64,000 nt of DNA from Psychrobacillus sp. FSL K6-2836 (GTDB lineage: Bacteria > Bacillota > Bacilli > Bacillales_A > Planococcaceae): NCBI RefSeq assembly GCF_038003085.1, contig NZ_JBBOOM010000001.1:62001-126000 (forward strand), in the 5' to 3' direction. The notes beneath the pieces were generated by a model. It saw only the letters and a list, made by a program, of their open reading frames with translations. It made no database searches and was not told where the DNA came from. Shown piece after piece: positions 1 through 64,000 of the stretch (within the stretch, counting starts at the first letter, position 1; each line of letters begins with the position of its first letter). The position numbers were made by a program, and so were the translations under genes.

Positions 1-22
1 AAATTACTGATATTTTTTTCAT
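1..22 (-). CDS. 5' end of a truncated secreted-type ORF
   Basis: A minus-strand ATG at 22 begins M-K-K-I-S-V-I and runs off the window edge. It has a GGTAGGTGG ribosome site just upstream. This start and its leader are nearly identical to those of the secreted protein gene starting at 2952, so the two genes are probably paralogues or share a duplicated 5' region. Only seven codons are visible, so nothing more can be said about function. Confidence 0.4.
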
Positions 23-103
23 CTAATCACCTACCTAATTTTAAGTAGTATTTCCCTGTGAAAAGACATTATTCTTATTGAAGTAAAGCGCCAGTTAGTT
101 GAA
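11..103. repeat. Duplicated gene leader, copy 1
   Basis: About 70 bases (11-80) match 2941-3008 with few differences. They cover the start codon, the ribosome site and upstream sequence of a minus-strand gene. The match then runs into the palindromic repeat found throughout the first 3.7 kb. Confidence 0.6.
78..103. repeat. Short palindromic repeat (family copy 1)
   Basis: TTGAAGTAA-N8-TTAGTTGAA. Degenerate copy of a 26-28 bp palindrome whose best copy is at 3715-3740. Confidence 0.55.
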
Positions 104-154
104 GATGATATCATTTATAAAAACAGAATTAAATACATTGGTTTTTAAATTAAA

Positions 155-748
155 TCAGTAATTCTTCTCCAGTAAGTTAATCAATTTTCCCTTTACATCA
201 ATCCATTCGGTATCAACAATACTGTAAAATATATTGTCGTGAATAGTCCCATCTGCCTTAATCCTATGTTTACGAAATGTTCCTTCTTTTACTGCACCTA
301 TTCGTTCAACTGCTTTTTGAGAGCGTACATTTTGACCACTAATAGAAAATTGAACACGTAGTACCTTCAGTTCTTCAAAACAATATTGAAGTAATAAAAA
401 TTTACATTCTGTGTTTACCTTCGTTCTCCAAACTGATGGAGAAAGCCAAGTCCAGCCTATTTCAACATTTCGATTTGCTGTATCTATTTCACCAATACGA
501 GTTGTCCCTATTACTTCACCAGATAATTTATCCTTTATTATAAAAGGTAATTGCTTTCCGTCATTTTTGCTTTGTACAGCTATGGATAATATTTGTTCTA
601 TATCATCAAATGTTTTAACTTGCCTCCAAGTATATTTCCATACATCAGGGCTTTTTATAGCTTCATATACTCGTTCCTTATATTTCATCTCAAGAGGAAC
701 AAGAATGATTGTATTTCCTTCCAATATTATATTTGTATCAATTTTCAT
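155..748 (-). CDS. GNAT acetyltransferase, RimJ/RimL type
   Basis: The 197-residue protein has the GNAT fold pattern of the RimJ/RimL subfamily, which acetylates N-termini or small amine substrates with acetyl-CoA. Visible marks are the N-terminal strand LEGNTIILVPLE, the central VIGTTRIGEID strand, and the C-terminal segment RSQKAVERIGAVKEGTFRKH typical of this subfamily (N/S-x-x-S-x-x-x-x-E-x-x-G-x-x-x-E-G). The ATG at 748 has an AAAGGAG site 13 bases upstream, which is rather far. The gene stands alone beside the left-edge repeats. The substrate cannot be told from sequence. Confidence 0.8.
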   Translation of the reverse strand: MKIDTNIILEGNTIILVPLEMKYKERVYEAIKSPDVWKYTWRQVKTFDDIEQILSIAVQSKNDGKQLPFIIKDKLSGEVIGTTRIGEIDTANRNVEIGWTWLSPSVWRTKVNTECKFLLLQYCFEELKVLRVQFSISGQNVRSQKAVERIGAVKEGTFRKHRIKADGTIHDNIFYSIVDTEWIDVKGKLINLLEKNY

Positions 749-951
749 AGTGATTATTAATCTCCTTTAAAGAATTAAATAGACTTTCCTTCATAATACA
801 ACAATACAAAAACTTTACGTCAATAGAGAGAAGTTCTTGTTAACATATAAATCTTTTTCGTGAAGCACTGGCTCTTTTAACAGACGAGAAGGAAACCAAT
901 ATAGAACATTGAATTGCTTTCAAATTTCTACTTACTAATGTGAATTCCTTC

Positions 952-978
952 TTCAACTATATTGCGTCGTTAGCTCAA
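952..978. repeat. Short palindromic repeat (family copy 2)
   Basis: TTCAACTAT-N9-TTAGCTCAA. Degenerate member of the palindrome family. Confidence 0.5.
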
Positions 979-1068
979 TACCAATGGTACCAACGATTTT
1001 CTACTAAAGCTCCCATTAATTTAATAAGCAACTGTAACTCTGTTTCACATAATCTTCATAATGTACAA

Positions 1069-1094
1069 CAAAAAAGCCAACACCATGTGCCAGC
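1069..1094 (-). terminator. Possible terminator of the VOC gene
   Basis: On the minus strand GCTGGCAC-ATG-GTGTTGGC is followed by TTTTTT. The stem uses wobble pairs, and it lies 45 bases beyond the VOC stop codon. Confidence 0.4.
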
Positions 1095-1138
1095 TTCCTC
1101 TTTCGGTTTATTGTGAGTTACTTAATGTTTAGAATAAA

Positions 1139-1549
1139 TTATTTTAATGCACTTTCGTCCATGTAAAAAAGCTCCCAAAGATGACCGTCAATATCCTCAA
1201 AACTCCATCCATACATAAAACCATGGTCTTGTGGTTCCATTGAAGGTTTCCCACCTGCTTCTAAAGCCTTGTTTACAATCTCCACGACTTTTTCTTTACT
1301 ATCAACAGATAGTGCCAAGATCGCTTCATTACTTCTTGTAGAATCAGCGATTTCTTTTTTCGTAAAAGTTTTAAAATGTTCTTCAACTAACAACATAGCA
1401 AATATATTATCACTAATAATCATACTTGCTGCAATCTCATTGGTAAACTGGGCATTGAATTCAAACCCCAATTTAGAGAAAAATTCCTTAGTCTTATTTA
1501 AATCTTTAACTGCTAAATTTACGAATATCTTATCAGCCTGAAACTCCAT
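1139..1549 (-). CDS. VOC (glyoxalase/bleomycin-resistance fold) protein
   Basis: The 136-residue protein belongs to the vicinal oxygen chelate superfamily, close to the COG3607 'predicted lactoylglutathione lyase' group. It opens with the beta strand KIFVNLAVKDLNKTKEFFSKLGF and ends with FEDIDGHLWELFYMD, where the final E is the usual metal-ligand position. The reading frame is open upstream to 1618, but the ATG at 1549 has a strong GAGGTGAG ribosome site and begins exactly at the first domain strand, so I chose it. Substrate unknown; members include detoxification and antibiotic-binding proteins. Confidence 0.8.
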   Translation of the reverse strand: MEFQADKIFVNLAVKDLNKTKEFFSKLGFEFNAQFTNEIAASMIISDNIFAMLLVEEHFKTFTKKEIADSTRSNEAILALSVDSKEKVVEIVNKALEAGGKPSMEPQDHGFMYGWSFEDIDGHLWELFYMDESALK

Positions 1550-1674
1550 TTTACTCACCTCTACTATAGTATTGTCATCCACAATATAATTCTCTATTTC
1601 ATTAATGAATTCCTTCAAAGAATAAAATTATTTTACAGAATCCGTTATGCGACATAAGAGGCTGGCTTTCTTTA

Positions 1675-1701
1675 TTCAACTAAAATGCGGCGATAGTATT
1701 G
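1675..1701. repeat. Short palindromic repeat (family copy 3)
   Basis: TTCAACTAAAATGCGGCGATAG: the left half is intact and the right half decayed. Confidence 0.45.
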
Positions 1702-1800
1702 TTGTTATTAAAACGTTACTTTTTTTCTATTTTTAAAAGAAATATTTGCTTGGGATAAGTTGATTTTTTCTAAACAAAATAAACATAAGGTGGTGTGATA

Positions 1801-2244
1801 ATGAAAAAATTTTATGCAACATTAGTCTTACTTTTATGCTCCTTATTAGTTTTGGCTTTATCTGTTCCTGCCCAAGAAATAAAGTCGCCTAAAGTGCTCA
1901 CTTACCATGGGGAAAGTGAAAATTGGGTGGGTGATTTTACACTTGAAATTTCTAAAGGGGCGATAACAAGACTAGGGAAGATAAAGTATCAAGGGGAAGA
2001 TGTTGTTTCCGTAGGATGGGTTTCATGTACATTTGAAACAGGTATTGGCACATCAATAAGTAAAAGTCTATTAGCAGGGGTGCATCCACTAAATTCACCA
2101 AAAGGAGAAAAAGGTACCCTTACAAGTTATTCAGTAGCAGGAAGTAGTAATGAGCGTATTAGTACATATTCTAAAGTAAAAATTGTTAAAGTGACGGTGG
2201 AATGGGATGAGAAAACGGAATCATTTAATTTATACAAACAATAA
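1801..2244 (+). CDS. Small secreted protein of unknown function
   Basis: A 147-residue protein with a clear signal peptide: MKKF, then a leucine-rich core about residues 7-20, then a VPAQE cleavage region. The mature part (about 120 residues) is polar and beta-rich, with one cysteine, and holds no motif I recognise. The start is ATG 1801, seven bases after AAGGTGG; an upstream in-frame GTG at 1795 lies too close to that site. It stands alone between repeat copies in an accessory-looking stretch. Probably exported; function unknown. Confidence 0.65.
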   Translation: MKKFYATLVLLLCSLLVLALSVPAQEIKSPKVLTYHGESENWVGDFTLEISKGAITRLGKIKYQGEDVVSVGWVSCTFETGIGTSISKSLLAGVHPLNSPKGEKGTLTSYSVAGSSNERISTYSKVKIVKVTVEWDEKTESFNLYKQ

Positions 2245-2411
2245 AAATTAGTAGACAGATGTCGTCAATTACATCATTCTCTGTTGTTACAAATACACTA
2301 TACAAACCTACTGTCACTGAAAACACAACCAAGTCAGTATATAAAAAGAAGGATAACTTTTTTACTAAACAGCCGCTTCAGTTCAAATAAGAAAAAAGGC
2401 TTTACCCCATC

Positions 2412-2437
2412 TTGAAGTATAGAACCCGTTACTTTGC
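2412..2437. repeat. Short palindromic repeat (family copy 4)
   Basis: TTGAAGTAT-N8-TTACTTTGC. It is preceded by AAGAAAAAAGGCTTTAC, which also precedes the copy at 3065, so the repeated unit is longer than the palindrome. A 43-codon ORF (2259-2390) just upstream lacks a ribosome site and is not called. Confidence 0.5.
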
Positions 2438-2442
2438 ATTAA

Positions 2443-2952
2443 CTATTTACAGTAGCTAAAACTATTTGTAAGAACACTTGGTCCTAACTTACCTGTTTTG
2501 GAATTTGAAAGGCGTACCTGAACTTCGACATTCTTCATTTCTGCTGTTATTAAATCAAATCGCCCAGCCCAACTTGGGTCATTATCCTCTGGGGTTGGAT
2601 AAAGTTTAAAACGCCAACTTATTTCTTTGGGAATAGACGCAAATCCTTCATAGCTATCGAAGTCACCATAAGTAGATGGTTTGGGAAGATGAACAGCAAG
2701 AATACTTATATTAGTTCTTGCAAAACTCGGTGGATTTAATTGCACTTTATAGATTAATGCAACACCTTTTGCATTCGTCATACTTTTGTCAACAGGCTCC
2801 AACATTAGACTACACGGCTCTGAAATGTCTTCTAATAATTGTTGGTTTTCTTTGTTTATTGCCTTTACTTTTGTTGGCTTTTCCCAAGTTACATATAACA
2901 ACGTTGTTAGAGTTAAAAGTAAAAGTACATATATTAATAGTATTTTTTTCAT
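2443..2952 (-). CDS. Secreted or membrane-anchored protein, unknown function
   Basis: The 169-residue product has an N-terminal hydrophobic segment (about residues 4-22, MKKILLIYVLLLLTLTTLLY) without a lipobox. It should be a signal anchor or signal peptide. The outer domain carries two cysteines (near residues 47 and 168) that could form a disulfide. I do not recognise the family. Its ATG, ribosome site and upstream region are duplicated at the left window edge, suggesting a paralogous gene just outside. Flanking palindromic repeats and lack of an operon mark it as accessory. Confidence 0.6.
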   Translation of the reverse strand: MKKILLIYVLLLLTLTTLLYVTWEKPTKVKAINKENQQLLEDISEPCSLMLEPVDKSMTNAKGVALIYKVQLNPPSFARTNISILAVHLPKPSTYGDFDSYEGFASIPKEISWRFKLYPTPEDNDPSWAGRFDLITAEMKNVEVQVRLSNSKTGKLGPSVLTNSFSYCK

Positions 2953-3034
2953 CTAACCACCTACCTAATTTTAGGTAGTATATCCTTGTTGTAGGACAAT
3001 ATTCTTCTTCAACTAAAATGCCGCGTTAGTTCTA
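2941..3034. repeat. Duplicated gene leader, copy 2
   Basis: Matches 11-103: start region, ribosome site, leader and the adjoining palindromic repeat. Confidence 0.6.
3008..3034. repeat. Short palindromic repeat (family copy 5)
   Basis: TTCAACTAA-N9-TTAGTTCTA. It is followed by AAGAAAAAAGGCTTTAC and a second copy at 3065. Confidence 0.55.
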
Positions 3035-3064
3035 TAAGAAAAAAGGCTTTACTCTTTACTCCTC

Positions 3065-3090
3065 TTGAAGTAAAGCATCCGTTAGCACAA
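3065..3090. repeat. Short palindromic repeat (family copy 6)
   Basis: TTGAAGTAA-N8-TTAGCACAA, 30 bases after copy 5 in the same orientation. Confidence 0.5.
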
Positions 3091-3097
3091 TAAGAAA

Positions 3098-3439
3098 TTA
3101 AATTATTAAATGATGAACTTCACCTTTAATGAACATTAATAATCCCACCAAAGATAGTATTATACCCATAATAAATGTCCAAGGATTATCTTCTTTTTCC
3201 TTATCAAAAGTAAAAAAGGTAACTATACAAAAGGTAAGAGTAATAACAAAAAAAGGGTATTGGGGAAATAAGAAAGCAAATCCACTAATAATCATTCCAA
3301 CCACTCCATACGGATTTTGAGATGGAATGCTATCCATATATTTTATATCATCATCGGATAAACCCTCGTTCCTGTCTCCCCATATGTCTATGTCCTTCCA
3401 GCTGTTGAGGATGTCGATAATTTTTTTAAATATCTTCAT
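3098..3439 (-). CDS. Small membrane protein, unknown function
   Basis: 113 residues with a polar N-terminal third (WKDIDIWGDRNEGLSDDDIKYMDSIPSQNP) followed by hydrophobic segments at about 45-58, 61-75 and 87-104. This predicts a small integral membrane protein with a cytoplasmic N-terminus. The sequence is not one I recognise. It is monocistronic and lies between palindromic repeat copies. Confidence 0.6.
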   Translation of the reverse strand: MKIFKKIIDILNSWKDIDIWGDRNEGLSDDDIKYMDSIPSQNPYGVVGMIISGFAFLFPQYPFFVITLTFCIVTFFTFDKEKEDNPWTFIMGIILSLVGLLMFIKGEVHHLII

Positions 3440-3656
3440 AAGTCACCACTTTTCAAATCATCGAACTTTTTTTCTCACAAATCCACAATGTCATTCTAGG
3501 GTGTTTTCATCAATTTGAACTTACCCATAATCGTGGCTTTTCACGATTAAGCATTAAGATTCGGTCATTACTTTTTAAAAAACATACATTATATTTAAAC
3601 ACTAAATCATCTCCACAATTAAATTAATTCTTTCTCTCATTATTCTTCAACTAGTA

Positions 3657-3684
3657 TTGAACTAAAACTGCAGTGTTAATTCAA
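3657..3684. repeat. Short palindromic repeat (family copy 7)
   Basis: TTGAACTAA-N10-TTAATTCAA, degenerate copy. Confidence 0.5.
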
Positions 3685-3685
3685 T

Positions 3686-3708
3686 AAAAAAGCTACCCTA
3701 CAGGTAGC
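3686..3708 (-). terminator. Intrinsic terminator
   Basis: Minus-strand hairpin GCTACC-TGTAG-GGTAGC followed by TTTTTT. It lies 260 bases beyond the phosphatase stop at 3968, so its assignment is uncertain. Confidence 0.5.
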
Positions 3709-3714
3709 CACTAG

Positions 3715-3740
3715 TTCAACTAAAGTACCAGTTAGTTGAA
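3715..3740. repeat. Short palindromic repeat, best copy (copy 8)
   Basis: TTCAACTAA-N8-TTAGTTGAA with perfect 9-bp arms. It serves as the reference copy for the family spread through 78-3740. Confidence 0.65.
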
Positions 3741-3967
3741 AAACCTCATTCTCTAAAAATTCTAGGCGTTTGTGGATTCTATAAACGATTGGCAGATATG
3801 TAATAACTATAATGATTAACCATTCCATTGATTTAGCACCTTCTTCGGTTCAGCCTTTATACAGAAAGTAACAAAACTTGCCGTCCACCCATGAGATTAT
3901 CAATCTATATAGTAAAGTACACCACACATACATTCTATTTTAGGTGTTTATCATATAAAAAGGTACG

Positions 3968-4834
3968 TTATTTTTGTAATCTTTCATAATATTTTTGAGG
4001 TTCCGTAATTTGATTTTCCACAAAAAATCTAGTCATTTCCTTAAACATTTCCATATAATTCATGTCTAAACCTCTCTCACTCATTATCTGCGCCAATTGC
4101 TTTGTGTCACCGTCTACCTTAAAATGATCATTTAATAAATCTACTTCAATAGTTAATAACACCTGATCATGAAAAGTTATAGTACCAATCATTCTTTTAC
4201 GTTCAAGATCCACTTTTTGAAAGTTAGTTTGTATTTCCGATTGTTTAAAAATAGTATAGCCAGAACTATTTGCAATTGATTCTTCATCCACTCTCTTCAC
4301 AGCTATCATTTGCTGTTCATAAAAAGTGAGCTGATAGATGTCAGGCATTTCAAGCTGCTCCCAAAAACTAAAATCATAGGTCGGATCAAAATAATTCATG
4401 ATTAACACCATTATATTTCCATGTGATCCTATTGCTACATTTTGTCCTGCATATTTCTTTAAAATCTCTTTTGTTGCACTGACACCTCTAGCTTGAGCAT
4501 TATGATTAGACTCTCCGCTCGGTAGTGAAAAGTCGAAATCAGACCATACTTGTAGCATTGCTTTATTGAAATCAGCAACTGGTTGTTCGGATAAAATCCG
4601 TTCTTTCAGCTCATCGACAATTACTATTTCTTTTTCTAAATGTTTTGCTACTCCTTCAACCGTTTGAATCGCTCGCTTATAAGGACTCGATACAACAGCA
4701 TCTATATTTTCTCGCATTAATAAATCCGTTATATGCTTAGCATCAACCAATCCCTGCTCTGACAATGACCTACCTAGCTCATCAACTGAATAATTGGAAT
4801 GTGCATGTCTAACAAAATATAAGTTGGTTATCAA
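3968..4834 (-). CDS. Histidine phosphatase superfamily protein with C-terminal extension
   Basis: The N-terminal 180 residues are a phosphoglycerate-mutase-like histidine phosphatase. The catalytic RHxH motif is FVRHAHSNY near residue 8, SSPYKRAIQT carries the second arginine, and GSHGNIM has the second catalytic histidine. Such enzymes form a phosphohistidine on the first His. Residues 190-288 are an extra domain I do not recognise. The start is TTG at 4834 with AGGAGAT about nine bases upstream. It is 13 bases downstream of the GrpB-like gene in the same direction, so probably co-transcribed. The substrate is unknown. Confidence 0.8.
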   Translation of the reverse strand: MITNLYFVRHAHSNYSVDELGRSLSEQGLVDAKHITDLLMRENIDAVVSSPYKRAIQTVEGVAKHLEKEIVIVDELKERILSEQPVADFNKAMLQVWSDFDFSLPSGESNHNAQARGVSATKEILKKYAGQNVAIGSHGNIMVLIMNYFDPTYDFSFWEQLEMPDIYQLTFYEQQMIAVKRVDEESIANSSGYTIFKQSEIQTNFQKVDLERKRMIGTITFHDQVLLTIEVDLLNDHFKVDGDTKQLAQIMSERGLDMNYMEMFKEMTRFFVENQITEPQKYYERLQK

Positions 4835-4847
4835 TTCTATCTATCTC

Positions 4848-5378
4848 CTAGTTAATACGCTTAGCAAATATACTTTTTACAAATGGTTCCTTCAAATCTG
4901 TATACTTGTTTATATTAATATTTTTTTGTTTGGCACTGGTTATTTTGATATTAAGGTATTCAGCTCGTACTTCAACGTTTGAATTTAAAAAATTACGAAA
5001 GAATAGTTGGTTTTTCCATAATTCTTTATCATAATCAACCATATGAATGTAGTGAGTTTTTACTTCGTATGTATTATCTGTAAATTTAGCAAGAACTATC
5101 TCATCCGGCCTTTCGACTCGAAGTCTTAGAAATCCAATACTTTGTAATTTTTTGTATAATGCTTTATCTACTTTTGCAATATCATCTACGCCTATTAATA
5201 TATCGATGATTGGCTTTGCAGTCATATTATTTATCGCGGTACTTCCTATATGTTCTATTCTATCTCCTTCAAACCCTGTGACATCCATTATTTCTATTTT
5301 TACTCTGTTGAACTCTTCTTTCCACTGGTTTGTGTAGGGTAATAACTTTACTTCGTTTTTTCCTAATCCTAGCTCCAA
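4848..5378 (-). CDS. GrpB-like nucleotidyltransferase-fold protein
   Basis: A 176-residue member of the GrpB/Dephospho-CoA-kinase-associated family (UPF0157), seen in VKLLPYTNQWKEEFNRVKIEI, RIEHIGSTAI, AKPIIDILIGV and the late KTHYIHMV. The GSTA-x-x-x-x-x-x-KPIIDI pattern is that of nucleotidyltransferase-like folds; the biological role is not established. The frame is open to 5459, but that would overlap the preceding gene. A TTG at 5378 lies five bases after a perfect GGAGGTG and matches the usual N-terminus, so it is the start. It sits 16 bases after the DinB-like gene. Confidence 0.8.
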   Translation of the reverse strand: MELGLGKNEVKLLPYTNQWKEEFNRVKIEIMDVTGFEGDRIEHIGSTAINNMTAKPIIDILIGVDDIAKVDKALYKKLQSIGFLRLRVERPDEIVLAKFTDNTYEVKTHYIHMVDYDKELWKNQLFFRNFLNSNVEVRAEYLNIKITSAKQKNININKYTDLKEPFVKSIFAKRIN

Positions 5379-5394
5379 AATAACACCTCCATTA

Positions 5395-5907
5395 CTAGCT
5401 TTGTTTTTTGGGAATAGATAGAGTGATCCATTTTTCTTTAGCTGAAACTTGTTTGGCAATGTAAATCACCTGGCCAACATGGGAGGATGTATGGGAAAGG
5501 CTTCTTATCACAGCTTCCATGACAGTGTGAGGTTCATTTCTAATAAATATAGTTTGTAGTAAATGTTCTGGTTTGATAACATCTAATGCATCTAAAAATA
5601 CTTGGCAGCCTTCTGACCAAATTTCCAACAATTCCTCACGAGTTTGTATTGTACTTTCAAATTCTCCATCTCGATTTCTATTTGGTTTTTCGCCATCTGT
5701 AGTCAAAAAATCCGTCCAACGTGAAATCAGATTTCCACTCATATGCTTAATGATTACGTCTACACTATTCGAATGATTATTCGGAGTCCAAAATAGCTTA
5801 TCTTTCTCCATCTGTGTTATAGCCTTTTCTGTATCCTGCATTAGATCTGAAAATTTTTTCCGAACAATTCGTATAAAATCAGTGTGTAAATCAGTTATCT
5901 CGTTCAT
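5395..5907 (-). CDS. DinB-like / DUF1572 family protein
   Basis: 170 residues resembling the DUF1572 branch of the DinB/YfiT four-helix metal-binding fold. Helices and histidines sit in the expected order: NNHSNSVDVIIKHMSGN near residue 50 and SLSHTSSHVGQVIYIAK near residue 137, supplying a probable three-histidine metal site. Family members include thiol-S-transferases (bacillithiol-dependent in BstA), but the substrate here is unknown. It is the first gene of a three-gene minus-strand group with the GrpB-like and histidine phosphatase genes. Confidence 0.75.
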   Translation of the reverse strand: MNEITDLHTDFIRIVRKKFSDLMQDTEKAITQMEKDKLFWTPNNHSNSVDVIIKHMSGNLISRWTDFLTTDGEKPNRNRDGEFESTIQTREELLEIWSEGCQVFLDALDVIKPEHLLQTIFIRNEPHTVMEAVIRSLSHTSSHVGQVIYIAKQVSAKEKWITLSIPKKQS

Positions 5908-6110
5908 AATAATCCTCTCCTTTTTCTGTATTTTCTCTCTTTATTATAATGCAACTATTCAGAAAAAACATATTCTCTTTTTATTTCACTGTAAATAGTT
6001 AGGATGACTTATTCATAATCTATTTTTCTCCATATTATGTAATAGAGAAAGAGATATTGTCTTTCTACAACTTCTAGTATTCGTACTAGTGTAAGAAAGG
6101 AGGAGAAATA

Positions 6111-7352
6111 ATGGCAGAAAAAATATTTATCAATAACACATTAGCGACTTTTCAAATTACTCTCTTTGTACGTGAAGGAGAATTTCCTTATAACCAGGAT
6201 GGAACTGTAACATTTACGCTTGAGCCTGGTGAAACAGAGAGTGTTACCTATGGTAGCGACACAAATATTTTTTTAAACGGACTAACAATCTTTACAATTT
6301 ATGAAGGTGATCTTTTTAGTTCAGTAAAATTTGTAACAGCTCAAATGAGTGAATTAGATAACCTTCTCAATACAAATGACACGATAACTATTTCACAAGT
6401 AGAAACAGATTATGTATTATCTGGTACTAATATGTTCTTAGTTGCAGTAAATGATGCTCAAACAGTAGCTGAAATGCGAGCTGCAATTGAAGACCCTGGT
6501 TTAGGGCTAAATTTAACAGCTTACAACGCTCTTTCTGAAGCTCAGAAAGATGAAGTAGCAGAAGTACTGTTAAATACTAGACCTGTTGGGGGTTACCCTA
6601 CCATTGCAAGTGTCCAAGCATCCCTTGATACAGCAATAAATGAGCTTGTTGATCCGAATAATATATACGTAAGCGCAGGAGCAGTAGGAGGAGACGGTAG
6701 TATAGCAAATCCTTTTGGTACTATCACCGAAGGAATTGCAGCCGTTAATCCTGGAGGAACCGTGCATATTTTAAGTGGCACATATCCAATCACTTCCCAA
6801 ATTTTAGTCAACAAAATGGGGATAACCTTATTAGGTGAACCAGGTACAACCCTAATGCTTCAAGCAGATATTATCGCTATATTAGTAACTGCAACTGATA
6901 CGACGATTAACGGCTTAACAATAACTAGCGATATTCCATATGCAAAGGAATTCATCCAAGTTGGTGGTACAAATACAACTTTATTAAATATTACAATATT
7001 TGGTCCACCGCAAGCATTGCCAATGGCAAACTGGGTAGTGAACCGGGCAGTAGTGCCACAAGGAGGCATAAACTTTACTGTTGAGGGTAATACATTCTAT
7101 TCATTACGAACTGGGATATATATCAACCCAAATGTAACCGGCGAAATAAACAATAATGTAGTATATAACACAAAAGGCGGCTTCTTAGTTGATAGAGCCT
7201 TCACCACTTTTGTAGGCAACTCATGGGGTATTCCAATGAATGAGTTTGATATCGTATTATTTGCCGGCACAACTACCGGACCACCATATGATAATCTTCC
7301 AGCCCTTAGCGCAGCAAATAATAATGCAACCATATCTGATCAACGTGTTTAA
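6111..7352 (+). CDS. Right-handed beta-helix protein, likely surface or spore associated
   Basis: 413 residues with three parts. Residues 1-110 are a beta-rich domain with no signal peptide. Residues 110-185 are an AEMRAAIEDPGLGLNLTAYN segment of a type repeated in some Bacillales surface proteins. Residues 190-400 are a parallel beta-helix of the DUF1565 kind, starting at VSAGAVGGDGSIANPFGTI with later GTYPI, TINGLTI, GNTFYS and INNNVVYN turns. AAAGGAGGAG precedes the ATG, implying strong expression. Absence of a signal peptide fits a spore-coat/exosporium or otherwise mother-cell-made protein, but that is inference. A strong terminator follows, so the gene is monocistronic. Confidence 0.7.
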   Translation: MAEKIFINNTLATFQITLFVREGEFPYNQDGTVTFTLEPGETESVTYGSDTNIFLNGLTIFTIYEGDLFSSVKFVTAQMSELDNLLNTNDTITISQVETDYVLSGTNMFLVAVNDAQTVAEMRAAIEDPGLGLNLTAYNALSEAQKDEVAEVLLNTRPVGGYPTIASVQASLDTAINELVDPNNIYVSAGAVGGDGSIANPFGTITEGIAAVNPGGTVHILSGTYPITSQILVNKMGITLLGEPGTTLMLQADIIAILVTATDTTINGLTITSDIPYAKEFIQVGGTNTTLLNITIFGPPQALPMANWVVNRAVVPQGGINFTVEGNTFYSLRTGIYINPNVTGEINNNVVYNTKGGFLVDRAFTTFVGNSWGIPMNEFDIVLFAGTTTGPPYDNLPALSAANNNATISDQRV

Positions 7353-7390
7353 CAATCGGTAACAGTGACGAGGCTGGTACAGAATCCCAA

Positions 7391-7430
7391 AACAGCATTT
7401 TTCTCTGTGAGAAAAATGCTGTTTTTTTTG
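7391..7430 (+). terminator. Strong intrinsic terminator
   Basis: Perfect 15-bp stem AACAGCATTTTTCTC / GAGAAAAATGCTGTT with a TGT loop and eight T's. Confidence 0.9.
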
Positions 7431-7449
7431 CTGTGTACAAAATTGATTT

Positions 7450-7508
7450 CCATTCCAGGGACGCTTTCCACGGGCGTGGCCTGAGCCTGTAGTCTCAGGA
7501 GTCACGCT
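7450..7508. repeat. GC-rich dispersed-repeat fragment
   Basis: A run containing GGGACGCTTTCCACGGGCG, then GGCCTGAGCC and GTCTCAGGAGTCACGC, stands out in base composition from the AT-rich surroundings. It resembles, from memory, an interspersed repeat common in Bacillales genomes. No second copy occurs in this window. Confidence 0.45.
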
Positions 7509-7674
7509 ATTAATAAAATTTCTACTTCTGTCCCAGTCTCTTTTTTTTGCATTTCATTTGAATAGTACCAGGTTCTCAGTTAAGAAACATATTCAGTAGA
7601 CGGAAATACTAGTTTTCAGTTACTCTGTGAATAGTTAATAATAGAACATATCCAATTAGAAAGAAGCGAAAAAA

Positions 7675-8379
7675 ATGAAAAGAACCCTTGTAATAAGTGA
7701 TATTCACGGTGAATTAGAGAAGTTTGAACAATTGCTTAGCGAAGTAGAATACGATTCAGAAAATGATCAATTAATCTTATTAGGTGATTACGTGGACCGG
7801 GGACCAAATGCAAAAGGTGTCATCGAAAAAGTAATGAGCTTACAAGAAAGTGGAGCACAATTACTGAAGGGTAATCATGAAGATATGATGATAAAAGCGT
7901 TAACGACAGAAGCAGAAAGGTCATGGAACCATTGGGTAAAGTTGTGTGGTGGAGATAAAACGTTATTTAGCTATGGTTTCTCTGAAATTGATCTTGCTGT
8001 AAGTGAAGAAAAATTTCAAAAACCAATATTACAATCAACTGTACTACAGCAACACTTAGAATTTGTTCAGGGATTAGAAAATTACATAGAAACCTCCGAC
8101 TATATTTTTGTCCATGCCGGTGTACACCCAACGACACCTATTTCTGAGACAAATCCACATGTCTTAATGTGGATTCGAGACGAATTTTATAAAAATTATG
8201 ACGGGGAAAAGATTATCATATTTGGGCATACAGAAACAAGCTCACTTCATGGAGAAGCAGAAAATTACAATGTCTACTTTGGAAGTAATAGAATCATAGG
8301 GATTGATGGTGGAGCTGTATACGGTGGACAATTGAATTGTTTAGAGTTACCTAGTCTGAAAGTGTATAAGGTAAAATAA
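7675..8379 (+). CDS. PPP-family metallophosphoesterase (PrpE/ApaH-like)
   Basis: 234 residues with all signature motifs of the PPP phosphatase family: SDIHGE (residues 8-13), LGDYVDRGPN (about 36-45), LKGNHEDMM (about 63-71), a late VHAGV and FGHTE. These bind two metal ions. Members hydrolyse diadenosine tetraphosphate symmetrically or dephosphorylate proteins; length and sequence fit the small serine/threonine phosphatase or Ap4A hydrolase group. Which substrate applies cannot be read from the sequence. The gene stands alone, with a bidirectional terminator eight bases after the stop. Confidence 0.85.
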   Translation: MKRTLVISDIHGELEKFEQLLSEVEYDSENDQLILLGDYVDRGPNAKGVIEKVMSLQESGAQLLKGNHEDMMIKALTTEAERSWNHWVKLCGGDKTLFSYGFSEIDLAVSEEKFQKPILQSTVLQQHLEFVQGLENYIETSDYIFVHAGVHPTTPISETNPHVLMWIRDEFYKNYDGEKIIIFGHTETSSLHGEAENYNVYFGSNRIIGIDGGAVYGGQLNCLELPSLKVYKVK

Positions 8380-8386
8380 AATCGTT

Positions 8387-8425
8387 ATATTAACCCCTCC
8401 CAAAAGGAACGGGGTTAATATTTTT
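8387..8425. terminator. Bidirectional intrinsic terminator
   Basis: ATATTAACCCC / GGGGTTAATAT, an 11-bp stem followed by TTTTTG. It ends the phosphatase gene. Confidence 0.75.
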
Positions 8426-8735
8426 GTAGTAGCAATTACAGTATTGTTAGACCCATCATTTACTGAAACATTATTACTTCCAGAATTGACTATATAAAAT
8501 TTGTTAATTGATGCAGGACCGGTTGCTCTAGTACCCCTTTCCATTTTCACTACCCATAAACAATGGATTACTAGATAAAATGATTTTACCATTTTTAATA
8601 TTGATTCTCTTAATTATTGGAGAATCAGGTATCCAACATCAAGGCAGCATTTACTACCGCACCCTATTTTGCATTGGTTAAACTTCCACAAAGTACCTGT
8701 ATCTATTAATTTAAATTCATAGTAATCTATGAAAG
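8400..8735 (-). pseudogene. Decayed gene with YVTN beta-propeller-like blade
   Basis: On the minus strand a segment reads NKFYIVNSGSNNVSVNDGSN then NTVIATTK, the classic pattern of one YVTN/YncE beta-propeller blade. Upstream in a second frame lies PIIKRINIKNGKIILSSNPL and in a third frame a cysteine-rich CKIGCGSKCCLDVG. The frames join end to end only through at least two shifts, and there is no ribosome site. This looks like the remains of a secreted or surface propeller-type gene. The coding reconstruction is mine and needs a protein search. Confidence 0.4.
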
Positions 8736-8774
8736 TTATACTACTACTTTCAAACTAGAGGAGAATGGGTTTAA

Positions 8775-10289
8775 GTGAGAAAAGTACTTCCTATTTTTAT
8801 TATATTTTTCTTATTTCTAAGTTTTGGTCCTATAAAAAGTACAGCTGCTGGTAATTCCCTTTCAGTTGGAACTGTTCAAATAGATAATGTTAACGTATTA
8901 AGTTTACCTAAACAAGGTTCGACTATTATCACCACTTTAAAAAAAGGGGAAGAATTCCCTATCCTTTCCACTGCTTTAGGAGACTCTTCTACCGTTATCA
9001 TGCATACTGTAATTTCAGGAAATACATTATGGAAAATTTCAAACCAATACGGGATTCCAATAAGTGAACTTCAAAAGACAAACAAGCTTACTTCCACAGA
9101 AATCCGAATTGGACAGAAAATAATAATTCCACAAACACATAAACAATATACTGTTATGAATGGTGATACTTTATGGAAAATTTCCAAAAAGTTCGAAGTA
9201 GCTATCACTGATCTAACCAAATTGAACAATCTACAATCTGCAGACCTAGTTATCGGACAAAAATTAAACATTCCCGATTATTACGTACAAGTTCAGTTGT
9301 TAGGTGGTAAAAAAGGCTGGGTTAATAAATCACTTTTAAAACAAAAGAATCAACAACGAATCGTAATGGGTTGGAAGTATAATGGAAGTCCCCAAAATTA
9401 TGCCCAACAATTGAACCATTCGAATTTAAATGTGGTGTCACCCCGTTGGTATACTTTAAGCAATACAGGAACTTTTGTTTCCATTACAGCCGATACAAAA
9501 TATCTGAAGGATGCACATAGCAAGGGCAAAGAAGTATGGCCACTATTTGGGAATAAATTCGACCCTGTTTTAACTGATTCAATATTAAGTAATCCTACAA
9601 AACGTCAAAAATTAGTGTCAACTCTCAAAGATTCTTTAGTCCAAACAAAAAGCGATGGAATAAATGTGGACTTTGAAAACATCGATCCGAAAAACAAACA
9701 AGATTTTGTCCGCTTCGTAACCGAACTTAAAAAAGCGCTTCAGCCACATGGAATTAAAGTATCTGTTGACGTTACTCGTGAAAACGGAGATCCTTTTTGG
9801 TCTGGTAGTCTCGACCGCAAAGCATTAGGTCAGGCTGCTGACTATATCATTATGATGGGTTATGACGAGCATTGGGGAGGTAGCCCAGTAGCGGGATCTG
9901 TAGCGTCTATGCCATGGGTTAAAGAAGGCGTTGAACTTCTAATGAAAGATGTACCATCTCATAAAATCGTCTTGGCAATACCCTTCTACACAAGAGAATG
10001 GGTTACCAATTTAACGACAAAAAAAGTGAAAAGTATCGATCGCACAATGAGTGAGGTAGAGCAAATTATCTCTTCAAAACGTCTTATAAAAGTTTGGGAT
10101 CAAAATACCCAACAAAATTATGTAGAATATACTGCAAACGGAGAAAAGCACCAAATATGGGTGGAGGATAAACAATCTATCAAACTTCGTATCAACATCG
10201 CAACCCAATTTAACCTAGGCGGCGCAGCTGCTTGGTACATTGGCTCTGAAACTCCTGATATTTGGAATGTATACCATTTCAATAAGTAA
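8775..10289 (+). CDS. LysM/SH3 glycoside hydrolase family 18 protein (spore or wall hydrolase)
   Basis: 504 residues: a signal peptide (1-25, cleaved near STAA), an SH3b-type half (about 30-75), two LysM repeats (about 75-120 and 123-168), the other SH3b half (YVQVQLLGGKKGWVNKSLL), then a GH18 barrel (190-504). The GH18 catalytic motif DGINVDFE near residue 296 is intact, with its acid/base glutamate. Relatives such as YaaH/SleL act on spore-cortex or wall N-acetylglucosamine links. The start is GTG at 8775 after AGAGGAG with a 12-base spacer. The two LysM units seem inserted inside the SH3 domain, which is unusual. A terminator follows. Confidence 0.85.
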   Translation: MRKVLPIFIIFFLFLSFGPIKSTAAGNSLSVGTVQIDNVNVLSLPKQGSTIITTLKKGEEFPILSTALGDSSTVIMHTVISGNTLWKISNQYGIPISELQKTNKLTSTEIRIGQKIIIPQTHKQYTVMNGDTLWKISKKFEVAITDLTKLNNLQSADLVIGQKLNIPDYYVQVQLLGGKKGWVNKSLLKQKNQQRIVMGWKYNGSPQNYAQQLNHSNLNVVSPRWYTLSNTGTFVSITADTKYLKDAHSKGKEVWPLFGNKFDPVLTDSILSNPTKRQKLVSTLKDSLVQTKSDGINVDFENIDPKNKQDFVRFVTELKKALQPHGIKVSVDVTRENGDPFWSGSLDRKALGQAADYIIMMGYDEHWGGSPVAGSVASMPWVKEGVELLMKDVPSHKIVLAIPFYTREWVTNLTTKKVKSIDRTMSEVEQIISSKRLIKVWDQNTQQNYVEYTANGEKHQIWVEDKQSIKLRINIATQFNLGGAAAWYIGSETPDIWNVYHFNK

Positions 10290-10331
10290 TTTGGAGTAGG
10301 AAACCGTCTATAGAATTTGAAACTCTTTCTT

Positions 10332-10373
10332 CAACCTGGGTCCATTATTTAGATGGACTCAGGTTGTTTTTAT
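10332..10373 (+). terminator. Intrinsic terminator
   Basis: CAACCTGGGTCCAT / ATGGACTCAGGTTG, one mismatch, followed by TTTTTATT. Ends the GH18 gene. Confidence 0.85.
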
Positions 10374-10391
10374 TATTCCCTTTCAGTAAAA

Positions 10392-10426
10392 GGTACCGGG
10401 TTCTCCTTGTATGAGAACCCGGTACC
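10392..10426. repeat. Perfect GC-rich inverted repeat
   Basis: GGTACCGGGTTCTC / GAGAACCCGGTACC with a seven-base loop and no T-tract. It does not look like a terminator. Confidence 0.7.
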
Positions 10427-10521
10427 CAGCGCTAGTCCAATAAGAACAAATAAAAATGTTCGCATACTTATAATAGTTGCTATCCTACTTTTATGTTTTT
10501 CACTAGTATATAGATAGCAAA

Positions 10522-10570
10522 AGAAGTTAATTGCCTATATGAGGTAGACAATTAACTTCTCTTTCTTTTT
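10522..10570 (+). terminator. Terminator-like hairpin without an obvious gene
   Basis: AGAAGTTAATTG / CAATTAACTTCT, 12 perfect pairs, followed by CTTTCTTTTT. No gene ends directly upstream. Confidence 0.45.
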
Positions 10571-10641
10571 AAACGCATTTTATAGTGACTTCCTAATAAG
10601 TCAAAGACATAATTTAAGTGATTCAATTTATAAGGTAGTAC

Positions 10642-10788
10642 CTACCTTGGTGTTGATTCCACAACATCTCCATATTGATACACATCATAGAATCCAACTG
10701 TGCCACTACCCCCGTCAACAACTAAATCTTTACTTTGTACTTTCAAAGAATAAAATACTTTTCCATTTGAGTCTTCTTGTAAAATCAC
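10642..10788 (-). pseudogene. C-terminal gene fragment (48 codons)
   Basis: On the minus strand a frame reads from GTG 10788 (VILQEDSNGKVFYSL...) through DLVVDGGSGTVGFYDVY to the end VVESTPR. The composition looks like genuine protein. It has no ribosome site, and an in-frame TAA lies three codons upstream, so it appears to be the tail of a decayed or truncated gene. The family is not recognised. Confidence 0.4.
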
Positions 10789-10829
10789 TGTGTGTTATTA
10801 ATGCAAACATCTGAAAGTTCAATCCGTCC

Positions 10830-11267
10830 TCATTCTTTGGGATGAAGAAATACCAGAATTTTACCAGCCTGAGCGTCATTAGAATAGCTTTCGGCTTCAT
10901 CATCAGGAACTCCAATCTCCATAAGAGTATGCTTTAACCCGCCAGCACCAGAGTTGGCCCCTATAACTGCTCCACCAATTGTTGTTATAATAGGACCTGC
11001 AGCCAACACAGCGCCAAATCCAGGAATCAATACAGTGGATAACCCTGCGATCACGCCAGCTATGCCAATTGCTCCTCCTGTTACAGCTCCAGCAATGACT
11101 CCATCCTTAATAGAGGATTTTACTTCCTGTGTGATTCCAGATAGTTCTTTTATATTTTTACCAATAACTGAAATTTCTTCATTTGTATAGCCTTTCTCTT
11201 TTAAATCTTCAACCACTTCAGCAGCTTCTTGTTCATTTTCGTATGCGCCAATAACATGATTTTTCAA
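10830..11267 (-). CDS. General stress protein 17M-like (YflT family)
   Basis: 145 residues. Residues 1-55 form the conserved head KNHVIGAYENEQEAAEVVED then LKEKGYTNEEISVIGK of the YflT/GSP17M family. Residues 60-110 are a glycine/alanine-rich segment (AGAVTGGAIGIAGVIAGLST), and the tail contains GVPDDEAE, typical of the family. In B. subtilis relatives are SigB-controlled general stress proteins of unknown mechanism. A SigB-like promoter at 11305-11330 agrees with that. Monocistronic. Confidence 0.85.
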   Translation of the reverse strand: MKNHVIGAYENEQEAAEVVEDLKEKGYTNEEISVIGKNIKELSGITQEVKSSIKDGVIAGAVTGGAIGIAGVIAGLSTVLIPGFGAVLAAGPIITTIGGAVIGANSGAGGLKHTLMEIGVPDDEAESYSNDAQAGKILVFLHPKE

Positions 11268-11304
11268 TAAAGATTACCTCCTGTTTGCTTCAGCTAAGTA
11301 TTCT

Positions 11305-11330
11305 TTACCCGTTCTTTAGTTCTTTTAGAC
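11305..11330 (-). promoter_or_regulatory. SigB-like promoter
   Basis: On the minus strand GTCTAA, a 14-base spacer, then GGGTAA, close to the SigB consensus GTTTAA-N12-14-GGGTAT. It lies 38 bases upstream of the YflT-family start codon. Confidence 0.6.
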
Positions 11331-11491
11331 ACATTCACGTTCAAGCTTCACTCTTTGTAAAATTACGAATATTATAAATGCTTCTCACATTCCCTCTGCA
11401 AGGTTAAGTCTTGATAATTTCTCTTTATCTACCCAAAATATACTATCTTCATCAGTTTTATCAAGATTTTTAAACCTATGGATTACAACTT

Positions 11492-11528
11492 AAAAAAGTC
11501 GATTTCATGAAATAAGAAATCGACTTTT
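11492..11528 (-). terminator. Intrinsic terminator, probably of metA
   Basis: Perfect 13-bp stem AAAAGTCGATTTC / GAAATCGACTTTT with T6 on the minus strand, 117 bases beyond the metA stop. The remaining sequence between 11331 and 11491 shows nothing recognisable. Confidence 0.7.
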
Positions 11529-11644
11529 ATGGACTTGTTTTCAATTAATCAATACTCACACTAAGGTTCTATTTGCCTTACTGTTTCCCTTTATGTTAAA
11601 AAAGATACTTTTTCGTCATGAATAACTAAGCTGACCTTTCAAAG

Positions 11645-12553
11645 TCATTCCCATTCATATGGAGTTTCTTGGTACACATAATAATTCAACCAATTGGAAA
11701 AAAGCAGATGTGTATGTGAGCGCCATAAATTCAATGGTTTTTGTGTTGGATCATCATTCAGAAAATAGTTTTCTGGCACATCGATTTCCACACCTTTTTC
11801 GATATCTCTTTGATATTCGTCAGAAAGTGTAGTTGCATCATATTCTAAGTGACCGGTAATCATAATATGCTTTTTATCCATCGATATTACTAGGAAAACA
11901 CCTGCATCTTCTGAATTGGAAAGCAATGTCAATCGTGAATCTTGTTTAATCTCGTCGTAGGACACGGTTGTGTAACGTGACACTGGCGCGTAAAATTCAT
12001 CATTAAATCCTCGAACTAACTGTACGGTTGGATCGGATAACCGATGACTAAACACTCCAAAACATTTTTTCGGCAGGTCATATTTACCGATACCGTAATG
12101 ATGATAAAGTGCTGCCTGCGCCCCCCAACAAATATGCAGAACAGAAGTCACATGCGTTTTGGTCCAATCCATTATTTCAGTCATCTCGCTCCAATAATTA
12201 ACGTGTTCAAATGGTAGATGTTCAATTGGGGCACCAGTGATGATCATACCATCATATCTTCGATGTTCGATCTCCTTAAACGTCGTATAGAAAGTATCCA
12301 AATGAGTTTTACTAACATTTTTTGAATCATGGGTTGCCATATGTAAAAATGTCACATTTACTTGTAAAGATGTATTTCCCAATAAACGCAGCAATTGAAG
12401 CTCGGTTTTCTCTTTTTCTGGCATAAGATTCAAGATAATTATATTTAATGGGCGTATATCTTGGGTTATTGCTCGATCAGTATCCATGATAAATATCTTC
12501 TCTTTTTTAAGATGTTCAGCTGCTGGCAATTGTTTAGGTATATTTATTGGCAA
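11645..12553 (-). CDS. metA: Homoserine O-acyltransferase (acetyltransferase type)
   Basis: 302 residues, full length for MetA, which acylates homoserine in the first committed step of methionine synthesis. Visible are the N-terminal [14 protein letters not shown], the nucleophile region [15 protein letters not shown] with its cysteine, and GHLEYD with the catalytic His and Glu. Bacillus MetA enzymes generally use acetyl-CoA despite older 'succinyl' names. The frame is open to an ATG at 12577, but that ATG lies in the riboswitch terminator. TTG 12553, seven bases after GAGGAGGA, gives the canonical MPINIPKQ start. Control is by the SAM-I riboswitch upstream. Confidence 0.92.
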
Positions 12554-12575
12554 GTAGTTCTCCTCCTCTAAATTC

Positions 12576-12611
12576 AAAAACCCTCTTTCCTATTAATAAG
12601 AAAAGAGGGTG
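12576..12611 (-). terminator. Riboswitch-controlled terminator of metA
   Basis: Minus-strand ACCCTCTTTTC / GGAAAGAGGGT stem followed by T5, directly upstream of the metA ribosome site. Confidence 0.85.
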
Positions 12612-12733
12612 AACTTTTTGCTCTCGATTCTTATCTTTCAAGAAATTATCTTGTAGGAGTTAGCACCTTTCTGACAGATCAGAGGTTGCTGAAGCTTCAA
12701 CGGGCCATGTCCCTCAGCTTCTCTTGATAAGAG
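12576..12733 (-). ncRNA. SAM-I (S-box) riboswitch
   Basis: The minus strand carries the S-box core in order: TCTTATC-AAGAGAAGCTGAGGGA, CTGGCCC-like GACATGGCCC, GAAGCTTCAGCAACC, then AAGGTGCTAACTCCT and the closing GATAAGA that pairs with the first strand (P1). The aptamer spans about 12629-12731. The terminator follows at 12576-12611. SAM binding is expected to favour termination and turn off metA. Confidence 0.93.
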
Positions 12734-12798
12734 TTATTAAATTATATTGTTCTTCATTAGAGAATATTAACATTTGTTTTCAAATAATTCAACCTCTT

Positions 12799-14799
12799 TT
12801 AAACTTTAAAACGATTCACTGCATCAGCTAGTTTATCGCTAAGCTCCGTTAAGGTCTCAGACGCTTCCGCTACTGATTGGATTGCTCGAAGCTGTTCATC
12901 GGATGATGCACTCACTTCTTCACATGCCGCAGCAGTTTGCTCCGAAGTTGCGGCCATCACTTGAATTGTATCTACGACTTGATCCTTATAGTTGGAAATC
13001 TGTTCGATTTCTGCTGACACTGTATCAATGGAAGTTCGCAAACTATTCATCAGCAAAGATATTTCACTGAATGTCACTTCCGTATCGGTTACAATAGACC
13101 CTTGTTTTTGGAACGTTTTAATGGTGTTTGCCATTTGTTCCCCCACAATATGGGATTCACTTTGTAGTTCTGTAATAGTATGTTTTACTACCTCTGTTGC
13201 TTTTGCAGATTGCTCTGCAAGTTTTCGTACTTCATCTGCCACAACTGCAAATCCTTTTCCATGCTCCCCTGCACGAGCTGCTTCAATACTTGCATTCAAT
13301 GCGAGCAGATTCGTTTGTGCAGAGATTTCCATAATAGTTTCCATAACACTACTAATCGCTTTTACTTTAACTTCTAAAGTAGTAAACAACGTAGACATAG
13401 AAGTAAGATTAGATTCCCAGCTATGAAAGGATGTTTTCAATTCACTCATTTGCTTTTGTCCATTTGTATTCATGGTGTTTGCTTTTGTAGCTATCTCCGT
13501 CATCATTACTGATTTTTCATTGATAAGATTGATTTGTTCACTTAAGTGAACTGAACTCTCCGTTACTTCTCCAGCATCTTCTGCGGATTTGGAGGCACCT
13601 TCTGCGATTTCACTAACAGCTAAAGATACTTGTTCCGCAGAAGCATTTGTTTCTTCCGCTACTGCACTTAAACTTTCAGAATTCGACTGCACGTTATTAG
13701 CCGACTGTTTTACTACTTGAATAATTTCATTCATATTTGTAGCCATTTTGTTAAAGTTTATTGCTAACTGACCAATTTCATCCTTGGTTTTTATATTTGC
13801 TTGAACCGTTAAATCTCCATCAGCAATAAAATCCATCAACTTTTTTAGCTGTTCGATTGGTTTTAAAATACGACTGATGATGAAATATAAGACAATAAAT
13901 ATCAATGCCTCAATAGATAATACAATAGTGATAAGCAATGTACGAATGCTGTCTGCAGTTTGATTTATCTTACTTTCCTCGTAAACAGCCCCTAGTTTCC
14001 AATCTAATCCTGGTAATGAGCTAAATATAGTAATAGTACCGTCATTTACGTCAGTTATCTCTCCATTATCAGTGGAGTTAGAAATCATCGTTTCAACGGA
14101 TGAATACTCGGATAGATTTTCACCAAATAAAGTTGGATGAACGATAGCGTTCCCATCCGCATCCACAATAATCGGATAGCCACCATAGCCTAAATCATTG
14201 TTTGCTATTGTTTCTGTTAACTTCGATAGTAGAATGTCAATAGCAAGCACACCGACCACTTTACCATCTTTAATAACTGCTTTTGCACCAGAAATAGCAT
14301 ATTCCCCGGTAGCAGCATCTACAAAAGGTCTTGACCAGCTAAAACTATCTTAGTTTGAAACAGCGTTTATATACCATTCCCTTGAAGTAGGATCAAAACC
14401 TGCTCCAAGGTCTGATTCCGGAATTATTTCGATCGATTTATCTGGTAGAGCTATATACACAGAAGCCACAGCGTCATATAAAGAAACAAATTCATTAAAT
14501 CTAATATCTAATTGTTTCTCTAATTGATTGGCTAACATGTGATCAGTCGCTTTAGCGCTATTTTGAAAATCTACAATTTCATTGGAAGTGGATAATTGTA
14601 GAAGACCTTTTTCATATACAGCTAAATAATTCTGAATGGTAGTCGACATCTCATCAACTATAACATGGCTTTGATCAATTAAATCTTTCTTCGTCTTTTC
14701 GCTTATAGTGCTCGTACTAATTGTTATTAATGGTGCCATACTTATAATAATTAAAGCCATTACAGCAACAATTATTTTCCACTTAATAGATTTCCTCAT
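12799..14799 (-). pseudogene. Methyl-accepting chemotaxis protein gene with internal stop
   Basis: Two abutting frames form one chemoreceptor of about 665 codons, interrupted by a TAA at 14350-14352. The first 149 codons have a transmembrane segment (about residues 9-30) and the start of a double-Cache sensor ending PTSREWYINAVSN. After the stop the same frame continues [20 protein letters not shown], then the second Cache lobe, a second membrane segment, HAMP, and the MCP signalling domain with its hairpin tip ([19 protein letters not shown]). AAA or GAA to TAA would explain it. It could be a young pseudogene, a readthrough case, or a sequencing error. Confidence 0.85.
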
Positions 14800-14873
14800 G
14801 TTACAACTTCTTTCTGCAAGTATTGAATATGCCCCGATATGAATATTTCATATATAAGTATATTTATACTATA

Positions 14874-14900
14874 ATATCGGTTCAATATATGAGAATGTTA
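14874..14900 (-). promoter_or_regulatory. SigD-like (flagellar sigma) promoter of the chemoreceptor
   Basis: On the minus strand TAAC, 15 bases, ACCGATAT, close to the SigD consensus TAAA-N15-GCCGATAA. It is 75 bases upstream of the chemoreceptor ATG, in the expected place for a motility-regulon gene. Confidence 0.6.
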
Positions 14901-14950
14901 ATATAACATTATAGGATTTTAGATATTAAGTTTGAGTTTCGGAATAGTTA

Positions 14951-16819
14951 TCATCCTTCATACTCCAACCATTCCATCATTAAAATTTCTAATTTTTGTT
15001 CGTTTGACCGGATAGATTCCAATAGCTTTTCATATATTTCCCAGTCACTTTCTATCTCCATTTTTTCTTTTAAAATGGAAATTTCTTCTTCTATTGCTGA
15101 AATCTTATCTTCGATCTTTTGTTCTTTATCCTGTTTTTTCGTAGGTTGTACGATCTTTACTTTTTCCGCTATTATCTCACCAATTTCTTGCTTAGATTGA
15201 ATTTCTCCCCACTTTATTCTTGCCCACTCATATGGTCCCTCAAAAGTAGTTAGCTGTCCCTGCTCCAACCAAGCAGTTTTCGGAAATAGTTTATTTAAAA
15301 AATATCGGTCATGTGACACAGCCAATATAGTTCCATCAAAATCCGCTAAAGCATCCTCTAGTACTTCTCTCGAATCGATATCCAAGTGGTTCGTCGGTTC
15401 ATCGAGTATCAGTAGATTTATATCCTGATGCATGAGTTGTGCCAAACGAAGCCTCATTCGCTCTCCTCCACTTAAATCACCTATTCTTTTGAATACATCA
15501 GGTCCATAAAACATAAACCTTGCGAGAATATGTCGTGCATCACCCTCAAACATATTCAGTTCACCTCGAAATACATCAATTAGTCTAGCCTTCGGATCCT
15601 GAATTTCGAAATGCTGGGATAAATAACCTACACGGACATTACTACCGAGCCTAGCTTCTCCGTTATCAATAGGTATCTCACCCCTCAATATATTTAATAT
15701 GGTGGATTTTCCTGAACCGTTTCGACCGACAATAGCAACTCGATCCTTCCAGTAAAGATTAAGCTGTGCATTTTCTAATAAGACCTTATCACCAAATGAT
15801 TTATGAACATTTTTCATCATGACTACTTCTTTACCACTTCTAGATGCGAATTCAAATGAAAGCTCCATTTTTTTCGGATCGATTAATGGTTTTCTCACTT
15901 TCACCATTCGTTCTAAAGCTCTTTCCATGTTACGTGCCTGGCGAAATAGCTTTGGATTTGGTGGCACCGCTTCATTTGCCCACTGTCTTAGACGTCTTAT
16001 TGCTTCTTTCATTTTTTTGATCTTTTTCTGCTGTTCCTCATACTCCTGGAACTCACGCATTAATCTAGCTTCTTTTTCTAAAGTATACGAAGAATAATTT
16101 CCATGATAAAGAGAAAGCTCTCCTTCCTCTAGATCAGCAATCTTGGTCACAACCTTATCTAAGAAATAACGGTCATGCGCAATGATAACAACAGTTCCAG
16201 AATAGCCAATCAAATATTGTTCCAGCCATTCTACAGCAAATAAATCTAGATGATTGGTTGGTTCATCCAACAGTAAAATATCTGGATTCGACAGCAGTAT
16301 CTTCCCTAGCATTATTTTCGTCTGTTCCCCACCACTTAAATTAGTAAAAGACTGATTAACAAATCCCGAAAGCTGAAGACCTTGCACCACTTTTTCAATT
16401 TCAGAATCCATTGTATAACCGCCTAAAAGCGTGAATTGTTCTTGAATTTCTCCGTATTGTTGGAGAAGACGTTCCATCTCCCCAGACTCTAGAGTTGCCA
16501 TTTGTTGTTCCATTTGGATCATTTTTTTTAGCAGCTCAGCAATACTTTGAAAAGCAAAATGGAGAACATCAAGACCAGTTACCTCTTCTGAATAAGTTGG
16601 TATTTGAGCCAGATAACCGATTGATGTACCTTTCTTAAAGTGAATAGATCCTTCGTCAGGGCTTTCAATACCGGCCAACAATTTGAATAAAGTAGTTTTA
16701 CCAGTTCCATTTCGACCAACAATGGCTAATCTATCTCCCGTTTTAATCTCTAGCGACAATTCTTCAAAAATTGTATTTCCTCCGAGCATTTTAGTTATAT
16801 TTTGTATTGTACATATCAT
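14951..16819 (-). CDS. ABC-F family ATPase, probable ribosome-protection type
   Basis: 622 residues with two ATP-binding cassettes and no membrane segments. Cassette 1 has GRNGTGKTT, LSGGEQTK and LLDEPTNHLD. Cassette 2 has GRNGSGKST, LSGGERMR and LILDEPTNHLD. Between them lies the ABC-F linker (about residues 245-310, including RQWANEAVPPNPKLFRQARN), and a charged coiled-coil tail follows residue 540. ABC-F proteins act on the ribosomal E/P site; some protect against antibiotics, others aid translation. The start is ATG 16819 after GAAGGGA. A leader peptide and attenuator upstream strongly resemble drug-inducible resistance genes, but the drug class is unknown. Confidence 0.85.
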   Translation of the reverse strand: MICTIQNITKMLGGNTIFEELSLEIKTGDRLAIVGRNGTGKTTLFKLLAGIESPDEGSIHFKKGTSIGYLAQIPTYSEEVTGLDVLHFAFQSIAELLKKMIQMEQQMATLESGEMERLLQQYGEIQEQFTLLGGYTMDSEIEKVVQGLQLSGFVNQSFTNLSGGEQTKIMLGKILLSNPDILLLDEPTNHLDLFAVEWLEQYLIGYSGTVVIIAHDRYFLDKVVTKIADLEEGELSLYHGNYSSYTLEKEARLMREFQEYEEQQKKIKKMKEAIRRLRQWANEAVPPNPKLFRQARNMERALERMVKVRKPLIDPKKMELSFEFASRSGKEVVMMKNVHKSFGDKVLLENAQLNLYWKDRVAIVGRNGSGKSTILNILRGEIPIDNGEARLGSNVRVGYLSQHFEIQDPKARLIDVFRGELNMFEGDARHILARFMFYGPDVFKRIGDLSGGERMRLRLAQLMHQDINLLILDEPTNHLDIDSREVLEDALADFDGTILAVSHDRYFLNKLFPKTAWLEQGQLTTFEGPYEWARIKWGEIQSKQEIGEIIAEKVKIVQPTKKQDKEQKIEDKISAIEEEISILKEKMEIESDWEIYEKLLESIRSNEQKLEILMMEWLEYEG

Positions 16820-16872
16820 TATGAACGCTTCCCTTCGTTTCTTTATAAGCTGGAAGCGAGTCTTTTTTCGCA

Positions 16873-16906
16873 ACAAAAAAAGACTGTCTAAAAAGCACAG
16901 TCTTTT
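16873..16906 (-). terminator. Attenuator in the ABC-F leader
   Basis: Minus-strand AAGACTGT / ACAGTCTT stem followed by T7, between the leader-peptide stop and the ABC-F start. Its first arm can alternatively pair with the sequence just after the leader stop codon (GAAGTCATTCTTTCG with CGAAAAGACTG), an antiterminator geometry. Confidence 0.7.
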
Positions 16907-16938
16907 CGCTACCTTGTTGGATCCGAAAGAATGACTTC

Positions 16939-17073
16939 TCAGCTATGGATATTACTATGGAAATGGCTAAAAATAGACAGACCTGTCCCGTTGCTACCAT
17001 TTTCATGAGTAATTGCACAAGAAGTGGATAAAAATTCCAACATAAATAATTGTGCATTCATAGCGTTTTTCAT
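16939..17073 (-). CDS. Leader peptide of the ABC-F gene (44 residues)
   Basis: A 44-codon ORF beginning MKNAMNAQLFMLEFLSTS with a near-perfect GGAGGTGAAGA ribosome site eight bases upstream. It ends 120 bases before the ABC-F start, just ahead of the attenuator. A promoter is placed properly upstream. The arrangement fits ribosome-mediated attenuation: a stalled or slowed ribosome on the leader would free the antiterminator. The peptide resembles no protein I know, and translation is inferred from the ribosome site only. Confidence 0.6.
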   Translation of the reverse strand: MKNAMNAQLFMLEFLSTSCAITHENGSNGTGLSIFSHFHSNIHS

Positions 17074-17107
17074 TCTTTCTTCACCTCCGTTCAAATTAGT
17101 TAAATAA

Positions 17108-17136
17108 ATAATAGCATAACTATTCATACAATTCAA
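17108..17136 (-). promoter_or_regulatory. SigA-type promoter of the leader/ABC-F unit
   Basis: Minus-strand TTGAAT, 17 bases, TATTAT. It overlaps the last codons of the upstream lipoprotein gene and gives a leader RNA of about 280 bases. Confidence 0.6.
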
Positions 17137-17366
17137 TCGTTATTTTCAGCTGGTTTTTCAATAGTCGGGTCATTGAAACCATCTATTTTTGGAACTCCTA
17201 CATCATTTTCTTCGTTTACTTCTTCATTCCCAGTGTTAGGAACTTCTTTATCTTGTCCATTTAATTGTGTCTCTGGGTTTGCTGGTTCATTGGATTCCCT
17301 CTGGGATCCACATGCTGTAAGTATGAAAAATGAAATAATTAGTATTGAAAACAATTTTTTATTCAT
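17133..17366 (-). CDS. Small lipoprotein
   Basis: 77 residues with a lipoprotein signal peptide ending in the lipobox LTAC (Cys 19), so the mature part would be lipid-anchored outside the membrane. The mature 58 residues are acidic and rich in Asn, Glu and Pro, with no recognised domain. The gene precedes the ABC-F leader on the same strand, but that leader has its own promoter. Confidence 0.7.
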   Translation of the reverse strand: MNKKLFSILIISFFILTACGSQRESNEPANPETQLNGQDKEVPNTGNEEVNEENDVGVPKIDGFNDPTIEKPAENND

Positions 17367-17529
17367 CGTTAGTTGCCTCCCAATTTATTATTAGAATGCA
17401 CAACCTTTAAGTGTTTATACTACATATTTTTTATTGTAAGCATGGGAAATAGGCAAATTTTCCGTTTCACAAGTAAACGTTTTATAAAAGTAAGTGAACT
17501 ACTAGATATCGCAATTTCATTTTTTAATA

Positions 17530-17559
17530 GAAAAAAACTCCAGCACGATGCTGGAGTTT
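17530..17559 (-). terminator. Intrinsic terminator
   Basis: AAACTCCAGCA-CGA-TGCTGGAGTTT, 11 perfect pairs, T7 on the minus strand. It ends the Spo0M-like gene. Confidence 0.85.
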
Positions 17560-17565
17560 CAAATT

Positions 17566-17958
17566 TCATTCCTCAATATCAAAATATATCTCGTCTTCAT
17601 CGTTATACTCAGATCCATTTTCGAATAACACGGTCGTTCTTAAAATGAGTTTTGTTACTTCCTCGTTTTTTTCTGGAATCCATCTTTCATCTGGCATAAT
17701 CTCAAAAGGTATCATTTGCATGTCTTTGGATGCAGCTGCTCCTACCAACTCTATAGAATGTTTCGATACGATTTTGGGATTTTCACTATTAGTTAGTTTA
17801 AATACCTCTAATTTAATATTTTCAACCGATTCATCGTGCACTCCTTCTATATATATAGTACCCGATAGATTAATACCATGTTCAATATAAGGATGGTCAA
17901 CAATCGTGTCTATCTTTATAGATTTTACTTTTATGGAAGATTCAAATTTCTTCGCCAT
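17566..17958 (-). CDS. Spo0M-like arrestin-fold protein, short form
   Basis: 130 residues. The stretch IKIDTIVDHPYIEHGINLSG, then TIYIEGVHDESVENIKLEVF, and later IPFEIMPDERWIP follows the strand pattern of the N-terminal Spo0M (sporulation control) arrestin-like domain, but the usual C-terminal half is missing. Spo0M affects sporulation and cell shape through an unclear mechanism. ATG 17958 is ten bases after AAGGTGG; an upstream TTG at 17967 is too close to that site. It follows the AI-2E-type gene with almost no gap, so the two are likely co-transcribed. Assignment is tentative. Confidence 0.5.
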   Translation of the reverse strand: MAKKFESSIKVKSIKIDTIVDHPYIEHGINLSGTIYIEGVHDESVENIKLEVFKLTNSENPKIVSKHSIELVGAAASKDMQMIPFEIMPDERWIPEKNEEVTKLILRTTVLFENGSEYNDEDEIYFDIEE

Positions 17959-17963
17959 TACTC

Positions 17964-19166
17964 TCAATCCACCTTGTGATTTGTATACTCATAATGATTT
18001 TCAATAACTGGTTCAAACTTATTATACCGTTTTTTAAACAATGTATAGAAGTGGGAAACGATAACTTTTAAAATCGCATATCCTGGAATCCCTAAAATAA
18101 CTCCTGGAACTCCAAATAAGGAACCAGCTGTAATAAGGACAAAAATTATTGTAATCGGGTGAACATGTAATGATTTACCCATAATTTGTGGAGATATAAA
18201 CTTGCCTTCTATTAATTGTACAATTGTCCAAACGATTGCTAATCCTACAAGCAATAATGGAGAAGTTACTAACGCAATGATAGCTGCTGGTGTAATAGCA
18301 ATAACTGGACCCAAATAAGGTACAACACTTGTAACCATTGCTATAACTCCGAGTAAAAGCGCATACGGCATTTGAATAATGGCAAATCCAATATAAATCA
18401 TTAGACCGATACACATAGATACGAGTATTTGACCTTGAATATAAGAACTGATTTGTCTATCTATACCAGTAAATACCTCTCGAAGATCATCCCGCATTCT
18501 TGGTGGAAATAGCTTCATGACATAGTTAGGTAGTTTTTCTCCATCTTTTAATAGATAAAATACTATAAACGGAACCGTTACAATTGCTAACACGAAGCTT
18601 GTTAAAACTCCTACAATGGAGGAGATTCCAGTCGCAATTCCAGTGACAGTATTTTGAACAAAGTCTCCAATTTCAGCTGGCAGCCCATTTAAAACCGAAG
18701 TAACGTCATTTTCAATTTGTAAATAATATTCCTGGAAAATTGATGTTCGCAAAAAATTATCTAAGTCATTAAATAACTGGATAAAATAAGTAGGTAACTC
18801 TTCTACTAGCTTAAAGACCTGTCCCTTTAAAAAAGGAAATACTAGAAAAACTAGTAAAGTTATTAGCCCGATTAATACTAAGAAAATAATAAGAATTCCC
18901 CAGACACGTTTAATTTTTACTTTTTCCAATAAACGCAATATCGGTCGTAATAAGTAATACATAATAACAGCTAAAATAATCGGTAAAATTACATTACCCA
19001 GAAAGACCGTTAATGGTACGAAAATAAAGGAAATTTCATCATAAATCATGATAACGAGACCAATCATGAGTAAAAGAATTAATGAAAAGACTGTATTACG
19101 TCCACCTAAAAATTTTATGTATCTTGTAGAAAAAAAAGAAGGTTTTTCTGGCTCCACTTCTATCAA
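17964..19166 (-). CDS. AI-2E family transporter (PF01594)
   Basis: 400 residues with about eight membrane segments in the AI-2E/UPF0118 order: an N-terminal pair of helices, a long extracytoplasmic helical region (about 140-200), then the conserved C-terminal block VPYLGPVIAITPAAIIAL and EGKFISPQIMGKSLHVHP. Family members include exporters of AI-2, polyamines or Na+(Li+)/H+ antiporters, so the substrate is open. The start is ambiguous: TTG at 19166 or GTG at 19157, both behind GAAAGGAAG. It is followed directly by the Spo0M-like gene. Confidence 0.85.
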   Translation of the reverse strand: MIEVEPEKPSFFSTRYIKFLGGRNTVFSLILLLMIGLVIMIYDEISFIFVPLTVFLGNVILPIILAVIMYYLLRPILRLLEKVKIKRVWGILIIFLVLIGLITLLVFLVFPFLKGQVFKLVEELPTYFIQLFNDLDNFLRTSIFQEYYLQIENDVTSVLNGLPAEIGDFVQNTVTGIATGISSIVGVLTSFVLAIVTVPFIVFYLLKDGEKLPNYVMKLFPPRMRDDLREVFTGIDRQISSYIQGQILVSMCIGLMIYIGFAIIQMPYALLLGVIAMVTSVVPYLGPVIAITPAAIIALVTSPLLLVGLAIVWTIVQLIEGKFISPQIMGKSLHVHPITIIFVLITAGSLFGVPGVILGIPGYAILKVIVSHFYTLFKKRYNKFEPVIENHYEYTNHKVD

Positions 19167-19228
19167 ACTTCCTTTCTATATATATTTATTTTACGGAGGA
19201 AAAATAAGAATGGCAATCTTGAAGCACC

Positions 19229-20170
19229 TTATTTTTCTAAAAACTCTGTAATTGCTTCTTTATTCATATCTTTATCGAGTTCAATGACCGATCCAGCATG
19301 ACTATAGTTCTTAAATGAATAAGTTCCTTCCACTGGGATTGTCATTTTTTCCATTTCTAATTTACCGCTTACAATTGCGTCTAACACTCGTTTTGTTTTG
19401 TCTGAACGAGAATAATCCGTTTGGATATATCCCTCAGTCGCACCAATGAATTTGGGTAAATTTGGAATATTTTCTATTGATAACAACTCATCTTTTAAGA
19501 TTTCCATCACAAGCTGTTGCCTACCTACTCGTCCAAAGTCCCCTTCAGCATCTGAGCGGAAACGCGCATAACCAAGTAATTCTTGCCCATTTAGATTCTG
19601 TTGTCCTTTGTTTAAAGTTACACCAATCTTTTCAGACATATCCTTCTCTACATTAACTGGAACACCATTTGGTGCAATAATATCCACTAGAGATTCAAAG
19701 CTACTAAAATCAATTAATGCATAGTGATGAATTGGTAAGTCGAACATCTCTTGAATTGTATCTTTCAATAATTGTACTCCGTCTAAGTAAAATGCTGTAT
19801 TTAGTTTATAGGATTGGTAACCTGGGATATCGGCATATATATCACGCATGAAAGAAATAACTTTTACATCATTATTTTGCTTATCCCAAGAGAAAATCAT
19901 CATCGTATCTGTACGCGACTTATCTTCCCCTCGAGAATCCACACCGAGAACTAAGATATTCTCACGTTCTCCTTGTTTAAGTACGTCCCCTTTGAAATCC
20001 ATTGGCTCCTTTTGTGTTGTATCCGCTAATTTATAGCCACTTGAATATTGAGTAAATGTATAAATACCAATTCCTATAGCTAAAAACAGTAAAATAACAA
20101 ATAATATGCGTCCTATTCTTGGACGTCTTTTTCTTCTACGTCTTCTAGTTTGTTGTAATTCTTCTTCCAT
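19229..20170 (-). CDS. LytR-CpsA-Psr (LCP) family wall-polymer ligase
   Basis: 313 residues. An Arg/Lys-rich cytoplasmic tail (RRRRRKRRPR) precedes one membrane anchor (about 22-41). The outer LCP domain carries VLGVDSRGEDKSRTDTMM, the polyprenyl-phosphate-binding region with Asp and Arg residues, then SFMRDIY, and later YARFRSDAEGDFGRVGRQQ with the characteristic arginines. LCP enzymes (TagT/U/V type) attach teichoic acid or other glycopolymers to peptidoglycan outside the membrane. It is upstream of the AI-2E gene on the same strand with a 60-base gap. Confidence 0.9.
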   Translation of the reverse strand: MEEELQQTRRRRRKRRPRIGRILFVILLFLAIGIGIYTFTQYSSGYKLADTTQKEPMDFKGDVLKQGERENILVLGVDSRGEDKSRTDTMMIFSWDKQNNDVKVISFMRDIYADIPGYQSYKLNTAFYLDGVQLLKDTIQEMFDLPIHHYALIDFSSFESLVDIIAPNGVPVNVEKDMSEKIGVTLNKGQQNLNGQELLGYARFRSDAEGDFGRVGRQQLVMEILKDELLSIENIPNLPKFIGATEGYIQTDYSRSDKTKRVLDAIVSGKLEMEKMTIPVEGTYSFKNYSHAGSVIELDKDMNKEAITEFLEK

Positions 20171-20313
20171 CTTGAAATCTCTCCTTTATACCCTAATAAT
20201 AACGTATTTCTGCTTTGAAAAGTTTCAGATTTTTGTACTACTTCTAAACAAGTGGTAAAATCTATTTTACATATAGTAAAATTCAATCAGTGCGATTAAT
20301 AGGAGGAATGAAC

Positions 20314-20832
20314 ATGATAGAAAAAGCAACTTTCGCAGGTGGGTGTTTTTGGTGCATGGTAAAGCCATTCGATACTTGGGACGGCATACATAAAGTAACT
20401 TCAGGATATATGGGTGGTCATCTTGATAACCCTACATATGAAGACGTAAAAAAAGGTGATTCTGGTCATTTAGAGGTTGTAGAAATACAATATGATTCTG
20501 CTCTTTTCTCATACAACCAATTATTAGAAATTTTTTGGCAGCAAATTGATCCTACCGATGATGGCGGTCAATTCCAAGATCGGGGAGAAAGCTATCGCAC
20601 TGCCATATTTATTCATTCGGATGAGCAACGAGAGCTGGCGGAGCAATCGAAAAAACAACTTGCAGCAAGTGGAAAGTTCTCTAAGCCTATTGTTACCGAA
20701 ATTCGTGAAGCTAAAACATTTTATGAAGCCGAAGAGTATCATCAAGATTTCTATAAAAAAAGCCCTTCACACTACAAAGAGGATCGTGCACAATCAGGCC
20801 GAGATGAATTTATAGAGAAAAACTGGAAATAG
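20314..20832 (+). CDS. msrA: Peptide methionine-(S)-S-oxide reductase
   Basis: 172 residues, the normal size for stand-alone MsrA, which reduces methionine-S-sulfoxide in proteins. The catalytic GGCFWC lies at residues 8-13, followed by the family blocks [24 protein letters not shown] and [18 protein letters not shown]. No MsrB domain is fused. ATG 20314 lies seven bases after AGGAGG; in-frame upstream starts (GTG 20290, ATG 20308) are badly placed. Single-gene unit with a terminator about 90 bases downstream. Confidence 0.95.
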
Positions 20833-20919
20833 AATTCAACATTAATAGCATACTAAAACAATGGGTCTCAATAACCTTTAGAGAAAAGGATACTGTCCCA
20901 TTATCAAAGTGAAAAAGAG

Positions 20920-20970
20920 AATCCCACGGAAAATCTGATAGCTCAGCTTTTCTGTGGGATTTTATGTTTG
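20920..20970 (+). terminator. Intrinsic terminator of msrA
   Basis: AATCCCACGGAAAA / TTTTCTGTGGGATT, one mismatch, followed by TTATGTTT. Confidence 0.75.
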
Positions 20971-20992
20971 TAAATAGGACTAATGAGCATTA

Positions 20993-21036
20993 ATAAAGGC
21001 TACCCCAAATGTCATTGTAATTGGATAGCCTTATTA
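20993..21036 (-). terminator. Probable terminator of the hyu operon
   Basis: AAGGCTACCC / GGATAGCCTT with a long loop. T-rich sequence follows on the minus strand, 45 bases past the DUF917 stop. Confidence 0.55.
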
Positions 21037-21076
21037 TTTTATAATTTTATAACTATTTCTTTATATCACACTAGTT

Positions 21077-22198
21077 TCATTTTCCCATTCCATTAATGAT
21101 TTTTAAATTTAGATAATCCTTTTTCTCCATCCCAATATACTCTGGTCCAAAAATAGAGAGACCTTTATCTGTTTCCCAAATAGTTGGAGCCGGAAAAGAT
21201 AATACAGCTACTTCCATTCCTGCTTTGCAAGAAGGATTCAGTAAAGGTTTACCAGTTTGATAATCAAGTATAATAATTAGCTCTGGAATAATAGAAACGA
21301 TTTTGTCTGCAATTCTAGCTGTCATATTTTCATTTCTAAACCATACAGACATCTCGTCTTTCAAATTATCAGATTTAATATTAATAGTTCCCTCTATGAA
21401 TCCCCTTACTTCTTCCCATGATGCTTCACTAACTGTTCCCTTGAAAAGAATTTTCCCATCTCCTGCGAGAGTAATCGTTTCGATGGGATTAACTCCATCC
21501 TCATTTGCTAGGCGCATCGCTCGGCCAACTGCTTGTGCTTTGGAAATCGTACCTTCAATAACTGACGTCCTAAATTTTTCTCCTTTAACAGGGTGATCGC
21601 ATATTCCTGAATAGTTTCCAGATATAGTTGCAAATGTTCTTGCGATAGCTTCTGCTCGATCATGACTTGCTGCTGTTTCAACAACTAATGTATCTCCATA
21701 GCGATTAGCTAAAGCAAAAGGAGCAATTGAAACATCGAAAATATTAAATGTTGTTTGTGCCAAATCAGGTACCGCTCTTCCCGCAGGGTCTGCATCGACT
21801 AATGGAATATCTAAACTAGCAGCCACTTCCATTGCCCATGCCGTGTTCCCCCCAAGTTCTGTTGCACAAATACACTTAATCTCTTCTCTTAAGTTCTTCT
21901 GTAAAATTCTTGTCGCGATCGTTGAAACATTTTCTTTTACTGGCTTTAGCCCTTTTAACTTTTGAACTATTTCATCTGAAGGTGGTGCAACAGACCCTAC
22001 ATAATAAGGAGAAGCAACGAGCCAGTGGTCTTTTACATCTTCTAAAGCTATTAACTTAATTTCTTTCCCATTACGATATATGTTTTTTATAATTTCCAGG
22101 CCTTCTGATAAACTACCTCCTCCACCAGTTCCGTAAATACATGCTCCATACAAAATATCTTCTGCTTCTTGCAATTGTAAAGTTCTCAAAAAAATCAC
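21077..22198 (-). CDS. DUF917 / S-methyl-thiohydantoin desulfurase-like protein
   Basis: 373 residues of the DUF917 (PF06032) family, seen in YGTGGGGSLSEG near the N-terminus, VGSVAPPSDE, the metal-ligand-like ATELGGNTAWAMEVAA, and DADPAGRAVPDLAQTTF. Proteins of this family accompany hydantoinase/oxoprolinase genes; one studied branch removes the thiol group from S-methyl thiohydantoins. It is the last gene of the operon, 15 bases after the permease. The start may be GTG 22198 or TTG 22189. It supports a role in degrading hydantoin-like or lactam compounds; the exact substrate is unknown. Confidence 0.85.
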   Translation of the reverse strand: MIFLRTLQLQEAEDILYGACIYGTGGGGSLSEGLEIIKNIYRNGKEIKLIALEDVKDHWLVASPYYVGSVAPPSDEIVQKLKGLKPVKENVSTIATRILQKNLREEIKCICATELGGNTAWAMEVAASLDIPLVDADPAGRAVPDLAQTTFNIFDVSIAPFALANRYGDTLVVETAASHDRAEAIARTFATISGNYSGICDHPVKGEKFRTSVIEGTISKAQAVGRAMRLANEDGVNPIETITLAGDGKILFKGTVSEASWEEVRGFIEGTINIKSDNLKDEMSVWFRNENMTARIADKIVSIIPELIIILDYQTGKPLLNPSCKAGMEVAVLSFPAPTIWETDKGLSIFGPEYIGMEKKDYLNLKIINGMGK

Positions 22199-22213
22199 CC
22201 TTCATATCCTTCC

Positions 22214-23524
22214 TTACTCCACTTTTGTAAATTGATCTGGACGTATTTTATGTTTAACCTTCATTAATAATAGGTAGACTATCGCCGAAATAAATAATGA
22301 TTGAACGGCTGGTATCCCCATTTCAATGATATATTGGGTGTAGTAAGCGACTGCAATACCAATTGCCATTGCTATTGTAGCCATCCAGTTCCAACCTGGA
22401 TTATCTTTATACGTTTGACTACGAATAAAAAAGAAGTCCGCAATCATAATACCAGCAATGGGTCCGTAAATAATCCCTGAAACATATAAAAAATCCTCAA
22501 AGTAATTTAATACTCCCCCTAGCGCCATACCAACCCCTAAAATTGTCCCTATGAAAGTAAGTATTGCACGTCCCTTTCCAGAATTAATGTTCATCATATT
22601 AGCCATAGAAAGGCCCATACTATAACTATTTACTATTTGACTAGTCCATGTAGAGAGCCACAAGATTAGGAAACCCCACATTGGAAAACCAAGCCCTAGC
22701 ATGATTTGTACAATGTCGGCTTCTCCAACACCAATCGCCATTATTGCTCCTACAAAAAATAGTGGAAATCCTACGCCGATAATACCTATTGGAATAAGTA
22801 AATTATCTTTTACTTTAGGCTTTGCATACCGTGTATAATCCTGAACACCTACCCATTGCGATACATTCATACCTAAAACTAAACTAATAGCCGCTAGTAT
22901 CGTTATACTAGACTCTGGCTGCCAAGAAGCAACTTTTTCCCATCCTGAATCTTTCATAACTAAATAAATTCCTGTTACTACTAAAAGTAGCCCTGCCGGA
23001 ACTGCAATAATATCTGTCCACTTCATTGAGGACATACCAAATATAGAAGGGACCGCAAAAATTAGTCCACAAACTGTTGTGATAAGTGCGAGCATTCCCC
23101 ATTCATTTTCATAGTCTATACCAAACATTGCTGCAATAGCTTCTCCTGTTACAGCTGTTTGCAAAGCCCACCATCCTAATCCTACAAAAAACGTAATGAA
23201 ACCAATAATCCATCTCGCTTGTATATGTCCGAAACTACTTCTTGCTATTACTGAAGAAGAAATACCCGTTATTGCTCCCATATATCCAGTAATTGCGTTT
23301 CCAATCCATTGAACAACGAAAAGAGAAACGAATAATATCCAAAAAATTTCAGTAATACCAAAGTAAGTGGCTAACAATGCTCCAGTTAATAAAACAGGGA
23401 TAGAAAATTCTAATCCACCAAAGATTACCGCTGGAACAATCCAGTGTTGTCTCTGATTTAACGGAACAGGAAATAACGCTTCATCTGTTGAGACCGCTTT
23501 AGCTTTTTTCTCTTTATTAGTCAT
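22214..23524 (-). CDS. NCS1-family permease (CodB-like)
   Basis: 436 residues with about twelve membrane helices. It opens with the NCS1 signature PLNQRQHWIVPAVIFGGLEF and has GYMGAITGISSSVIARSSFG and MNVSQWVGVQDYTRYAKP, typical of cytosine/purine/hydantoin permeases. It should import a nitrogen-ring compound together with a cation. The ATG overlaps the HyuB stop by one base (TGATG), so translation is coupled. Being inside a hydantoinase-type operon, it probably imports the operon's substrate. Confidence 0.9.
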   Translation of the reverse strand: MTNKEKKAKAVSTDEALFPVPLNQRQHWIVPAVIFGGLEFSIPVLLTGALLATYFGITEIFWILFVSLFVVQWIGNAITGYMGAITGISSSVIARSSFGHIQARWIIGFITFFVGLGWWALQTAVTGEAIAAMFGIDYENEWGMLALITTVCGLIFAVPSIFGMSSMKWTDIIAVPAGLLLVVTGIYLVMKDSGWEKVASWQPESSITILAAISLVLGMNVSQWVGVQDYTRYAKPKVKDNLLIPIGIIGVGFPLFFVGAIMAIGVGEADIVQIMLGLGFPMWGFLILWLSTWTSQIVNSYSMGLSMANMMNINSGKGRAILTFIGTILGVGMALGGVLNYFEDFLYVSGIIYGPIAGIMIADFFFIRSQTYKDNPGWNWMATIAMAIGIAVAYYTQYIIEMGIPAVQSLFISAIVYLLLMKVKHKIRPDQFTKVE

Positions 23525-25290
23525 CAGGCTCTCCCTTTCAAGTAGCTTCTTCTTTCTTCTATTTCCTGTTTAATCTCGTATGTTTCCGTATCAAGCACCA
23601 CTCCAAACTTTACCCTAGCATCTTCAATGGAAAAGTAGCCATTCTTCACATCACTTTGAATTTGTCGTAGGGAACGTAAATATGGATTACCATAACCTCC
23701 TCCAGTTCCTGTTACTAATTCGAGTACATCCCCTTCTTGCAAAGGATATCTTGCATACATACCATACGGACCATCTATTTCTCCATTATGTTTTTTCACA
23801 AAGAATTTATTAGTTGATCCTTCTTCTCCATCGTTAACACCCCATGGTGCAAATTTATGACGCCCATAAGTTACCGTCGCCTTAGCATCACTGGAAAGTA
23901 CACGGTATGAGCGAACAACTCCTGCTCCACCGATATATTCCCCTGCTCCCTTTCCATCACAATTTAATTTATATTCATCAATCATTACTCCGTAGCGAGC
24001 TTCGGCAATTTCAACTGGGATATTATACGTTTCTCCATCCCCAATACAGAACTGTCCACGAGCTCCATCTTGTCCTAATCCAGCTCCCCAACCTCCAACA
24101 GATGGTTCCACTATTAAATATGGTTCCGAAGTATCTGAATGTTCTCCAGATAAAGTTACTGAACAAACCGAAAGGAAGTGGCCAGCTGTTAATCTTTTAG
24201 GTAAAACAGGAGCAAGGGCTTGCCACACTAAGTCTCCTCCAGATGAACCACTTTCCCAATAGTTTGATACAGGTGCAGGACGTTCTGCTGAAAATATGGA
24301 ACCTTTATCTGTAATTACTTTCAATGGTCTAAACACACCATCATTTGCATCTTGGGATGGATTAGTAATCGCTAAAAATACTGTTCTAACATCAGTTACA
24401 AGTGTAGTGTAGGAACCATTAACTGGTCCTGGGACTTGTGGATGGCTCCCTCTAAAATCACAAGTAAATTCGTCATCTGTGATAGTTACCTTCACTTGAA
24501 TTCTAAAAGGTCCATTGCCTAGTCCATCCCCATCAATATAGTTACTAGCTTCATATACTCCATTTGGAAGTTTCTCTAGCTCCTTAAGAGCCATTTGTTC
24601 ACCTTGTTGCAAAAGTAGTTCGATGGAAGCTTCCACTGTTTCTTTTTTATACTTATCACAAAGCTCTTTCATTCGTTTTTCTCCAATTTTCAAAGCAGCA
24701 ATTTGCGCCCACATATCACCCTCTGATAAATCTGGAAACCTAACATTACTCTTAATCATTTCTATTAAAGCCGTATTCATCTCGCCTTTATTGCTTAATT
24801 TAATACAAGGAAATTGCAAACCCTCTTGGTAAATATCGGTGGAATCATTTGTAAACGACCCTGGATCTTTCCCCCCCACTTCCGTCCAATGCGCTTTGTT
24901 GGCTGAAAAACCCATTAGTTCTCCATTATAAAATATAGGAAGTACAAGACCGACATCCGACAGATGTGTGCCTCCTCCCCCATAAGGGTCATTGATGATA
25001 AAAACATCTCCTGGATAAATATCATTTTTATCGCTATATTTCGTGATTACATCTTTAACCATGTAACTTAACGTCCCGATAAACCCCGCTACTCCATTAC
25101 CTTGGGTAAGCAATTGACCCTTCCTATCTGTTAAACCACAGGCAAAGTCTAATACCTCATAAATAATTGGGCTCATAGAAGTCCTGGCCAAGGTATAAAA
25201 CATCTCATCTCCAATTGACAACAATGTTTCTTTTACAATTTCTAATGTGAATGGATCCTGTTCCTTAAAAAGTTGTTTTATTTCACTCAT
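23524..25290 (-). CDS. hyuB: Hydantoinase/oxoprolinase subunit B
   Basis: 588 residues, full length for the HyuB family. Signatures include DPFTLEIVKETLLSIGDEM, VFIINDPYGGGGTHLSDV, the ANKAHWTEVGG block with its probable metal-binding histidine, and GGWGAGLGQDGA. With HyuA it forms the ATP-dependent enzyme that opens hydantoin, N-methylhydantoin or 5-oxoproline rings. The start overlaps the end of hyuA by eight bases. The exact ring substrate cannot be read from sequence. Confidence 0.9.
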   Translation of the reverse strand: MSEIKQLFKEQDPFTLEIVKETLLSIGDEMFYTLARTSMSPIIYEVLDFACGLTDRKGQLLTQGNGVAGFIGTLSYMVKDVITKYSDKNDIYPGDVFIINDPYGGGGTHLSDVGLVLPIFYNGELMGFSANKAHWTEVGGKDPGSFTNDSTDIYQEGLQFPCIKLSNKGEMNTALIEMIKSNVRFPDLSEGDMWAQIAALKIGEKRMKELCDKYKKETVEASIELLLQQGEQMALKELEKLPNGVYEASNYIDGDGLGNGPFRIQVKVTITDDEFTCDFRGSHPQVPGPVNGSYTTLVTDVRTVFLAITNPSQDANDGVFRPLKVITDKGSIFSAERPAPVSNYWESGSSGGDLVWQALAPVLPKRLTAGHFLSVCSVTLSGEHSDTSEPYLIVEPSVGGWGAGLGQDGARGQFCIGDGETYNIPVEIAEARYGVMIDEYKLNCDGKGAGEYIGGAGVVRSYRVLSSDAKATVTYGRHKFAPWGVNDGEEGSTNKFFVKKHNGEIDGPYGMYARYPLQEGDVLELVTGTGGGYGNPYLRSLRQIQSDVKNGYFSIEDARVKFGVVLDTETYEIKQEIEERRSYLKGRA

Positions 25291-27328
25291 TTGTATCTAC
25301 CCCAGTAACAATTATTAGATTTCCATAAATATCTGCATATACTTTTTGGCCTTTTTCAATTATTGTTACCGCTGCTTTTTCTTCAATAATTGCAGGACCA
25401 ACTATTTTTACTTCCGTGGGAAGCATATCTCTCTTGTAAATAGTAGTCTCGACCCAACCATCTTTTTCAAAGTAAACAGGGCGACGTTCTATTATTGCGC
25501 TTTCGGATAAACCTGAATTTTCAGTCTCCTTCAACGATGGTTTATTTATATTTCCAAGTGCCACTAAGTGGAAGCTAACAATTTCAGTCGGTGACCCATC
25601 TAGACGAAACGTAAAATTCTTCTCGTGGAGTTCATGAAAATTATTTATTAATTCTATTATTGTCTCTTCCGTCCAATTTCCATTTGAAGCTGGAACTTTT
25701 ACTGTATGTTCCTGTCCCAAATAACGAATGTCTACATAACGTGTAAACACAACAGTTTCTTCAAATTCTTCTTTTTTAAATTGTGCAATTGCTTTGCTTT
25801 CAATATCCTGCCATTTTTCGTTGACCTCAACTAGGTCTAGTTCTGACAACCGCTTAACATACGTTTGAATAAAGTCATGTCGTAAATCAGTCATTAACAT
25901 TCCCCAAGCTGAAAACACTGGTGAAGCAAATGGAATAACTACTTTTTTAACTCCTAATTCCTTTGCTAAAGAGGCTGCATGCATGGACCCTCCACCCCCA
26001 AAAGCAACTAATGTGAAGTTTCTTGGATCGTGTCCTTTTCGGATAGATATAAGCTTTAATGCTGTTAACATGTTGGCGTTAGCAATTCGGATAATGCCCA
26101 GTGCTGCTTCTTCGACACTCAAATTAAAAGCCTTCGCTATTCTCTCTTCCAATACCATAGCTACTTTTCTCATATCTACTTTATAGTCAAAATTTTTAGG
26201 CGACAACCTCCCTATAATTAGATTAGCGTCAGTAGTCGTTGGGTCCATTCCTCCTTTGTTATATGCAACAGGACCTGGCAGAGCTCCCGCAGATTGTGGT
26301 CCTACTTTCAGCGAACCACCTTCGTCGATCCATGCAATGGAGCCACCGCCGTTTCCAATCTCTACAATGTCAACTACTGGTACTTTAACGGGATATCCAG
26401 CAGTACGGCTATTTTTCTCTATATAGTAATCTGTTGATACCTTCATAACCCCATCTTCAATTAGGGAGCATTTTGCAGTAGTTCCCCCAATATCGAACGC
26501 TATAATGTTTGATTCTCCAATTTGGGCTCCTAGTATAGCTGAAGCATACACCCCTGCAACAGGGCCAGATTCTAACATATTAATAGGTAATTTTTTTGCC
26601 TGTTCAAAGGTCGTAGTACCACCATTAGATTGCATAATGTAATTTTTTCCGTCTGATATTTTCTTTATCTCATTTTGTAATTTATCAATATAGGTAGATG
26701 CAATCGGTTGAACATATGCATTAAGAACTGTTGTACTTGCTCTTTCGTATTCTCTCCATTCCATTGTTACCTCATGGGAAACGGTTACAAAAACTTCTGG
26801 CCAATGGTTTTGAATTATTTTTTTTGTTTCTAACTCATGGATTGGATTAATATACGAATGTAAGTAGACTACTCCTATTGCTTCTACCCCTTCTACCTTA
26901 AGCTCATTAATTATTTGGATAATCTCTTCCTCTTTTAAAGGTTGAATAATCTTCCCTTTGTAATTAAGTCGTTCTTCTACTTCTTTTCTCAAATATCTTT
27001 CTACAAAAGGAGTAGGCTTTTCATAACGTATATTAAATAGGTCTGGTCTGTTTCCTCTGGCAATTTCTAATACGTCCTTAAAACCTTTCGTAGTTATTAA
27101 AGCAGTTTTTACTCCTTTTCTTTCAGTGATTGCGTTAATTACGACTGTAGATCCATGAATAAATTGCTTCATTTGATGTTTATTAATATCATTTTTCTTA
27201 ATTACATCCATTACCCCTTTTTCAAAATTTGGCGGAGTTGTTGATGTTTTGTCTACTTTGATATTTCCATTCTCGTCCATATATACAAGATCGGTAAATG
27301 TACCACCTATGTCTGTAGCTACTCTCAT
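25283..27328 (-). CDS. hyuA: Hydantoinase/oxoprolinase subunit A
   Basis: 681 residues of the ASKHA-type HyuA family. MRVATDIGGTFTDLVYMD is the phosphate-binding N-terminus, NGGTTTFEQAKKLPINMLESGP and NIIAFDIGGTTAKCSL form the second ATP-binding part, and GGGGSMHAASLAKELGVKKV follows near residue 470. It activates the ring amide with ATP before HyuB completes opening. The frame is open to 27421, but ATG 27328 follows AGGGGAAGAA and starts at the domain edge; the longer form would overlap the regulator. It is 29 bases after the XRE-cupin gene. Confidence 0.92.
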   Translation of the reverse strand: MRVATDIGGTFTDLVYMDENGNIKVDKTSTTPPNFEKGVMDVIKKNDINKHQMKQFIHGSTVVINAITERKGVKTALITTKGFKDVLEIARGNRPDLFNIRYEKPTPFVERYLRKEVEERLNYKGKIIQPLKEEEIIQIINELKVEGVEAIGVVYLHSYINPIHELETKKIIQNHWPEVFVTVSHEVTMEWREYERASTTVLNAYVQPIASTYIDKLQNEIKKISDGKNYIMQSNGGTTTFEQAKKLPINMLESGPVAGVYASAILGAQIGESNIIAFDIGGTTAKCSLIEDGVMKVSTDYYIEKNSRTAGYPVKVPVVDIVEIGNGGGSIAWIDEGGSLKVGPQSAGALPGPVAYNKGGMDPTTTDANLIIGRLSPKNFDYKVDMRKVAMVLEERIAKAFNLSVEEAALGIIRIANANMLTALKLISIRKGHDPRNFTLVAFGGGGSMHAASLAKELGVKKVVIPFASPVFSAWGMLMTDLRHDFIQTYVKRLSELDLVEVNEKWQDIESKAIAQFKKEEFEETVVFTRYVDIRYLGQEHTVKVPASNGNWTEETIIELINNFHELHEKNFTFRLDGSPTEIVSFHLVALGNINKPSLKETENSGLSESAIIERRPVYFEKDGWVETTIYKRDMLPTEVKIVGPAIIEEKAAVTIIEKGQKVYADIYGNLIIVTGVDTNE

Positions 27329-27357
27329 TTCTTCCCCTACTTCCCTGATTAAATTAA

Positions 27358-27900
27358 TTAAAAAATAATTGGTGTTAAAACACTTAAAAGCACCGTTTCT
27401 TGTTCTAGTGGATTTTTCCACATATGCTCTGTAGTTGAAGGGAAATGAATTGACTCTCCCTCTTTTAAATAATGCTCTTCATTATCTATTACAAAAATAA
27501 CTGCCCCTTTTAATACATAATAAAATTCTTCTCCAGGGTGACTAAATGTAAATTGATCCACTTGTAATGGTGGAATTACCACAGTCAACGCCTCTAATTC
27601 TCGTTCAATAAAATGACCACTTAACTTTGTGTATGTAGAATCAGAGCCTGTAATTTGAAAAGGTTTTTGTTCTTCTAATTTGTGTGTATATTTCACTTCT
27701 ATCTCTTTTTGAAAAAAGTCTGCCATCTCAACATTTAATGCATCTGCAATTTTCTTTAATGACGTTATCGCTAATGAAGATGAACCTCTTTCTACTTGCG
27801 ATAGAAATCCGACTGATAAGTCCGTTTGTTCACTCATTTCTTTTAATGTCATATCTTTCATTTTTCGAAATTCTCTAATTTTTTTTGCAATTCTATCCAT
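27358..27900 (-). CDS. XRE-cupin transcriptional regulator
   Basis: 180 residues: a helix-turn-helix XRE domain (residues 5-60, MTLKEMSEQTDLSVGFLSQ then VERGSSSLAITSLKKIADAL) and a C-terminal cupin (about 100-175, FSHPGEEFYYVLKGAVIFVI). Regulators of this design sense a small ligand in the cupin and control nearby catabolic genes. It is the first gene of the hyu operon and so probably controls the operon, including itself. Whether it activates or represses is not visible. Confidence 0.88.
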   Translation of the reverse strand: MDRIAKKIREFRKMKDMTLKEMSEQTDLSVGFLSQVERGSSSLAITSLKKIADALNVEMADFFQKEIEVKYTHKLEEQKPFQITGSDSTYTKLSGHFIERELEALTVVIPPLQVDQFTFSHPGEEFYYVLKGAVIFVIDNEEHYLKEGESIHFPSTTEHMWKNPLEQETVLLSVLTPIIF

Positions 27901-28292
27901 CTAAATTATAGTCTCCTCTTAAAAATTATAGTAATACTTAACTTTTTTAATAATATCATAATTTTTTAAATATTCAATATTAAAATAAAATCTTTTTTCT
28001 AATACAAAAGACAATATGAAATATGGAAGAGTCTGGTACATTTAAAATAAGCAACTGAGGTTAATGGATAAGCAAGAAGTTCTAAAGGGGTATATTTAAG
28101 AGGACTTACAAGAAAAACGGATTACTCTAATCCATACCTTTCACAAATTGAAACAAATAAGAATAATAGTGGCTAATTTTGGAGCAATTCAATAATTAAA
28201 GTACCTTTAAACCCTATAAAATCAAGGATTTATAGAATTTGTTCATATTTCATGCTATAATAAGTTCATTGTGAATTTTAGGAGGTACTAGC
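27901..28292. other. Divergent promoter region with gene remnant
   Basis: Lies between the divergent hyu operon and the YkpA-type gene. It is very AT-rich near the regulator (27920-28010), contains a small XRE-like remnant (28072-28176), and carries a TGCTATAAT -10-like box at about 28251-28259 ahead of the ABC-F gene. No other feature was found. Confidence 0.55.
28072..28176 (+). pseudogene. Remnant of an XRE helix-turn-helix
   Basis: A 34-codon frame reads YLRGLTRKTDYSNPYLSQIE before a stop. This matches the core of XRE recognition helices (L-R-x-L-x-x-x-T-x-x-S-x-x-Y-L-S-x-I-E). There is no start codon or ribosome site, so it appears to be a fragment of a lost regulator. Confidence 0.4.
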
Positions 28293-29888
28293 ATGATTGC
28301 AGTAAGTAACGTAAGTCTTCGTTTTGGTGATCGTAAATTGTTCGAAGACGTAAATATAAAGTTTACACCAGGCAACTGTTATGGATTGATTGGTGCAAAT
28401 GGAGCAGGAAAGTCAACATTTATCAAAATTTTATCTGGGGAAATTGAGGCACAAGAAGGCAACGTTATTATGAACCCAGATGAACGTTTAGCAATTTTAA
28501 AACAAAATCACTTCGAATACGAAGAACACACTGTTTTAGAGACAGTTATGATGGGACATAAACGTTTATATGAAGTAATGAATGAGAAAAATGCTATCTA
28601 CATGAAGGAAGATTTTTCAGACGAAGATGGTATGCGTGCAGCCGAATTAGAAGGTGAATTTGCTGACTTAAACGGTTGGGAAGCTGAATCCGAAGCAGCA
28701 ATACTTTTACAAGGTCTTGGTATTCCTGATGAAATGCACCAAAAGAAAATGGCTGATTTAACTGGTTCTGAAAAGGTAAAAGTTCTTTTATCTCAAGCTC
28801 TTTTTGGTAAACCAGATGTACTATTACTAGATGAGCCTACTAACCATTTAGACATTAAAGCTATTCAGTGGCTGGAAGATTTCCTTATTAACTTTGATAA
28901 TACTGTTATTGTAGTATCCCATGACCGTCATTTCTTGAACAAAGTATGTACGCATATTGCGGATTTAGATTTCAGTAAAATTCAAGTTTACGTAGGGAAC
29001 TATGATTTCTGGTACGAATCCAGTCAACTTGCTTCCAAATTAGCTTCCGATCAAAATAGTAAAAAAGAAGAAAAAATTAAAGAGTTACAGGCGTTTATTG
29101 CTCGATTTAGTGCCAATGCTTCTAAATCCAAACAAGCAACCTCTCGTAAGAAAATGCTGGATAAAATAGAACTAGATGATATTAGACCGTCATCTCGTAA
29201 GTATCCATATGTAAACTTCGCGATGAAACGCGATATCGGGAATGATGTTTTACAAGTTCAAGATTTAGGTCATTCCACAGAAGACAAAAAACTCTTCTCC
29301 AATATGAGCTTTACGATGAATAAAGAAGACAAAATTATTCTCCTAGGGGATGAATTGGCGAAGTCAGCATTATTACGTATTCTAGCTGAGGAAGAAGAAC
29401 CAAATGAAGGATCAGTACGTTGGGGTGTTACTACAACACGCGCTTACTTCCCGCTTGATAATGCAAAATACTTCGAAGGCAGCGAACCATCATTAGTAGA
29501 TTGGTTACGCCAGTATTCTCCTGACGATGAAAGCGAAACTTTCCTACGAGGATTCCTAGGTCGTATGCTTTTCTCTGGGGAAGAAGTGAAGAAAAAACCT
29601 TCTGTTCTTTCAGGTGGAGAAAAAGTACGTTGTATGCTTTCTAAAATGATGCTTTCGGAATCGAATGTATTATTACTAGATGAACCAACGAATCACTTGG
29701 ACCTTGAGTCTATTCAAGCATTGAATAATGGTCTTACATTATTCAAAGGTGCTATGATTTTCACATCTCATGACCATCAGTTCATCCAAACAATTGCTAA
29801 TCGCGTAATTGAAATCCGCGAAGACGGTTCAATTTTAGATAAACAATTAACGTACGATGAGTTCCTAGAATGGAAAGAACAAATATAA
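28293..29888 (+). CDS. ykpA: ABC-F ATPase, YkpA/YbiT type
   Basis: 531 residues. Cassette 1 has a canonical Walker A (GANGAGKST), an unusual signature LTGSEKVK in place of LSGGE, and LLDEPTNHLD. The ABC-F linker follows (about 245-320, with the family's FSANASKSKQATSRKKMLDK). Cassette 2 keeps LSGGEKVR and LLDEPTNHLD, but its Walker A position reads LGDELAKSA, so one ATP site looks altered. YkpA/YbiT-type proteins are housekeeping translation factors rather than drug-resistance proteins. AGGAGG precedes the ATG and a strong terminator follows. Confidence 0.9.
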   Translation: MIAVSNVSLRFGDRKLFEDVNIKFTPGNCYGLIGANGAGKSTFIKILSGEIEAQEGNVIMNPDERLAILKQNHFEYEEHTVLETVMMGHKRLYEVMNEKNAIYMKEDFSDEDGMRAAELEGEFADLNGWEAESEAAILLQGLGIPDEMHQKKMADLTGSEKVKVLLSQALFGKPDVLLLDEPTNHLDIKAIQWLEDFLINFDNTVIVVSHDRHFLNKVCTHIADLDFSKIQVYVGNYDFWYESSQLASKLASDQNSKKEEKIKELQAFIARFSANASKSKQATSRKKMLDKIELDDIRPSSRKYPYVNFAMKRDIGNDVLQVQDLGHSTEDKKLFSNMSFTMNKEDKIILLGDELAKSALLRILAEEEEPNEGSVRWGVTTTRAYFPLDNAKYFEGSEPSLVDWLRQYSPDDESETFLRGFLGRMLFSGEEVKKKPSVLSGGEKVRCMLSKMMLSESNVLLLDEPTNHLDLESIQALNNGLTLFKGAMIFTSHDHQFIQTIANRVIEIREDGSILDKQLTYDEFLEWKEQI

Positions 29889-29940
29889 GTAAAAGTTCGA
29901 GTGATTTGTGAAAACACTGCAAATCATTTCATGCAATTTT

Positions 29941-29990
29941 AAACAGGTTATCCTACTTCGATTATATCGAGGAAGGATAACCTGTTTTGT
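29941..29990 (+). terminator. Strong intrinsic terminator
   Basis: AAACAGGTTATCC / GGATAACCTGTTT outer stem plus an inner TTCGAT/ATCGA stem. Ends the YkpA-type gene. Confidence 0.85.
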
Positions 29991-30029
29991 TGAACAATGA
30001 GGTTACTAATTTCTGAAGAGTGTTGACGA

Positions 30030-31298
30030 TTAATTACTCTTTTTTATTCTTTCGTGTAAGAGGCCATCTGAATGCTTATTTACACCCTGTACAAAATCAG
30101 TCATGTAATAAGTCAGATATTGACCATAGCCATTGTTCGTTTTTAACAAAAGCTCATCTACATAATATGCTCCTTTTGGTATTTTATCTAATAGTAGGAC
30201 GGAGAGAGCCGCATAAATACCGCAGGCTACTTGAAAATATGTAGCATTAGTTTTGTATTTTGAAAAGATAGAATCATTTCTTGACACATTGTACATATAT
30301 CGTTCTTTGTCCTTATAAACTAGAAGTACTCCAGCTAAATCTTCCCCTTCCAATGTCTCTTCAAGAGGATCAAGAACTTTCATTTCAAAGTCCCACACTT
30401 TATCCAGATCCTCTATGTTTGACCGAATTAACTCTGAAGTATGATCATTTACTTTATACAAAAAACCAAATTCCATGTCATACAACTGACCTAAAGTATA
30501 TACCTCTTCATGTGGCATCAAGCATCCAAAAAACTGTTTGTCCCCTAATTTCACTTTAAATTCGACATCATAAACATTTTCATACAAAAAAAGTGGTGTA
30601 TGATGTTTCATAAACATAGGGTAACTCAAAATCGCCTCATCGAGAAAACATTCAGGTGACCAAGTTGTATATATAACATTTTTTTTAGCTTTATTTTTAT
30701 TTTTATAAAAGGAGTTGTCATGTTCTACAATATAGCAAGCTAGAGGAGCTTCTTCTAATGAATCACTTTTAAGTAGTTCAATGGCCATCCATTGAACTAC
30801 ACCGGGATTCATACCTGAGCCAATTATAGAAGATGAATTTGTAAATGTATGTTTCTTCTTTTCTAACATTCTCATTCTCTCAATTAACCCAAATCCTTCA
30901 TATAAATCTTCATTTTCATCAACCATAGTATTTTCTAATGCTGTGTTTAAGTACTTGATACCCAATTGATCGCAACATTGTAGCATTTCAATCGTATCTG
31001 CCCAAGAAATGTCAATAACAACAGATGTATTTGAATTTTTAAGATGCTCTATAAAATTAGTAGTATCTTTTAAATCAAATTGATGTAATTCAAATTGATC
31101 TTTCAAATTGGGAAATAAACTACTATAGTAAGTTTCCTTTTTTTGTTTATAATCAATCAAATGAATTTTACTATTATTAATAATGTGATAAATGGGATCC
31201 TTTTTATCATGAACTGATTTATTTAATATGGAGAGTATAGATTTTGCCACACCTCCGGCACTACCAAGAATCGTTATAACTGTTTGATTAACTTGCAT
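30030..31298 (-). CDS. Homospermidine synthase-like (saccharopine dehydrogenase superfamily)
   Basis: 422 residues. The N-terminus has a Rossmann nucleotide-binding motif (TILGSAGGVAKSIL). The middle and end follow homospermidine synthase in order: SGMNPGVVQWMAIELL, IYTTWSPECFLDEA, LMPHEEVYTLGQ, GEDLAGVLLVY, NATYFQVACGIYAAL and GAYYVDELLL. That enzyme couples two putrescines (or putrescine and spermidine) with NAD as internal redox carrier. A carboxy(nor)spermidine dehydrogenase is the alternative, since it shares the fold. It diverges from a SpeD-like gene 227 bases away, supporting polyamine work. Confidence 0.75.
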   Translation of the reverse strand: MQVNQTVITILGSAGGVAKSILSILNKSVHDKKDPIYHIINNSKIHLIDYKQKKETYYSSLFPNLKDQFELHQFDLKDTTNFIEHLKNSNTSVVIDISWADTIEMLQCCDQLGIKYLNTALENTMVDENEDLYEGFGLIERMRMLEKKKHTFTNSSSIIGSGMNPGVVQWMAIELLKSDSLEEAPLACYIVEHDNSFYKNKNKAKKNVIYTTWSPECFLDEAILSYPMFMKHHTPLFLYENVYDVEFKVKLGDKQFFGCLMPHEEVYTLGQLYDMEFGFLYKVNDHTSELIRSNIEDLDKVWDFEMKVLDPLEETLEGEDLAGVLLVYKDKERYMYNVSRNDSIFSKYKTNATYFQVACGIYAALSVLLLDKIPKGAYYVDELLLKTNNGYGQYLTYYMTDFVQGVNKHSDGLLHERIKKSN

Positions 31299-31525
31299 TT
31301 CGACACCTCATCTATTTTTTTATAATATATGTGATGAGATTGAAAGTGTTTAGACTGTTGACCTGTTAGAGAAATTAGATTTCTGTTCTTAATAGTTTTT
31401 ATTCATTAAGCAATATGCACACCTCTACTACCTTCTAGTACATAAAATAATAAAAGTATAGTTGTGAAATTCGGAAACCTCACTGCTTAACGAAATTCAA
31501 AATACAATAAGAAAAGAGTGATTCG

Positions 31526-31951
31526 TTGGATACAAACGGACAGCATTTCGTTATTGATGCATTTGAGTGTCAGAATGATATGCTAAATAATGCAAAAGAG
31601 TTAGAAGACTTATTAACAAGAGCAATTAATCAGTTAGAAATGGAGATTCTATCTTCTCATTTCCATTCTTTTTTTCCACAAGGGGTAACAGGGATTATAG
31701 GTATTTCAACTTCCCATTTTTCCATTCATACATGGCCGGAACATGGATATGCAGCTTTAGATATATATACATGTGGGGATCAGAATATATGGCCAGTTTT
31801 AAGAGAAATTCTTCTTATATTACAAGCTGGACGATCTGATGTATACGAAATTTGCCGAGGAGAAAATATCAACAATAATGTAACATTAAGAAAATTTACG
31901 CTTACTGTTAATGGAACTAATGAGGAAATTATAGAATCCAACGTTTTCTAA
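31526..31951 (+). CDS. speD: SpeD-family pyruvoyl decarboxylase (AdoMet decarboxylase-like)
   Basis: 141 residues, the size of class 1b SpeD proenzymes. The self-cleavage serine is Ser63 in STSHFSIHTWPEHGYAALDI, with His68 and Cys83 in the expected places, so it should form a pyruvoyl cofactor. The residue before the serine is Thr, where B. subtilis SpeD/SpeH has Glu. The N-terminal substrate-region text (FVIDAFECQNDML) also differs. Together with the homospermidine synthase neighbour this raises the possibility that it decarboxylates ornithine or arginine rather than AdoMet. The start is TTG at 31526. Confidence 0.8.
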   Translation: MDTNGQHFVIDAFECQNDMLNNAKELEDLLTRAINQLEMEILSSHFHSFFPQGVTGIIGISTSHFSIHTWPEHGYAALDIYTCGDQNIWPVLREILLILQAGRSDVYEICRGENINNNVTLRKFTLTVNGTNEEIIESNVF

Positions 31952-32062
31952 AACGTAGCGTTATTTCGAGATGAATGAAATATGAGAATTAACAAAATAT
32001 CGAACAAATAATTGATATTAACGCACTAAAATATAGCAATAAGAACAACAAAATTTTACTAG

Positions 32063-32108
32063 AAAGACGACTTTAAATTCTAAACTCGAATTTAAAGTCG
32101 TCTTTTTA
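32063..32108 (+). terminator. Strong intrinsic terminator
   Basis: Perfect 18-bp stem AAAGACGACTTTAAATTC / GAATTTAAAGTCGTCTTT followed by TTTAT. Confidence 0.85.
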
Positions 32109-32155
32109 TGAAGTTATTAAAAACTCTTAGATTTCAATGATCTTAGATTTTTCCC

Positions 32156-32644
32156 TTAAGCTTTCTCTGACTTTTTTATATATCTACCTAGTAAAGATTT
32201 CGACGGTAGCTTGCCTATAAGCGAATCACTGGTTTTTGAAACTTTCTTTAAAACATTTAATAGTTTTTCATCTCCAGCCCAATGCTCCTCAATTACTTCA
32301 GTTGAAAACCTATTCAGAAGCATATTTACTACAAATGTAGCCACAATTATATCATCGATAAATCCACCAGGACCAATTAACCCTTCTGGTAAAACATCAA
32401 TCGGAGTAATAAAATATAAGATTCCACTCCCGATAATCGTTTTATATTTTGTATCGATTCGATTATCTAACATAGCTTTAATTAATAAATGAAATAAATC
32501 TGGAGCAAACAATAAATAAGGTGCAAATTTAGTCGTTTTCCCTTTTTTAGATTCTCCATAATTTGTGATTTTTGAGCGCAATTTTGTATAAAAATCTTGC
32601 TGTTCCTCATAAGGAGGTAGCTCTTTCTTTAATTCGATATTCAA
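32156..32644 (-). CDS. YkvA / DUF1232 family membrane protein
   Basis: 162 residues of the DUF1232 family. The diagnostic core YFITPIDVLPEGLIGPGGF then IDDI lies in the middle, within a hydrophobic hairpin. N- and C-terminal parts are charged. The family is widespread in Bacillota; its role is not established. Monocistronic, convergent with the SpeD-like gene. Confidence 0.8.
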   Translation of the reverse strand: MNIELKKELPPYEEQQDFYTKLRSKITNYGESKKGKTTKFAPYLLFAPDLFHLLIKAMLDNRIDTKYKTIIGSGILYFITPIDVLPEGLIGPGGFIDDIIVATFVVNMLLNRFSTEVIEEHWAGDEKLLNVLKKVSKTSDSLIGKLPSKSLLGRYIKKSEKA

Positions 32645-32749
32645 TGCAATCTCTCCTCTCTTGTTTTCACTATACCAAAAAATCGATAAATTGAAACAAA
32701 ATAACCTTGGTAGCCGTCTAATCTTTATGATAATAAGGAGGGAAAAATA

Positions 32750-33400
32750 ATGAAAAAGTATTTACTTATTTTTATTTCTTTACTCTTTCTCTCTGCTTGC
32801 GGAAAGGAACAAGATGTGGAGGAAGAAATAATTACCACCCCTCCGACAGATGAAACTGTCGCGCCTCCTGAAAATACACCATCTGAAAAAGCAGAAAATT
32901 TATCCGATTATTTTATGCCAGACAAGTCTATTGCTCAGTTTAAAGGGGAAGGAAATGAATATGCCTCATACACTTTAACAACACAGCGTATAGGTGATTA
33001 TGTAGTCACATATGAAGATAATGGTGGGACAGTTGTACAAAAGATGTACAATATTCAAGATGATAAAATTAGTTTGATTGCTGAAAATGCAGAAGCATAT
33101 GATGCAAAATCACCTACTTTAGCGGAACTTGAGTCCATGAAAGAAATCGAAATTTATTTGGGCACTCCCTTTGAAGTAGGCACAGAATTTAACGGATGGA
33201 AAATCACTTCAGTAACGGCGACACTGGAAACAGGCCTCCAAACATTTGAAGATGTTATAGTTATGGAAAAAATAGATGAACAAGGTTTCACGAACAGGAA
33301 ATATTTCGCAAAAAAATTTGGAGAAATTAAACGTGAATTTATTATGCAAGAAGGCAACGAGCAGTTTATTGTTTCTTCTACAATTGAAAGCATAAAATGA
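32750..33400 (+). CDS. Lipoprotein, unknown function
   Basis: 216 residues with a lipoprotein signal peptide and lipobox LSAC (Cys 17). A short acidic, Pro/Thr-rich linker (about 20-50) leads to a beta-rich outer domain of about 160 residues, with repeated-looking strands (YTLTTQRIGDYVVTYEDNGG). I do not recognise the family. GGAGGG precedes the ATG. Confidence 0.7.
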   Translation: MKKYLLIFISLLFLSACGKEQDVEEEIITTPPTDETVAPPENTPSEKAENLSDYFMPDKSIAQFKGEGNEYASYTLTTQRIGDYVVTYEDNGGTVVQKMYNIQDDKISLIAENAEAYDAKSPTLAELESMKEIEIYLGTPFEVGTEFNGWKITSVTATLETGLQTFEDVIVMEKIDEQGFTNRKYFAKKFGEIKREFIMQEGNEQFIVSSTIESIK

Positions 33401-33401
33401 A

Positions 33402-33436
33402 AAAGAAGCACATCATTAAGGTGTGCTTCTTTGTAC
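33402..33436. terminator. Bidirectional intrinsic terminator
   Basis: AAAGAAGCACA / TGTGCTTCTTT, with T-tracts on both sides. Shared by the lipoprotein and cold-shock genes. Confidence 0.85.
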
Positions 33437-33438
33437 TC

Positions 33439-33639
33439 TTATAGTTTTGTAACGTTAGCAGCTTGAGGTCCGCGGTTACCTTCAACTACTTCAAATTCAA
33501 CTTTTTGGCCTTCTTCAAGTGATTTGAAGCCTTCTCCTTGAATTGCTGAGAAGTGTACGAATACATCATTTTCTCCTTCTACTTCGATAAACCCAAATCC
33601 TTTTTCTGCGTTAAACCATTTTACTGTACCTTGTTTCAT
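33439..33639 (-). CDS. Cold-shock protein (CspB type)
   Basis: 66 residues, a single cold-shock domain. RNP1 is KGFGFIEV (about residues 13-20) and RNP2 is VFVHFSAI (about 26-33). The protein binds single-stranded RNA and DNA and acts as an RNA chaperone. A ribosome site GGAGGTAATAG precedes the ATG. A long upstream leader with a large hairpin (33679-33734) fits the cold-regulated leaders known for this family. Confidence 0.95.
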
Positions 33640-33678
33640 TCTATTACCTCCAAAAAATTAATCAATACGTGAAAAAAA

Positions 33679-33734
33679 TTCACATATTCCATGAAGTACC
33701 GATCTCACATCGATCACTTCATAGGATATGTGAA
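33679..33734 (-). promoter_or_regulatory. Structured leader of the cold-shock gene
   Basis: An imperfect long hairpin: TTCACATAT pairs with ATATGTGAA, and TGAAGT with ACTTCA, with GATC-type pairs inside. Located 40-95 bases upstream of the start codon, it may control translation with temperature, as in other csp mRNAs. Confidence 0.5.
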
Positions 33735-33818
33735 TAATTATTACGGTATTTTTCACTTTGAATTGTTAATTAAATTATATCAGTTGCTACAATTTAGTCA
33801 ATGAGTATTTTTACAATT

Positions 33819-34106
33819 CTAAATAGTTTCTCGACAGTCTTTCCATATCAATCCATGATATATTTGTAAATCATCGTCACATGATTCACAAAAGCATTGT
33901 TCTTTTTCCGACCAAAAAGCCCAATATATATTATGCTTGGTTTTTTCTTTCGGAAAGATCCCCCGTAATTCTATTAGTTTCTTATCTAAAAAAGACCGCG
34001 CCTCTGATTCATGTTCAAAAGCATGTTTTTCTACAATATGCTGTTCCCAACCTTCAAATAGCCACCATGGCTCATAGTCCGCTTTCATATAAATTACTTC
34101 AAACAT
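33819..34106 (-). CDS. DUF1033 family protein
   Basis: 95 residues, beginning MFEVIYMKADYEPWWLFEGW, which is the hallmark N-terminus of DUF1033 proteins of Bacillales. It is rich in Trp and acidic residues and has two cysteines in FCESCDDD. Function unknown. ATG 34106 is chosen because AGAGGCG lies six bases upstream; an in-frame ATG at 34124 lacks a site. Confidence 0.75.
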   Translation of the reverse strand: MFEVIYMKADYEPWWLFEGWEQHIVEKHAFEHESEARSFLDKKLIELRGIFPKEKTKHNIYWAFWSEKEQCFCESCDDDLQIYHGLIWKDCRETI

Positions 34107-34260
34107 TTGCATCGCCTCTAACATTTTTTATTAACTCATATTTTACTGCTCTTATATAAAAAGTCTACTTATACGTCTTAAGAATTTATAAATTGAAAAT
34201 TCCTACTTTTTAAGTTAAATTAATATTAATACTATTAACTACAGATTAGGAGACTATGTT

Positions 34261-34542
34261 ATGAAAAAACGGGCTTATATTCAAATGCATGGTGATGTAG
34301 ATGGAGTAGGTTTCCGGTTTTTAGTGAAACAAAAAGCTCAATCACTTGGTTTAAAAGGAAATTGCAAACAAACGGACAACAAGCTGATTGTTATTGATAT
34401 AGAAGGCGATACAAATCGATTGGAGGAGTTTTTAGAATATATTCAAAAAGGCGTCTCCCCTTTATCTCATACAAATGCTTTTAGAATTGAATTCATTGAT
34501 GAGCTACAGGGCTATACCTCCATGGAGACAGATATTGTTTAA
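34261..34542 (+). CDS. Acylphosphatase-family protein
   Basis: 93 residues with the acylphosphatase fold: IQMHGDVDGVGFRFLVKQKA contains the GVGFR loop with the catalytic arginine. The second catalytic residue, normally Asn in a G-x-V-x-N turn, appears as Gln in GLKGNCKQTDN. Acylphosphatases hydrolyse carboxyl-phosphate bonds. Loss of the Asn could weaken or remove activity. Monocistronic, with repeat copy A beginning 58 bases downstream. Confidence 0.75.
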   Translation: MKKRAYIQMHGDVDGVGFRFLVKQKAQSLGLKGNCKQTDNKLIVIDIEGDTNRLEEFLEYIQKGVSPLSHTNAFRIEFIDELQGYTSMETDIV

Positions 34543-34600
34543 TATTTATTGAAAATGAAACCTTCTTCCATCTGAATCGTATATAGTAATATAGAAAAAA

Positions 34601-34860
34601 GTGAAACTTCAATCGGTGGGGTTTTCTTCATCCCCACTGATTGAAAAACTGAACTCAGGCAAATAACGCCGCGTCGTGCGACAAAGCCTGAGTGACCAAC
34701 ATCCTGTTGGCCCGAACCATTTGGGCTTTTACGGGCAGTTATATCCCACTTATGCTTTGTTACTTTGCCCGTACTTTGAAGTGGGAGTATTACGACGTAC
34801 AGGACGTACTGTGCCGATGCTGCCATAGGACGTGGCGACTTTAATCGGTCAATCTGTTAA
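34601..34860 (+). repeat. Structured ~187-nt repeat element, copy A (with extra 3' part)
   Basis: A GC-richer element of successive hairpins. H1 CAATCGGTGGGG/CCCCACTGATTG (34610-34643), H2 CTCAGGC/GCCTGAG (34654-34692), H3 CCAACA/TGTTGG (34696-34710), then a module with ACGGGCA/TGCCCGT and ATCCCACTT/AAGTGGGAG. Positions 34601-34787 match the reverse complement of 39484-39669 at about nine bases in ten. The 3' part (34788-34860) has more hairpins not found in copy B. It ends just before the ribosome site of the XpaC-like gene, in the same orientation. Confidence 0.8.
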
Positions 34861-34883
34861 TACGTGAAAAAGGAGGTAACATC

Positions 34884-35561
34884 ATGAATGAAGTAGCTCA
34901 AACCTTCATACGCCATTGCTTAAATATACCGATCATGATCACTTCTTGGTTTGTTTTCTTTTTTTCAATTGAAAGTGGATTTTTCTGGAGTTCCGCTTTA
35001 GCTATAGGAGTATATATTGTTTCTAATTTTACGATAAAGAAAATACAGCAAAGAAGAATTATGAAAAAACATCAAATGACTCTTTCTGAGTATTTCCATA
35101 TTCAGCAACAATTGAAAGAAGCAAATAAAAAGATAAAAGCTTTAAATAGTCAATATTTGAAAGTACGTTCGATCAGTTCGTTTAAACAATTATTCGAGAT
35201 GAATCGATTAGCTAAACGTATTATTTCACTTGTTAAATCTAATCCAAAGAAATTTTACCAGGCGGAAAAGTTCTTTTATGCACATTTAGATTCAGCAGTA
35301 GAACTAACGTCAAAATATACATTATTAGTTTCCCAACCAGTGAAGAACAACGATATGAAATTAGCATTACAAGACACACGTGATACATTAGAATCTATCA
35401 GTACAGTAATGGAAGAAGATTTAAACAATGTATTAGCCTCTGATGTGGAACTCCTTAAAATGGAACTAGATTTTGCTAAATTATCATTTAAACAAACAGA
35501 AAAACCTTTATATTTAAAAGGAGAATCAGAAGATGAGCGAAAAGTTATCGAATACAAATGA
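34884..35561 (+). CDS. XpaC-like 5-bromo-4-chloroindolyl phosphate hydrolysis family protein
   Basis: 225 residues. Two N-terminal hydrophobic segments (about 15-32 and 35-50) anchor a long helical cytoplasmic part with coiled-coil character, as in XpaC of B. subtilis. Despite the old family name no catalytic motif is visible. It precedes and overlaps a TelA-family gene by 29 bases, the same pair arrangement as xpaC-yaaN. The pair is linked to toxic-anion or envelope stress in the literature, with the mechanism unclear. AAAGGAGG precedes the ATG, directly after structured repeat A. Confidence 0.8.
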
Positions 35562-36720
35562 TGATATATTAATGGACGAATTATTATCTAGTCCGTTTGA
35601 TTTGGATACTACAAAACCACAAGCCGTTTCCACAGAAACAGAGGCTACACCAACTAAATTGATCGATCGTTTATCTGAAGCAGAGCAACAAAAAGCTCGC
35701 CAATTAGCAGAACAGATTCCTGCCGGTAACTACGAAGCAATTTTAACTTACGGTGCTAACGCTCAATCAGAGCTAACCCGTTTTTCTCATCAAATGTTAG
35801 ATCATGTGCAAAAGAAGGATATTGGACCTGTTGGAGATATTTTAAGTGATTTAATGAGTAAACTATCCCAGATTAATCCAGAGGAACTATCAACTGAGAA
35901 AAAATCGGGTATTAAAAAATTATTTAGTCGAGTTAATCGATCCGTACAAGAACTAATGACTAAGTATCAAAAACTTAGTACACAAATAGATCGCATTGGA
36001 ATCCAACTGGAGCATTCTAAACGAGGTCTTGTTGAGGATGTTCAAATGCTCAATAAACTCTACGATCAAAATAAAACCTATTTCCAGGCTTTAAACGTAT
36101 ATATTGCAGCAGCCGAATTAAAACGAGATGACATAGTGAATGTTACAATTCCAGAGTTAAGACGAAAAGCAGAACTTTCCAATGATCAGATGGCATTTCA
36201 AGAGGTAAATGATATGGCTCAATTTGTGGATCGTCTAGAAAAAAGAGTTTATGATTTACAGCTATCTCGCCAAATAACGATTCAAAGCGCACCCCAAATT
36301 CGCATGATCCAGCAAACCAATCAAACACTTGCAGAAAAAATTCAGTCATCCATTATGACTTCTATCCCACTTTGGAAAAACCAAATTGCGATCGCATTAA
36401 CCCTAAATCGTCAGCAAAAAGCAGTTGCTGCACAAAAACAAGTTACTAAAACAACCAATGACCTTTTATTGAAAAACTCGGAAATGCTTAAGGTTAACAG
36501 TATTGAAACTGCAAAAGAAAATGAACGTGGTATTGTAGAAATCGACACTTTGAAGAAAACACAAGAAAATCTTTTACAAACAATCGAAGAAACTATGCGC
36601 ATTCAAGCAGATGGTCGCGTAAAACGAAAAGCAGCAGAAATAGAAATCGGTCGCATGGAGGAAGAATTGAAACAACGTCTTCTACTTATAGCTGATCAAT
36701 CCAAAAACCGCTCTTCCTAA
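35533..36720 (+). CDS. TelA family toxic-anion resistance protein
   Basis: 395 residues, the usual TelA length. It is almost entirely helical and charged, with recognisable family text: [55 protein letters not shown], and [18 protein letters not shown] then [14 protein letters not shown]. There are no membrane segments. TelA proteins give tellurite or cell-envelope-drug tolerance in some species. The start lies inside the end of the XpaC-like gene, so the two are translationally coupled. A strong terminator follows. Confidence 0.9.
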
Positions 36721-36765
36721 TAATATACTGCAATCCAATAGTTAATACCTATTCAGTAACAATTA

Positions 36766-36815
36766 AAAAGAATTCATTTTGATATCAACATGGATCAAAA
36801 TGAATTCTTTTTTGC
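36766..36815. terminator. Bidirectional intrinsic terminator
   Basis: Perfect 18-bp stem AAAAGAATTCATTTTGAT / ATCAAAATGAATTCTTTT with T-tracts on both sides. Confidence 0.85.
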
Positions 36816-36842
36816 TATTTATATAAATGATTATTGTATCTT

Positions 36843-37415
36843 TTAGTATGACTTCAACATGTTTTTCTTACTTTCTTCATTAAACACTAAAACCTCATGC
36901 GATAAGTCATAAGAATCGCCATAAAAATGCTCATCTTTATACGTGTGTATGTTTTCATACGTCCATTTCATGGCTTCGTAAATGGCATATTCATCTTGAT
37001 CGGATGGGGACCAATACAAAATTTCCAAAATGGTATTTTCACCGGTTGCGAGGGAGCGGCGTGAGTATCCAATACGCGTAGCATGTTTAAATTCTTCACG
37101 TGAATAAAATCTAAGTCGCTTTTCTGAATCTGTGTCATCATAGTTAATGGGTTCTACTTCCAATAAAATGACTTTATTTTTTTCTTTTAATTGATTCAAT
37201 AATTTGCGACCAAGACCTTCACCACGTGCTTCTTTAGAAACAAATAAGTAATCCACAAAGATAAAGTTATCAAATTCAACGTACATTAATACGTGCTTTG
37301 GACTCTCATCTTTTATATATACATTTCCCTTATCTGCCAAGAGTGTTTCCATATGATCTCGTGATTTCATTTCATCGACCGGAAAGTATTGATTGAGCTT
37401 TTCATACCAATTCAT
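36843..37415 (-). CDS. GNAT family acetyltransferase
   Basis: 190 residues. The acetyl-CoA-binding motif A is FVSKEARGEGLGRKLLNQLK near residue 80, preceded by the FIFVDYLFV strand. The C-terminal third (EMKWTYENIHTYKDEHFYGD region) is characteristic of a Bacillales subgroup without known substrate. ATG 37415 is preferred to the in-frame TTG 37424, which is two bases from the AAGGAG site. It is downstream of the VWA gene on the same strand. Confidence 0.8.
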   Translation of the reverse strand: MNWYEKLNQYFPVDEMKSRDHMETLLADKGNVYIKDESPKHVLMYVEFDNFIFVDYLFVSKEARGEGLGRKLLNQLKEKNKVILLEVEPINYDDTDSEKRLRFYSREEFKHATRIGYSRRSLATGENTILEILYWSPSDQDEYAIYEAMKWTYENIHTYKDEHFYGDSYDLSHEVLVFNEESKKNMLKSY

Positions 37416-37559
37416 TTGGAACAATTCTCCTTCAAAATAGTATTTTGCTCGGTGATTTTGTTTTAAGTGACACTATAAGAGGAACAAAGATACCGAGAAA
37501 AATCCTCGATTATATTTATTCCCTATTTTTTGTTTCACAAACATATAAAGATTACTTTC

Positions 37560-39443
37560 TCAAGAACTTTGCACAACAAGATGAAGCATTTTACGAAGTA
37601 ATCGAAGTGTTTCTTCCGAAAACTTTTCTAATGAAGAAGCAGTAGCTGATTTCTTATCAAAGATTAAGCGAAATAAATTCAACTGCTCCTCTGTAGCCTC
37701 TTGATCATTCAAAAACAGATGTAAAACCGTTATTCCAAGTTGCTCTTGCTCTAAAACTGCCTCTGCAGTATCCATGATACCATTTTGTGCATATCCAAAT
37801 GCAGATGGTTCACCATCCGAAAATACAAGAAGGAACTTATGGATCTCTAGTCTATTCTCTAATCTTTTTCCCATCCATCTAATTGCAAAACCGTCCCTAT
37901 TATCTTCATGTGCAACCATGGAAAGTATATCTAAGCCGTTATCCTTTTGACCATCCTCTAACTTATGGATCCATTCAAATGCATTCGGTTGGGAAGTTTC
38001 TGTAGCTTCATAGGCATCTTCATAATGAAGTACAATTTCATGAGCAATTTTCAGCTCTCTTAATACATCATGAAACAGTAAAACAGCTTTTTTTGTTTCC
38101 TCCATTTTGTCCTGCATAGAAGCGGACCCATCAACTAACAAACCAAATACGGCATTTAACTGGATGCTTGGAGCATTCTTTTTAAAAAAAGGTTTTGGTC
38201 TTTCATCTGTCCAAAGAGCAGTCAATTTTGTAGATAATCTTCCCTTTGTTAAGTTAGTTCGTTTATCTACATGTTTTTGATCTAACCGTTTTTTCATCTC
38301 TTGCACAAATGCTTTTAGGTATGGCGCATGCTCCTGACGATATTTGTAAAGTACATGCTTATTGTCAGATGGACTAGTAATAGCAATACGCTGTTCCTTG
38401 TAAACAACGTTTGTATGTTCCTTGCCGAAGGAGTTACCAGCTTTTTTTAAATCACTGGATTGATCATTAGTCGATTGATCAACCTGAACATCCTTACTGT
38501 TCCCAATTGACTGACCTTTTCCAGTCATTGTCACTTCATGCCCCTCTTGACCTTCCTCGGCTTCGATTGCTTGTTCTGCTTTTCCATCTCTACCATGCTC
38601 GAGTTCATATTGAAGATGCACACCGTTTTCTTGCTCATTTTCCCGATGCCAAGATCTAAATATCTCTTCAATCGTATCTTTCTTACCTTCTTCACCAAGT
38701 TCAGAGTTTTTTACCCCTTTATGATAATGAAAGTCCTTAGTTGGTAAACTTGTGTAAGAAATAATTGCGTAATATTGCAGTAAGCTATCCTCTTTCACAT
38801 ACTCGTTTAAGAGAAAATATATCCGATAAACTAAATCAATAGAATGCTGAGTCGTTTTAGATTCATATACGTTTTGAATAATAGTATTTGCAAGTTTAAA
38901 GAAATCTGGTCCTTGTACGTACATCGTACCTTCATAGAGGCAGATATATAAATAACTTATAAATGCGTCAGCTAAGAAACCTTTTTGTATATTTACTCGG
39001 AGCTGCTGTTTATGAAAATCCAAATATGTTTTTATACGAATTTGAAGTATTATTTGTGTACCAACTCTCTTTTTTTGAATCATTTCAATCATTCGAAATT
39101 CTTCTATACAAAACAACAACTGATCCATGAATTTTGGTTGGCCAGTTGGTTTCTCTTCCTGAAAATCACTCCAGCTGAGTACATCAAAAAATTTCCAGAA
39201 TCCTTCCGCCATCAGGAAAATATCAGACATTCTACCCGCATGCATTACATATTCCTCACGATGTCTCCAAAACACACTTAAAGAAATAGTCTGTTCTGCA
39301 GGTTGAAATTCCATCAATTTACGTTCATTAATTGCTAATAACGTATTTTTTGTTAAAGCTTTGGCTACATTTTCATAATGCATAAGCTGTCTCGCATCTA
39401 TCGTTTCATTATTGAATTGTATAAAACGGTCAACTGAACCCAT
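37560..39443 (-). CDS. VWA-domain protein, NorD/YojO-like
   Basis: 627 residues. Residues 1-250 are helical, 250-340 form an acidic low-complexity linker (GEEGKKD, EAEEGQEGHE), and the C-terminal third is a von Willebrand A domain with an intact metal-binding DGSAS in VFGLLVDGSASM (about residue 450) and VFSDGEPSAFGY. Such proteins work with a MoxR-type AAA ATPase to insert metals or remodel complexes; B. subtilis YojO with YojN is the closest arrangement I know. The partner ATPase lies directly upstream, but structured repeat B separates the two. Confidence 0.85.
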   Translation of the reverse strand: MGSVDRFIQFNNETIDARQLMHYENVAKALTKNTLLAINERKLMEFQPAEQTISLSVFWRHREEYVMHAGRMSDIFLMAEGFWKFFDVLSWSDFQEEKPTGQPKFMDQLLFCIEEFRMIEMIQKKRVGTQIILQIRIKTYLDFHKQQLRVNIQKGFLADAFISYLYICLYEGTMYVQGPDFFKLANTIIQNVYESKTTQHSIDLVYRIYFLLNEYVKEDSLLQYYAIISYTSLPTKDFHYHKGVKNSELGEEGKKDTIEEIFRSWHRENEQENGVHLQYELEHGRDGKAEQAIEAEEGQEGHEVTMTGKGQSIGNSKDVQVDQSTNDQSSDLKKAGNSFGKEHTNVVYKEQRIAITSPSDNKHVLYKYRQEHAPYLKAFVQEMKKRLDQKHVDKRTNLTKGRLSTKLTALWTDERPKPFFKKNAPSIQLNAVFGLLVDGSASMQDKMEETKKAVLLFHDVLRELKIAHEIVLHYEDAYEATETSQPNAFEWIHKLEDGQKDNGLDILSMVAHEDNRDGFAIRWMGKRLENRLEIHKFLLVFSDGEPSAFGYAQNGIMDTAEAVLEQEQLGITVLHLFLNDQEATEEQLNLFRLIFDKKSATASSLEKFSEETLRLLRKMLHLVVQSS

Positions 39444-39483
39444 TTATCTCCCTCACTTAATCCCGCAATAACGGGCAGTATGA

Positions 39484-39669
39484 CTCCCACCTCAAGGTTT
39501 GGCTCAAGCAAGCAGCGTTAGTGGGAGATAACTGCCCGTAAACGCCCGAATGGTCGGACCAACAGGATGATTGCCACTCAGGCTTTGCCGTACGACGCGG
39601 CGTTATTTGCCTGAGTTCAGTTTTTCAATCAGTGGGGATGAAGAAAACCCCACTGATTGAAGTTTTCAC
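39484..39669 (-). repeat. Structured ~187-nt repeat element, copy B
   Basis: Reverse-complement partner of 34601-34787, with the same hairpins: CAATCAGTGGGG/CCCCACTGATTG, CTCAGGC/GCCTGAG, and a nested ACGGGCAGT/ACTGCCCGT around CTCCCAC/GTGGGAG that extends to about 39470. It fills the gap between the AAA ATPase stop, which overlaps its first bases, and the VWA gene start, in the same orientation as both genes. Confidence 0.8.
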
Positions 39670-40529
39670 TTTATCCAAGAAGAGGCCAATGCTAATACAA
39701 GCTGTTTTTCTTGGTCATCCTCTAGCTTTTCAGCGATAGCATATGTAATCGCTCTAATCGGATCCATGTATAGCGCCAATTCAGTTGCATATAACAGGCT
39801 TCTAATAGATGCCGCTTCCTCTGACAGTAACCCTTGTTTAACTTGTTCCATTAAATCATTAGCTAGATTTAGCATTAATATATGTAATTCTTTCGGTGCT
39901 GTTGGGAACATCTCTTGCCATAGTTGTGCAAGATGCTCACCTGAAATATATGGAATAGAAAACGAAACGAAACGATTTTTCAGCGCTTCATTCATAGGTG
40001 TTGTCCCGATATAACCTTCATTGATGGCAGAAATAACCGAAAAATCGGGATGTGCCTTTATTACTTCCCCTGTAAAAGGGTTTGTTAGCATTCTTCTATA
40101 ATCCAGTACACTATGCAAAATAGGAAGTGTCTCGGATTTGGCCATATTTATCTCATCAATATATAAAATATGCCCTTTTTTCATAGCTTCCACCACAGGG
40201 CCATCCACAAAATCAATTGCACTCAAGCCATTATTTGTCACGATAGTTTTAAATCCAAGTAAAGCCTCCGCATCTAAATCGACGGAACAGTTTATACTTT
40301 GAATCGGCTGTGAAAAAAATGCTGAAACTGTTTCAGCAAGCTTTGTTTTACCTGCCCCCGTTGGACCTTTTAACAAAACTGGTTTTTTTAATGAAACAGC
40401 AATAAGTACATCCTCCAGTAAATATTCTTCTGGCGAAAGATATCCTCCCACACCAATAAGAGTAGTATCTTGTTCAGTATGTATTCTATTCAATCTCTCC
40501 TGTTGTTCTTTCAAAACTATGTCTTTCAT
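39666..40529 (-). CDS. MoxR/NorQ-type AAA+ ATPase (YojN-like)
   Basis: 287 residues, one AAA+ domain of the CbbQ/NorQ/MoxR group. Walker A is LKGPTGAGKTKLAE, Walker B HILYIDEIN, sensor 1 SVISAINEGYIGTT, and the arginine-finger-like region NEALKNRFVSFSIPYI follows. It is expected to form a ring that works with the VWA protein as a chaperone for metal insertion or complex assembly. The stop codon lies inside the first bases of repeat B. Confidence 0.88.
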   Translation of the reverse strand: MKDIVLKEQQERLNRIHTEQDTTLIGVGGYLSPEEYLLEDVLIAVSLKKPVLLKGPTGAGKTKLAETVSAFFSQPIQSINCSVDLDAEALLGFKTIVTNNGLSAIDFVDGPVVEAMKKGHILYIDEINMAKSETLPILHSVLDYRRMLTNPFTGEVIKAHPDFSVISAINEGYIGTTPMNEALKNRFVSFSIPYISGEHLAQLWQEMFPTAPKELHILMLNLANDLMEQVKQGLLSEEAASIRSLLYATELALYMDPIRAITYAIAEKLEDDQEKQLVLALASSWIK

Positions 40530-40551
40530 ATTCTGCTCTTGTCTCCTTATG

Positions 40552-40584
40552 AAAAAAAACCGATGAGATTACATCGGTTTTTTT
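40552..40584 (-). terminator. Intrinsic terminator at the end of the small gene
   Basis: AAAACCGATG / CATCGGTTTT with T8 on the minus strand. It begins at the stop codon of the 65-residue gene. Confidence 0.85.
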
Positions 40585-40780
40585 ATTGAAAATATTCTTT
40601 GTAGTAGCCGCCTACTTTTCCAGTGTTGTCAATCACAAATATAAATTCTTCTGTTTCATTTTTAACTTCATACGTTTTTCCAACAGTTAGCACATTACTC
40701 ACAAGAAACTTTTTAGCATCTGTTTGCGAACATGTAACGGTTTTAATAGTTGGTATTGTTGCCCAATTTGTATGTATCAT
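40583..40780 (-). CDS. Small conserved Bacillales protein (DUF6501-like)
   Basis: 65 residues: MIHTNWATIPTIKTVTCSQT, then VLTVGKTYEVKNETEEFIFV and VGGYYKEYF. This pattern matches, from memory, a short conserved Bacillaceae family (DUF6501). No signal peptide or membrane segment. Function unknown. GGAAG precedes the ATG. Confidence 0.6.
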   Translation of the reverse strand: MIHTNWATIPTIKTVTCSQTDAKKFLVSNVLTVGKTYEVKNETEEFIFVIDNTGKVGGYYKEYFQ

Positions 40781-40859
40781 ATAACCACTTCCTTTATATC
40801 TAGTATACGATTCAAGGCAACTTTTTTCAATTAATCATTGCATGATTATGTGGAGAGAA

Positions 40860-41081
40860 TTATATAACTCCTCTTTCATGAGGGAATATGGGAGCAAGAG
40901 CTAGTACCTGATCGATTCGAAATGTTCTTTTCGCTTTCTGCTTAAAACAATATGCATAAAATATATCTCCCTGTACTTTAAGTATCCTTACCTTACGCTT
41001 GCTGATTTCACCAGCTTTTGATAGATACATTAACTCGACAATTCTTCCACGATTAAAATATTTCACTAAATCCTTTCGCAC
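40860..41081 (-). CDS. Small WYL-like protein
   Basis: 73 residues reading VRKDLVKYFNRGRIVELMYL, then a strand pattern ending KAKRTFRIDQVLALAP. This resembles an isolated WYL domain, a ligand-sensing part normally fused to HTH regulators. No DNA-binding part is present. GTG 41081 follows AAGGAGG by eight bases and is better than the ATG at 41105, which precedes that site. It is downstream of ligD by 57 bases on the same strand. Confidence 0.6.
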   Translation of the reverse strand: MRKDLVKYFNRGRIVELMYLSKAGEISKRKVRILKVQGDIFYAYCFKQKAKRTFRIDQVLALAPIFPHERGVI

Positions 41082-41138
41082 GTTCGTTCCCTCCTTATTC
41101 ACCATTCTATGCGAACGTACGTTTTTTATTTACAATAA

Positions 41139-42995
41139 TTAATTATTTTTTATTAGTGCTTTTAATTGTTTTAATACTAGCGAAAATTTCTCTTTTTCCA
41201 AATTTATTCTAAAGTCTTGAAATGGATTTCCTACGTTTTTTATACGATCTAATACGGATGGAATAGAGAATGTATCTGGTTTTAAGGACTCTCTAACCTC
41301 CTCCCATTTAAGAGGAGTTGCGATAAGCCCCAAGTCATTCCCCCTTGGTGAATATGGAGCGATTATCGTTTTACCTTCCTTATGCTGAACATAATCCAAA
41401 TACAATTTGTTCCCTCTATTCTTTTTCAACCTTTCAGTAGTGAACCACTTTGGATCTTGCTCTACTAAAAATTCAGAGATAAATTTGGTGAATATACCAG
41501 TCTCTTCAAACGTAAAACTATCCTCCTCTAATGGGATATAAAGTTGAATACCCTTCCCACCAGAGGTTTTCACATAAGATTTAAGCTGAAATTGATCAAA
41601 TATTACTTTCATACGCAGAGCAGCTTCAACTGACAATGAGAATTCTTCCACCGAGGGTGGATCCAAGTCAAATACAATCTCAGTCGGATTTTTTGTATCT
41701 ACTGTTTGAAAAGGAACATGAAATTCTAGTGCTAGCTGATTTCCTAACCAGAGCAATGATTCTACATCATTGCACATCATATAGTTAATATCTTCCATTT
41801 GTTTTGTCGCAACAAATTCTGGAACATATTCTGGACTATTTTTTTGATAGAAACTTTCTCCTGTTACACCATGTGGAAAACGAATAACTGTAAGAAGCCT
41901 ATCTTTTAGAAAAGGTAAAATGTAGGGTGATATTCGTTGTAAATACATAAGATAATCATCTTTTTGTATCCCCGATTCTGGCCATATAGGTTTATCTGGA
42001 TGAGTTACCTTTGTATTTGGTGGTAAAGGGTATAATTGTTTTTGCATTTGTTGCCAATTACAATCCCGTATATCTTTATTCAAATCAAACGAATGAAATC
42101 TAGGTTCCCTTAACTTTTTTCCATCAAAGTCAATACAAGTAATTTCAACGCAAATGGACGCTTCTAATTCCCAAATATTATTGGATATTTTTGTCCCATT
42201 CGTTTGAAATAATGCTATTAATGTATCTAGCTCCATCTCGGATAGTCCGTGACGAAATGTAACTATTTCTAATAATGAGGTGTCTTTATAAAGTGCACCA
42301 TGAAAAAAGCCATTACTTTTATCATATTTCGTTAAAATGACACTAATAAATCTCCAGTTTTTTATTTTTACCCACTTGGTTGTTCGCTCTCCGCTATTCC
42401 AAGGACTAGTTCTTTGTTTAGCGATTATCCCTTCCCCATTATTTGTGACAATTTTATCCCACAATAGTGTATTGTCTTTAAATACATCAATGGCCTGCAA
42501 TCTATTTGTATCTTGATAATTTATTGATATAGGAAGTTGAGCTTTCATAAACAGTCGATCCAGTTGCTGCTTTCGCTTGTTTAATGGAAGTTGGGTTAGA
42601 TCCTTTCCTTTATATTTGAGCAAGTCAAATACAATATAATGGCAAGTAAATGCATGTGCATTATTTCTAATAGTCTCGATATTTTGCATTCGACCTCTTG
42701 ATTGAACTTTGGAAAAGTCACTTTGAAAATTATTTATTAAATATACTAGTTCCCCATCCATTGTTAGTGGTAAAAATGATTTAATTTGGTTATAAATTTC
42801 ATGACAGAAGTTAATAATCTCTGGAAATATATCATTTAGTAATTTTCCGTTTCTACTTTTCAGAATAGGCTCTTGCTCCCATTCTAAAATGCATCGGAAT
42901 CCATCATATTTTGTTTCATAAACCCACTGATTTCCTAAAGGTACTTCCGTAGAGGCAGTTAAAAGCATCGGCTTCAATTGTTTACCTACTTCCAA
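41139..42995 (-). CDS. ligD: Non-homologous end-joining DNA ligase LigD (ligase-polymerase)
   Basis: 618 residues in the Bacillus order: an ATP-dependent ligase domain (1-300) with the catalytic lysine in YETKYDGFRC and motif TKWVKIKNWR, then an archaeo-eukaryotic primase-type polymerase domain (about 320-600) with HPDKPIWPESG, FDLDPP catalytic aspartates and KTSGGKGIQLYIPL. No phosphoesterase domain is present, as in B. subtilis. It seals double-strand breaks with Ku, which lies 1.9 kb away and diverges. The start is TTG 42995 or TTG 42977; neither has a strong site. Confidence 0.93.
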   Translation of the reverse strand: MEVGKQLKPMLLTASTEVPLGNQWVYETKYDGFRCILEWEQEPILKSRNGKLLNDIFPEIINFCHEIYNQIKSFLPLTMDGELVYLINNFQSDFSKVQSRGRMQNIETIRNNAHAFTCHYIVFDLLKYKGKDLTQLPLNKRKQQLDRLFMKAQLPISINYQDTNRLQAIDVFKDNTLLWDKIVTNNGEGIIAKQRTSPWNSGERTTKWVKIKNWRFISVILTKYDKSNGFFHGALYKDTSLLEIVTFRHGLSEMELDTLIALFQTNGTKISNNIWELEASICVEITCIDFDGKKLREPRFHSFDLNKDIRDCNWQQMQKQLYPLPPNTKVTHPDKPIWPESGIQKDDYLMYLQRISPYILPFLKDRLLTVIRFPHGVTGESFYQKNSPEYVPEFVATKQMEDINYMMCNDVESLLWLGNQLALEFHVPFQTVDTKNPTEIVFDLDPPSVEEFSLSVEAALRMKVIFDQFQLKSYVKTSGGKGIQLYIPLEEDSFTFEETGIFTKFISEFLVEQDPKWFTTERLKKNRGNKLYLDYVQHKEGKTIIAPYSPRGNDLGLIATPLKWEEVRESLKPDTFSIPSVLDRIKNVGNPFQDFRINLEKEKFSLVLKQLKALIKNN

Positions 42996-42996
42996 T

Positions 42997-43055
42997 ATTT
43001 TTCTTTAGTTTTCATATTTAGTCTACTTTTGATACATTAAAAGAGGAAAAATATT
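42997..43055. repeat. Direct repeat between ligD and ku, copy 1
   Basis: ATTTTTCTTTAGTTTT, then CTACTTTTGATACAT and AAAAG, matches 44882-44941 in the same orientation. It lies immediately upstream of ligD. Confidence 0.7.
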
Positions 43056-43132
43056 GAAATCCCCACCTTTTCTTCTTTTTACTTTACTTACTTTTATAAT
43101 AATTTTTAACATTACAACATTATTCTTTTATA

Positions 43133-43161
43133 TTGTTTCGTCCCAAACACTAGTATATAAT
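43133..43161 (+). promoter_or_regulatory. SigA promoter of the nupG riboswitch RNA
   Basis: TTGTTT, 17 bases, TATAAT. The predicted RNA start is about 30 bases ahead of the aptamer. Confidence 0.7.
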
Positions 43162-43199
43162 AATCCCTATTCCTAAAAATTAATTTACAAATTATTATT

Positions 43200-43425
43200 C
43201 TTGTATAATATCAGTTTTAAATGGTCTGATAGTTTCTACCTGGCAGCCCCTATAAATGCCGGACTACAAGGAAGCATGAAAAAAGTGATATATAGTACAG
43301 TGTTTCGAATTGATCATTTACTAATACATAGAGTAAACCATTCTGCGTAATTGATATAAAACTCTTATTTTTTCATACTTTCTGTCTGGCGACTGAAGGG
43401 ATGAATGAATAAGAGTTTTTATTTT
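43200..43425 (+). ncRNA. Guanine-type purine riboswitch
   Basis: The aptamer spans 43200-43270. P1 is CTTGTA / TACAAG; the core has TATAATATC, then GGTCTGATAGTTTCTACC and the loop CCCCTATAAATGCCGGAC. The base that discriminates ligand is C (GACTAC rather than GATTAT), so guanine or hypoxanthine is expected. A terminator at 43358-43425 completes it. Purine binding should shut off the transporter gene. Confidence 0.92.
43358..43425 (+). terminator. Riboswitch-controlled terminator of nupG
   Basis: AAAACTCTTATT / AATAAGAGTTTT followed by TATTTT, directly upstream of the nupG ribosome site. Confidence 0.75.
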
Positions 43426-43452
43426 GGGGAAAATAAAGTTGGAGTTGATTAC

Positions 43453-44646
43453 ATGTTCTTTTTATTAAATATACTGGGCATTTTTGTTGTCCTCGGTCTT
43501 GTCTACCTTTGTTCGCCTGATAAACGGAAAATTAAATGGCGTTCTATCCTCAGCTTGCTCATAGCCGAATTGCTCATTACCTGGTTTATGTTATCGACCA
43601 CGATAGGAACATGGACAATTAACAAAATTGCTTCCTTCTTTACATGGTTGGTATCATCCGCCAATGCAGGAATCTCATTTGCCTTTCCTTCTGTGATGGC
43701 GAATGAAACAGTAGATTTCTTCTTTAGTGCGTTACTACCTATTGTCTTCATTGTGACTTTCTTCGATATTTTATCTTATTTCGGAATTATGACCTGGATA
43801 ATCGATAAAGTAGGATGGGTCATTTCGAAAATATCCGGATTGCCAAAGCTTGAGAGCTTCTTCTCTATCCAAATGATGTTTCTTGGAAATACGGAAGCTT
43901 TAGCTGTTATCCGTCAACAGCTGACCGTTCTTAAAGACCATCGTCTATTGACGTTCGGGATCATGAGCATGAGTAGTGTAAGTGGTTCAATTATTGGGGC
44001 ATATTTATCGATGGTTCCTGCAGAGTACGTGTTTGCAGCAATCCCGTTAAACTGCTTAAATGCCCTGTTACTGGCTAGTATTTTAAATCCTATAGAGGTT
44101 AGCAAAGAAGACGATATTGTTTACGTTCCTCCAAAAGAAGAACGTCAAGATTTCTTTTCTACCATCTCCAACAGTATGCTTATCGGCATGAAGATGGTTA
44201 TTGTAATCTTAGCAATGGTGATTGGGTATGTAGCATTAACCAGTGCTCTTAATGGGATTCTTGGTTTCTTTATAGATGGTTTGACAATCGAAAAGATTTT
44301 CGGTGTCATTTTCTTCCCATTTGCAATTTTGCTTGGATTAGGCCTCCATGATGCGATGTATGTCGCTTCGTTAATGGGGATTAAACTCTCCACAAACGAA
44401 TTTGTGGCCATGATGAACTTAAAAAACCATCTCCAAGATTTGAATCCACATACGATTGCAGTTGCTGTTACGTTCTTGACTTCATTCGCCAATTTTAGTA
44501 CAGTCGGCATGATTTATGGCACCTATAGCTCAACTTTAGGTGAAGAACGTTCAAAGATCATCGGTAAAAATGTTTGGAAGCTATTGGTTAGCGGAATGGC
44601 TGTATCTCTGTTAAGCGCGATGCTTGTTGGATTATTCGTTTGGTAA
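43453..44646 (+). CDS. nupG: Concentrative nucleoside transporter (NupG-like)
   Basis: 397 residues with about ten membrane segments and the CNT family blocks: ANAGISFAFPSVMANETVDF, LGNTEALAVIRQQL with the conserved NTE, SMSSVSGSIIGAY, and LTSFANFSTVGMIYG. It imports nucleosides with a proton or sodium. The frame is open to 43405, inside the riboswitch terminator; ATG 43453 follows GGAG by eight bases and starts at the first helix. The guanine-type riboswitch points to guanosine/inosine uptake, as for B. subtilis NupG. Confidence 0.9.
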   Translation: MFFLLNILGIFVVLGLVYLCSPDKRKIKWRSILSLLIAELLITWFMLSTTIGTWTINKIASFFTWLVSSANAGISFAFPSVMANETVDFFFSALLPIVFIVTFFDILSYFGIMTWIIDKVGWVISKISGLPKLESFFSIQMMFLGNTEALAVIRQQLTVLKDHRLLTFGIMSMSSVSGSIIGAYLSMVPAEYVFAAIPLNCLNALLLASILNPIEVSKEDDIVYVPPKEERQDFFSTISNSMLIGMKMVIVILAMVIGYVALTSALNGILGFFIDGLTIEKIFGVIFFPFAILLGLGLHDAMYVASLMGIKLSTNEFVAMMNLKNHLQDLNPHTIAVAVTFLTSFANFSTVGMIYGTYSSTLGEERSKIIGKNVWKLLVSGMAVSLLSAMLVGLFVW

Positions 44647-44755
44647 ACATTCAAGTGATGGAAGTTGCTATTCCGAAATAAAAACAAGGATACATTCCGC
44701 TACTTAAAGGATGTCTTAAAAAACACCGAAAATTTTTATAAATGTTCAGATAACT

Positions 44756-44802
44756 AAAGAAGCTAACGACCTAGAAGTAGCAGGTTGTTAGCTTCTTTAT
44801 CT
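44756..44802 (+). terminator. Intrinsic terminator of nupG
   Basis: AAAGAAGCTAACGACCT / AGGTTGTTAGCTTCTTT, one mismatch, followed by ATCTACTTT. Confidence 0.8.
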
Positions 44803-44881
44803 ACTTTAGTGGATTTATTTTAGAAGCAGTTAATATAGGATAATGTGCTCCTTAATAACCTTTAGGGACTTCTGTCTTCAA

Positions 44882-44941
44882 ATTTTTCTTTAGTTTTTTA
44901 ATTAATTCTACTTTTGATACATAAAAGGAAGGGAAAGATTG
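44882..44941. repeat. Direct repeat between ligD and ku, copy 2
   Basis: Partner of 42997-43055; located 35 bases upstream of the ku start. Confidence 0.7.
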
Positions 44942-44976
44942 CATAGTAAGAAGAAAAAGAAAAAGTGGTGAACATA

Positions 44977-45804
44977 ATGCATACAGTTTGGAAAGGTAGT
45001 ATCAGCTTTGGTTTAGTTAATATTCCTATAAAGCTTCATGCAGCAACTGAAAATAAGGATATAAAACTACGTCAGCTCCATAAAGAATGCCATACCCCAA
45101 TTAGCTATGCGAAGGTTTGTGAAGGATGCAAACAAGAGGTAAAGAATGAAGATATCGTCAAAGCATATGAATACTCAAAAAACAAGTTTGTCATTTTAGA
45201 TGAAGAAGAATTAGAAAAACTGAAAAAAGAAAATGAGGATAAAGCTGTAGAAATTATAGACTTTGTAAAATTGGAAGAAATAGATCCAATTTACTTTGAG
45301 CGCAGTTACTTTATGGCACCTGATAGTGGTGGTGGAAAAGCGTACTCTCTCTTAAGAGAAGCATTGCATGAGTCAGGTAAGATCGGGGTTGCTAAAATTA
45401 TGATTCGTTCGAAAGAGCAATTAGCAATCGTTCGAGTATATAACGAAACATTAATCATGGAAACCATTCACTTTCCCGATGAAGTTCGTAGTACAGCAGA
45501 TGTACCTAATATTCCTGCAGATCAAACTGTAGTAAAAAAAGAACTCGATACTGCCCTAATGCTTGTTGACCAGTTAACTACTGAGTTTGAACCAGAAAAA
45601 TACACAGATGAATATCGAACTGCCTTAATGGAGTTAATAGAAGAGAAAAAAGCTGGAAATAATGTAGTAACGACAAGCGAAAAACAAACAGAATTACCTT
45701 CCAATGTGACGGACCTAATGTCTGCCCTACAAGCTTCCCTTGATAAAACGAAAAAGAAAAAACCTACGACCAGAAAAAGAACGCCAAAAGCGAAAACCTC
45801 TTGA
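44977..45804 (+). CDS. ku: Ku protein (non-homologous end joining)
   Basis: 275 residues. The bacterial Ku core begins HTVWKGSISFGLVNIPIKLH and continues with LRQLHKECHTPISY, FERSYFMAPD and GVAKIMIRSKEQLAIVR. A basic Lys/Thr-rich tail (KKKKPTTRKRTPKAKTS) follows. Ku forms a ring-shaped homodimer on broken DNA ends and recruits LigD. ATG 44977 follows GGTGA; two in-frame GTGs lie just before it. The ku and ligD genes are separated by nupG, unlike the adjacent B. subtilis pair. Confidence 0.95.
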   Translation: MHTVWKGSISFGLVNIPIKLHAATENKDIKLRQLHKECHTPISYAKVCEGCKQEVKNEDIVKAYEYSKNKFVILDEEELEKLKKENEDKAVEIIDFVKLEEIDPIYFERSYFMAPDSGGGKAYSLLREALHESGKIGVAKIMIRSKEQLAIVRVYNETLIMETIHFPDEVRSTADVPNIPADQTVVKKELDTALMLVDQLTTEFEPEKYTDEYRTALMELIEEKKAGNNVVTTSEKQTELPSNVTDLMSALQASLDKTKKKKPTTRKRTPKAKTS

Positions 45805-45849
45805 CCAATCGGAGCATCTTAAAAATTAAACTGAGCTATCAAACTAACT

Positions 45850-45885
45850 TAGGCAGATCTCAATGAGACTGCCTGGTATTTTTGT
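45850..45885 (+). terminator. Probable terminator of ku
   Basis: AGGCAG-A-TCTC / GAGA-CTGCCT stem with one bulge, followed by GGTATTTTTG. Confidence 0.6.
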
Positions 45886-45938
45886 TAAATGGTGATGAAT
45901 AGCTTAGGGATTAACTAACTCTCTTCTGTAAAGTAAAA

Positions 45939-46787
45939 TTAGTATTGTCTCACCTCTACAACACCATTAATTGCTACAAAAGCATTTATGTCAATTGTCT
46001 TAATAAGTGTCCTAAGTTCAGGTTCTTCCAACCGGTTAATAACACAGAAGATTATTTCTACGTATTCATTGGTTTGTCCTCCTTCACCACCTATATATGT
46101 AACTCCTCTACCTAAACGTGTTTGAATTGCTTCCCCAATTTTTCGTGAATTGTTACTAATGATCATAATGTTTTTAGATTCATCAAAGCCTGCTTGCACC
46201 ATATCTATTACCTTCGTAGCTATAAAGTAAGCTATAGCTGAACATAAAGCGCTCTTTAGTCCGTAAATTAGCATGGCAAAAGAGAATATTAACACATTAA
46301 TACTCATAATAACTTCTCCCACCGATAAAGGGAATTTCTTTGCAATAAGTATAGCTAGAATTTCCGTACCATCTAAAGCACCACCTTTTCGTAAAACAAT
46401 ACCAACCCCTAAACCAATCATAATACCTCCTAATACTGCAACTAACATCGTATCGCCTGAAATAATAGTTGGAATTTGGTGCAATAAGCTTGTCGCAATT
46501 GATAATACTGTAATACCTATTACTGAACTAAATGCGAATGACTTTCCAAGTTCCTTATATCCAATAAATACGAATGGAATATTTAAAATGAATAGGAATA
46601 AACTTAATGAGAATCCTGTTAGATGAGATAACAAGATAGATATACCAGTTATACCACCATCAATTATATCGTTTGGTATTAGTACTGCTTCTAAACCGAT
46701 AGCTGTAATAATAGCTCCCATTATTATAAACAAAACACGACTAAATCTTTCAAACAAACTGATAGTCTGTCCACTTTTGACTTTCAA
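45939..46787 (-). CDS. YitT family membrane protein (DUF161/DUF2179)
   Basis: 282 residues: five or six membrane segments (about 15-200) with the YitT marks LIPNDIIDGGITGISILLSH and LRKGGALDGTEILA, then a cytoplasmic DUF2179 domain (about 205-282) with GRGVTYIGGEGG and KTIDINAFVAINGVVEV. Function is not firmly known. The start is TTG at 46787, ten bases after AAAAGGAG. Monocistronic. Confidence 0.85.
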   Translation of the reverse strand: MKVKSGQTISLFERFSRVLFIIMGAIITAIGLEAVLIPNDIIDGGITGISILLSHLTGFSLSLFLFILNIPFVFIGYKELGKSFAFSSVIGITVLSIATSLLHQIPTIISGDTMLVAVLGGIMIGLGVGIVLRKGGALDGTEILAILIAKKFPLSVGEVIMSINVLIFSFAMLIYGLKSALCSAIAYFIATKVIDMVQAGFDESKNIMIISNNSRKIGEAIQTRLGRGVTYIGGEGGQTNEYVEIIFCVINRLEEPELRTLIKTIDINAFVAINGVVEVRQY

Positions 46788-47167
46788 AATTTACTCAGCT
46801 CCTTTTATTGCTAACCTGAATATCATAGATTGGTATTATACAAATACTGTTATCTCAACAAATTATTCTCTTTTAAGTTGGATAATAATTGTTTTACATT
46901 TACAACATATTCTTTTTAGAGTCTCTTCTAAAAAATATGGATAAACTAAACTTTACTTCTCAAAAATCCTTATCTTACAATTACTCGAAAATCTCAATTT
47001 CGTTTTTATACTAATATATATATATGTTGTGCAGAGAATTGTATACGCTAGAGTATAAGTGTCATATAATTGTTTGCACTATACTATAAAATAATTTATA
47101 ACAAGGTATTAGCACAATACAATATCCCCAACTAGAGCATTCCAACACGTAAAAGAATGAAGGCAAA
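46788..47167. other. Intergenic region without recognised feature
   Basis: About 380 AT-rich bases with a TATATATATA run near 47022. A TATAAT box upstream of the YitT start (about 46835-46840, minus) has only a poorly spaced -35. No gene or RNA recognised. Confidence 0.5.
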
Positions 47168-47208
47168 ATAAAAAGATCTGAGCCGGTAGAATACCGAACT
47201 CAGACCTT
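47168..47208 (-). terminator. Intrinsic terminator of odhAB
   Basis: AGGTCTGAG / CTCAGATCT stem with an inner CGGTA/TACCG pair, T-rich tail on the minus strand. Confidence 0.8.
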
Positions 47209-47270
47209 AGAAGACGCCTGAAATATTTGACTAACTCTATTGAATAAATTTATAAAGGAAGTCTTTTTTA

Positions 47271-48500
47271 TTAACTATTTAGTAGTAAGTCTTCTGGGTT
47301 TTCAAGTAATTCTTTCACTGTTTTTAGGAATCCTACTGAATCTTTTCCATCGATTACACGGTGGTCATATGATAATGCCACGTACATCATTGGGCGGATT
47401 TCAATTTCGTTTCCAACAGCGATTGGACGTTTTTGGATTGTGTGCATTCCTAAAATACCAACTTGTGTACCGTTTAGAATTGGTGTTGACAGTAATGATC
47501 CGAATACTCCACCGTTTGTGATTGTGAAAGAACCACCAGACATATCAGATAGAGCTAATTTGTTATCACGAGCTTTTTTAGCAAGTTCTCCAATATTTCC
47601 TTCTATCTCTGCAAAGTTTTTACGGTCCGCATCACGAACGATAGGAACTACAAGACCACCTTCAGTTGATACAGCGATACCAATATCATAGAAGTTGTTT
47701 TTCACGATATCTGTTCCATCGATTTGAGAATTTACGTATGGATATTTTTTAAGTGCTGCTACTACAGCTTTTGTGAAGAAAGACATAAACCCAAGACGTA
47801 CATCATTTTGGTCAAAGAATTGATCTTTTTTACGTGAACGTAATGCCATAACATTTGTCATATCAATTTCATTGAAAGTTGTAAGCATAGCAGTACTTTG
47901 TCTTACTTCTAATAAACGTGTAGCAATTGTTTGACGACGACGTGACATCTTTTCACGAGTTGTACGGCCATCATCTTCTTTTGGCGCACTAGCTGCAGGT
48001 GCTGATGCTGCTTTTGCAGGTGCTTTAGCAGAACCATGAGCCGAAACGTCTTGTACACGAACACGTCCCATTGGATCTACAGGTGAAATTTCACTTAAGT
48101 TAATACCTTTTTCACGAGCTAATTTACGCGCTGCTGGACTAGCAATCGTACGGTCTTGCTCTGCCCCAGTTTCTTCAGCAACTGGAGCTGCTTTAGGAGC
48201 TTCAGGAGCTTTTACCTCTTCTTTTGCTTCAGACTGTGCAGCTGGTGCTGATGCAGTTGAACCTGAACCTGCTCCTACTACTGCGATTACTTGCCCCACT
48301 TGAACAGTATCTCCTTCAGCAGCTAAAAGTTCACTAACTACTCCTGCTTCTTCTGAGATAACTTCAACGTTTACTTTATCTGTTTCAAGTTCTACGATGA
48401 ACTCACCTTTTTCAACTGTATCACCTGGTTGTTTTAACCACTGTGCAATAGTACCCTCTGTAATCGATTCTGCTAATTCTGGAACAATAATGTCTGCCAC
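47271..48500 (-). CDS. odhB: 2-oxoglutarate dehydrogenase E2 (dihydrolipoyl succinyltransferase)
   Basis: 409 residues: a lipoyl domain (1-75) with the lipoylated lysine in [11 protein letters not shown], an Ala/Pro-rich linker, a small E1/E3-binding domain (about 120-155, [19 protein letters not shown]), a second linker, and the catalytic domain with [13 protein letters not shown] carrying the active-site histidine. It transfers the succinyl group to CoA in the citric-acid cycle. It lies 30 bases after odhA with its own ribosome site and is followed by a terminator. Confidence 0.95.
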
Positions 48501-48530
48501 TTGTATTTCCTCCTCTATTCTAATCCTATC

Positions 48531-51332
48531 TTATAAGCTTTTTAAAGCTTCTTCAATAATACGTGCTTGTTCTACTTTATAAGTATCTCCATCACCCTCT
48601 GCAGGACTTGCTCTATGCACACGACCTACATAAGTAATTTCTTGATCTTTTGCTATTTCCAATAGATACGGTAGAGCAAAGTTCCATGAACCCATATTTT
48701 GCGGTTCTTCTTGTGCCCATACAAGTTGTTTCACATTTGGGAAACGTGTCACAATTTCTTCAATCTTATCTTGTGGGAATGGATATAGTTGTTCAACACG
48801 CACAATGTGCACATAATCGAAACCTGCACCATCTTTGACTTTGTCCGCCAAGTCTATAGCAAGTTTACCACTAACAAAGACAATTTTCTCTACTTTGTCT
48901 GCTTGTTGACCTAAACCTGTTTGCTCAACAACTGTTTCAAATTGCCCTGAAGTCAGATCAGCTACGTCTGCTCCAACTAAAGGATGACGTAATAATGATT
49001 TTGGTGAAACAATTATTAACGGACGAATAGCATCTTCTTTAAGCATTTTTGCTTGTCTGCGTAAAATATGGAAATAGTTAGCTGCGCTTGAAAGATTGGC
49101 AACAGTCCAGTTATTTTCAGCAGCAAGTTGTAAATAACGTTCTAAACGTGCACTAGAATGTTCTGATCCTTGACCTTCAGCGCCATGTGGCAATAACATC
49201 ACTAAGCCGGATTTAAGACCCCATTTAGCTCGTGCAGAACTGATAAAGTTATCAAACATTACTTGAGCCATGTTAGCGAAGTCGCCGTATTGTGCTTCCC
49301 AAATAGTTAGAGAGTTATTATCTTCTAAATTATAGCCAAATTCATACCCTAGAATTGCCGCTTCTGTAAGTGGACTATTATGCACTACGAATGATGCTTT
49401 TCCATCACTAATACCGTGAATCGGTGTTAATTCGGCTCCGGTTTTTTCATCATGAAGTACTAAATGTCTATGAGAGAATGTCCCACGTTGAGCATCTTGA
49501 CCAGATAAACGGATAGAATTACCTTCTTGTAAAATTGTTGCAAATGCTAGTGTTTCTGCATGGCCCCAATCTACTTTACCTTTACCTTTGAATGGTTCTT
49601 CACGACGCTTCAATATTTTTGCCAACTTTTTAAAAGCGTTAAACTCAGTTGGCCAAGTTAATAACTCTTCATTGATTTTAGCAAGTTTAGTCTCTTCAAC
49701 CCCTGTTTGAATTTCCGGCATACCATCTAATACTACTTGTGGTATTACGATATCATGTACAGTTGATGGAGGAAGTTCTTTCACTCGATCATAGGCCTGT
49801 TGCATTTCAGCGAAAACTGACTCGTCTAATGTTTTAACTGCAGATGTATCCATTAAACTTTCTTCAACTAACTGCTTGCCATATAATTCACGAACGGTTG
49901 GATGTTTATGAATTGAATGATACATAGTTGGATTTGTTACTAACGGCTCATCCATTTCGTTATGACCATATCGACGATAGCCTAATAAGTCAATAACGAT
50001 ATCTTTTCCAAACTTTTGGCGATATTCATGTGCGAATTTAGCAACGCCAATCACCGCTTCAGGATCATCAGCATTCACATGAATGACAGGTACTTCATAC
50101 CCTTTTGCTGGATCCGAAGAATAGTTGGTAGAACGTGAATCATAATGTTCGGTAGTGAAACCAATCATATTATTTGCAATAATATGGATGGAACCACCTG
50201 TTTGATATCCACGAACTCGGCTATAATTTAATACTTCAGTTACTACTCCTTGCCCTGGGAAAGCAGCATCACCATGCACTAATATAGCAAATGCAGCATT
50301 TTTATCCTGAACTGGGAAACCAGCTGCATCTGTAGTTTCTTGCGCAGCACGTGTTTGACCCGTAACAATTGGACTTACAACTTCCAAATGTGAAGGATTA
50401 TAAGCAAGTTTTAATGTTAAACCAGATTGTGAGCGGTAACTAGCCCCTTTATGATATTTAACATCCCCAAACCAACCCTCTGAAAGTTCAAGTGAACCAT
50501 CTTTTGGTAAAAATGATTCAGTAGGAACATGTGCAAATTCTGCAAACATCATTTCATACGGTTTGTTTAGAACATGAGTTAATACATTTAAACGACCACG
50601 ATGAGCCATACCAATATTTACTTGTTTTGTTTTTGTTTTATCTGATTGACGAACCAGCTCATCCATTAATACAACTAAAGAATCTAGACCTTCAATTGAA
50701 AAGCGTTTTGCTCCCACAAATGTACGATGAATGAATTTCTCAAATCCTTCAACTTGTGTTAAACGTTTAAGCAATTGTTTTTTGTCTTCAGTTGAAAGCT
50801 TTTCTTTCACAGCGCCTTTTTCAATCTTTTCTTGTAACCAAGTACGTTCTTCTGAGTTGACAATATGAGCAATTTCAAATGCAATTTTATCAGAATACAT
50901 ACTGCGTAAATGTTCAATTGCTTGTAAGCCATTCGTAATATTTGCAGGTGCATTGCTAATTAGGTACGAAACAGGTACTTCTTTCAAATCTTGTTCAGTT
51001 AAACTATAAGTATCAAGATTCATCTTCGAATCTTCTTTTGGTCCATCATTTAATGGATAAATATTAGCAGTTAAGTGACCATGAGTACGAATTGCATCTG
51101 CAAGCTGAATTGCATGAATCACTTTTTCAAAATTATTCGGCTCTACTACTGGTGTATCAGAGCTGTTAGATGATACCGAGGCCGGAATCTTAGGTGCACC
51201 GTATTGCTGAAATAACTCTACTAATTCAGGATCCACTTCGTCTGGAGATTGTAAAAATACATCATACTGCTCCATTACATAACCAAGGTTCGGACCAGAA
51301 AAAGCTGACCAAGGTGTTCGATTGTTCGACAT
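48531..51332 (-). CDS. odhA: 2-oxoglutarate dehydrogenase E1
   Basis: 933 residues, thiamine-diphosphate-dependent E1o. It starts with NTPWSAFSGPNLGYVMEQYD-like text, contains GMAHRGRLNVLTHVL, HGDAAFPGQGVV, GFTTEHYDSRST, the ThDP-binding VNADDPEAVI and RRYGHNEMDEP, and the C-terminal AQEEPQNMGSW. It decarboxylates 2-oxoglutarate and passes succinyl to OdhB. GGAGG lies nine bases ahead of the ATG. odhA-odhB form a two-gene operon; the E3 subunit is not in this window. Confidence 0.96.
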   Translation of the reverse strand: MSNNRTPWSAFSGPNLGYVMEQYDVFLQSPDEVDPELVELFQQYGAPKIPASVSSNSSDTPVVEPNNFEKVIHAIQLADAIRTHGHLTANIYPLNDGPKEDSKMNLDTYSLTEQDLKEVPVSYLISNAPANITNGLQAIEHLRSMYSDKIAFEIAHIVNSEERTWLQEKIEKGAVKEKLSTEDKKQLLKRLTQVEGFEKFIHRTFVGAKRFSIEGLDSLVVLMDELVRQSDKTKTKQVNIGMAHRGRLNVLTHVLNKPYEMMFAEFAHVPTESFLPKDGSLELSEGWFGDVKYHKGASYRSQSGLTLKLAYNPSHLEVVSPIVTGQTRAAQETTDAAGFPVQDKNAAFAILVHGDAAFPGQGVVTEVLNYSRVRGYQTGGSIHIIANNMIGFTTEHYDSRSTNYSSDPAKGYEVPVIHVNADDPEAVIGVAKFAHEYRQKFGKDIVIDLLGYRRYGHNEMDEPLVTNPTMYHSIHKHPTVRELYGKQLVEESLMDTSAVKTLDESVFAEMQQAYDRVKELPPSTVHDIVIPQVVLDGMPEIQTGVEETKLAKINEELLTWPTEFNAFKKLAKILKRREEPFKGKGKVDWGHAETLAFATILQEGNSIRLSGQDAQRGTFSHRHLVLHDEKTGAELTPIHGISDGKASFVVHNSPLTEAAILGYEFGYNLEDNNSLTIWEAQYGDFANMAQVMFDNFISSARAKWGLKSGLVMLLPHGAEGQGSEHSSARLERYLQLAAENNWTVANLSSAANYFHILRRQAKMLKEDAIRPLIIVSPKSLLRHPLVGADVADLTSGQFETVVEQTGLGQQADKVEKIVFVSGKLAIDLADKVKDGAGFDYVHIVRVEQLYPFPQDKIEEIVTRFPNVKQLVWAQEEPQNMGSWNFALPYLLEIAKDQEITYVGRVHRASPAEGDGDTYKVEQARIIEEALKSL

Positions 51333-51593
51333 TTAGAAAAACCTCCAACATTTTGTGCCTTCTAGGCATTTATCAAAAATACATATTAATGGATAAAAAA
51401 GTTCCAGTTATACATGAAAAAAATACACATAGCTACATGTATATAGTTTACCACTTTTTTATATAGTCTCAAACTATCCTTATATAAGGACAATTTTTCC
51501 CTCTCAATCTTACTACTATAGGAAAAAAAAACAATGGTTTTTTTCAAAAAAAACGGGAAATTGTCTAATTTTTTATGCTTTTACACTGAATGA

Positions 51594-52970
51594 TTATTCA
51601 CTTGTCAATTTAGGGAATAAAATGTAAAATTTTGTCCATTTTTCTTTTTCACTAAATACTGAAATCGTACCTCCATATTCAATTACCAAGCTTTTAACTA
51701 TACTTAATCCTAAACCTGAACCACCCCTATTTTTAGTTCTAGCTTCATCGACAATAAAAAAGCGTTCGAAAATTTTGGGCAATATGGATTCTTGGATACC
51801 AACTCCATTATCTTCCACAATAATTTGGACCTGATCTGCTTTGTTTACCGCTGTCAATTTAATATACGGTTGTTTATCGTTATATTTTATCGCATTTTCT
51901 ATTAGATTACGCAGAATTTGCTCTAAAGCAGTAGGCGGAACAAGTACATTTACTTGTTCATCCCCTTGGATTTCTATTGTTGCTTCTGGTGATAAATGTA
52001 AATAACTTTGCTGTAACTGTTGAAGGACAGCTATAACTGAAGTAACTTCCCGATTACTATTATGCTCATTTTTTGCAAGCTTTAACATTTCTTCGATTAA
52101 TAACTTCATTTTTTGTATTTCCGAGAGGGATATTTCCAGTGATTCATCTAATATGGAGCGATCCTCTTTTCCCCAACGATTCAATAACGATAAATGCCCT
52201 TCGACTACTTGTACGGGGGTACGCAATTCATGGGATACATTTTGAATAAATTCATCTTGTCTCGTAATTGTTTTTGATACTTCACCCATCAATTCCTTAT
52301 AAATTTTTAGTAGCTCTCCGATTTCATCTTCATTGTCATATTGGAAACTAACTTTTTTGGAAAACTTAGTCTGTTTTGCAAGCTGCATCTCATCTCTTAG
52401 TTCTTTAATAGGTCTCAGTAAAACCGAGGATAATATAAAGGCTATTAAAGCGGATAGAACAAGTGTTATGAGTGCGAATATACCCATGGCTATTAATATA
52501 TAATTCATGAGCTGAGAAAAACTTTCTAAACTGTGTGAGATTTGTACATATCCTTTAAACAAGCCAAAGTCTATTTCAGCTGCCTTATGGAAAACTACTT
52601 TTCCATCTATTTGTTCTCTAACAAATTCATCCGTTTGAAGTGAAAAGGATTTTGGGAAATCGCTAGCATCATTGATTCTGAGAATCTCAATACCATCTTC
52701 ATTCAATACACGGACTGATTGCTTTTGATTGACCAATTGATTGAGTAGTGTTCTATTTTTTTGAATATCTTGAATGGAAATGATGGGACCGTTAGATTTG
52801 AAAAAGTGTGTAACTTCATCTAATGTATTTTGAGCAATTTTTTTCTCGGAAATTTGCAGCCAATTAAAAAGAGAAAAATATAATATAATACACATCATAA
52901 GGAAGCTTAAAAATATGGAAATCGCCGAAGCATATGTCCATTTACGCTGTAAAGTCCACTTTTTGATCAT
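51594..52970 (-). CDS. Sensor histidine kinase (ArlS-like)
   Basis: 458 residues: TM1 (about 14-36), an extracytoplasmic sensor of about 120 residues, TM2 (about 155-178), HAMP (about 180-235), a dimerisation domain with the phosphorylated His in [19 protein letters not shown], and an ATPase domain with N, G1 (VEDNGVGI) and G2 ([11 protein letters not shown]) boxes. Its ATG overlaps the stop of the response regulator (ATGA). The closest arrangement I know is ArlRS/YkoGH. The signal is unknown. Confidence 0.9.
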
Positions 52971-53641
52971 CGCATAACATACCCTACGCCTCTAACGGTT
53001 TCAATTATGGCTGCAATGTCGGGAGGAAGTTTTTTTCTGAGATGCCTTATGTATACATCTACTACATTTGTTTCAACCTCTACATCATATCCCCATACTT
53101 TTTCCAAAATAGCATCTCTAGATAGCACCATATTATAATTTTCCATTAAATAGATGAGCATATCGTATTCAGTTTTTGTTAGTTCAATCTCTTTCCCTTC
53201 AAAGAAAACCTGATGAGCTTTCCGTTCAACTGTTAGCCCTTGAATAGTCAACTCATTTTTTTCGTTTTCTAATGAGGGCTCTACCCTTCTAAGAACTGCT
53301 CGTATTCTTGCTAATAACTCCTCAATAGCAAACGGTTTCACCACATAGTCGTCTGCCCCTGTCTCTAAACCGGATACGCGATCTATAATCGCATCCCTTG
53401 CAGTTATTAGAATAATGGGGGTACTTTTCTTTTTGCGCACTCTTCGACATATTTCCAAGCCATTTAGATTTGGTAACATAACATCGATGAGCATCAGATC
53501 ATAAGTATGATTTAAAGCTAAATCTGCTCCTTCGCGTCCATCGTGAGAAACGGTGACTTGAAAATTTTCATGCTTTAACTCTAGCTCCACAAATTTCGCA
53601 ATATTTACTTCATCTTCTATTAATAAAATATGTTGCGTCAT
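52967..53641 (-). CDS. OmpR-family response regulator (ArlR-like)
   Basis: 224 residues. The receiver domain (1-115) has the acidic pair in LIEDEVN, the phosphorylated Asp in [11 protein letters not shown] (Asp 53 region), Thr in ILITARD and Lys in [10 protein letters not shown]. The winged-helix DNA-binding domain follows (about 130-224, [15 protein letters not shown] and YIRHLRKKL). It regulates transcription on signal from the overlapping kinase gene. Target genes are not indicated. Confidence 0.93.
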
Positions 53642-53699
53642 CTCTTACATTCCCTTCTAAGTTTAAGTTCCTTTGTTCACCTATCCTAGGTCAAATGAA

Positions 53700-53731
53700 A
53701 GAAAAAGCCGTTCCATTAAGTCTGAACGGCA
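53700..53731 (-). terminator. Intrinsic terminator overlapping the GGDEF gene end
   Basis: GCCGTTC / GAACGGC with T5 on the minus strand. The stop codon of the GGDEF gene lies in its loop. Confidence 0.8.
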
Positions 53732-55368
53732 TTGGAATATATATAATTGTTCTTTCCATTTTTCTTTGCGATGTAAAGCGCTTGATCTGCATGATCTAAT
53801 AGCTCGTCTATGGAAGACCCGTCATTTGGGAACATGGCAATCCCGATCGACGAAGTTGGCGAAAAGTAAGACTCATCTATGGCCCAACCTTTACGTAGGT
53901 TTTGCTGGATTGTCTGAACAATTTCTTCAATTGTAATGCTTCTACCATTCACATAATCTGCAATCTGATCAATGATTATGACAAATTCATCGCCACCAAT
54001 ACGATATATATTATACTTATACTGTAAACTGTGCTGAAGGTTTTCAGCAAAATGAGTTAAAAACTGATCCCCAACATCATGTCCGTATTGATCATTAATC
54101 GCTTTAAAATTATCGCCATCAATATATAATAACCCTACATTCGGAAACTCTGAGCTTACAGCTGAGATATAAACTGGAAAGTCTTCATAAAAGGAACGTC
54201 GATTTGGCAGACTAGTTAAACTATCATGATAAGCCATAAACTTTAGCTGATCTTCTAAAGCTCTTTTCTCTGTAATTTCACGAGATACAATAACGTACCA
54301 TTTTTCCTTCTCATCATCTACTGTGTTCTCTACTGTCGTTACTGATGTATCCGTCCAAATAGAATTTCCATCCTTTGTTTGTAGAAGAAGTTCTACTCGG
54401 AACTTATCTAACATCTTTAACTTAGATAAACTTACTGTCTCCGTTTGATCTGTTATCAGATTAAAATAATAACTACCAAGTAATTCTTCTTTATCATATT
54501 TTAATATTGATTCATGACTTGGCGATGAGTAAAGTAAGAAACCTTCTGCATCTGTTATAGCTATTAGATCATTTGAGTGTTCCGTGATTAATTTAAAGGA
54601 GCGTTCTATATTTCGAAGTTCATTCATCATACGTTTCTTTTCCGTATCATCAAATTGTATAGTTAAAAACTTTTCAATTTGCCCTAAATCATTTTTAATG
54701 GGTACAACGGTCGCATTCACCCAAAAAAAGGATCCAACCTTTGTTCGATTACGTATTTGGCCATGCCAAATATGTCCATTACTTATCGTTTCCCACAAAT
54801 TAGAGAAAAAAGATTCGTCATGATAGTTAGAATTTATCATATGGAATGTTTTACCTATCACATCTTCCCTTTTAAATTTCGTTGTAGTTTCAAATAGTTC
54901 GTTTACTGTTTCAATTATTCCATCCTGATTTGTCAACGCAACTAATGCAACTTCATTAATGGCTTTACTGTAAGACTCTATAACATATGTAGAATCTTTC
55001 ATATTCTGTGACCGAGAAACTTCTTTAGTTGTTGCTAAAATATAACTAATTCCATTTTCATAAATGGGTATAACTGTTGTTTCATTTATATTTGTTTCAC
55101 TTTGTACACAATGATGATCATGGTAGGAAACAGATTTTTTTTGCAAGCATGCTCGATTATAATGTTGAATAATGATTCTATTGTGCAGTTCACTAAAACA
55201 TTCGTCCAGTGTCTTCCCTATAGGATTTTCTGAAAAAAGCTCCTCTGCCTTTTTGTTGATAAACTCATACACATAAGAAGAATCTTCTTTACGCATAAAG
55301 AACACATATTCATCAGCTAAATCATATAATAAATGGAATTGATTATGGTTTAAGAAAAGTTGAGACAT
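53716..55368 (-). CDS. PAS-PAS-PAS-GGDEF diguanylate cyclase
   Basis: 550 residues, soluble. Three PAS-like domains lie at about 10-120, 135-250 and 255-375, the second with VNELFETTTKFKREDVIGKT and the third with LLYSSPSHESILKYDKEELL. A GGDEF domain (about 380-545) has DSLTSLPNRRSF and an intact active site RIGGDEFVII. It should make cyclic di-GMP from GTP. No RxxD inhibitory site stands before the motif and no EAL domain is present. PAS domains suggest redox, light or ligand sensing. Single gene with a terminator at its end. Confidence 0.9.
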   Translation of the reverse strand: MSQLFLNHNQFHLLYDLADEYVFFMRKEDSSYVYEFINKKAEELFSENPIGKTLDECFSELHNRIIIQHYNRACLQKKSVSYHDHHCVQSETNINETTVIPIYENGISYILATTKEVSRSQNMKDSTYVIESYSKAINEVALVALTNQDGIIETVNELFETTTKFKREDVIGKTFHMINSNYHDESFFSNLWETISNGHIWHGQIRNRTKVGSFFWVNATVVPIKNDLGQIEKFLTIQFDDTEKKRMMNELRNIERSFKLITEHSNDLIAITDAEGFLLYSSPSHESILKYDKEELLGSYYFNLITDQTETVSLSKLKMLDKFRVELLLQTKDGNSIWTDTSVTTVENTVDDEKEKWYVIVSREITEKRALEDQLKFMAYHDSLTSLPNRRSFYEDFPVYISAVSSEFPNVGLLYIDGDNFKAINDQYGHDVGDQFLTHFAENLQHSLQYKYNIYRIGGDEFVIIIDQIADYVNGRSITIEEIVQTIQQNLRKGWAIDESYFSPTSSIGIAMFPNDGSSIDELLDHADQALYIAKKNGKNNYIYSNAVQT

Positions 55369-55726
55369 CTATTTAAAAACTCCTGTCAAGTTCTATACTA
55401 AGCTAATCTAATCATATGTATTTAGGAAGAAACATACAAGTATTTAACATATATATTTAGAATTATTTTTTACAAAAATTTAATTATTTTTAAAATACTT
55501 TCTACTATGCAAAATAGAAAAAACAAAGTATATTATTAATGCAAATAATTTTATAAGGCAAAGTTCGCTTTGCCGAGGGAAGGCAAATGGTGCGCCACCA
55601 GTTTTGAGCTGGTCCTAGTAGGTTCGATTCCTACCCCGAAATTTTTTATGCACGATGAAGTGAAAAATTTCAGGGGAACTAGGATGACTCTGCTCATTTA
55701 TTGGTTCTTTTTAGGGGGCGCTTTTT
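55369..55726. other. Intergenic region with tRNA-like sequence
   Basis: AT-rich from 55369 to 55550, then the hairpin and tRNA-like element (55557-55641). Between 55642 and 55726 lies the leader of the acetyltransferase gene, with a weak AGGGGAACTAGG-type site unlinked to an ORF. Confidence 0.5.
55557..55641 (+). other. tRNA-like sequence, degenerate (Gln UUG-like anticodon arm)
   Basis: A good TPsiC arm GTAGG-TTCGATT-CCTAC (55618-55634), a four-base variable loop, and an anticodon arm ACCAG-TTTTGAG-CTGGT (55597-55613) with anticodon TTG are present. A D-arm-like GGC-AAATGGTGC-GCC comes before. The acceptor stem does not pair properly, and a strong hairpin GGCAAAG-TTCG-CTTTGCC occupies the 5' side. 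No CCA is encoded. It is probably a tRNA pseudogene or tRNA-derived RNA rather than a working tRNA. Confidence 0.4.
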
Positions 55727-56272
55727 TTGATAAAAAAACGAGATTTATTCGAATGTACATCTCTTTATGAACTAATGTCTGAACCAACTATTTTGCCTTT
55801 TGTACGTCAAAAAGCAAGTTCGGCAGATGAGTATTGGTTTATAACGAAACAGTTAATGGAAGAAGAAGAAAGAGGAACAGTTATTTCTCGAACAATTGTT
55901 AGCGATTTTGGGCAACCAATCGGAACAATTAATCTGTTTGATGTTGAGGACGGGGCAGGTTTTTTAGGCACTTGGATCGGCTGTCCATTTCAAGGTCTAG
56001 GATACAATAAAAAGGCAAAAGAACAATTTTTACAAGAACTTTTCTTTGATTTAGATATTCATACGGTATTTTTACGAATCCGCAAAAACAATGGTAAAAG
56101 TATTCGTGCCACTGAAAAACTTAGATATGCATTAAAAGCAAATGAATCACATCCTTCTATCTATGCAGAAATTAATACTACAGATGAAGTATTTGATCTA
56201 TATTATATACCAAAAGATTTGTTCCACTTAGTACTAATGCAACAAGAAAACGAAGAGGAACAGGCAATGTAA
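55727..56272 (+). CDS. GNAT family acetyltransferase
   Basis: 181 residues of the RimJ/RimL-like GNAT group: FVRQKASSADEYWFITKQLM, IGTINLFDVEDGAGFLGTWI, and CPFQGLGYNKKAKEQFLQEL as the acetyl-CoA-binding loop, ending with KNNGKSIRATEKLRY. The start is TTG 55727, seven bases after AGGGGG. Substrate unknown. Monocistronic; the terminator is shared with the convergent MurG gene. Confidence 0.82.
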   Translation: MIKKRDLFECTSLYELMSEPTILPFVRQKASSADEYWFITKQLMEEEERGTVISRTIVSDFGQPIGTINLFDVEDGAGFLGTWIGCPFQGLGYNKKAKEQFLQELFFDLDIHTVFLRIRKNNGKSIRATEKLRYALKANESHPSIYAEINTTDEVFDLYYIPKDLFHLVLMQQENEEEQAM

Positions 56273-56274
56273 AA

Positions 56275-56318
56275 AAACTCCCGTCACTTCAAATAGTGAC
56301 GGGAGTTTGTTATTTTTG
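56275..56318. terminator. Bidirectional intrinsic terminator
   Basis: AAACTCCCGTCAC / GTGACGGGAGTTT, 13 perfect pairs, T-rich on both sides. Confidence 0.88.
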
Positions 56319-57386
56319 GTAAGTTAATAATAGATCTACAAATTGCTCTGGTGTTTTAGAAGTGTTAGCCTCGAACATACGATCGATCATTTCTTCCCGT
56401 TCATCAACAATACGATTTAAAGAATCCATAAACGTAGTAGCAGTAAGGTTTTCCTCTTCGAGTACACACGCAAATCCCTTTTTCTCAAAGTATTTCGCAT
56501 TCAATACTTGATCTCCTCTACTCGCATGGATGGATAATGGAATAAGCAACATAGGTTTTTTTAAATCTAGAAACTCGAAAATAGAGTTTGAACCAGCTCG
56601 GCTAATTACATAATCAGACATTTTCATCAAATGAGGCAATTCATTTGTCACATATTCAAAAGCTATATAATTCGGTTTTCCGACTAAAGAATCATCTTTG
56701 TTTCCTTTTCCACAAAGATGAATAAGTTGAAATCTGCGTGTAAGCTGTTCGATATTTTGTTTGACGACATCATTTATTTTGGCTGAACCTTGACTACCAC
56801 CCATAATAATAATCGTTTCTTTCATAGCATCGAAACCGGTTAATTGTTCTGCAATTTTTTCATCACCATGAAATAGATCTGGGCGCAATATTGCTCCTAT
56901 AGATGAGGCCTTATTATCGGGTAAGTGTCTTACTGTCTCCTCAAAAACAGTAAAAATATGCTCCGCAAACGATGAGGCTATTTTGTTAGCTAAACCAGGG
57001 GTTAAATCGGATTCATGAATCACAACTGGTATATTCGAAAGTTTTGCTGCAAGTACTACAGGAACAGATACAAAACCTCCTTTTGAAAATACGATAGAAG
57101 GTTTCACTTTTTTCAGTACGGATAATGCCTGTAAAGTGCCATACAATACTTTAAATGGATCGGAAAAGTTTTTCAGTGAAAAATATCTTCTTAACTTCCC
57201 ATTTGAAATCGGATGATAAGGTATTTCAGGAAATCTCTCCCCAATAATTGTTTTTTCTATTCCATTATACGATCCAATATAATGGATATTATATTTTTTC
57301 TCTATTAACTCGGGTATTATGGCTTCATTTAAAGAAACATGACCAGCCGTACCTCCACCAGTTAATACTATTGTGTTATTATTCAT
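56310..57386 (-). CDS. murG: MurG-type UDP-GlcNAc:lipid I transferase
   Basis: 358 residues, GT28 family. Signatures are LTGGGTAGHVSLNEAIIPEL, FSKGGFVSVPVVLAAKL, HESDLTPGLANKIAS, MGGSQGSAKIND, and the donor site SDYVISRAGSNSIFEFL. It adds GlcNAc to lipid I on the inner membrane face. It lies alone, not in a division/cell-wall cluster; some Bacillales carry such a second, stand-alone MurG, so this may be a paralogue rather than the only copy. The first glycine loop has HVSLN where classic MurG has HVxPA-type text. Confidence 0.85.
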   Translation of the reverse strand: MNNNTIVLTGGGTAGHVSLNEAIIPELIEKKYNIHYIGSYNGIEKTIIGERFPEIPYHPISNGKLRRYFSLKNFSDPFKVLYGTLQALSVLKKVKPSIVFSKGGFVSVPVVLAAKLSNIPVVIHESDLTPGLANKIASSFAEHIFTVFEETVRHLPDNKASSIGAILRPDLFHGDEKIAEQLTGFDAMKETIIIMGGSQGSAKINDVVKQNIEQLTRRFQLIHLCGKGNKDDSLVGKPNYIAFEYVTNELPHLMKMSDYVISRAGSNSIFEFLDLKKPMLLIPLSIHASRGDQVLNAKYFEKKGFACVLEEENLTATTFMDSLNRIVDEREEMIDRMFEANTSKTPEQFVDLLLTYQK

Positions 57387-57432
57387 TAATAATCTCCTAA
57401 CTAATTTTAAACTTTAAAGGATGTATGCCAAC

Positions 57433-58782
57433 ATGCACGAAATGAGAACTCTACCAGAAAAAAGTAAGTATATGATTAAAATCGTCTTACCTATATTAAT
57501 CACACAAATTGCACTCTATTTAATGACCTTCTTTGATATTTTAATGACAAGTAAATATAGTATTGAGCATTTAGCTGGTGTATCTATAGGTTCTTCTTTA
57601 TGGGTACCTGTATATACCGCCTTAACCGGTATACTAATAGGCATTACGCCAATTGTAGCACAATTAATAGGTGCAAAAAAGAAGAAAGATGTACGTACCT
57701 TTGTACAACAGGGATTTTATATTGGAATAGTACTTGCTATTATTGTTTTTTTAGGCATTTTCCTGCTTATTGACCCGGTATTAAATTTAATACCCCTTGA
57801 AGATAGTGTACGCATCGTAGCGAAGAATTATTTGTTAATGCTGAGTATTGGACTGATTCCATTATTTTTGTACAGTGTTTTACGCTCTTTTATCGACGCT
57901 TTAGGGAAGACAAGAGTTTCGATGCTCATCACTCTATTATCCGCACCTATTAATATTGCCTTAAACTATTTGCTTATATACGGAAAACTAGGATTTCCAG
58001 AGTTAGGCGGGGTCGGTGCAGGATTAGCTTCTGCAATTACGTACTGGCTTATATTACTTATCGCAATTATTATCGTTCTTCGGAGTAATCCATTTGCAAA
58101 TTTAAAGATTTTTCAAAGCTGGACTAAGCCTTCTTTAGTGAAAATACGTTCACTCATGAAAATTGGGGTTCCTATAGGAATATCTCTTTTTGCAGAAACA
58201 ACTATATTTTCAGCTGTCACGATACTAATGAGTGTATATTCAACTGAAGTAATTTCTGCTCATCAAATTGCCATGAATTTCACTTCTCTGCTTTATATGG
58301 TGCCACTAAGCATTGCAATGGGTGCTACGATATTAGTAGGACATGAAATTGGTGCAAAACGATTCTCAGATGCGCGAACCTATAGCTGGTTGAGTGTGAT
58401 AACCGCAATTTGCTTTAGTCTACTTTCAATTTCTATTTTGTTGTTATTTAGAGAGCAAATTGCTTCTGTATATACGGACGATCGTTATGTAATCGAATTG
58501 ACCGTTCAATTTTTCTTCTTCGCTGCATTGTTCCAATTGTCTGATGCAGTTCAGGCGCCAGTTCAAGGAGCATTGCGTGGTTACAAAGATGTGACGATGA
58601 CTTTTATCATGGCCATCATCTCCTATTGGATAATTGGTTTACCTACAGGGTATTTTCTAGCCAACTATACTTCATTTGAGCGCTTTGGTTATTGGATTGG
58701 ATTGATCGTAGGATTGTCTATAGGAGCAATCACTCTTACCTCTAGACTTATTTACTTACAGAAGAAACTGAAGAAGCATTGA
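57433..58782 (+). CDS. MATE family efflux transporter
   Basis: About 450 residues with twelve membrane helices in two homologous halves: VLPILITQIALYLMTFFDIL near the start and GVPIGISLFAETTIFSAVTI in the second half, plus GSSLWVPVYTALTGIL. It exports cationic drugs or metabolites using a Na+ or H+ gradient. An ATG at 57421 overlaps the AAAGGA site; ATG 57433 with an 11-base spacer is more plausible, though not certain. It diverges from murG with a 34-base gap. Confidence 0.87.
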   Translation: MHEMRTLPEKSKYMIKIVLPILITQIALYLMTFFDILMTSKYSIEHLAGVSIGSSLWVPVYTALTGILIGITPIVAQLIGAKKKKDVRTFVQQGFYIGIVLAIIVFLGIFLLIDPVLNLIPLEDSVRIVAKNYLLMLSIGLIPLFLYSVLRSFIDALGKTRVSMLITLLSAPINIALNYLLIYGKLGFPELGGVGAGLASAITYWLILLIAIIIVLRSNPFANLKIFQSWTKPSLVKIRSLMKIGVPIGISLFAETTIFSAVTILMSVYSTEVISAHQIAMNFTSLLYMVPLSIAMGATILVGHEIGAKRFSDARTYSWLSVITAICFSLLSISILLLFREQIASVYTDDRYVIELTVQFFFFAALFQLSDAVQAPVQGALRGYKDVTMTFIMAIISYWIIGLPTGYFLANYTSFERFGYWIGLIVGLSIGAITLTSRLIYLQKKLKKH

Positions 58783-58813
58783 TATTACTGACCTTCCATC
58801 TTATTAATAACAA

Positions 58814-58846
58814 AAAAACGACGCAAATTGCGTCGTTTTTGTTTTA
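58814..58846. terminator. Bidirectional intrinsic terminator
   Basis: AACGACGC / GCGTCGTT with A- and T-runs on both sides, between convergent genes. Confidence 0.85.
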
Positions 58847-58847
58847 A

Positions 58848-59708
58848 TTATTTACCGATGAATTGTTGTGTCCAATAATAACCACTATCAGATAAACCTA
58901 CTCCGATGTGTGTGTATGAACCATTCATAATGTTAGCTCTATGCCCTGGAGATTTCATCCATGCATCTACTACTTCAGCTGGGCTACGTTGGCCCATTGC
59001 GATGTTTTCTGCTGCAGATTTATACGTAATACCAAATGACTTCATTTGATCAAATGGTGATCCATAAGTTGGGCTAGTGTGAGAAAAATAGTTTTTGTTT
59101 TTCATATCTTGAGATTTTGCTTGCGCTGACTGAGTAAGTTTTGTATCAATCTGAAGTGCTTTTAGACCAGCCTTAGCTCGTTCTTTGTTAGTTAAATCGA
59201 CAACTTGTTGGATTTCAGAAGTTACTTTAACCTCTTCTTTTACTTCAGGTGTTGGATCTTTTACTTCTGGTGCTTTTTCTACATTTTCTTCAACTGGTGC
59301 TACTGGTTTTGTTACTACTGGTTTTTCCTCAGCTGGTTTAGCTGGAGTTACCACCTCTGGTTTTTTTACTGGTTCCGCTGGTTTTTCAACTTCTGGAACC
59401 GGAGCTTTTTCTTCTGTTGGCTTTTCATTTTCTTTTTCTATAACTACTGGTTTTTTATCTACTTGATTAATATTAATCTTAGTTAGATCCTTAAGATTAA
59501 GAAGCTTTGCAAATGATAACTGCATATCGTAATTCCATTTTACTTTATAGGAAAGGCTTTTTGGAGCGTCCCAGTTGTAAGTAACGGATGTCTTTGCCTC
59601 GGAAGTAGTTGGTGAAAACCCAGTATTCATAGATGCGCTAGCTGTATTGGCAGAGATTAATAATCCACTAGCTAAAATTCCAGCCATAATCGTATGTTTT
59701 TTATTCAT
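58848..59708 (-). CDS. Secreted CAP/SCP-domain protein (YkwD-like)
   Basis: 286 residues: a signal peptide (1-26, ending TASA), a short unknown segment, a Pro/Glu/Lys/Val-rich spacer (about 85-165, with PEVEKPAEPVKKPEVV-type repeats), and a CAP domain (168-286) with VDLTNKERAKAGLKAL, YFSHTSPTYGS, SAAENIAMGQ, SPGHRANIM and HIGVGL. The CAP histidines and glutamate are in place. Relatives are secreted or on spores; activity is unclear. The spacer probably spans the wall. Confidence 0.9.
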   Translation of the reverse strand: MNKKHTIMAGILASGLLISANTASASMNTGFSPTTSEAKTSVTYNWDAPKSLSYKVKWNYDMQLSFAKLLNLKDLTKININQVDKKPVVIEKENEKPTEEKAPVPEVEKPAEPVKKPEVVTPAKPAEEKPVVTKPVAPVEENVEKAPEVKDPTPEVKEEVKVTSEIQQVVDLTNKERAKAGLKALQIDTKLTQSAQAKSQDMKNKNYFSHTSPTYGSPFDQMKSFGITYKSAAENIAMGQRSPAEVVDAWMKSPGHRANIMNGSYTHIGVGLSDSGYYWTQQFIGK

Positions 59709-59868
59709 GTTTCATTTCCTCCTTCTTTTGTGCTCCCCTATTGTAAACACAAAATAGAATGAAATTTTCACATAAAATATTCCAATGAAACCAATTGAAT
59801 CTTTTATTCTTTAAAATCTGCAATTCTAGCGAAGGGTTTTTGGATAACTTAACCACTTTGCTAAAATA

Positions 59869-60129
59869 TTAGATATGTTCTTCGGTTGACAGTTTTTTAT
59901 ATTCTTCATTATATAGTTCAAGCATCATTTTCTGCTGAGTGTCTGATAGCTTACTGTTTTTAATACGATCAATTGCCAGACTATACTTTTTTTGAACCGA
60001 TAACCTAGCTCTTGGGTGAGTATATTCATCTAATAACTCAGAATGAATGATACCTCTAATCTCTTCTTCCGTTTGAATTGTACCGATTGATTGACGGTTT
60101 TGATAAAGTAATTGAAAAGCTTTAATCAT
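59869..60129 (-). CDS. Small protein coupled to the G3E GTPase gene
   Basis: 86 residues: MIKAFQLLYQNRQSIGTIQT then mostly helical, charged text (ARLSVQKKYSLAIDRIKNSK). I do not recognise the family. ATG 60129 overlaps the GTPase stop (ATGATTAA), so translation is coupled; the frame is open to a TTG at 60144 without a ribosome site. It probably works with the GTPase or shares its regulation. Confidence 0.6.
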   Translation of the reverse strand: MIKAFQLLYQNRQSIGTIQTEEEIRGIIHSELLDEYTHPRARLSVQKKYSLAIDRIKNSKLSDTQQKMMLELYNEEYKKLSTEEHI

Positions 60130-61027
60130 TTGGAGTGTTTCCAATCACAACGATAGATTCTACTCGATCTCCAATAATAACAATCTGAGGTTGCATTTTA
60201 ATGTACTCCGGAAGCCACTGCACCATCCCGTAAGCATATTGAAACAGATAAGGATTTTTATGACCTTTTAATGGCACATAGCCCTTCATACGATAAATAG
60301 TGTCTGGAAGTTCTCTAACCCATTGTTCAAATTCATCCTTATCAACTGGCTCTGAAAAGGTGTGCAAACGTGAAGCTAAGGAAAGCTGTTTTCCTAATGC
60401 CGCTTGGTGGACCTCTTGACTATGATAAGTAGCTTCTAGTTTTGTGATCAGTTTTAAAGGTATTTTGGCATTGGATGTCTGAATAATAGGAGCATGACTA
60501 TTTAAACCTTGAATTTGCATCGTTACCGTAGCTATTTCATCATCAGAAAGTAGATCTATCTTATTTGCTACTATTAAATGGGCATGTTTAATCTGTTCTA
60601 AAAATAGCATGCGTGTCTGAGGGGTCATTTTGTCTCTATCTATCCATCTTTTACAATCTGCGACTGTAATAATACCCTTCATATTTAACCTACTAGCAAA
60701 AAAGGGGGATAACACTGCATCCATAGCTTCAACTGGATGAGCAGCACCTGTTGTTTCGATTAGTAGTATATCGAAATCTTCTCCTTCTAATAGCATTTGT
60801 AGTTGTGCTTCCATTTTTTCTGCACCTGTGCAGCAAATACATCCTTCCAACATTTCCTTTATAGGTATATCATCGTGCACTGCTCTACTATCAAAAGGTA
60901 ATTTCCCTAATTCATTCATAATTACAGCTGGCTTTAGCCCTTCCGCTTTCAATTGTTCAATTAAATGAGATAATAAAGAAGTTTTCCCACTTCCTAAAAA
61001 CCCACTTAGCAAATAGACATCCTTCAT
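60122..61027 (-). CDS. CobW/G3E-family GTPase (metallochaperone type)
   Basis: 301 residues. Walker A is LSGFLGSGKTSLLSHL, the metal-binding CxCC motif lies in LEGCICCTGAEKM, the switch region in LLIETTGAAHPVEAM, and the guanine-specificity motif in ANKIDLL. A CobW C-terminal domain follows (about 215-290, YRMKGYVPLKGHKNPYLFQY). G3E GTPases deliver zinc, cobalt or other metals to target enzymes. No metal-regulator binding box was recognised upstream. Confidence 0.88.
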   Translation of the reverse strand: MKDVYLLSGFLGSGKTSLLSHLIEQLKAEGLKPAVIMNELGKLPFDSRAVHDDIPIKEMLEGCICCTGAEKMEAQLQMLLEGEDFDILLIETTGAAHPVEAMDAVLSPFFASRLNMKGIITVADCKRWIDRDKMTPQTRMLFLEQIKHAHLIVANKIDLLSDDEIATVTMQIQGLNSHAPIIQTSNAKIPLKLITKLEATYHSQEVHQAALGKQLSLASRLHTFSEPVDKDEFEQWVRELPDTIYRMKGYVPLKGHKNPYLFQYAYGMVQWLPEYIKMQPQIVIIGDRVESIVVIGNTPND

Positions 61028-61052
61028 ATTTTTTTACTCCCTTTATATCGTT

Positions 61053-61080
61053 GAAAAAGCTGACCATAAAGGCCAGCTCC
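61053..61080 (-). terminator. Intrinsic terminator of the S41 protease gene
   Basis: Minus-strand AGCTGGCC / GGTCAGCT followed by TTTTT. Confidence 0.75.
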
Positions 61081-61091
61081 CATTCAACACT

Positions 61092-62573
61092 TTATTTGTC
61101 TAACAAATCTGTCACTATTTCTTGTGCCTTTAACAACTGTGGATCCTCTTCTAAGATTTTAGCTCTTAGTTTATCCATTAATTGATATGAGGTTTCTCCA
61201 TCAATATCTCCTGACACAACAAGTTTGTTATCTGATTGGAACTTCTTCACGGCAGTATTCAACTGTTCATCAAAATTACCATCCACTTCACCTACATCAT
61301 ATCCTACTGCTTGTAGCATTTCTTCTGCAGTTTTAACCGCATCTGATGATTGGTTTGTTTTCAATGTTACAGTCGTATCTAAAGGAGGTAACATAGCATA
61401 AGATGGATATTCAACAACATGATCTGGAAGAATCCCAGTATCATGAATCCAGTTTCCATCTGGCGTTAACCACTTAGCAGTTGTGATTTTAATATTTGAC
61501 CCATCTGGTAAATCATTCACTGTTTGAACAGTCCCTTTACCAAAGGAATTTATGCCTACCAATGGAATTTTTGCTGATTCACTTAAAGCACCTGCTAGAA
61601 TTTCTGAAGCCGACGCACTACCTTCATCAATTATTAGGGTAACAGGTACATCGACGCGAGGGCCAGGCGTAGCTACTGTAACCTCTTTATTATTCTGAAT
61701 TTCAATTTGCAGTAGTTTTTTCCCTTCATCTACAAAAAGATTAGAAATATCTATTGCAGAGGTTAACAGACCTCCAGGATTTTGACGAACATCTAGTACT
61801 AATGCTTTCATACCTTCTTTTTCCATTGAGTCAATAGCTGTTAGCAATTCTTCATACGTATTTGTAGAAAAACTGGATATGATAATATGTGCCACTTGAT
61901 CATCTAACATTTCTGCATAAACCGTTTCAATCGGTATATCGTCACGTACTATTGTTACTTCCATAGAAGCATTGGTACCGCGTTGTATAGATAGCGTTAC
62001 TTCTGTCCCTTTATTTCCACGAATAAGTAATACGGCTTCAGACGCGCTATATCCTTTAATATCCTTACCATCTACTGCTATGATTTTGTCATTTGGCATT
62101 AATCCAGCTTTTTCAGCAGGTGAGTTTTTAATAGGAGACACGATGTTAATAACACCATCTCTTTCTTGAATCTCTGCACCTATACCTTGAAAACTAGAAG
62201 ATATATTCTCATTGAATTGGGAAGCCTCATCTTGGTTCATATAATCGGAATAAGGATCCTCTAACGCATCGATCATTCCGTTAATAGCGCCATTAATCAC
62301 TGCTTCTTCATCAACTTCTTTATAGTATTCTTCCTCTAATTTATCATATGCCAAATACAATTTAGAGAACTCAGAGCGCTCACTCTGATTAACTGGATTT
62401 ACATTTACAACCTTCTCGTCACCCCATGTTAAAGCAATCATGGTAACAGCTGCAGTCGCTACAACTAGGGCAAAAATACTTAATAGGAAAACAAATGGTT
62501 TCATTTTTATATATTTTGATGCTGGTTTTATTTCCGTTATCTCTTCTTCATTATTTTGTTTTTGTTCATCCAA
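61092..62573 (-). CDS. ctpB: C-terminal processing protease CtpB/CtpA (S41)
   Basis: 493 residues: a cytoplasmic tail (1-26), a membrane anchor (about 27-48), a PDZ domain (about 100-190, SSFQGIGAEIQER, PAEKAGLMPNDKIIAVDG), the S41 catalytic region with Ser in DEGSASASEILAGAL and Lys in INSFGKGTVQ, and a C-terminal peptidoglycan-binding domain (about 405-475, LQAVGYDVGEVDGNFDEQL). In B. subtilis CtpB cuts SpoIVFA during sporulation signalling. CtpA is similar, so the symbol is provisional. Confidence 0.88.
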   Translation of the reverse strand: MDEQKQNNEEEITEIKPASKYIKMKPFVFLLSIFALVVATAAVTMIALTWGDEKVVNVNPVNQSERSEFSKLYLAYDKLEEEYYKEVDEEAVINGAINGMIDALEDPYSDYMNQDEASQFNENISSSFQGIGAEIQERDGVINIVSPIKNSPAEKAGLMPNDKIIAVDGKDIKGYSASEAVLLIRGNKGTEVTLSIQRGTNASMEVTIVRDDIPIETVYAEMLDDQVAHIIISSFSTNTYEELLTAIDSMEKEGMKALVLDVRQNPGGLLTSAIDISNLFVDEGKKLLQIEIQNNKEVTVATPGPRVDVPVTLIIDEGSASASEILAGALSESAKIPLVGINSFGKGTVQTVNDLPDGSNIKITTAKWLTPDGNWIHDTGILPDHVVEYPSYAMLPPLDTTVTLKTNQSSDAVKTAEEMLQAVGYDVGEVDGNFDEQLNTAVKKFQSDNKLVVSGDIDGETSYQLMDKLRAKILEEDPQLLKAQEIVTDLLDK

Positions 62574-62653
62574 ATTCCTTCACCCTTTTCAGAAAAAACT
62601 TCCCTTAATACTATATGTAGTATTAAATACTTTAAGTCATCGTTTCATTTTAA

Positions 62654-62685
62654 AAATAGACTGTCATATATATGACAGTCTATTT
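62654..62685 (-). terminator. Palindromic terminator of deoD
   Basis: AAATAGACTGTCATAT directly followed by its complement ATATGACAGTCTATTT. T-rich sequence follows on the minus strand. Confidence 0.7.
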
Positions 62686-62720
62686 ATGATTGTTATCTAA
62701 TTCAAAGCCAAAAATATAAT

Positions 62721-63425
62721 TTAGTCTTGAATTGCCGCTTCTAAAGCAACAACAATCATATCATTGAACGTAGTTTGACGTTCCTCAGAAGAAGTTGCTT
62801 CTCCTGTGATAATATGATCACTAACTGTTAAAATAGACAATGCTTGACGACCGAATTTAGCAGCAAGCGTATATAAAGCTGCGGATTCCATTTCTACAGC
62901 AAGAACGCCATAGTCAGCCCACTTCTCATTTTGAGCGTTTTCATTGTAGAATAAATCAGCTGTGAATACATTTCCTACTCTTAAGTTTAGACCAGCTTCT
63001 TTACCCGCGTTATATGCTTTGTATAATAGATCAAAGTCAGCAGTTGGAGCATAACTGATATCATCTAATAACACTTTATTTAATGTAGAGTCTGTTGATG
63101 CACTTTGAGCAAGAATTACGTCACGAACTTTTACATCTTTTTGGATTGCTCCACATGTTCCAACTCGGATTAACTTTTGTACATCATAGTCATTCATTAA
63201 TTCATGAACATAAATAGATATAGAAGGAACACCCATTCCAGTACCTTGTACAGAAATCCTTTTTCCTTTATATGTTCCAGTATATCCGAACATATTACGA
63301 ACCTCATTATATTGAACAGCATCCTCTAAGAATGTTTCGGCAATATACTTTGCACGCAATGGATCTCCTGGAAGTAAGATTGTGTCTGCAATTTCACCTT
63401 TTTTTGCGCTAATATGAATACTCAT
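62721..63425 (-). CDS. deoD: Purine-nucleoside phosphorylase
   Basis: 234 residues, the standard DeoD length. Motifs include [63 protein letters not shown] and [10 protein letters not shown] with the catalytic Asp. It splits purine nucleosides with phosphate into base and ribose-1-phosphate. With nupG elsewhere in the window it gives a nucleoside uptake and salvage route. Confidence 0.96.
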
Positions 63426-63496
63426 TTAAATAACCTCATTTCTAATACGTTTCGGCTTAATGATACCGTTTTTTTCCTTCAATTGCAATGAACTTG

Positions 63497-63718
63497 CTAC
63501 TTTGAATCTTCTATATAATACTCCCATATTTCATCAAATACAGCTGCTGGCATATTCGGGTCTGCAAGCTCTTCAATATATAACGAAATTTTATCAAAAG
63601 AAGTTTCTGCTTTTGGAAAATCGTGATGGTTAAACATGCTGTTGGCAAATTTTGACTTTTTGTCTTCCTTTTGACCCCCACGAAATTTTAAAGTAAACAA
63701 ATAAAACGATTGTCGCAT
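63497..63718 (-). CDS. YozE family (UPF0346) protein
   Basis: 73 residues: SFYLFTLKFRGGQKEDKKSK, FANSMFNHHDFPKAETSFDK, then SLYIEEL and VFDEIWEYY, matching the SAM-like-fold YozE family of Bacillales. Function unknown. AGGAGGATT precedes the ATG. Confidence 0.85.
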   Translation of the reverse strand: MRQSFYLFTLKFRGGQKEDKKSKFANSMFNHHDFPKAETSFDKISLYIEELADPNMPAAVFDEIWEYYIEDSK

Positions 63719-63838
63719 AAAAATAATCCTCCTTTAGTCGTGAAGACTCATGAAAATGAAATAAATGTAGATAATTCAAACCAAAACAAGTAAACTTAAA
63801 AATGTTAATAGTTTGACATTTCGAAAGGATTGATATAG

Positions 63839-64000
63839 TTGATAAATAACATTTCAAAGAAACTAAAATCAATGAAATTCCCCAAAATAAAAGCAGATAG
63901 AAAGAAAGATGGGAAACCGAAAAGAAGCAAAGCTATTTCCCTATTCAAAAAATCTAGGAAGGAGGATAAAAGGATAAACCCAAACCATACAATCAAAGCC
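63839..64000 (+). CDS. 5' part of an unfinished gene, strongly basic N-terminus
   Basis: From a TTG at 63839 (AAAGGA nine bases upstream) an open frame of 54 codons runs to the window end. It reads MINNISKKLKSMKFPKIKAD, then a lysine/arginine-rich stretch (SLFKKSRKEDKR). Such a basic tail often precedes a membrane segment, for example in chemoreceptors, but the next part is not in the window. Confidence 0.5.
   Translation, partial: MINNISKKLKSMKFPKIKADRKKDGKPKRSKAISLFKKSRKEDKRINPNHTIKA

Follow-up and report, generated by a model that had tools for sequence, protein, structure and literature searches.

The window analysed here, a stretch of 64,000 nucleotides from Psychrobacillus sp. FSL K6-2836, contains two similar structured elements, copy A before xpaC/telA and copy B between a moxR-like gene and its VWA-labelled neighbor, and raises the question of what they are. 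An earlier note offered two readings, a shared regulatory RNA or a non-autonomous mobile element. Our analysis favors the second: copies A and B probably belong to a non-autonomous mobile repeat, here called type A, that reaches high copy number in Psychrobacillus and other related Bacillales, is IS200/IS605-like and has a candidate Y1 mobiliser acting in trans.

That the two elements match in inverted orientation was borne out by an inverted-repeat comparison of the region. One pair of arms (34604-34715 and 39554-39665) spans 112 nt at 94% complementarity and a second (34716-34756 and 39514-39554) spans 41 nt at 88%, far above the remaining nine inverted pairs, which reach only 21-34 nt and 70-77%. 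On folding, both strands of copies A and B outscored every one of the 200 dinucleotide shuffles (z -4.8, -3.7, -5.0 and -6.4). Each copy does run in sense into a gene start, and the moxR-like gene takes its stop codon from the first bases of copy B. The length of ~187 nt first given to the elements needs extending, since the ends of other copies set wider limits (Table 1). In copy A, the 3' part of the right-end hairpin region is decayed and broken up by an antisense cassette. This extra module interrupts the right-end stem and plausibly explains why the last stems could be drawn as a pseudoknot in copy A and as nested stems in copy B. A further pseudoknot, pairing the core's UCCU loops with an AAGGA leader, was considered by eye only and given no weight.

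Table 1. Features of the two repeat copies and their surroundings (positions in the window).
Feature	Position	Strand	Description
Copy A, whole type A repeat	34600..34870	+	271 nt; AGTGAAAC...GTGAAAA; 5' leader of xpaC/telA; ends deduced from other copies; site compared, filled or empty, across 19 genus genomes
Left-end hairpin, copy A	34608..34645	+	TTCAATCGGTGGGG / CCCCACTGATTGAA; compensatory changes across copies
Bacillaceae-1 core cassette, copy A, sense	34644..34710	+	RF01690, 60.4 bits (gathering 35)
Right-end hairpin region, copy A	34731..34858	+	ACGGGCAGT, inner CCCACTT/AAGTGGG; structure conserved in other copies
Second Bacillaceae-1 cassette, antisense, within copy A right end	34796..34861	-	RF01690, 43.6 bits
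Copy B, whole type A repeat	39457..39670	-	214 nt; between moxR-like and VWA-labelled genes; ends by comparison with other copies
Left-end hairpin, copy B	39624..39661	-	Inverted-arm match and fold
Bacillaceae-1 core cassette, copy B	39559..39625	-	RF01690, 45.0 bits
Right-end nested hairpin, copy B	39471..39539	-	Outer stem 39471-39479 / 39531-39539, inner 39486-39490 / 39521-39525; fold and covariation
Sigma-W-like promoter motif	34556..34581	+	TGAAAC-N16-CGTA; upstream of xpaC/telA, independent of repeat
xpaC	start 34884	+	PF10112; copy A in sense just before start
VWA-labelled gene	start 39443	-	Copy B in sense just before start

The 67-nt core of both copies turned out not to be undescribed, as the earlier note had supposed. 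A covariance-model search of the kind proposed there matched it end to end to Rfam RF01690 (Bacillaceae-1), with scores that exceed the gathering threshold. The cassette is optional within type A, where both its strand and its position vary, in copy A with both orientations inside one repeat, and it is also present in other dispersed repeat families. In B. subtilis, BSGatlas gives eight Bacillaceae-1 structures, described as absent from earlier B. subtilis resources (PMC8208703).

The Psychrobacillus genome itself has 51 blastn matches, 48 matches to the type A right end and 115 to RF01690, 109 of them above the gathering score; C4 and C5, two small contigs, carry some of these. The right end was also matched in 15 of the 19 genomes of the genus and in 15 of 20 named Bacillales genomes. 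Plasmid and phage collections gave no similar DNA at E 1e-5. Of 21 own-genome copies inspected, not one falls within a called ORF.

These copies bear directly on the idea of a cis-regulatory leader RNA common to two envelope-stress operons. Such a leader would fit the sense orientation of both copies just upstream of gene starts, their strong structure, and the position of copy A between the sigma-W-like motif and the xpaC start. However, copies are scattered, the genes adjoining them are unrelated in the six cases scanned, and 9 of 19 own-genome cases have the following gene in sense orientation. Of the 19 genus genomes, 15 lack a copy at the xpaC site and four have one (G000, G007, G008 and G014), whereas at the moxR-like/VWA site 17 lack a copy and two have one (G000 and G007); across these 19 genomes the repeat holds no conserved position before orthologous genes. 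The TGAAAC-N16-CGTA motif, which we take to be sigma-W-like, is present in the 500 nt preceding xpaC in all 19, filled or empty. The RF01690 strand of the core also shows no G.U excess over A.C, as detailed below. Scattered copies and empty sites in relatives are what the earlier note had said would speak against regulation, and a shared stress-operon riboregulator was rejected because of empty sites, copy number and orientation; we count it as refuted as a conserved function and consider it extremely improbable overall. Under the mobile-repeat reading, any effect on the two operons would be a by-product of insertion, with copy A acting as a structured leader of xpaC/telA and copy B as a structure between the moxR-like and VWA-labelled genes.

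The repeated unit is gene-less, has a hairpin near each end and measures 149 nt in its shortest observed form, or about 210-270 nt with cassettes. At the left end, 76 of 119 sequences form at least 8 of 11 Watson-Crick pairs, with compensatory changes across copies; the left ends below 8 pairs include cassette-bearing and decayed ends. At the right end, covariation among 21 sequences gave 22 both-side cells, a value reached in 0 of 500 shuffles, and Watson-Crick covariation in the core is strong. The compensatory changes on which the earlier note had made a conserved RNA structure depend are thus present at both ends and in the core, but alone they do not prove an RNA. In seven stretches of one genome (G005), chosen for clustered matches, units follow one another head-to-tail, with a junction that reads GGGATAA followed directly by (A or G)GTGAAAC.

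Type A sits 3' of an ATAA-like tetranucleotide, and its own right end is ATAA. If type A were a classical MITE, moved by a DDE transposase that duplicates a 4-bp ATAA target, this would account for the 76 of 124 left/right end pairs with ATAA on both sides. The 124 pairs were drawn from 108 loci in several genomes, 29 of the pairs being from own-genome loci, and include a few wrong or doubled pairings. A MITE would also explain AAAA on both flanks in three of the four filled xpaC sites, since a 4-bp duplication would give the same pattern. However, type A has no terminal inverted repeat, its consensus ends agreeing at only 4 of 22 positions. Furthermore, among 66 well-preserved pairs, 15 are preceded on the left by a tetranucleotide that is not ATAA (AAAA, TTAA, GTAA and others); 12 of these still show ATAA at the right, and one matches its left flank there. 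That ATAA stays on the right when the left flank differs argues against target duplication; this comparison shows insertion that, judged from the flanking sequences, mostly occurs without it, and a MITE seems quite unlikely. Some of the flank mismatches may stem from decay. Some copies inserted into a different repeat retain, by eye, a target-like ACAA at their right end, which, like the AAAA flanks at xpaC, counts against insertion without duplication.

IS200/IS605 elements, as described in PMC7290912, lack inverted terminal repeats, make no target duplication, insert 3' of a tetra- or pentanucleotide and have a hairpin at each end, and palindrome-associated elements of this family are moved in trans. 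Type A likewise has subterminal hairpins, no terminal inverted repeats, and insertion 3' of a tetranucleotide with no target duplication (12 of 15 pairs), the xpaC site being ambiguous. Anatomy, target site and ends therefore support the mobile-element reading of the earlier note, which had pointed to IS200/IS605-like hairpin ends, though no parent element was found. Ends in common with a Y1 TnpA-encoding element were absent from one Rummeliibacillus IS200 pair and from the collected loci, and because no gene-bearing element with the same ends was found, we call type A IS200/IS605-like and do not file it as a member. A pattern search of the collected loci for an autonomous copy, with ends 350-3000 nt apart, found none; the sole spacing match (L193) is two separate ordinary copies. 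The Rummeliibacillus IS200 was also rejected as parent, as the 739-bp unit common to the pair compared has other ends by eye.

We hypothesize that type A transposes in the form of a folded single strand, which a Y1 (HUH) transposase would cut and join in trans, as for the palindrome-associated IS200/IS605 elements. The candidate enzyme is a RAYT-like Y1 protein whose gene most of these genomes carry at another location. Divergent Y1_Tnp matches, one to three each, occur in 18 of the 19 genus genomes, with a single one in the own genome, so the statement that no transposase is present holds for the inspected part of the window but not for the genome as a whole. Of the 39 genomes, 10 carry 20 or more right-end copies, and every one of these has a Y1_Tnp match, in one (G031) only a 48-position fragment. 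The six genomes with no match still have 0-8 right-end copies and 10-84 cores, and Y1 presence and copy number show no significant association (Mann-Whitney p 0.063; Fisher p 0.31). Within 1.5 kb on each side of Y1 genes, the right-end model matched 2 of 60 loci, and RF01690 matched near Y1 genes at 1 of 16 and 1 of 20 scanned loci; one look at these genes covered 24 loci, with the fragments L056, L057 and L117 left out. A RAYT was rejected as proven mobiliser on the grounds of this association and of the lack of clustering at Y1 genes, and a Y1/RAYT-like transposase is the candidate.

A domesticated RAYT (TnpA-REP) with its own REP/BIME system would share with type A the palindromic repeats outside genes, here in large numbers, and a Y1 protein in most genomes. 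Its repeats differ from type A, however, in that GTAG, the tetranucleotide most often 5' of REP palindromes (PMC8266576), is absent before the left hairpin, where left ends read AGTGAAACTTC. The type A unit of at least 149 nt is also longer than palindromes of 20-50 nt (PMC8266576), and the nearness to a RAYT gene seen in some systems is missing within 1.5 kb on each side, all of which makes this explanation improbable. Somewhat less improbable, but still unlikely, is that dispersed Bacillaceae-1 would be a trans-acting CsrA-binding RNA on the strand opposite to Rfam's, its cassettes spread by mobile repeats. CsrA binding by Bacillaceae-1 has been proposed, with motif matches on the reverse complement, and its discoverers were unsure of the strand (PMC4333381). 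The reverse-strand loops read AGGAY. In mismatch counts on Rfam's strand, the second base pair was left out because one subfamily has a fixed A.C there, and other genera (set A4) then lean to the opposite strand (A.C 22, G.T 8). An energy-based fold of the opposite strand gave G.U 95 against A.C 6 (A4) and 53 against 22 (set A3), although such folds favor G.U by construction. In contrast, own-genome counts are even (G.U 40, A.C 41), and cassettes lie in both orientations inside one repeat. With the second pair included, G.T:A.C is 41:76 in the own genome and 8:32 in A4. A single automatic procedure, which excluded 3 of 30 SAM loci (incomplete) and any core member not 60-72 nt long, gave G.U:A.C of 22:21 and 6:28 in cores compared with 18:5 in 27 SAM riboswitches. 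No G.U excess over A.C was seen on the RF01690 strand of the core.

More broadly, and tentatively, these repeats could be part of a Bacillales-wide modular mobile DNA, in which several unrelated single-strand-type repeats would pick up, stack and spread Bacillaceae-1, with its loops that resemble CsrA sites on one strand, and a genome could carry 100 or more mobile RNA- or ssDNA-binding sites, moved in trans by a domesticated Y1; we think this rather doubtful. If type A is a mobile repeat, RF01690, an Rfam sRNA of unknown function, would shift towards the class of mobile-element parts, and annotation would change at dozens to more than 100 loci in many Bacillales genomes. Type A offers a tractable case of hairpin cassettes common to several repeat families, and a warning that a repeat family may covary strongly without being a functional RNA. 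A literature search found no paper combining Lysinibacillus with MITEs, or Firmicutes with RAYT/REPIN, and a looser one did not show the genus name Psychrobacillus among the matches listed.

Compared with known systems, the core matches Rfam RF01690 along its full length. Rfam files that family as an sRNA gene, whereas in our data it forms one module within dispersed mobile repeats, is found in both orientations and covaries with no G.U preference on Rfam's strand. The IS200/IS605-derived PATEs are, like type A, gene-less, have end hairpins and no inverted terminal repeat, lie 3' of a short AT-rich site and are presumed to be mobilised in trans (PMC7290912). Type A differs in its high copy number and its modular hairpin cassettes, in that no parent IS with the same ends was found, and in having one site, at xpaC, compatible with duplication. 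The BOX elements of Streptococcus pneumoniae differ in their terminal inverted repeats resembling ISSpn2, which have no counterpart in type A, but they too exceed 100 copies and are modular and foldable with optional internal modules, and they too met with an early regulatory hypothesis before being viewed as mobile repeats (PMC3049150).

The two inverted elements reported in the earlier note were borne out by an inverted-repeat search of the region, and we call them copies A and B of a type A repeat. On each strand both fold better than 200 of 200 shuffles. Copy A occupies the 5' leader of xpaC (start 34884) and telA, whose products match PF10112, the Pfam family of 5-bromo-4-chloroindolyl phosphate hydrolysis proteins, and PF05816. 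An AAA_5 ATPase gene (Pfam) and a 627-aa gene without a Pfam match at E 0.001, which keep the earlier labels "MoxR" and "VWA", flank copy B, whose opening AGTGA restores the stop codon of the gene ahead of it. Each copy contains an Rfam match to the Bacillaceae-1 motif (RF01690), here termed the core, and copy A has a second, antisense match.

Repeat copies and other annotated features, in window positions
Feature	Position	Strand	Evidence or remark
Copy A	34600-34870	+	type A repeat
Copy B	39457-39670	-	type A repeat
SAM riboswitch	12628-12733	-	94.7 bits
Purine riboswitch	43181-43286	+	64.2 bits; upstream of nucleoside transporter at 43405 (Nucleos_tra2_C, 168.8 bits)
LigD-type protein, ligase and primase-polymerase domains	41139-42995	-	PF01068, PF21686

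Covariance-model and blastn searches, which the earlier note had called for, found many copies across the same genome: 51 blastn matches to the repeat and 115 RF01690 matches, 109 of them above the cut-off, with the best 150 of 442 candidates scored. At E up to 0.001, RF01690 was found in 19/19 genomes of the genus (1 to at least 115 copies each) and in 20/20 named Bacillales genomes (7 to at least 150), the latter picked for an exact core 21-mer among the matches listed. R1, a profile built on the type A right end, detected 48 copies in this genome, between 0 and 81 in each of the other genus genomes (zero in 4/19) and 0 to at least 150 in the named genomes (zero in 5/20). The small contigs C4 (70 kb) and C5 (17 kb) of the own assembly, possibly plasmids, also carry repeat and core copies.

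Such a repeat could be a cis-regulatory RNA shared by two envelope-stress operons or a non-autonomous mobile element, the two readings offered earlier. We compared both orthologous sites, oriented, across the 19 genus genomes. The site upstream of xpaC is filled in G000 (the own genome), G007, G008 and G014 and empty in 15/19, including G002, where the text search matched native sequence and the site was scored empty by eye. The moxR-like/VWA-labelled intergene site is empty in 17/19 and filled in G007 and G000, the latter scored by eye given three mismatches to the search text; the two repeats share a position and differ in modules. By eye, G005 and G016 have a ~60-nt copy close to the moxR-like gene's far end. 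A TGAAAC-N16-CGTA motif, which we take to be of sigma-W type, precedes xpaC in 19/19 genomes whether the site is filled or empty, and thus any stress link of xpaC/telA more likely sits in this promoter than in the repeat. Nor did tabulating the downstream genes favour regulation: no ORF (in-house caller, at least 90 aa) contains any of the 21 own-genome copies for which left and right ends were located (copies A and B among them), the gene that follows along the element is in sense in 9/19 (two copies have no gene in the stretch), and the six neighbours scanned of ten listed (BPD_transp_1 permease, STAS, Fe-S_biosyn, lumazine-binding of riboflavin-synthase type, PBP_like_2 and DUF2529) share no theme.

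In comparisons of 44 copies and of 124 end pairs, the left terminus reads AGTGAAAC and the right one GCGGG-ATAA. Immediately before the tetranucleotide, the left side has a mixture of bases (G 56, T 35, A 24, C 9), whereas the right side has G in 119/124. ATAA stands on both flanks in 45 of the 66 well-preserved pairs; in the 15 with another left flank, the right ATAA is kept in 12 and the right end equals the left flank in one. This constancy of the right G, and of ATAA beside other left flanks, argues that the right-end ATAA would belong to the element and that insertion would occur without target duplication. Against this, AAAA stands on both sides in 3/4 xpaC insertions, and by eye copies nested in another repeat retain a target-like ACAA at the right. 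Seven G005 stretches, chosen for clustered hits, contain head-to-tail units with the junction GGGATAA|(A or G)GTGAAAC, which is what a right end that restores the target would produce. At locus L413 a 149-nt unit directly follows another, with a right-end match in each and a core match in neither, so that the core cassette is dispensable; in the first unit of this array, a core match on the antisense strand (33.4 bits) sits between the arms of the left hairpin.

Compensatory changes, whose absence would have spoken against a conserved structure, were found in the right-end stems, the left hairpin, where variation is compensated across copies, and the core. All covariation and strand counts come from related copies and are not independent. 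The right-end stems have 22 both-side-changed cells, a value reached in 0/500 shuffles, while neither the tally of pairs so changed (5; 199/500) nor that of pair types (337/500) stands out, and on the same alignment RNAalifold drew only 7 pairs, all other ones. Covariation in the core is strong, with 96% pairing and 49 both-side cells in 18 rows; alignments fitted to the structure gave 292 in 111 rows and 148 in 68. On the Rfam strand, one-side changes in the core show no preference for G.U over A.C: with the second pair excluded, the own genome has 40 to 41 and other genomes have 8 to 22. One automatic align-and-fold procedure gave 22:21 and 6:28 for the core on that strand, 53:22 and 95:6 for its complement, and 18:5 for 27 top-scoring same-genus SAM riboswitches; an energy-based fold in itself favours G.U. 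The core pattern fits hairpins kept perfect while copies are active, followed by strand-neutral decay. For other genera, function on the strand opposite to Rfam's fits as well. PMC4333381 places a CsrA hypothesis for Bacillaceae-1 on the reverse complement and calls the strand uncertain.

By eye, the core also lies inside at least four other dispersed repeats of the own genome, with differing flanks, and in further repeats of Rummeliibacillus, Oceanobacillus and Sporosarcina. One such family often spans TTGATTCAGC to GGCGTAATTGAT, a further hint of IS605-like ends. In Sporosarcina sp. ACRSM (L366-L371) the boundaries of another core-bearing repeat read TTAAC|TTGATTCAGC and CAATTACGCCGAGGCGTAATTGAT, with a hairpin and then TTGAT-like letters, as in some IS605-type ends. 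Oceanobacillus piezotolerans and Rummeliibacillus suwonensis (L353-L363 and L333-L347) carry the core inside a long repeat, starting ~GGAGCGGAGG...GACTCC and ending ~GGAGCGGAAATCA, which we believe is common in Bacillales without the core. A separate own-genome family (L156, L158, L159, L160, L161 and others) has a 106-107-nt core variant whose first loop is enlarged by ~40 nt (GGTGCTCCTGCGCAAAGCTCGTCGC...).

As candidate mobiliser, Y1_Tnp (PF01797) occurs in 18/19 genus and 15/20 named genomes; the own-genome protein has 199 aa (44.2 bits), and an ORF with HxHxL, itself the search text, was present in 24/24 Y1 loci examined. In the two loci inspected, the own genome's and G011's, the flanking genes are response-regulator-like and glutamine-amidotransferase-like, named from sequence, so the Y1 gene looks inherited, not mobile. 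All 10/39 genomes with at least 20 right ends have a Y1 match, one of them a fragment only; the association of Y1 presence with right-end copy number gave p 0.063 (Mann-Whitney) and 0.31 (Fisher). The Y1 protein is a lead, not proof. At one Sporosarcina sp. ACRSM locus (L312), TnpB (OrfB_IS605, 98.8 bits), a 48-position Y1 fragment and a core lie within 3.1 kb.

We take the column of a published motif list in which Bacillaceae-1 is given 'n' to denote cis-regulatory. That list, in PMC2864571, has 'Y' for RNA and 'n' in the next column. The portions available of PMC2864571, PMC4333381, PMC9029176 and PMC8208703 contain no link of Bacillaceae-1 to mobile elements, and a literature search, with subscription papers mostly outside its scope, found no report of its mobility; papers naming it include, judging by title, gut and environmental community studies. 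Mobility of the type A repeat is well supported, movement driven by Y1 moderately so, and the choice of enzyme weakly. We regard type A as a mobile, gene-less, hairpin-ended element with a Bacillaceae-1 cassette, like IS200/IS605 in its behaviour.
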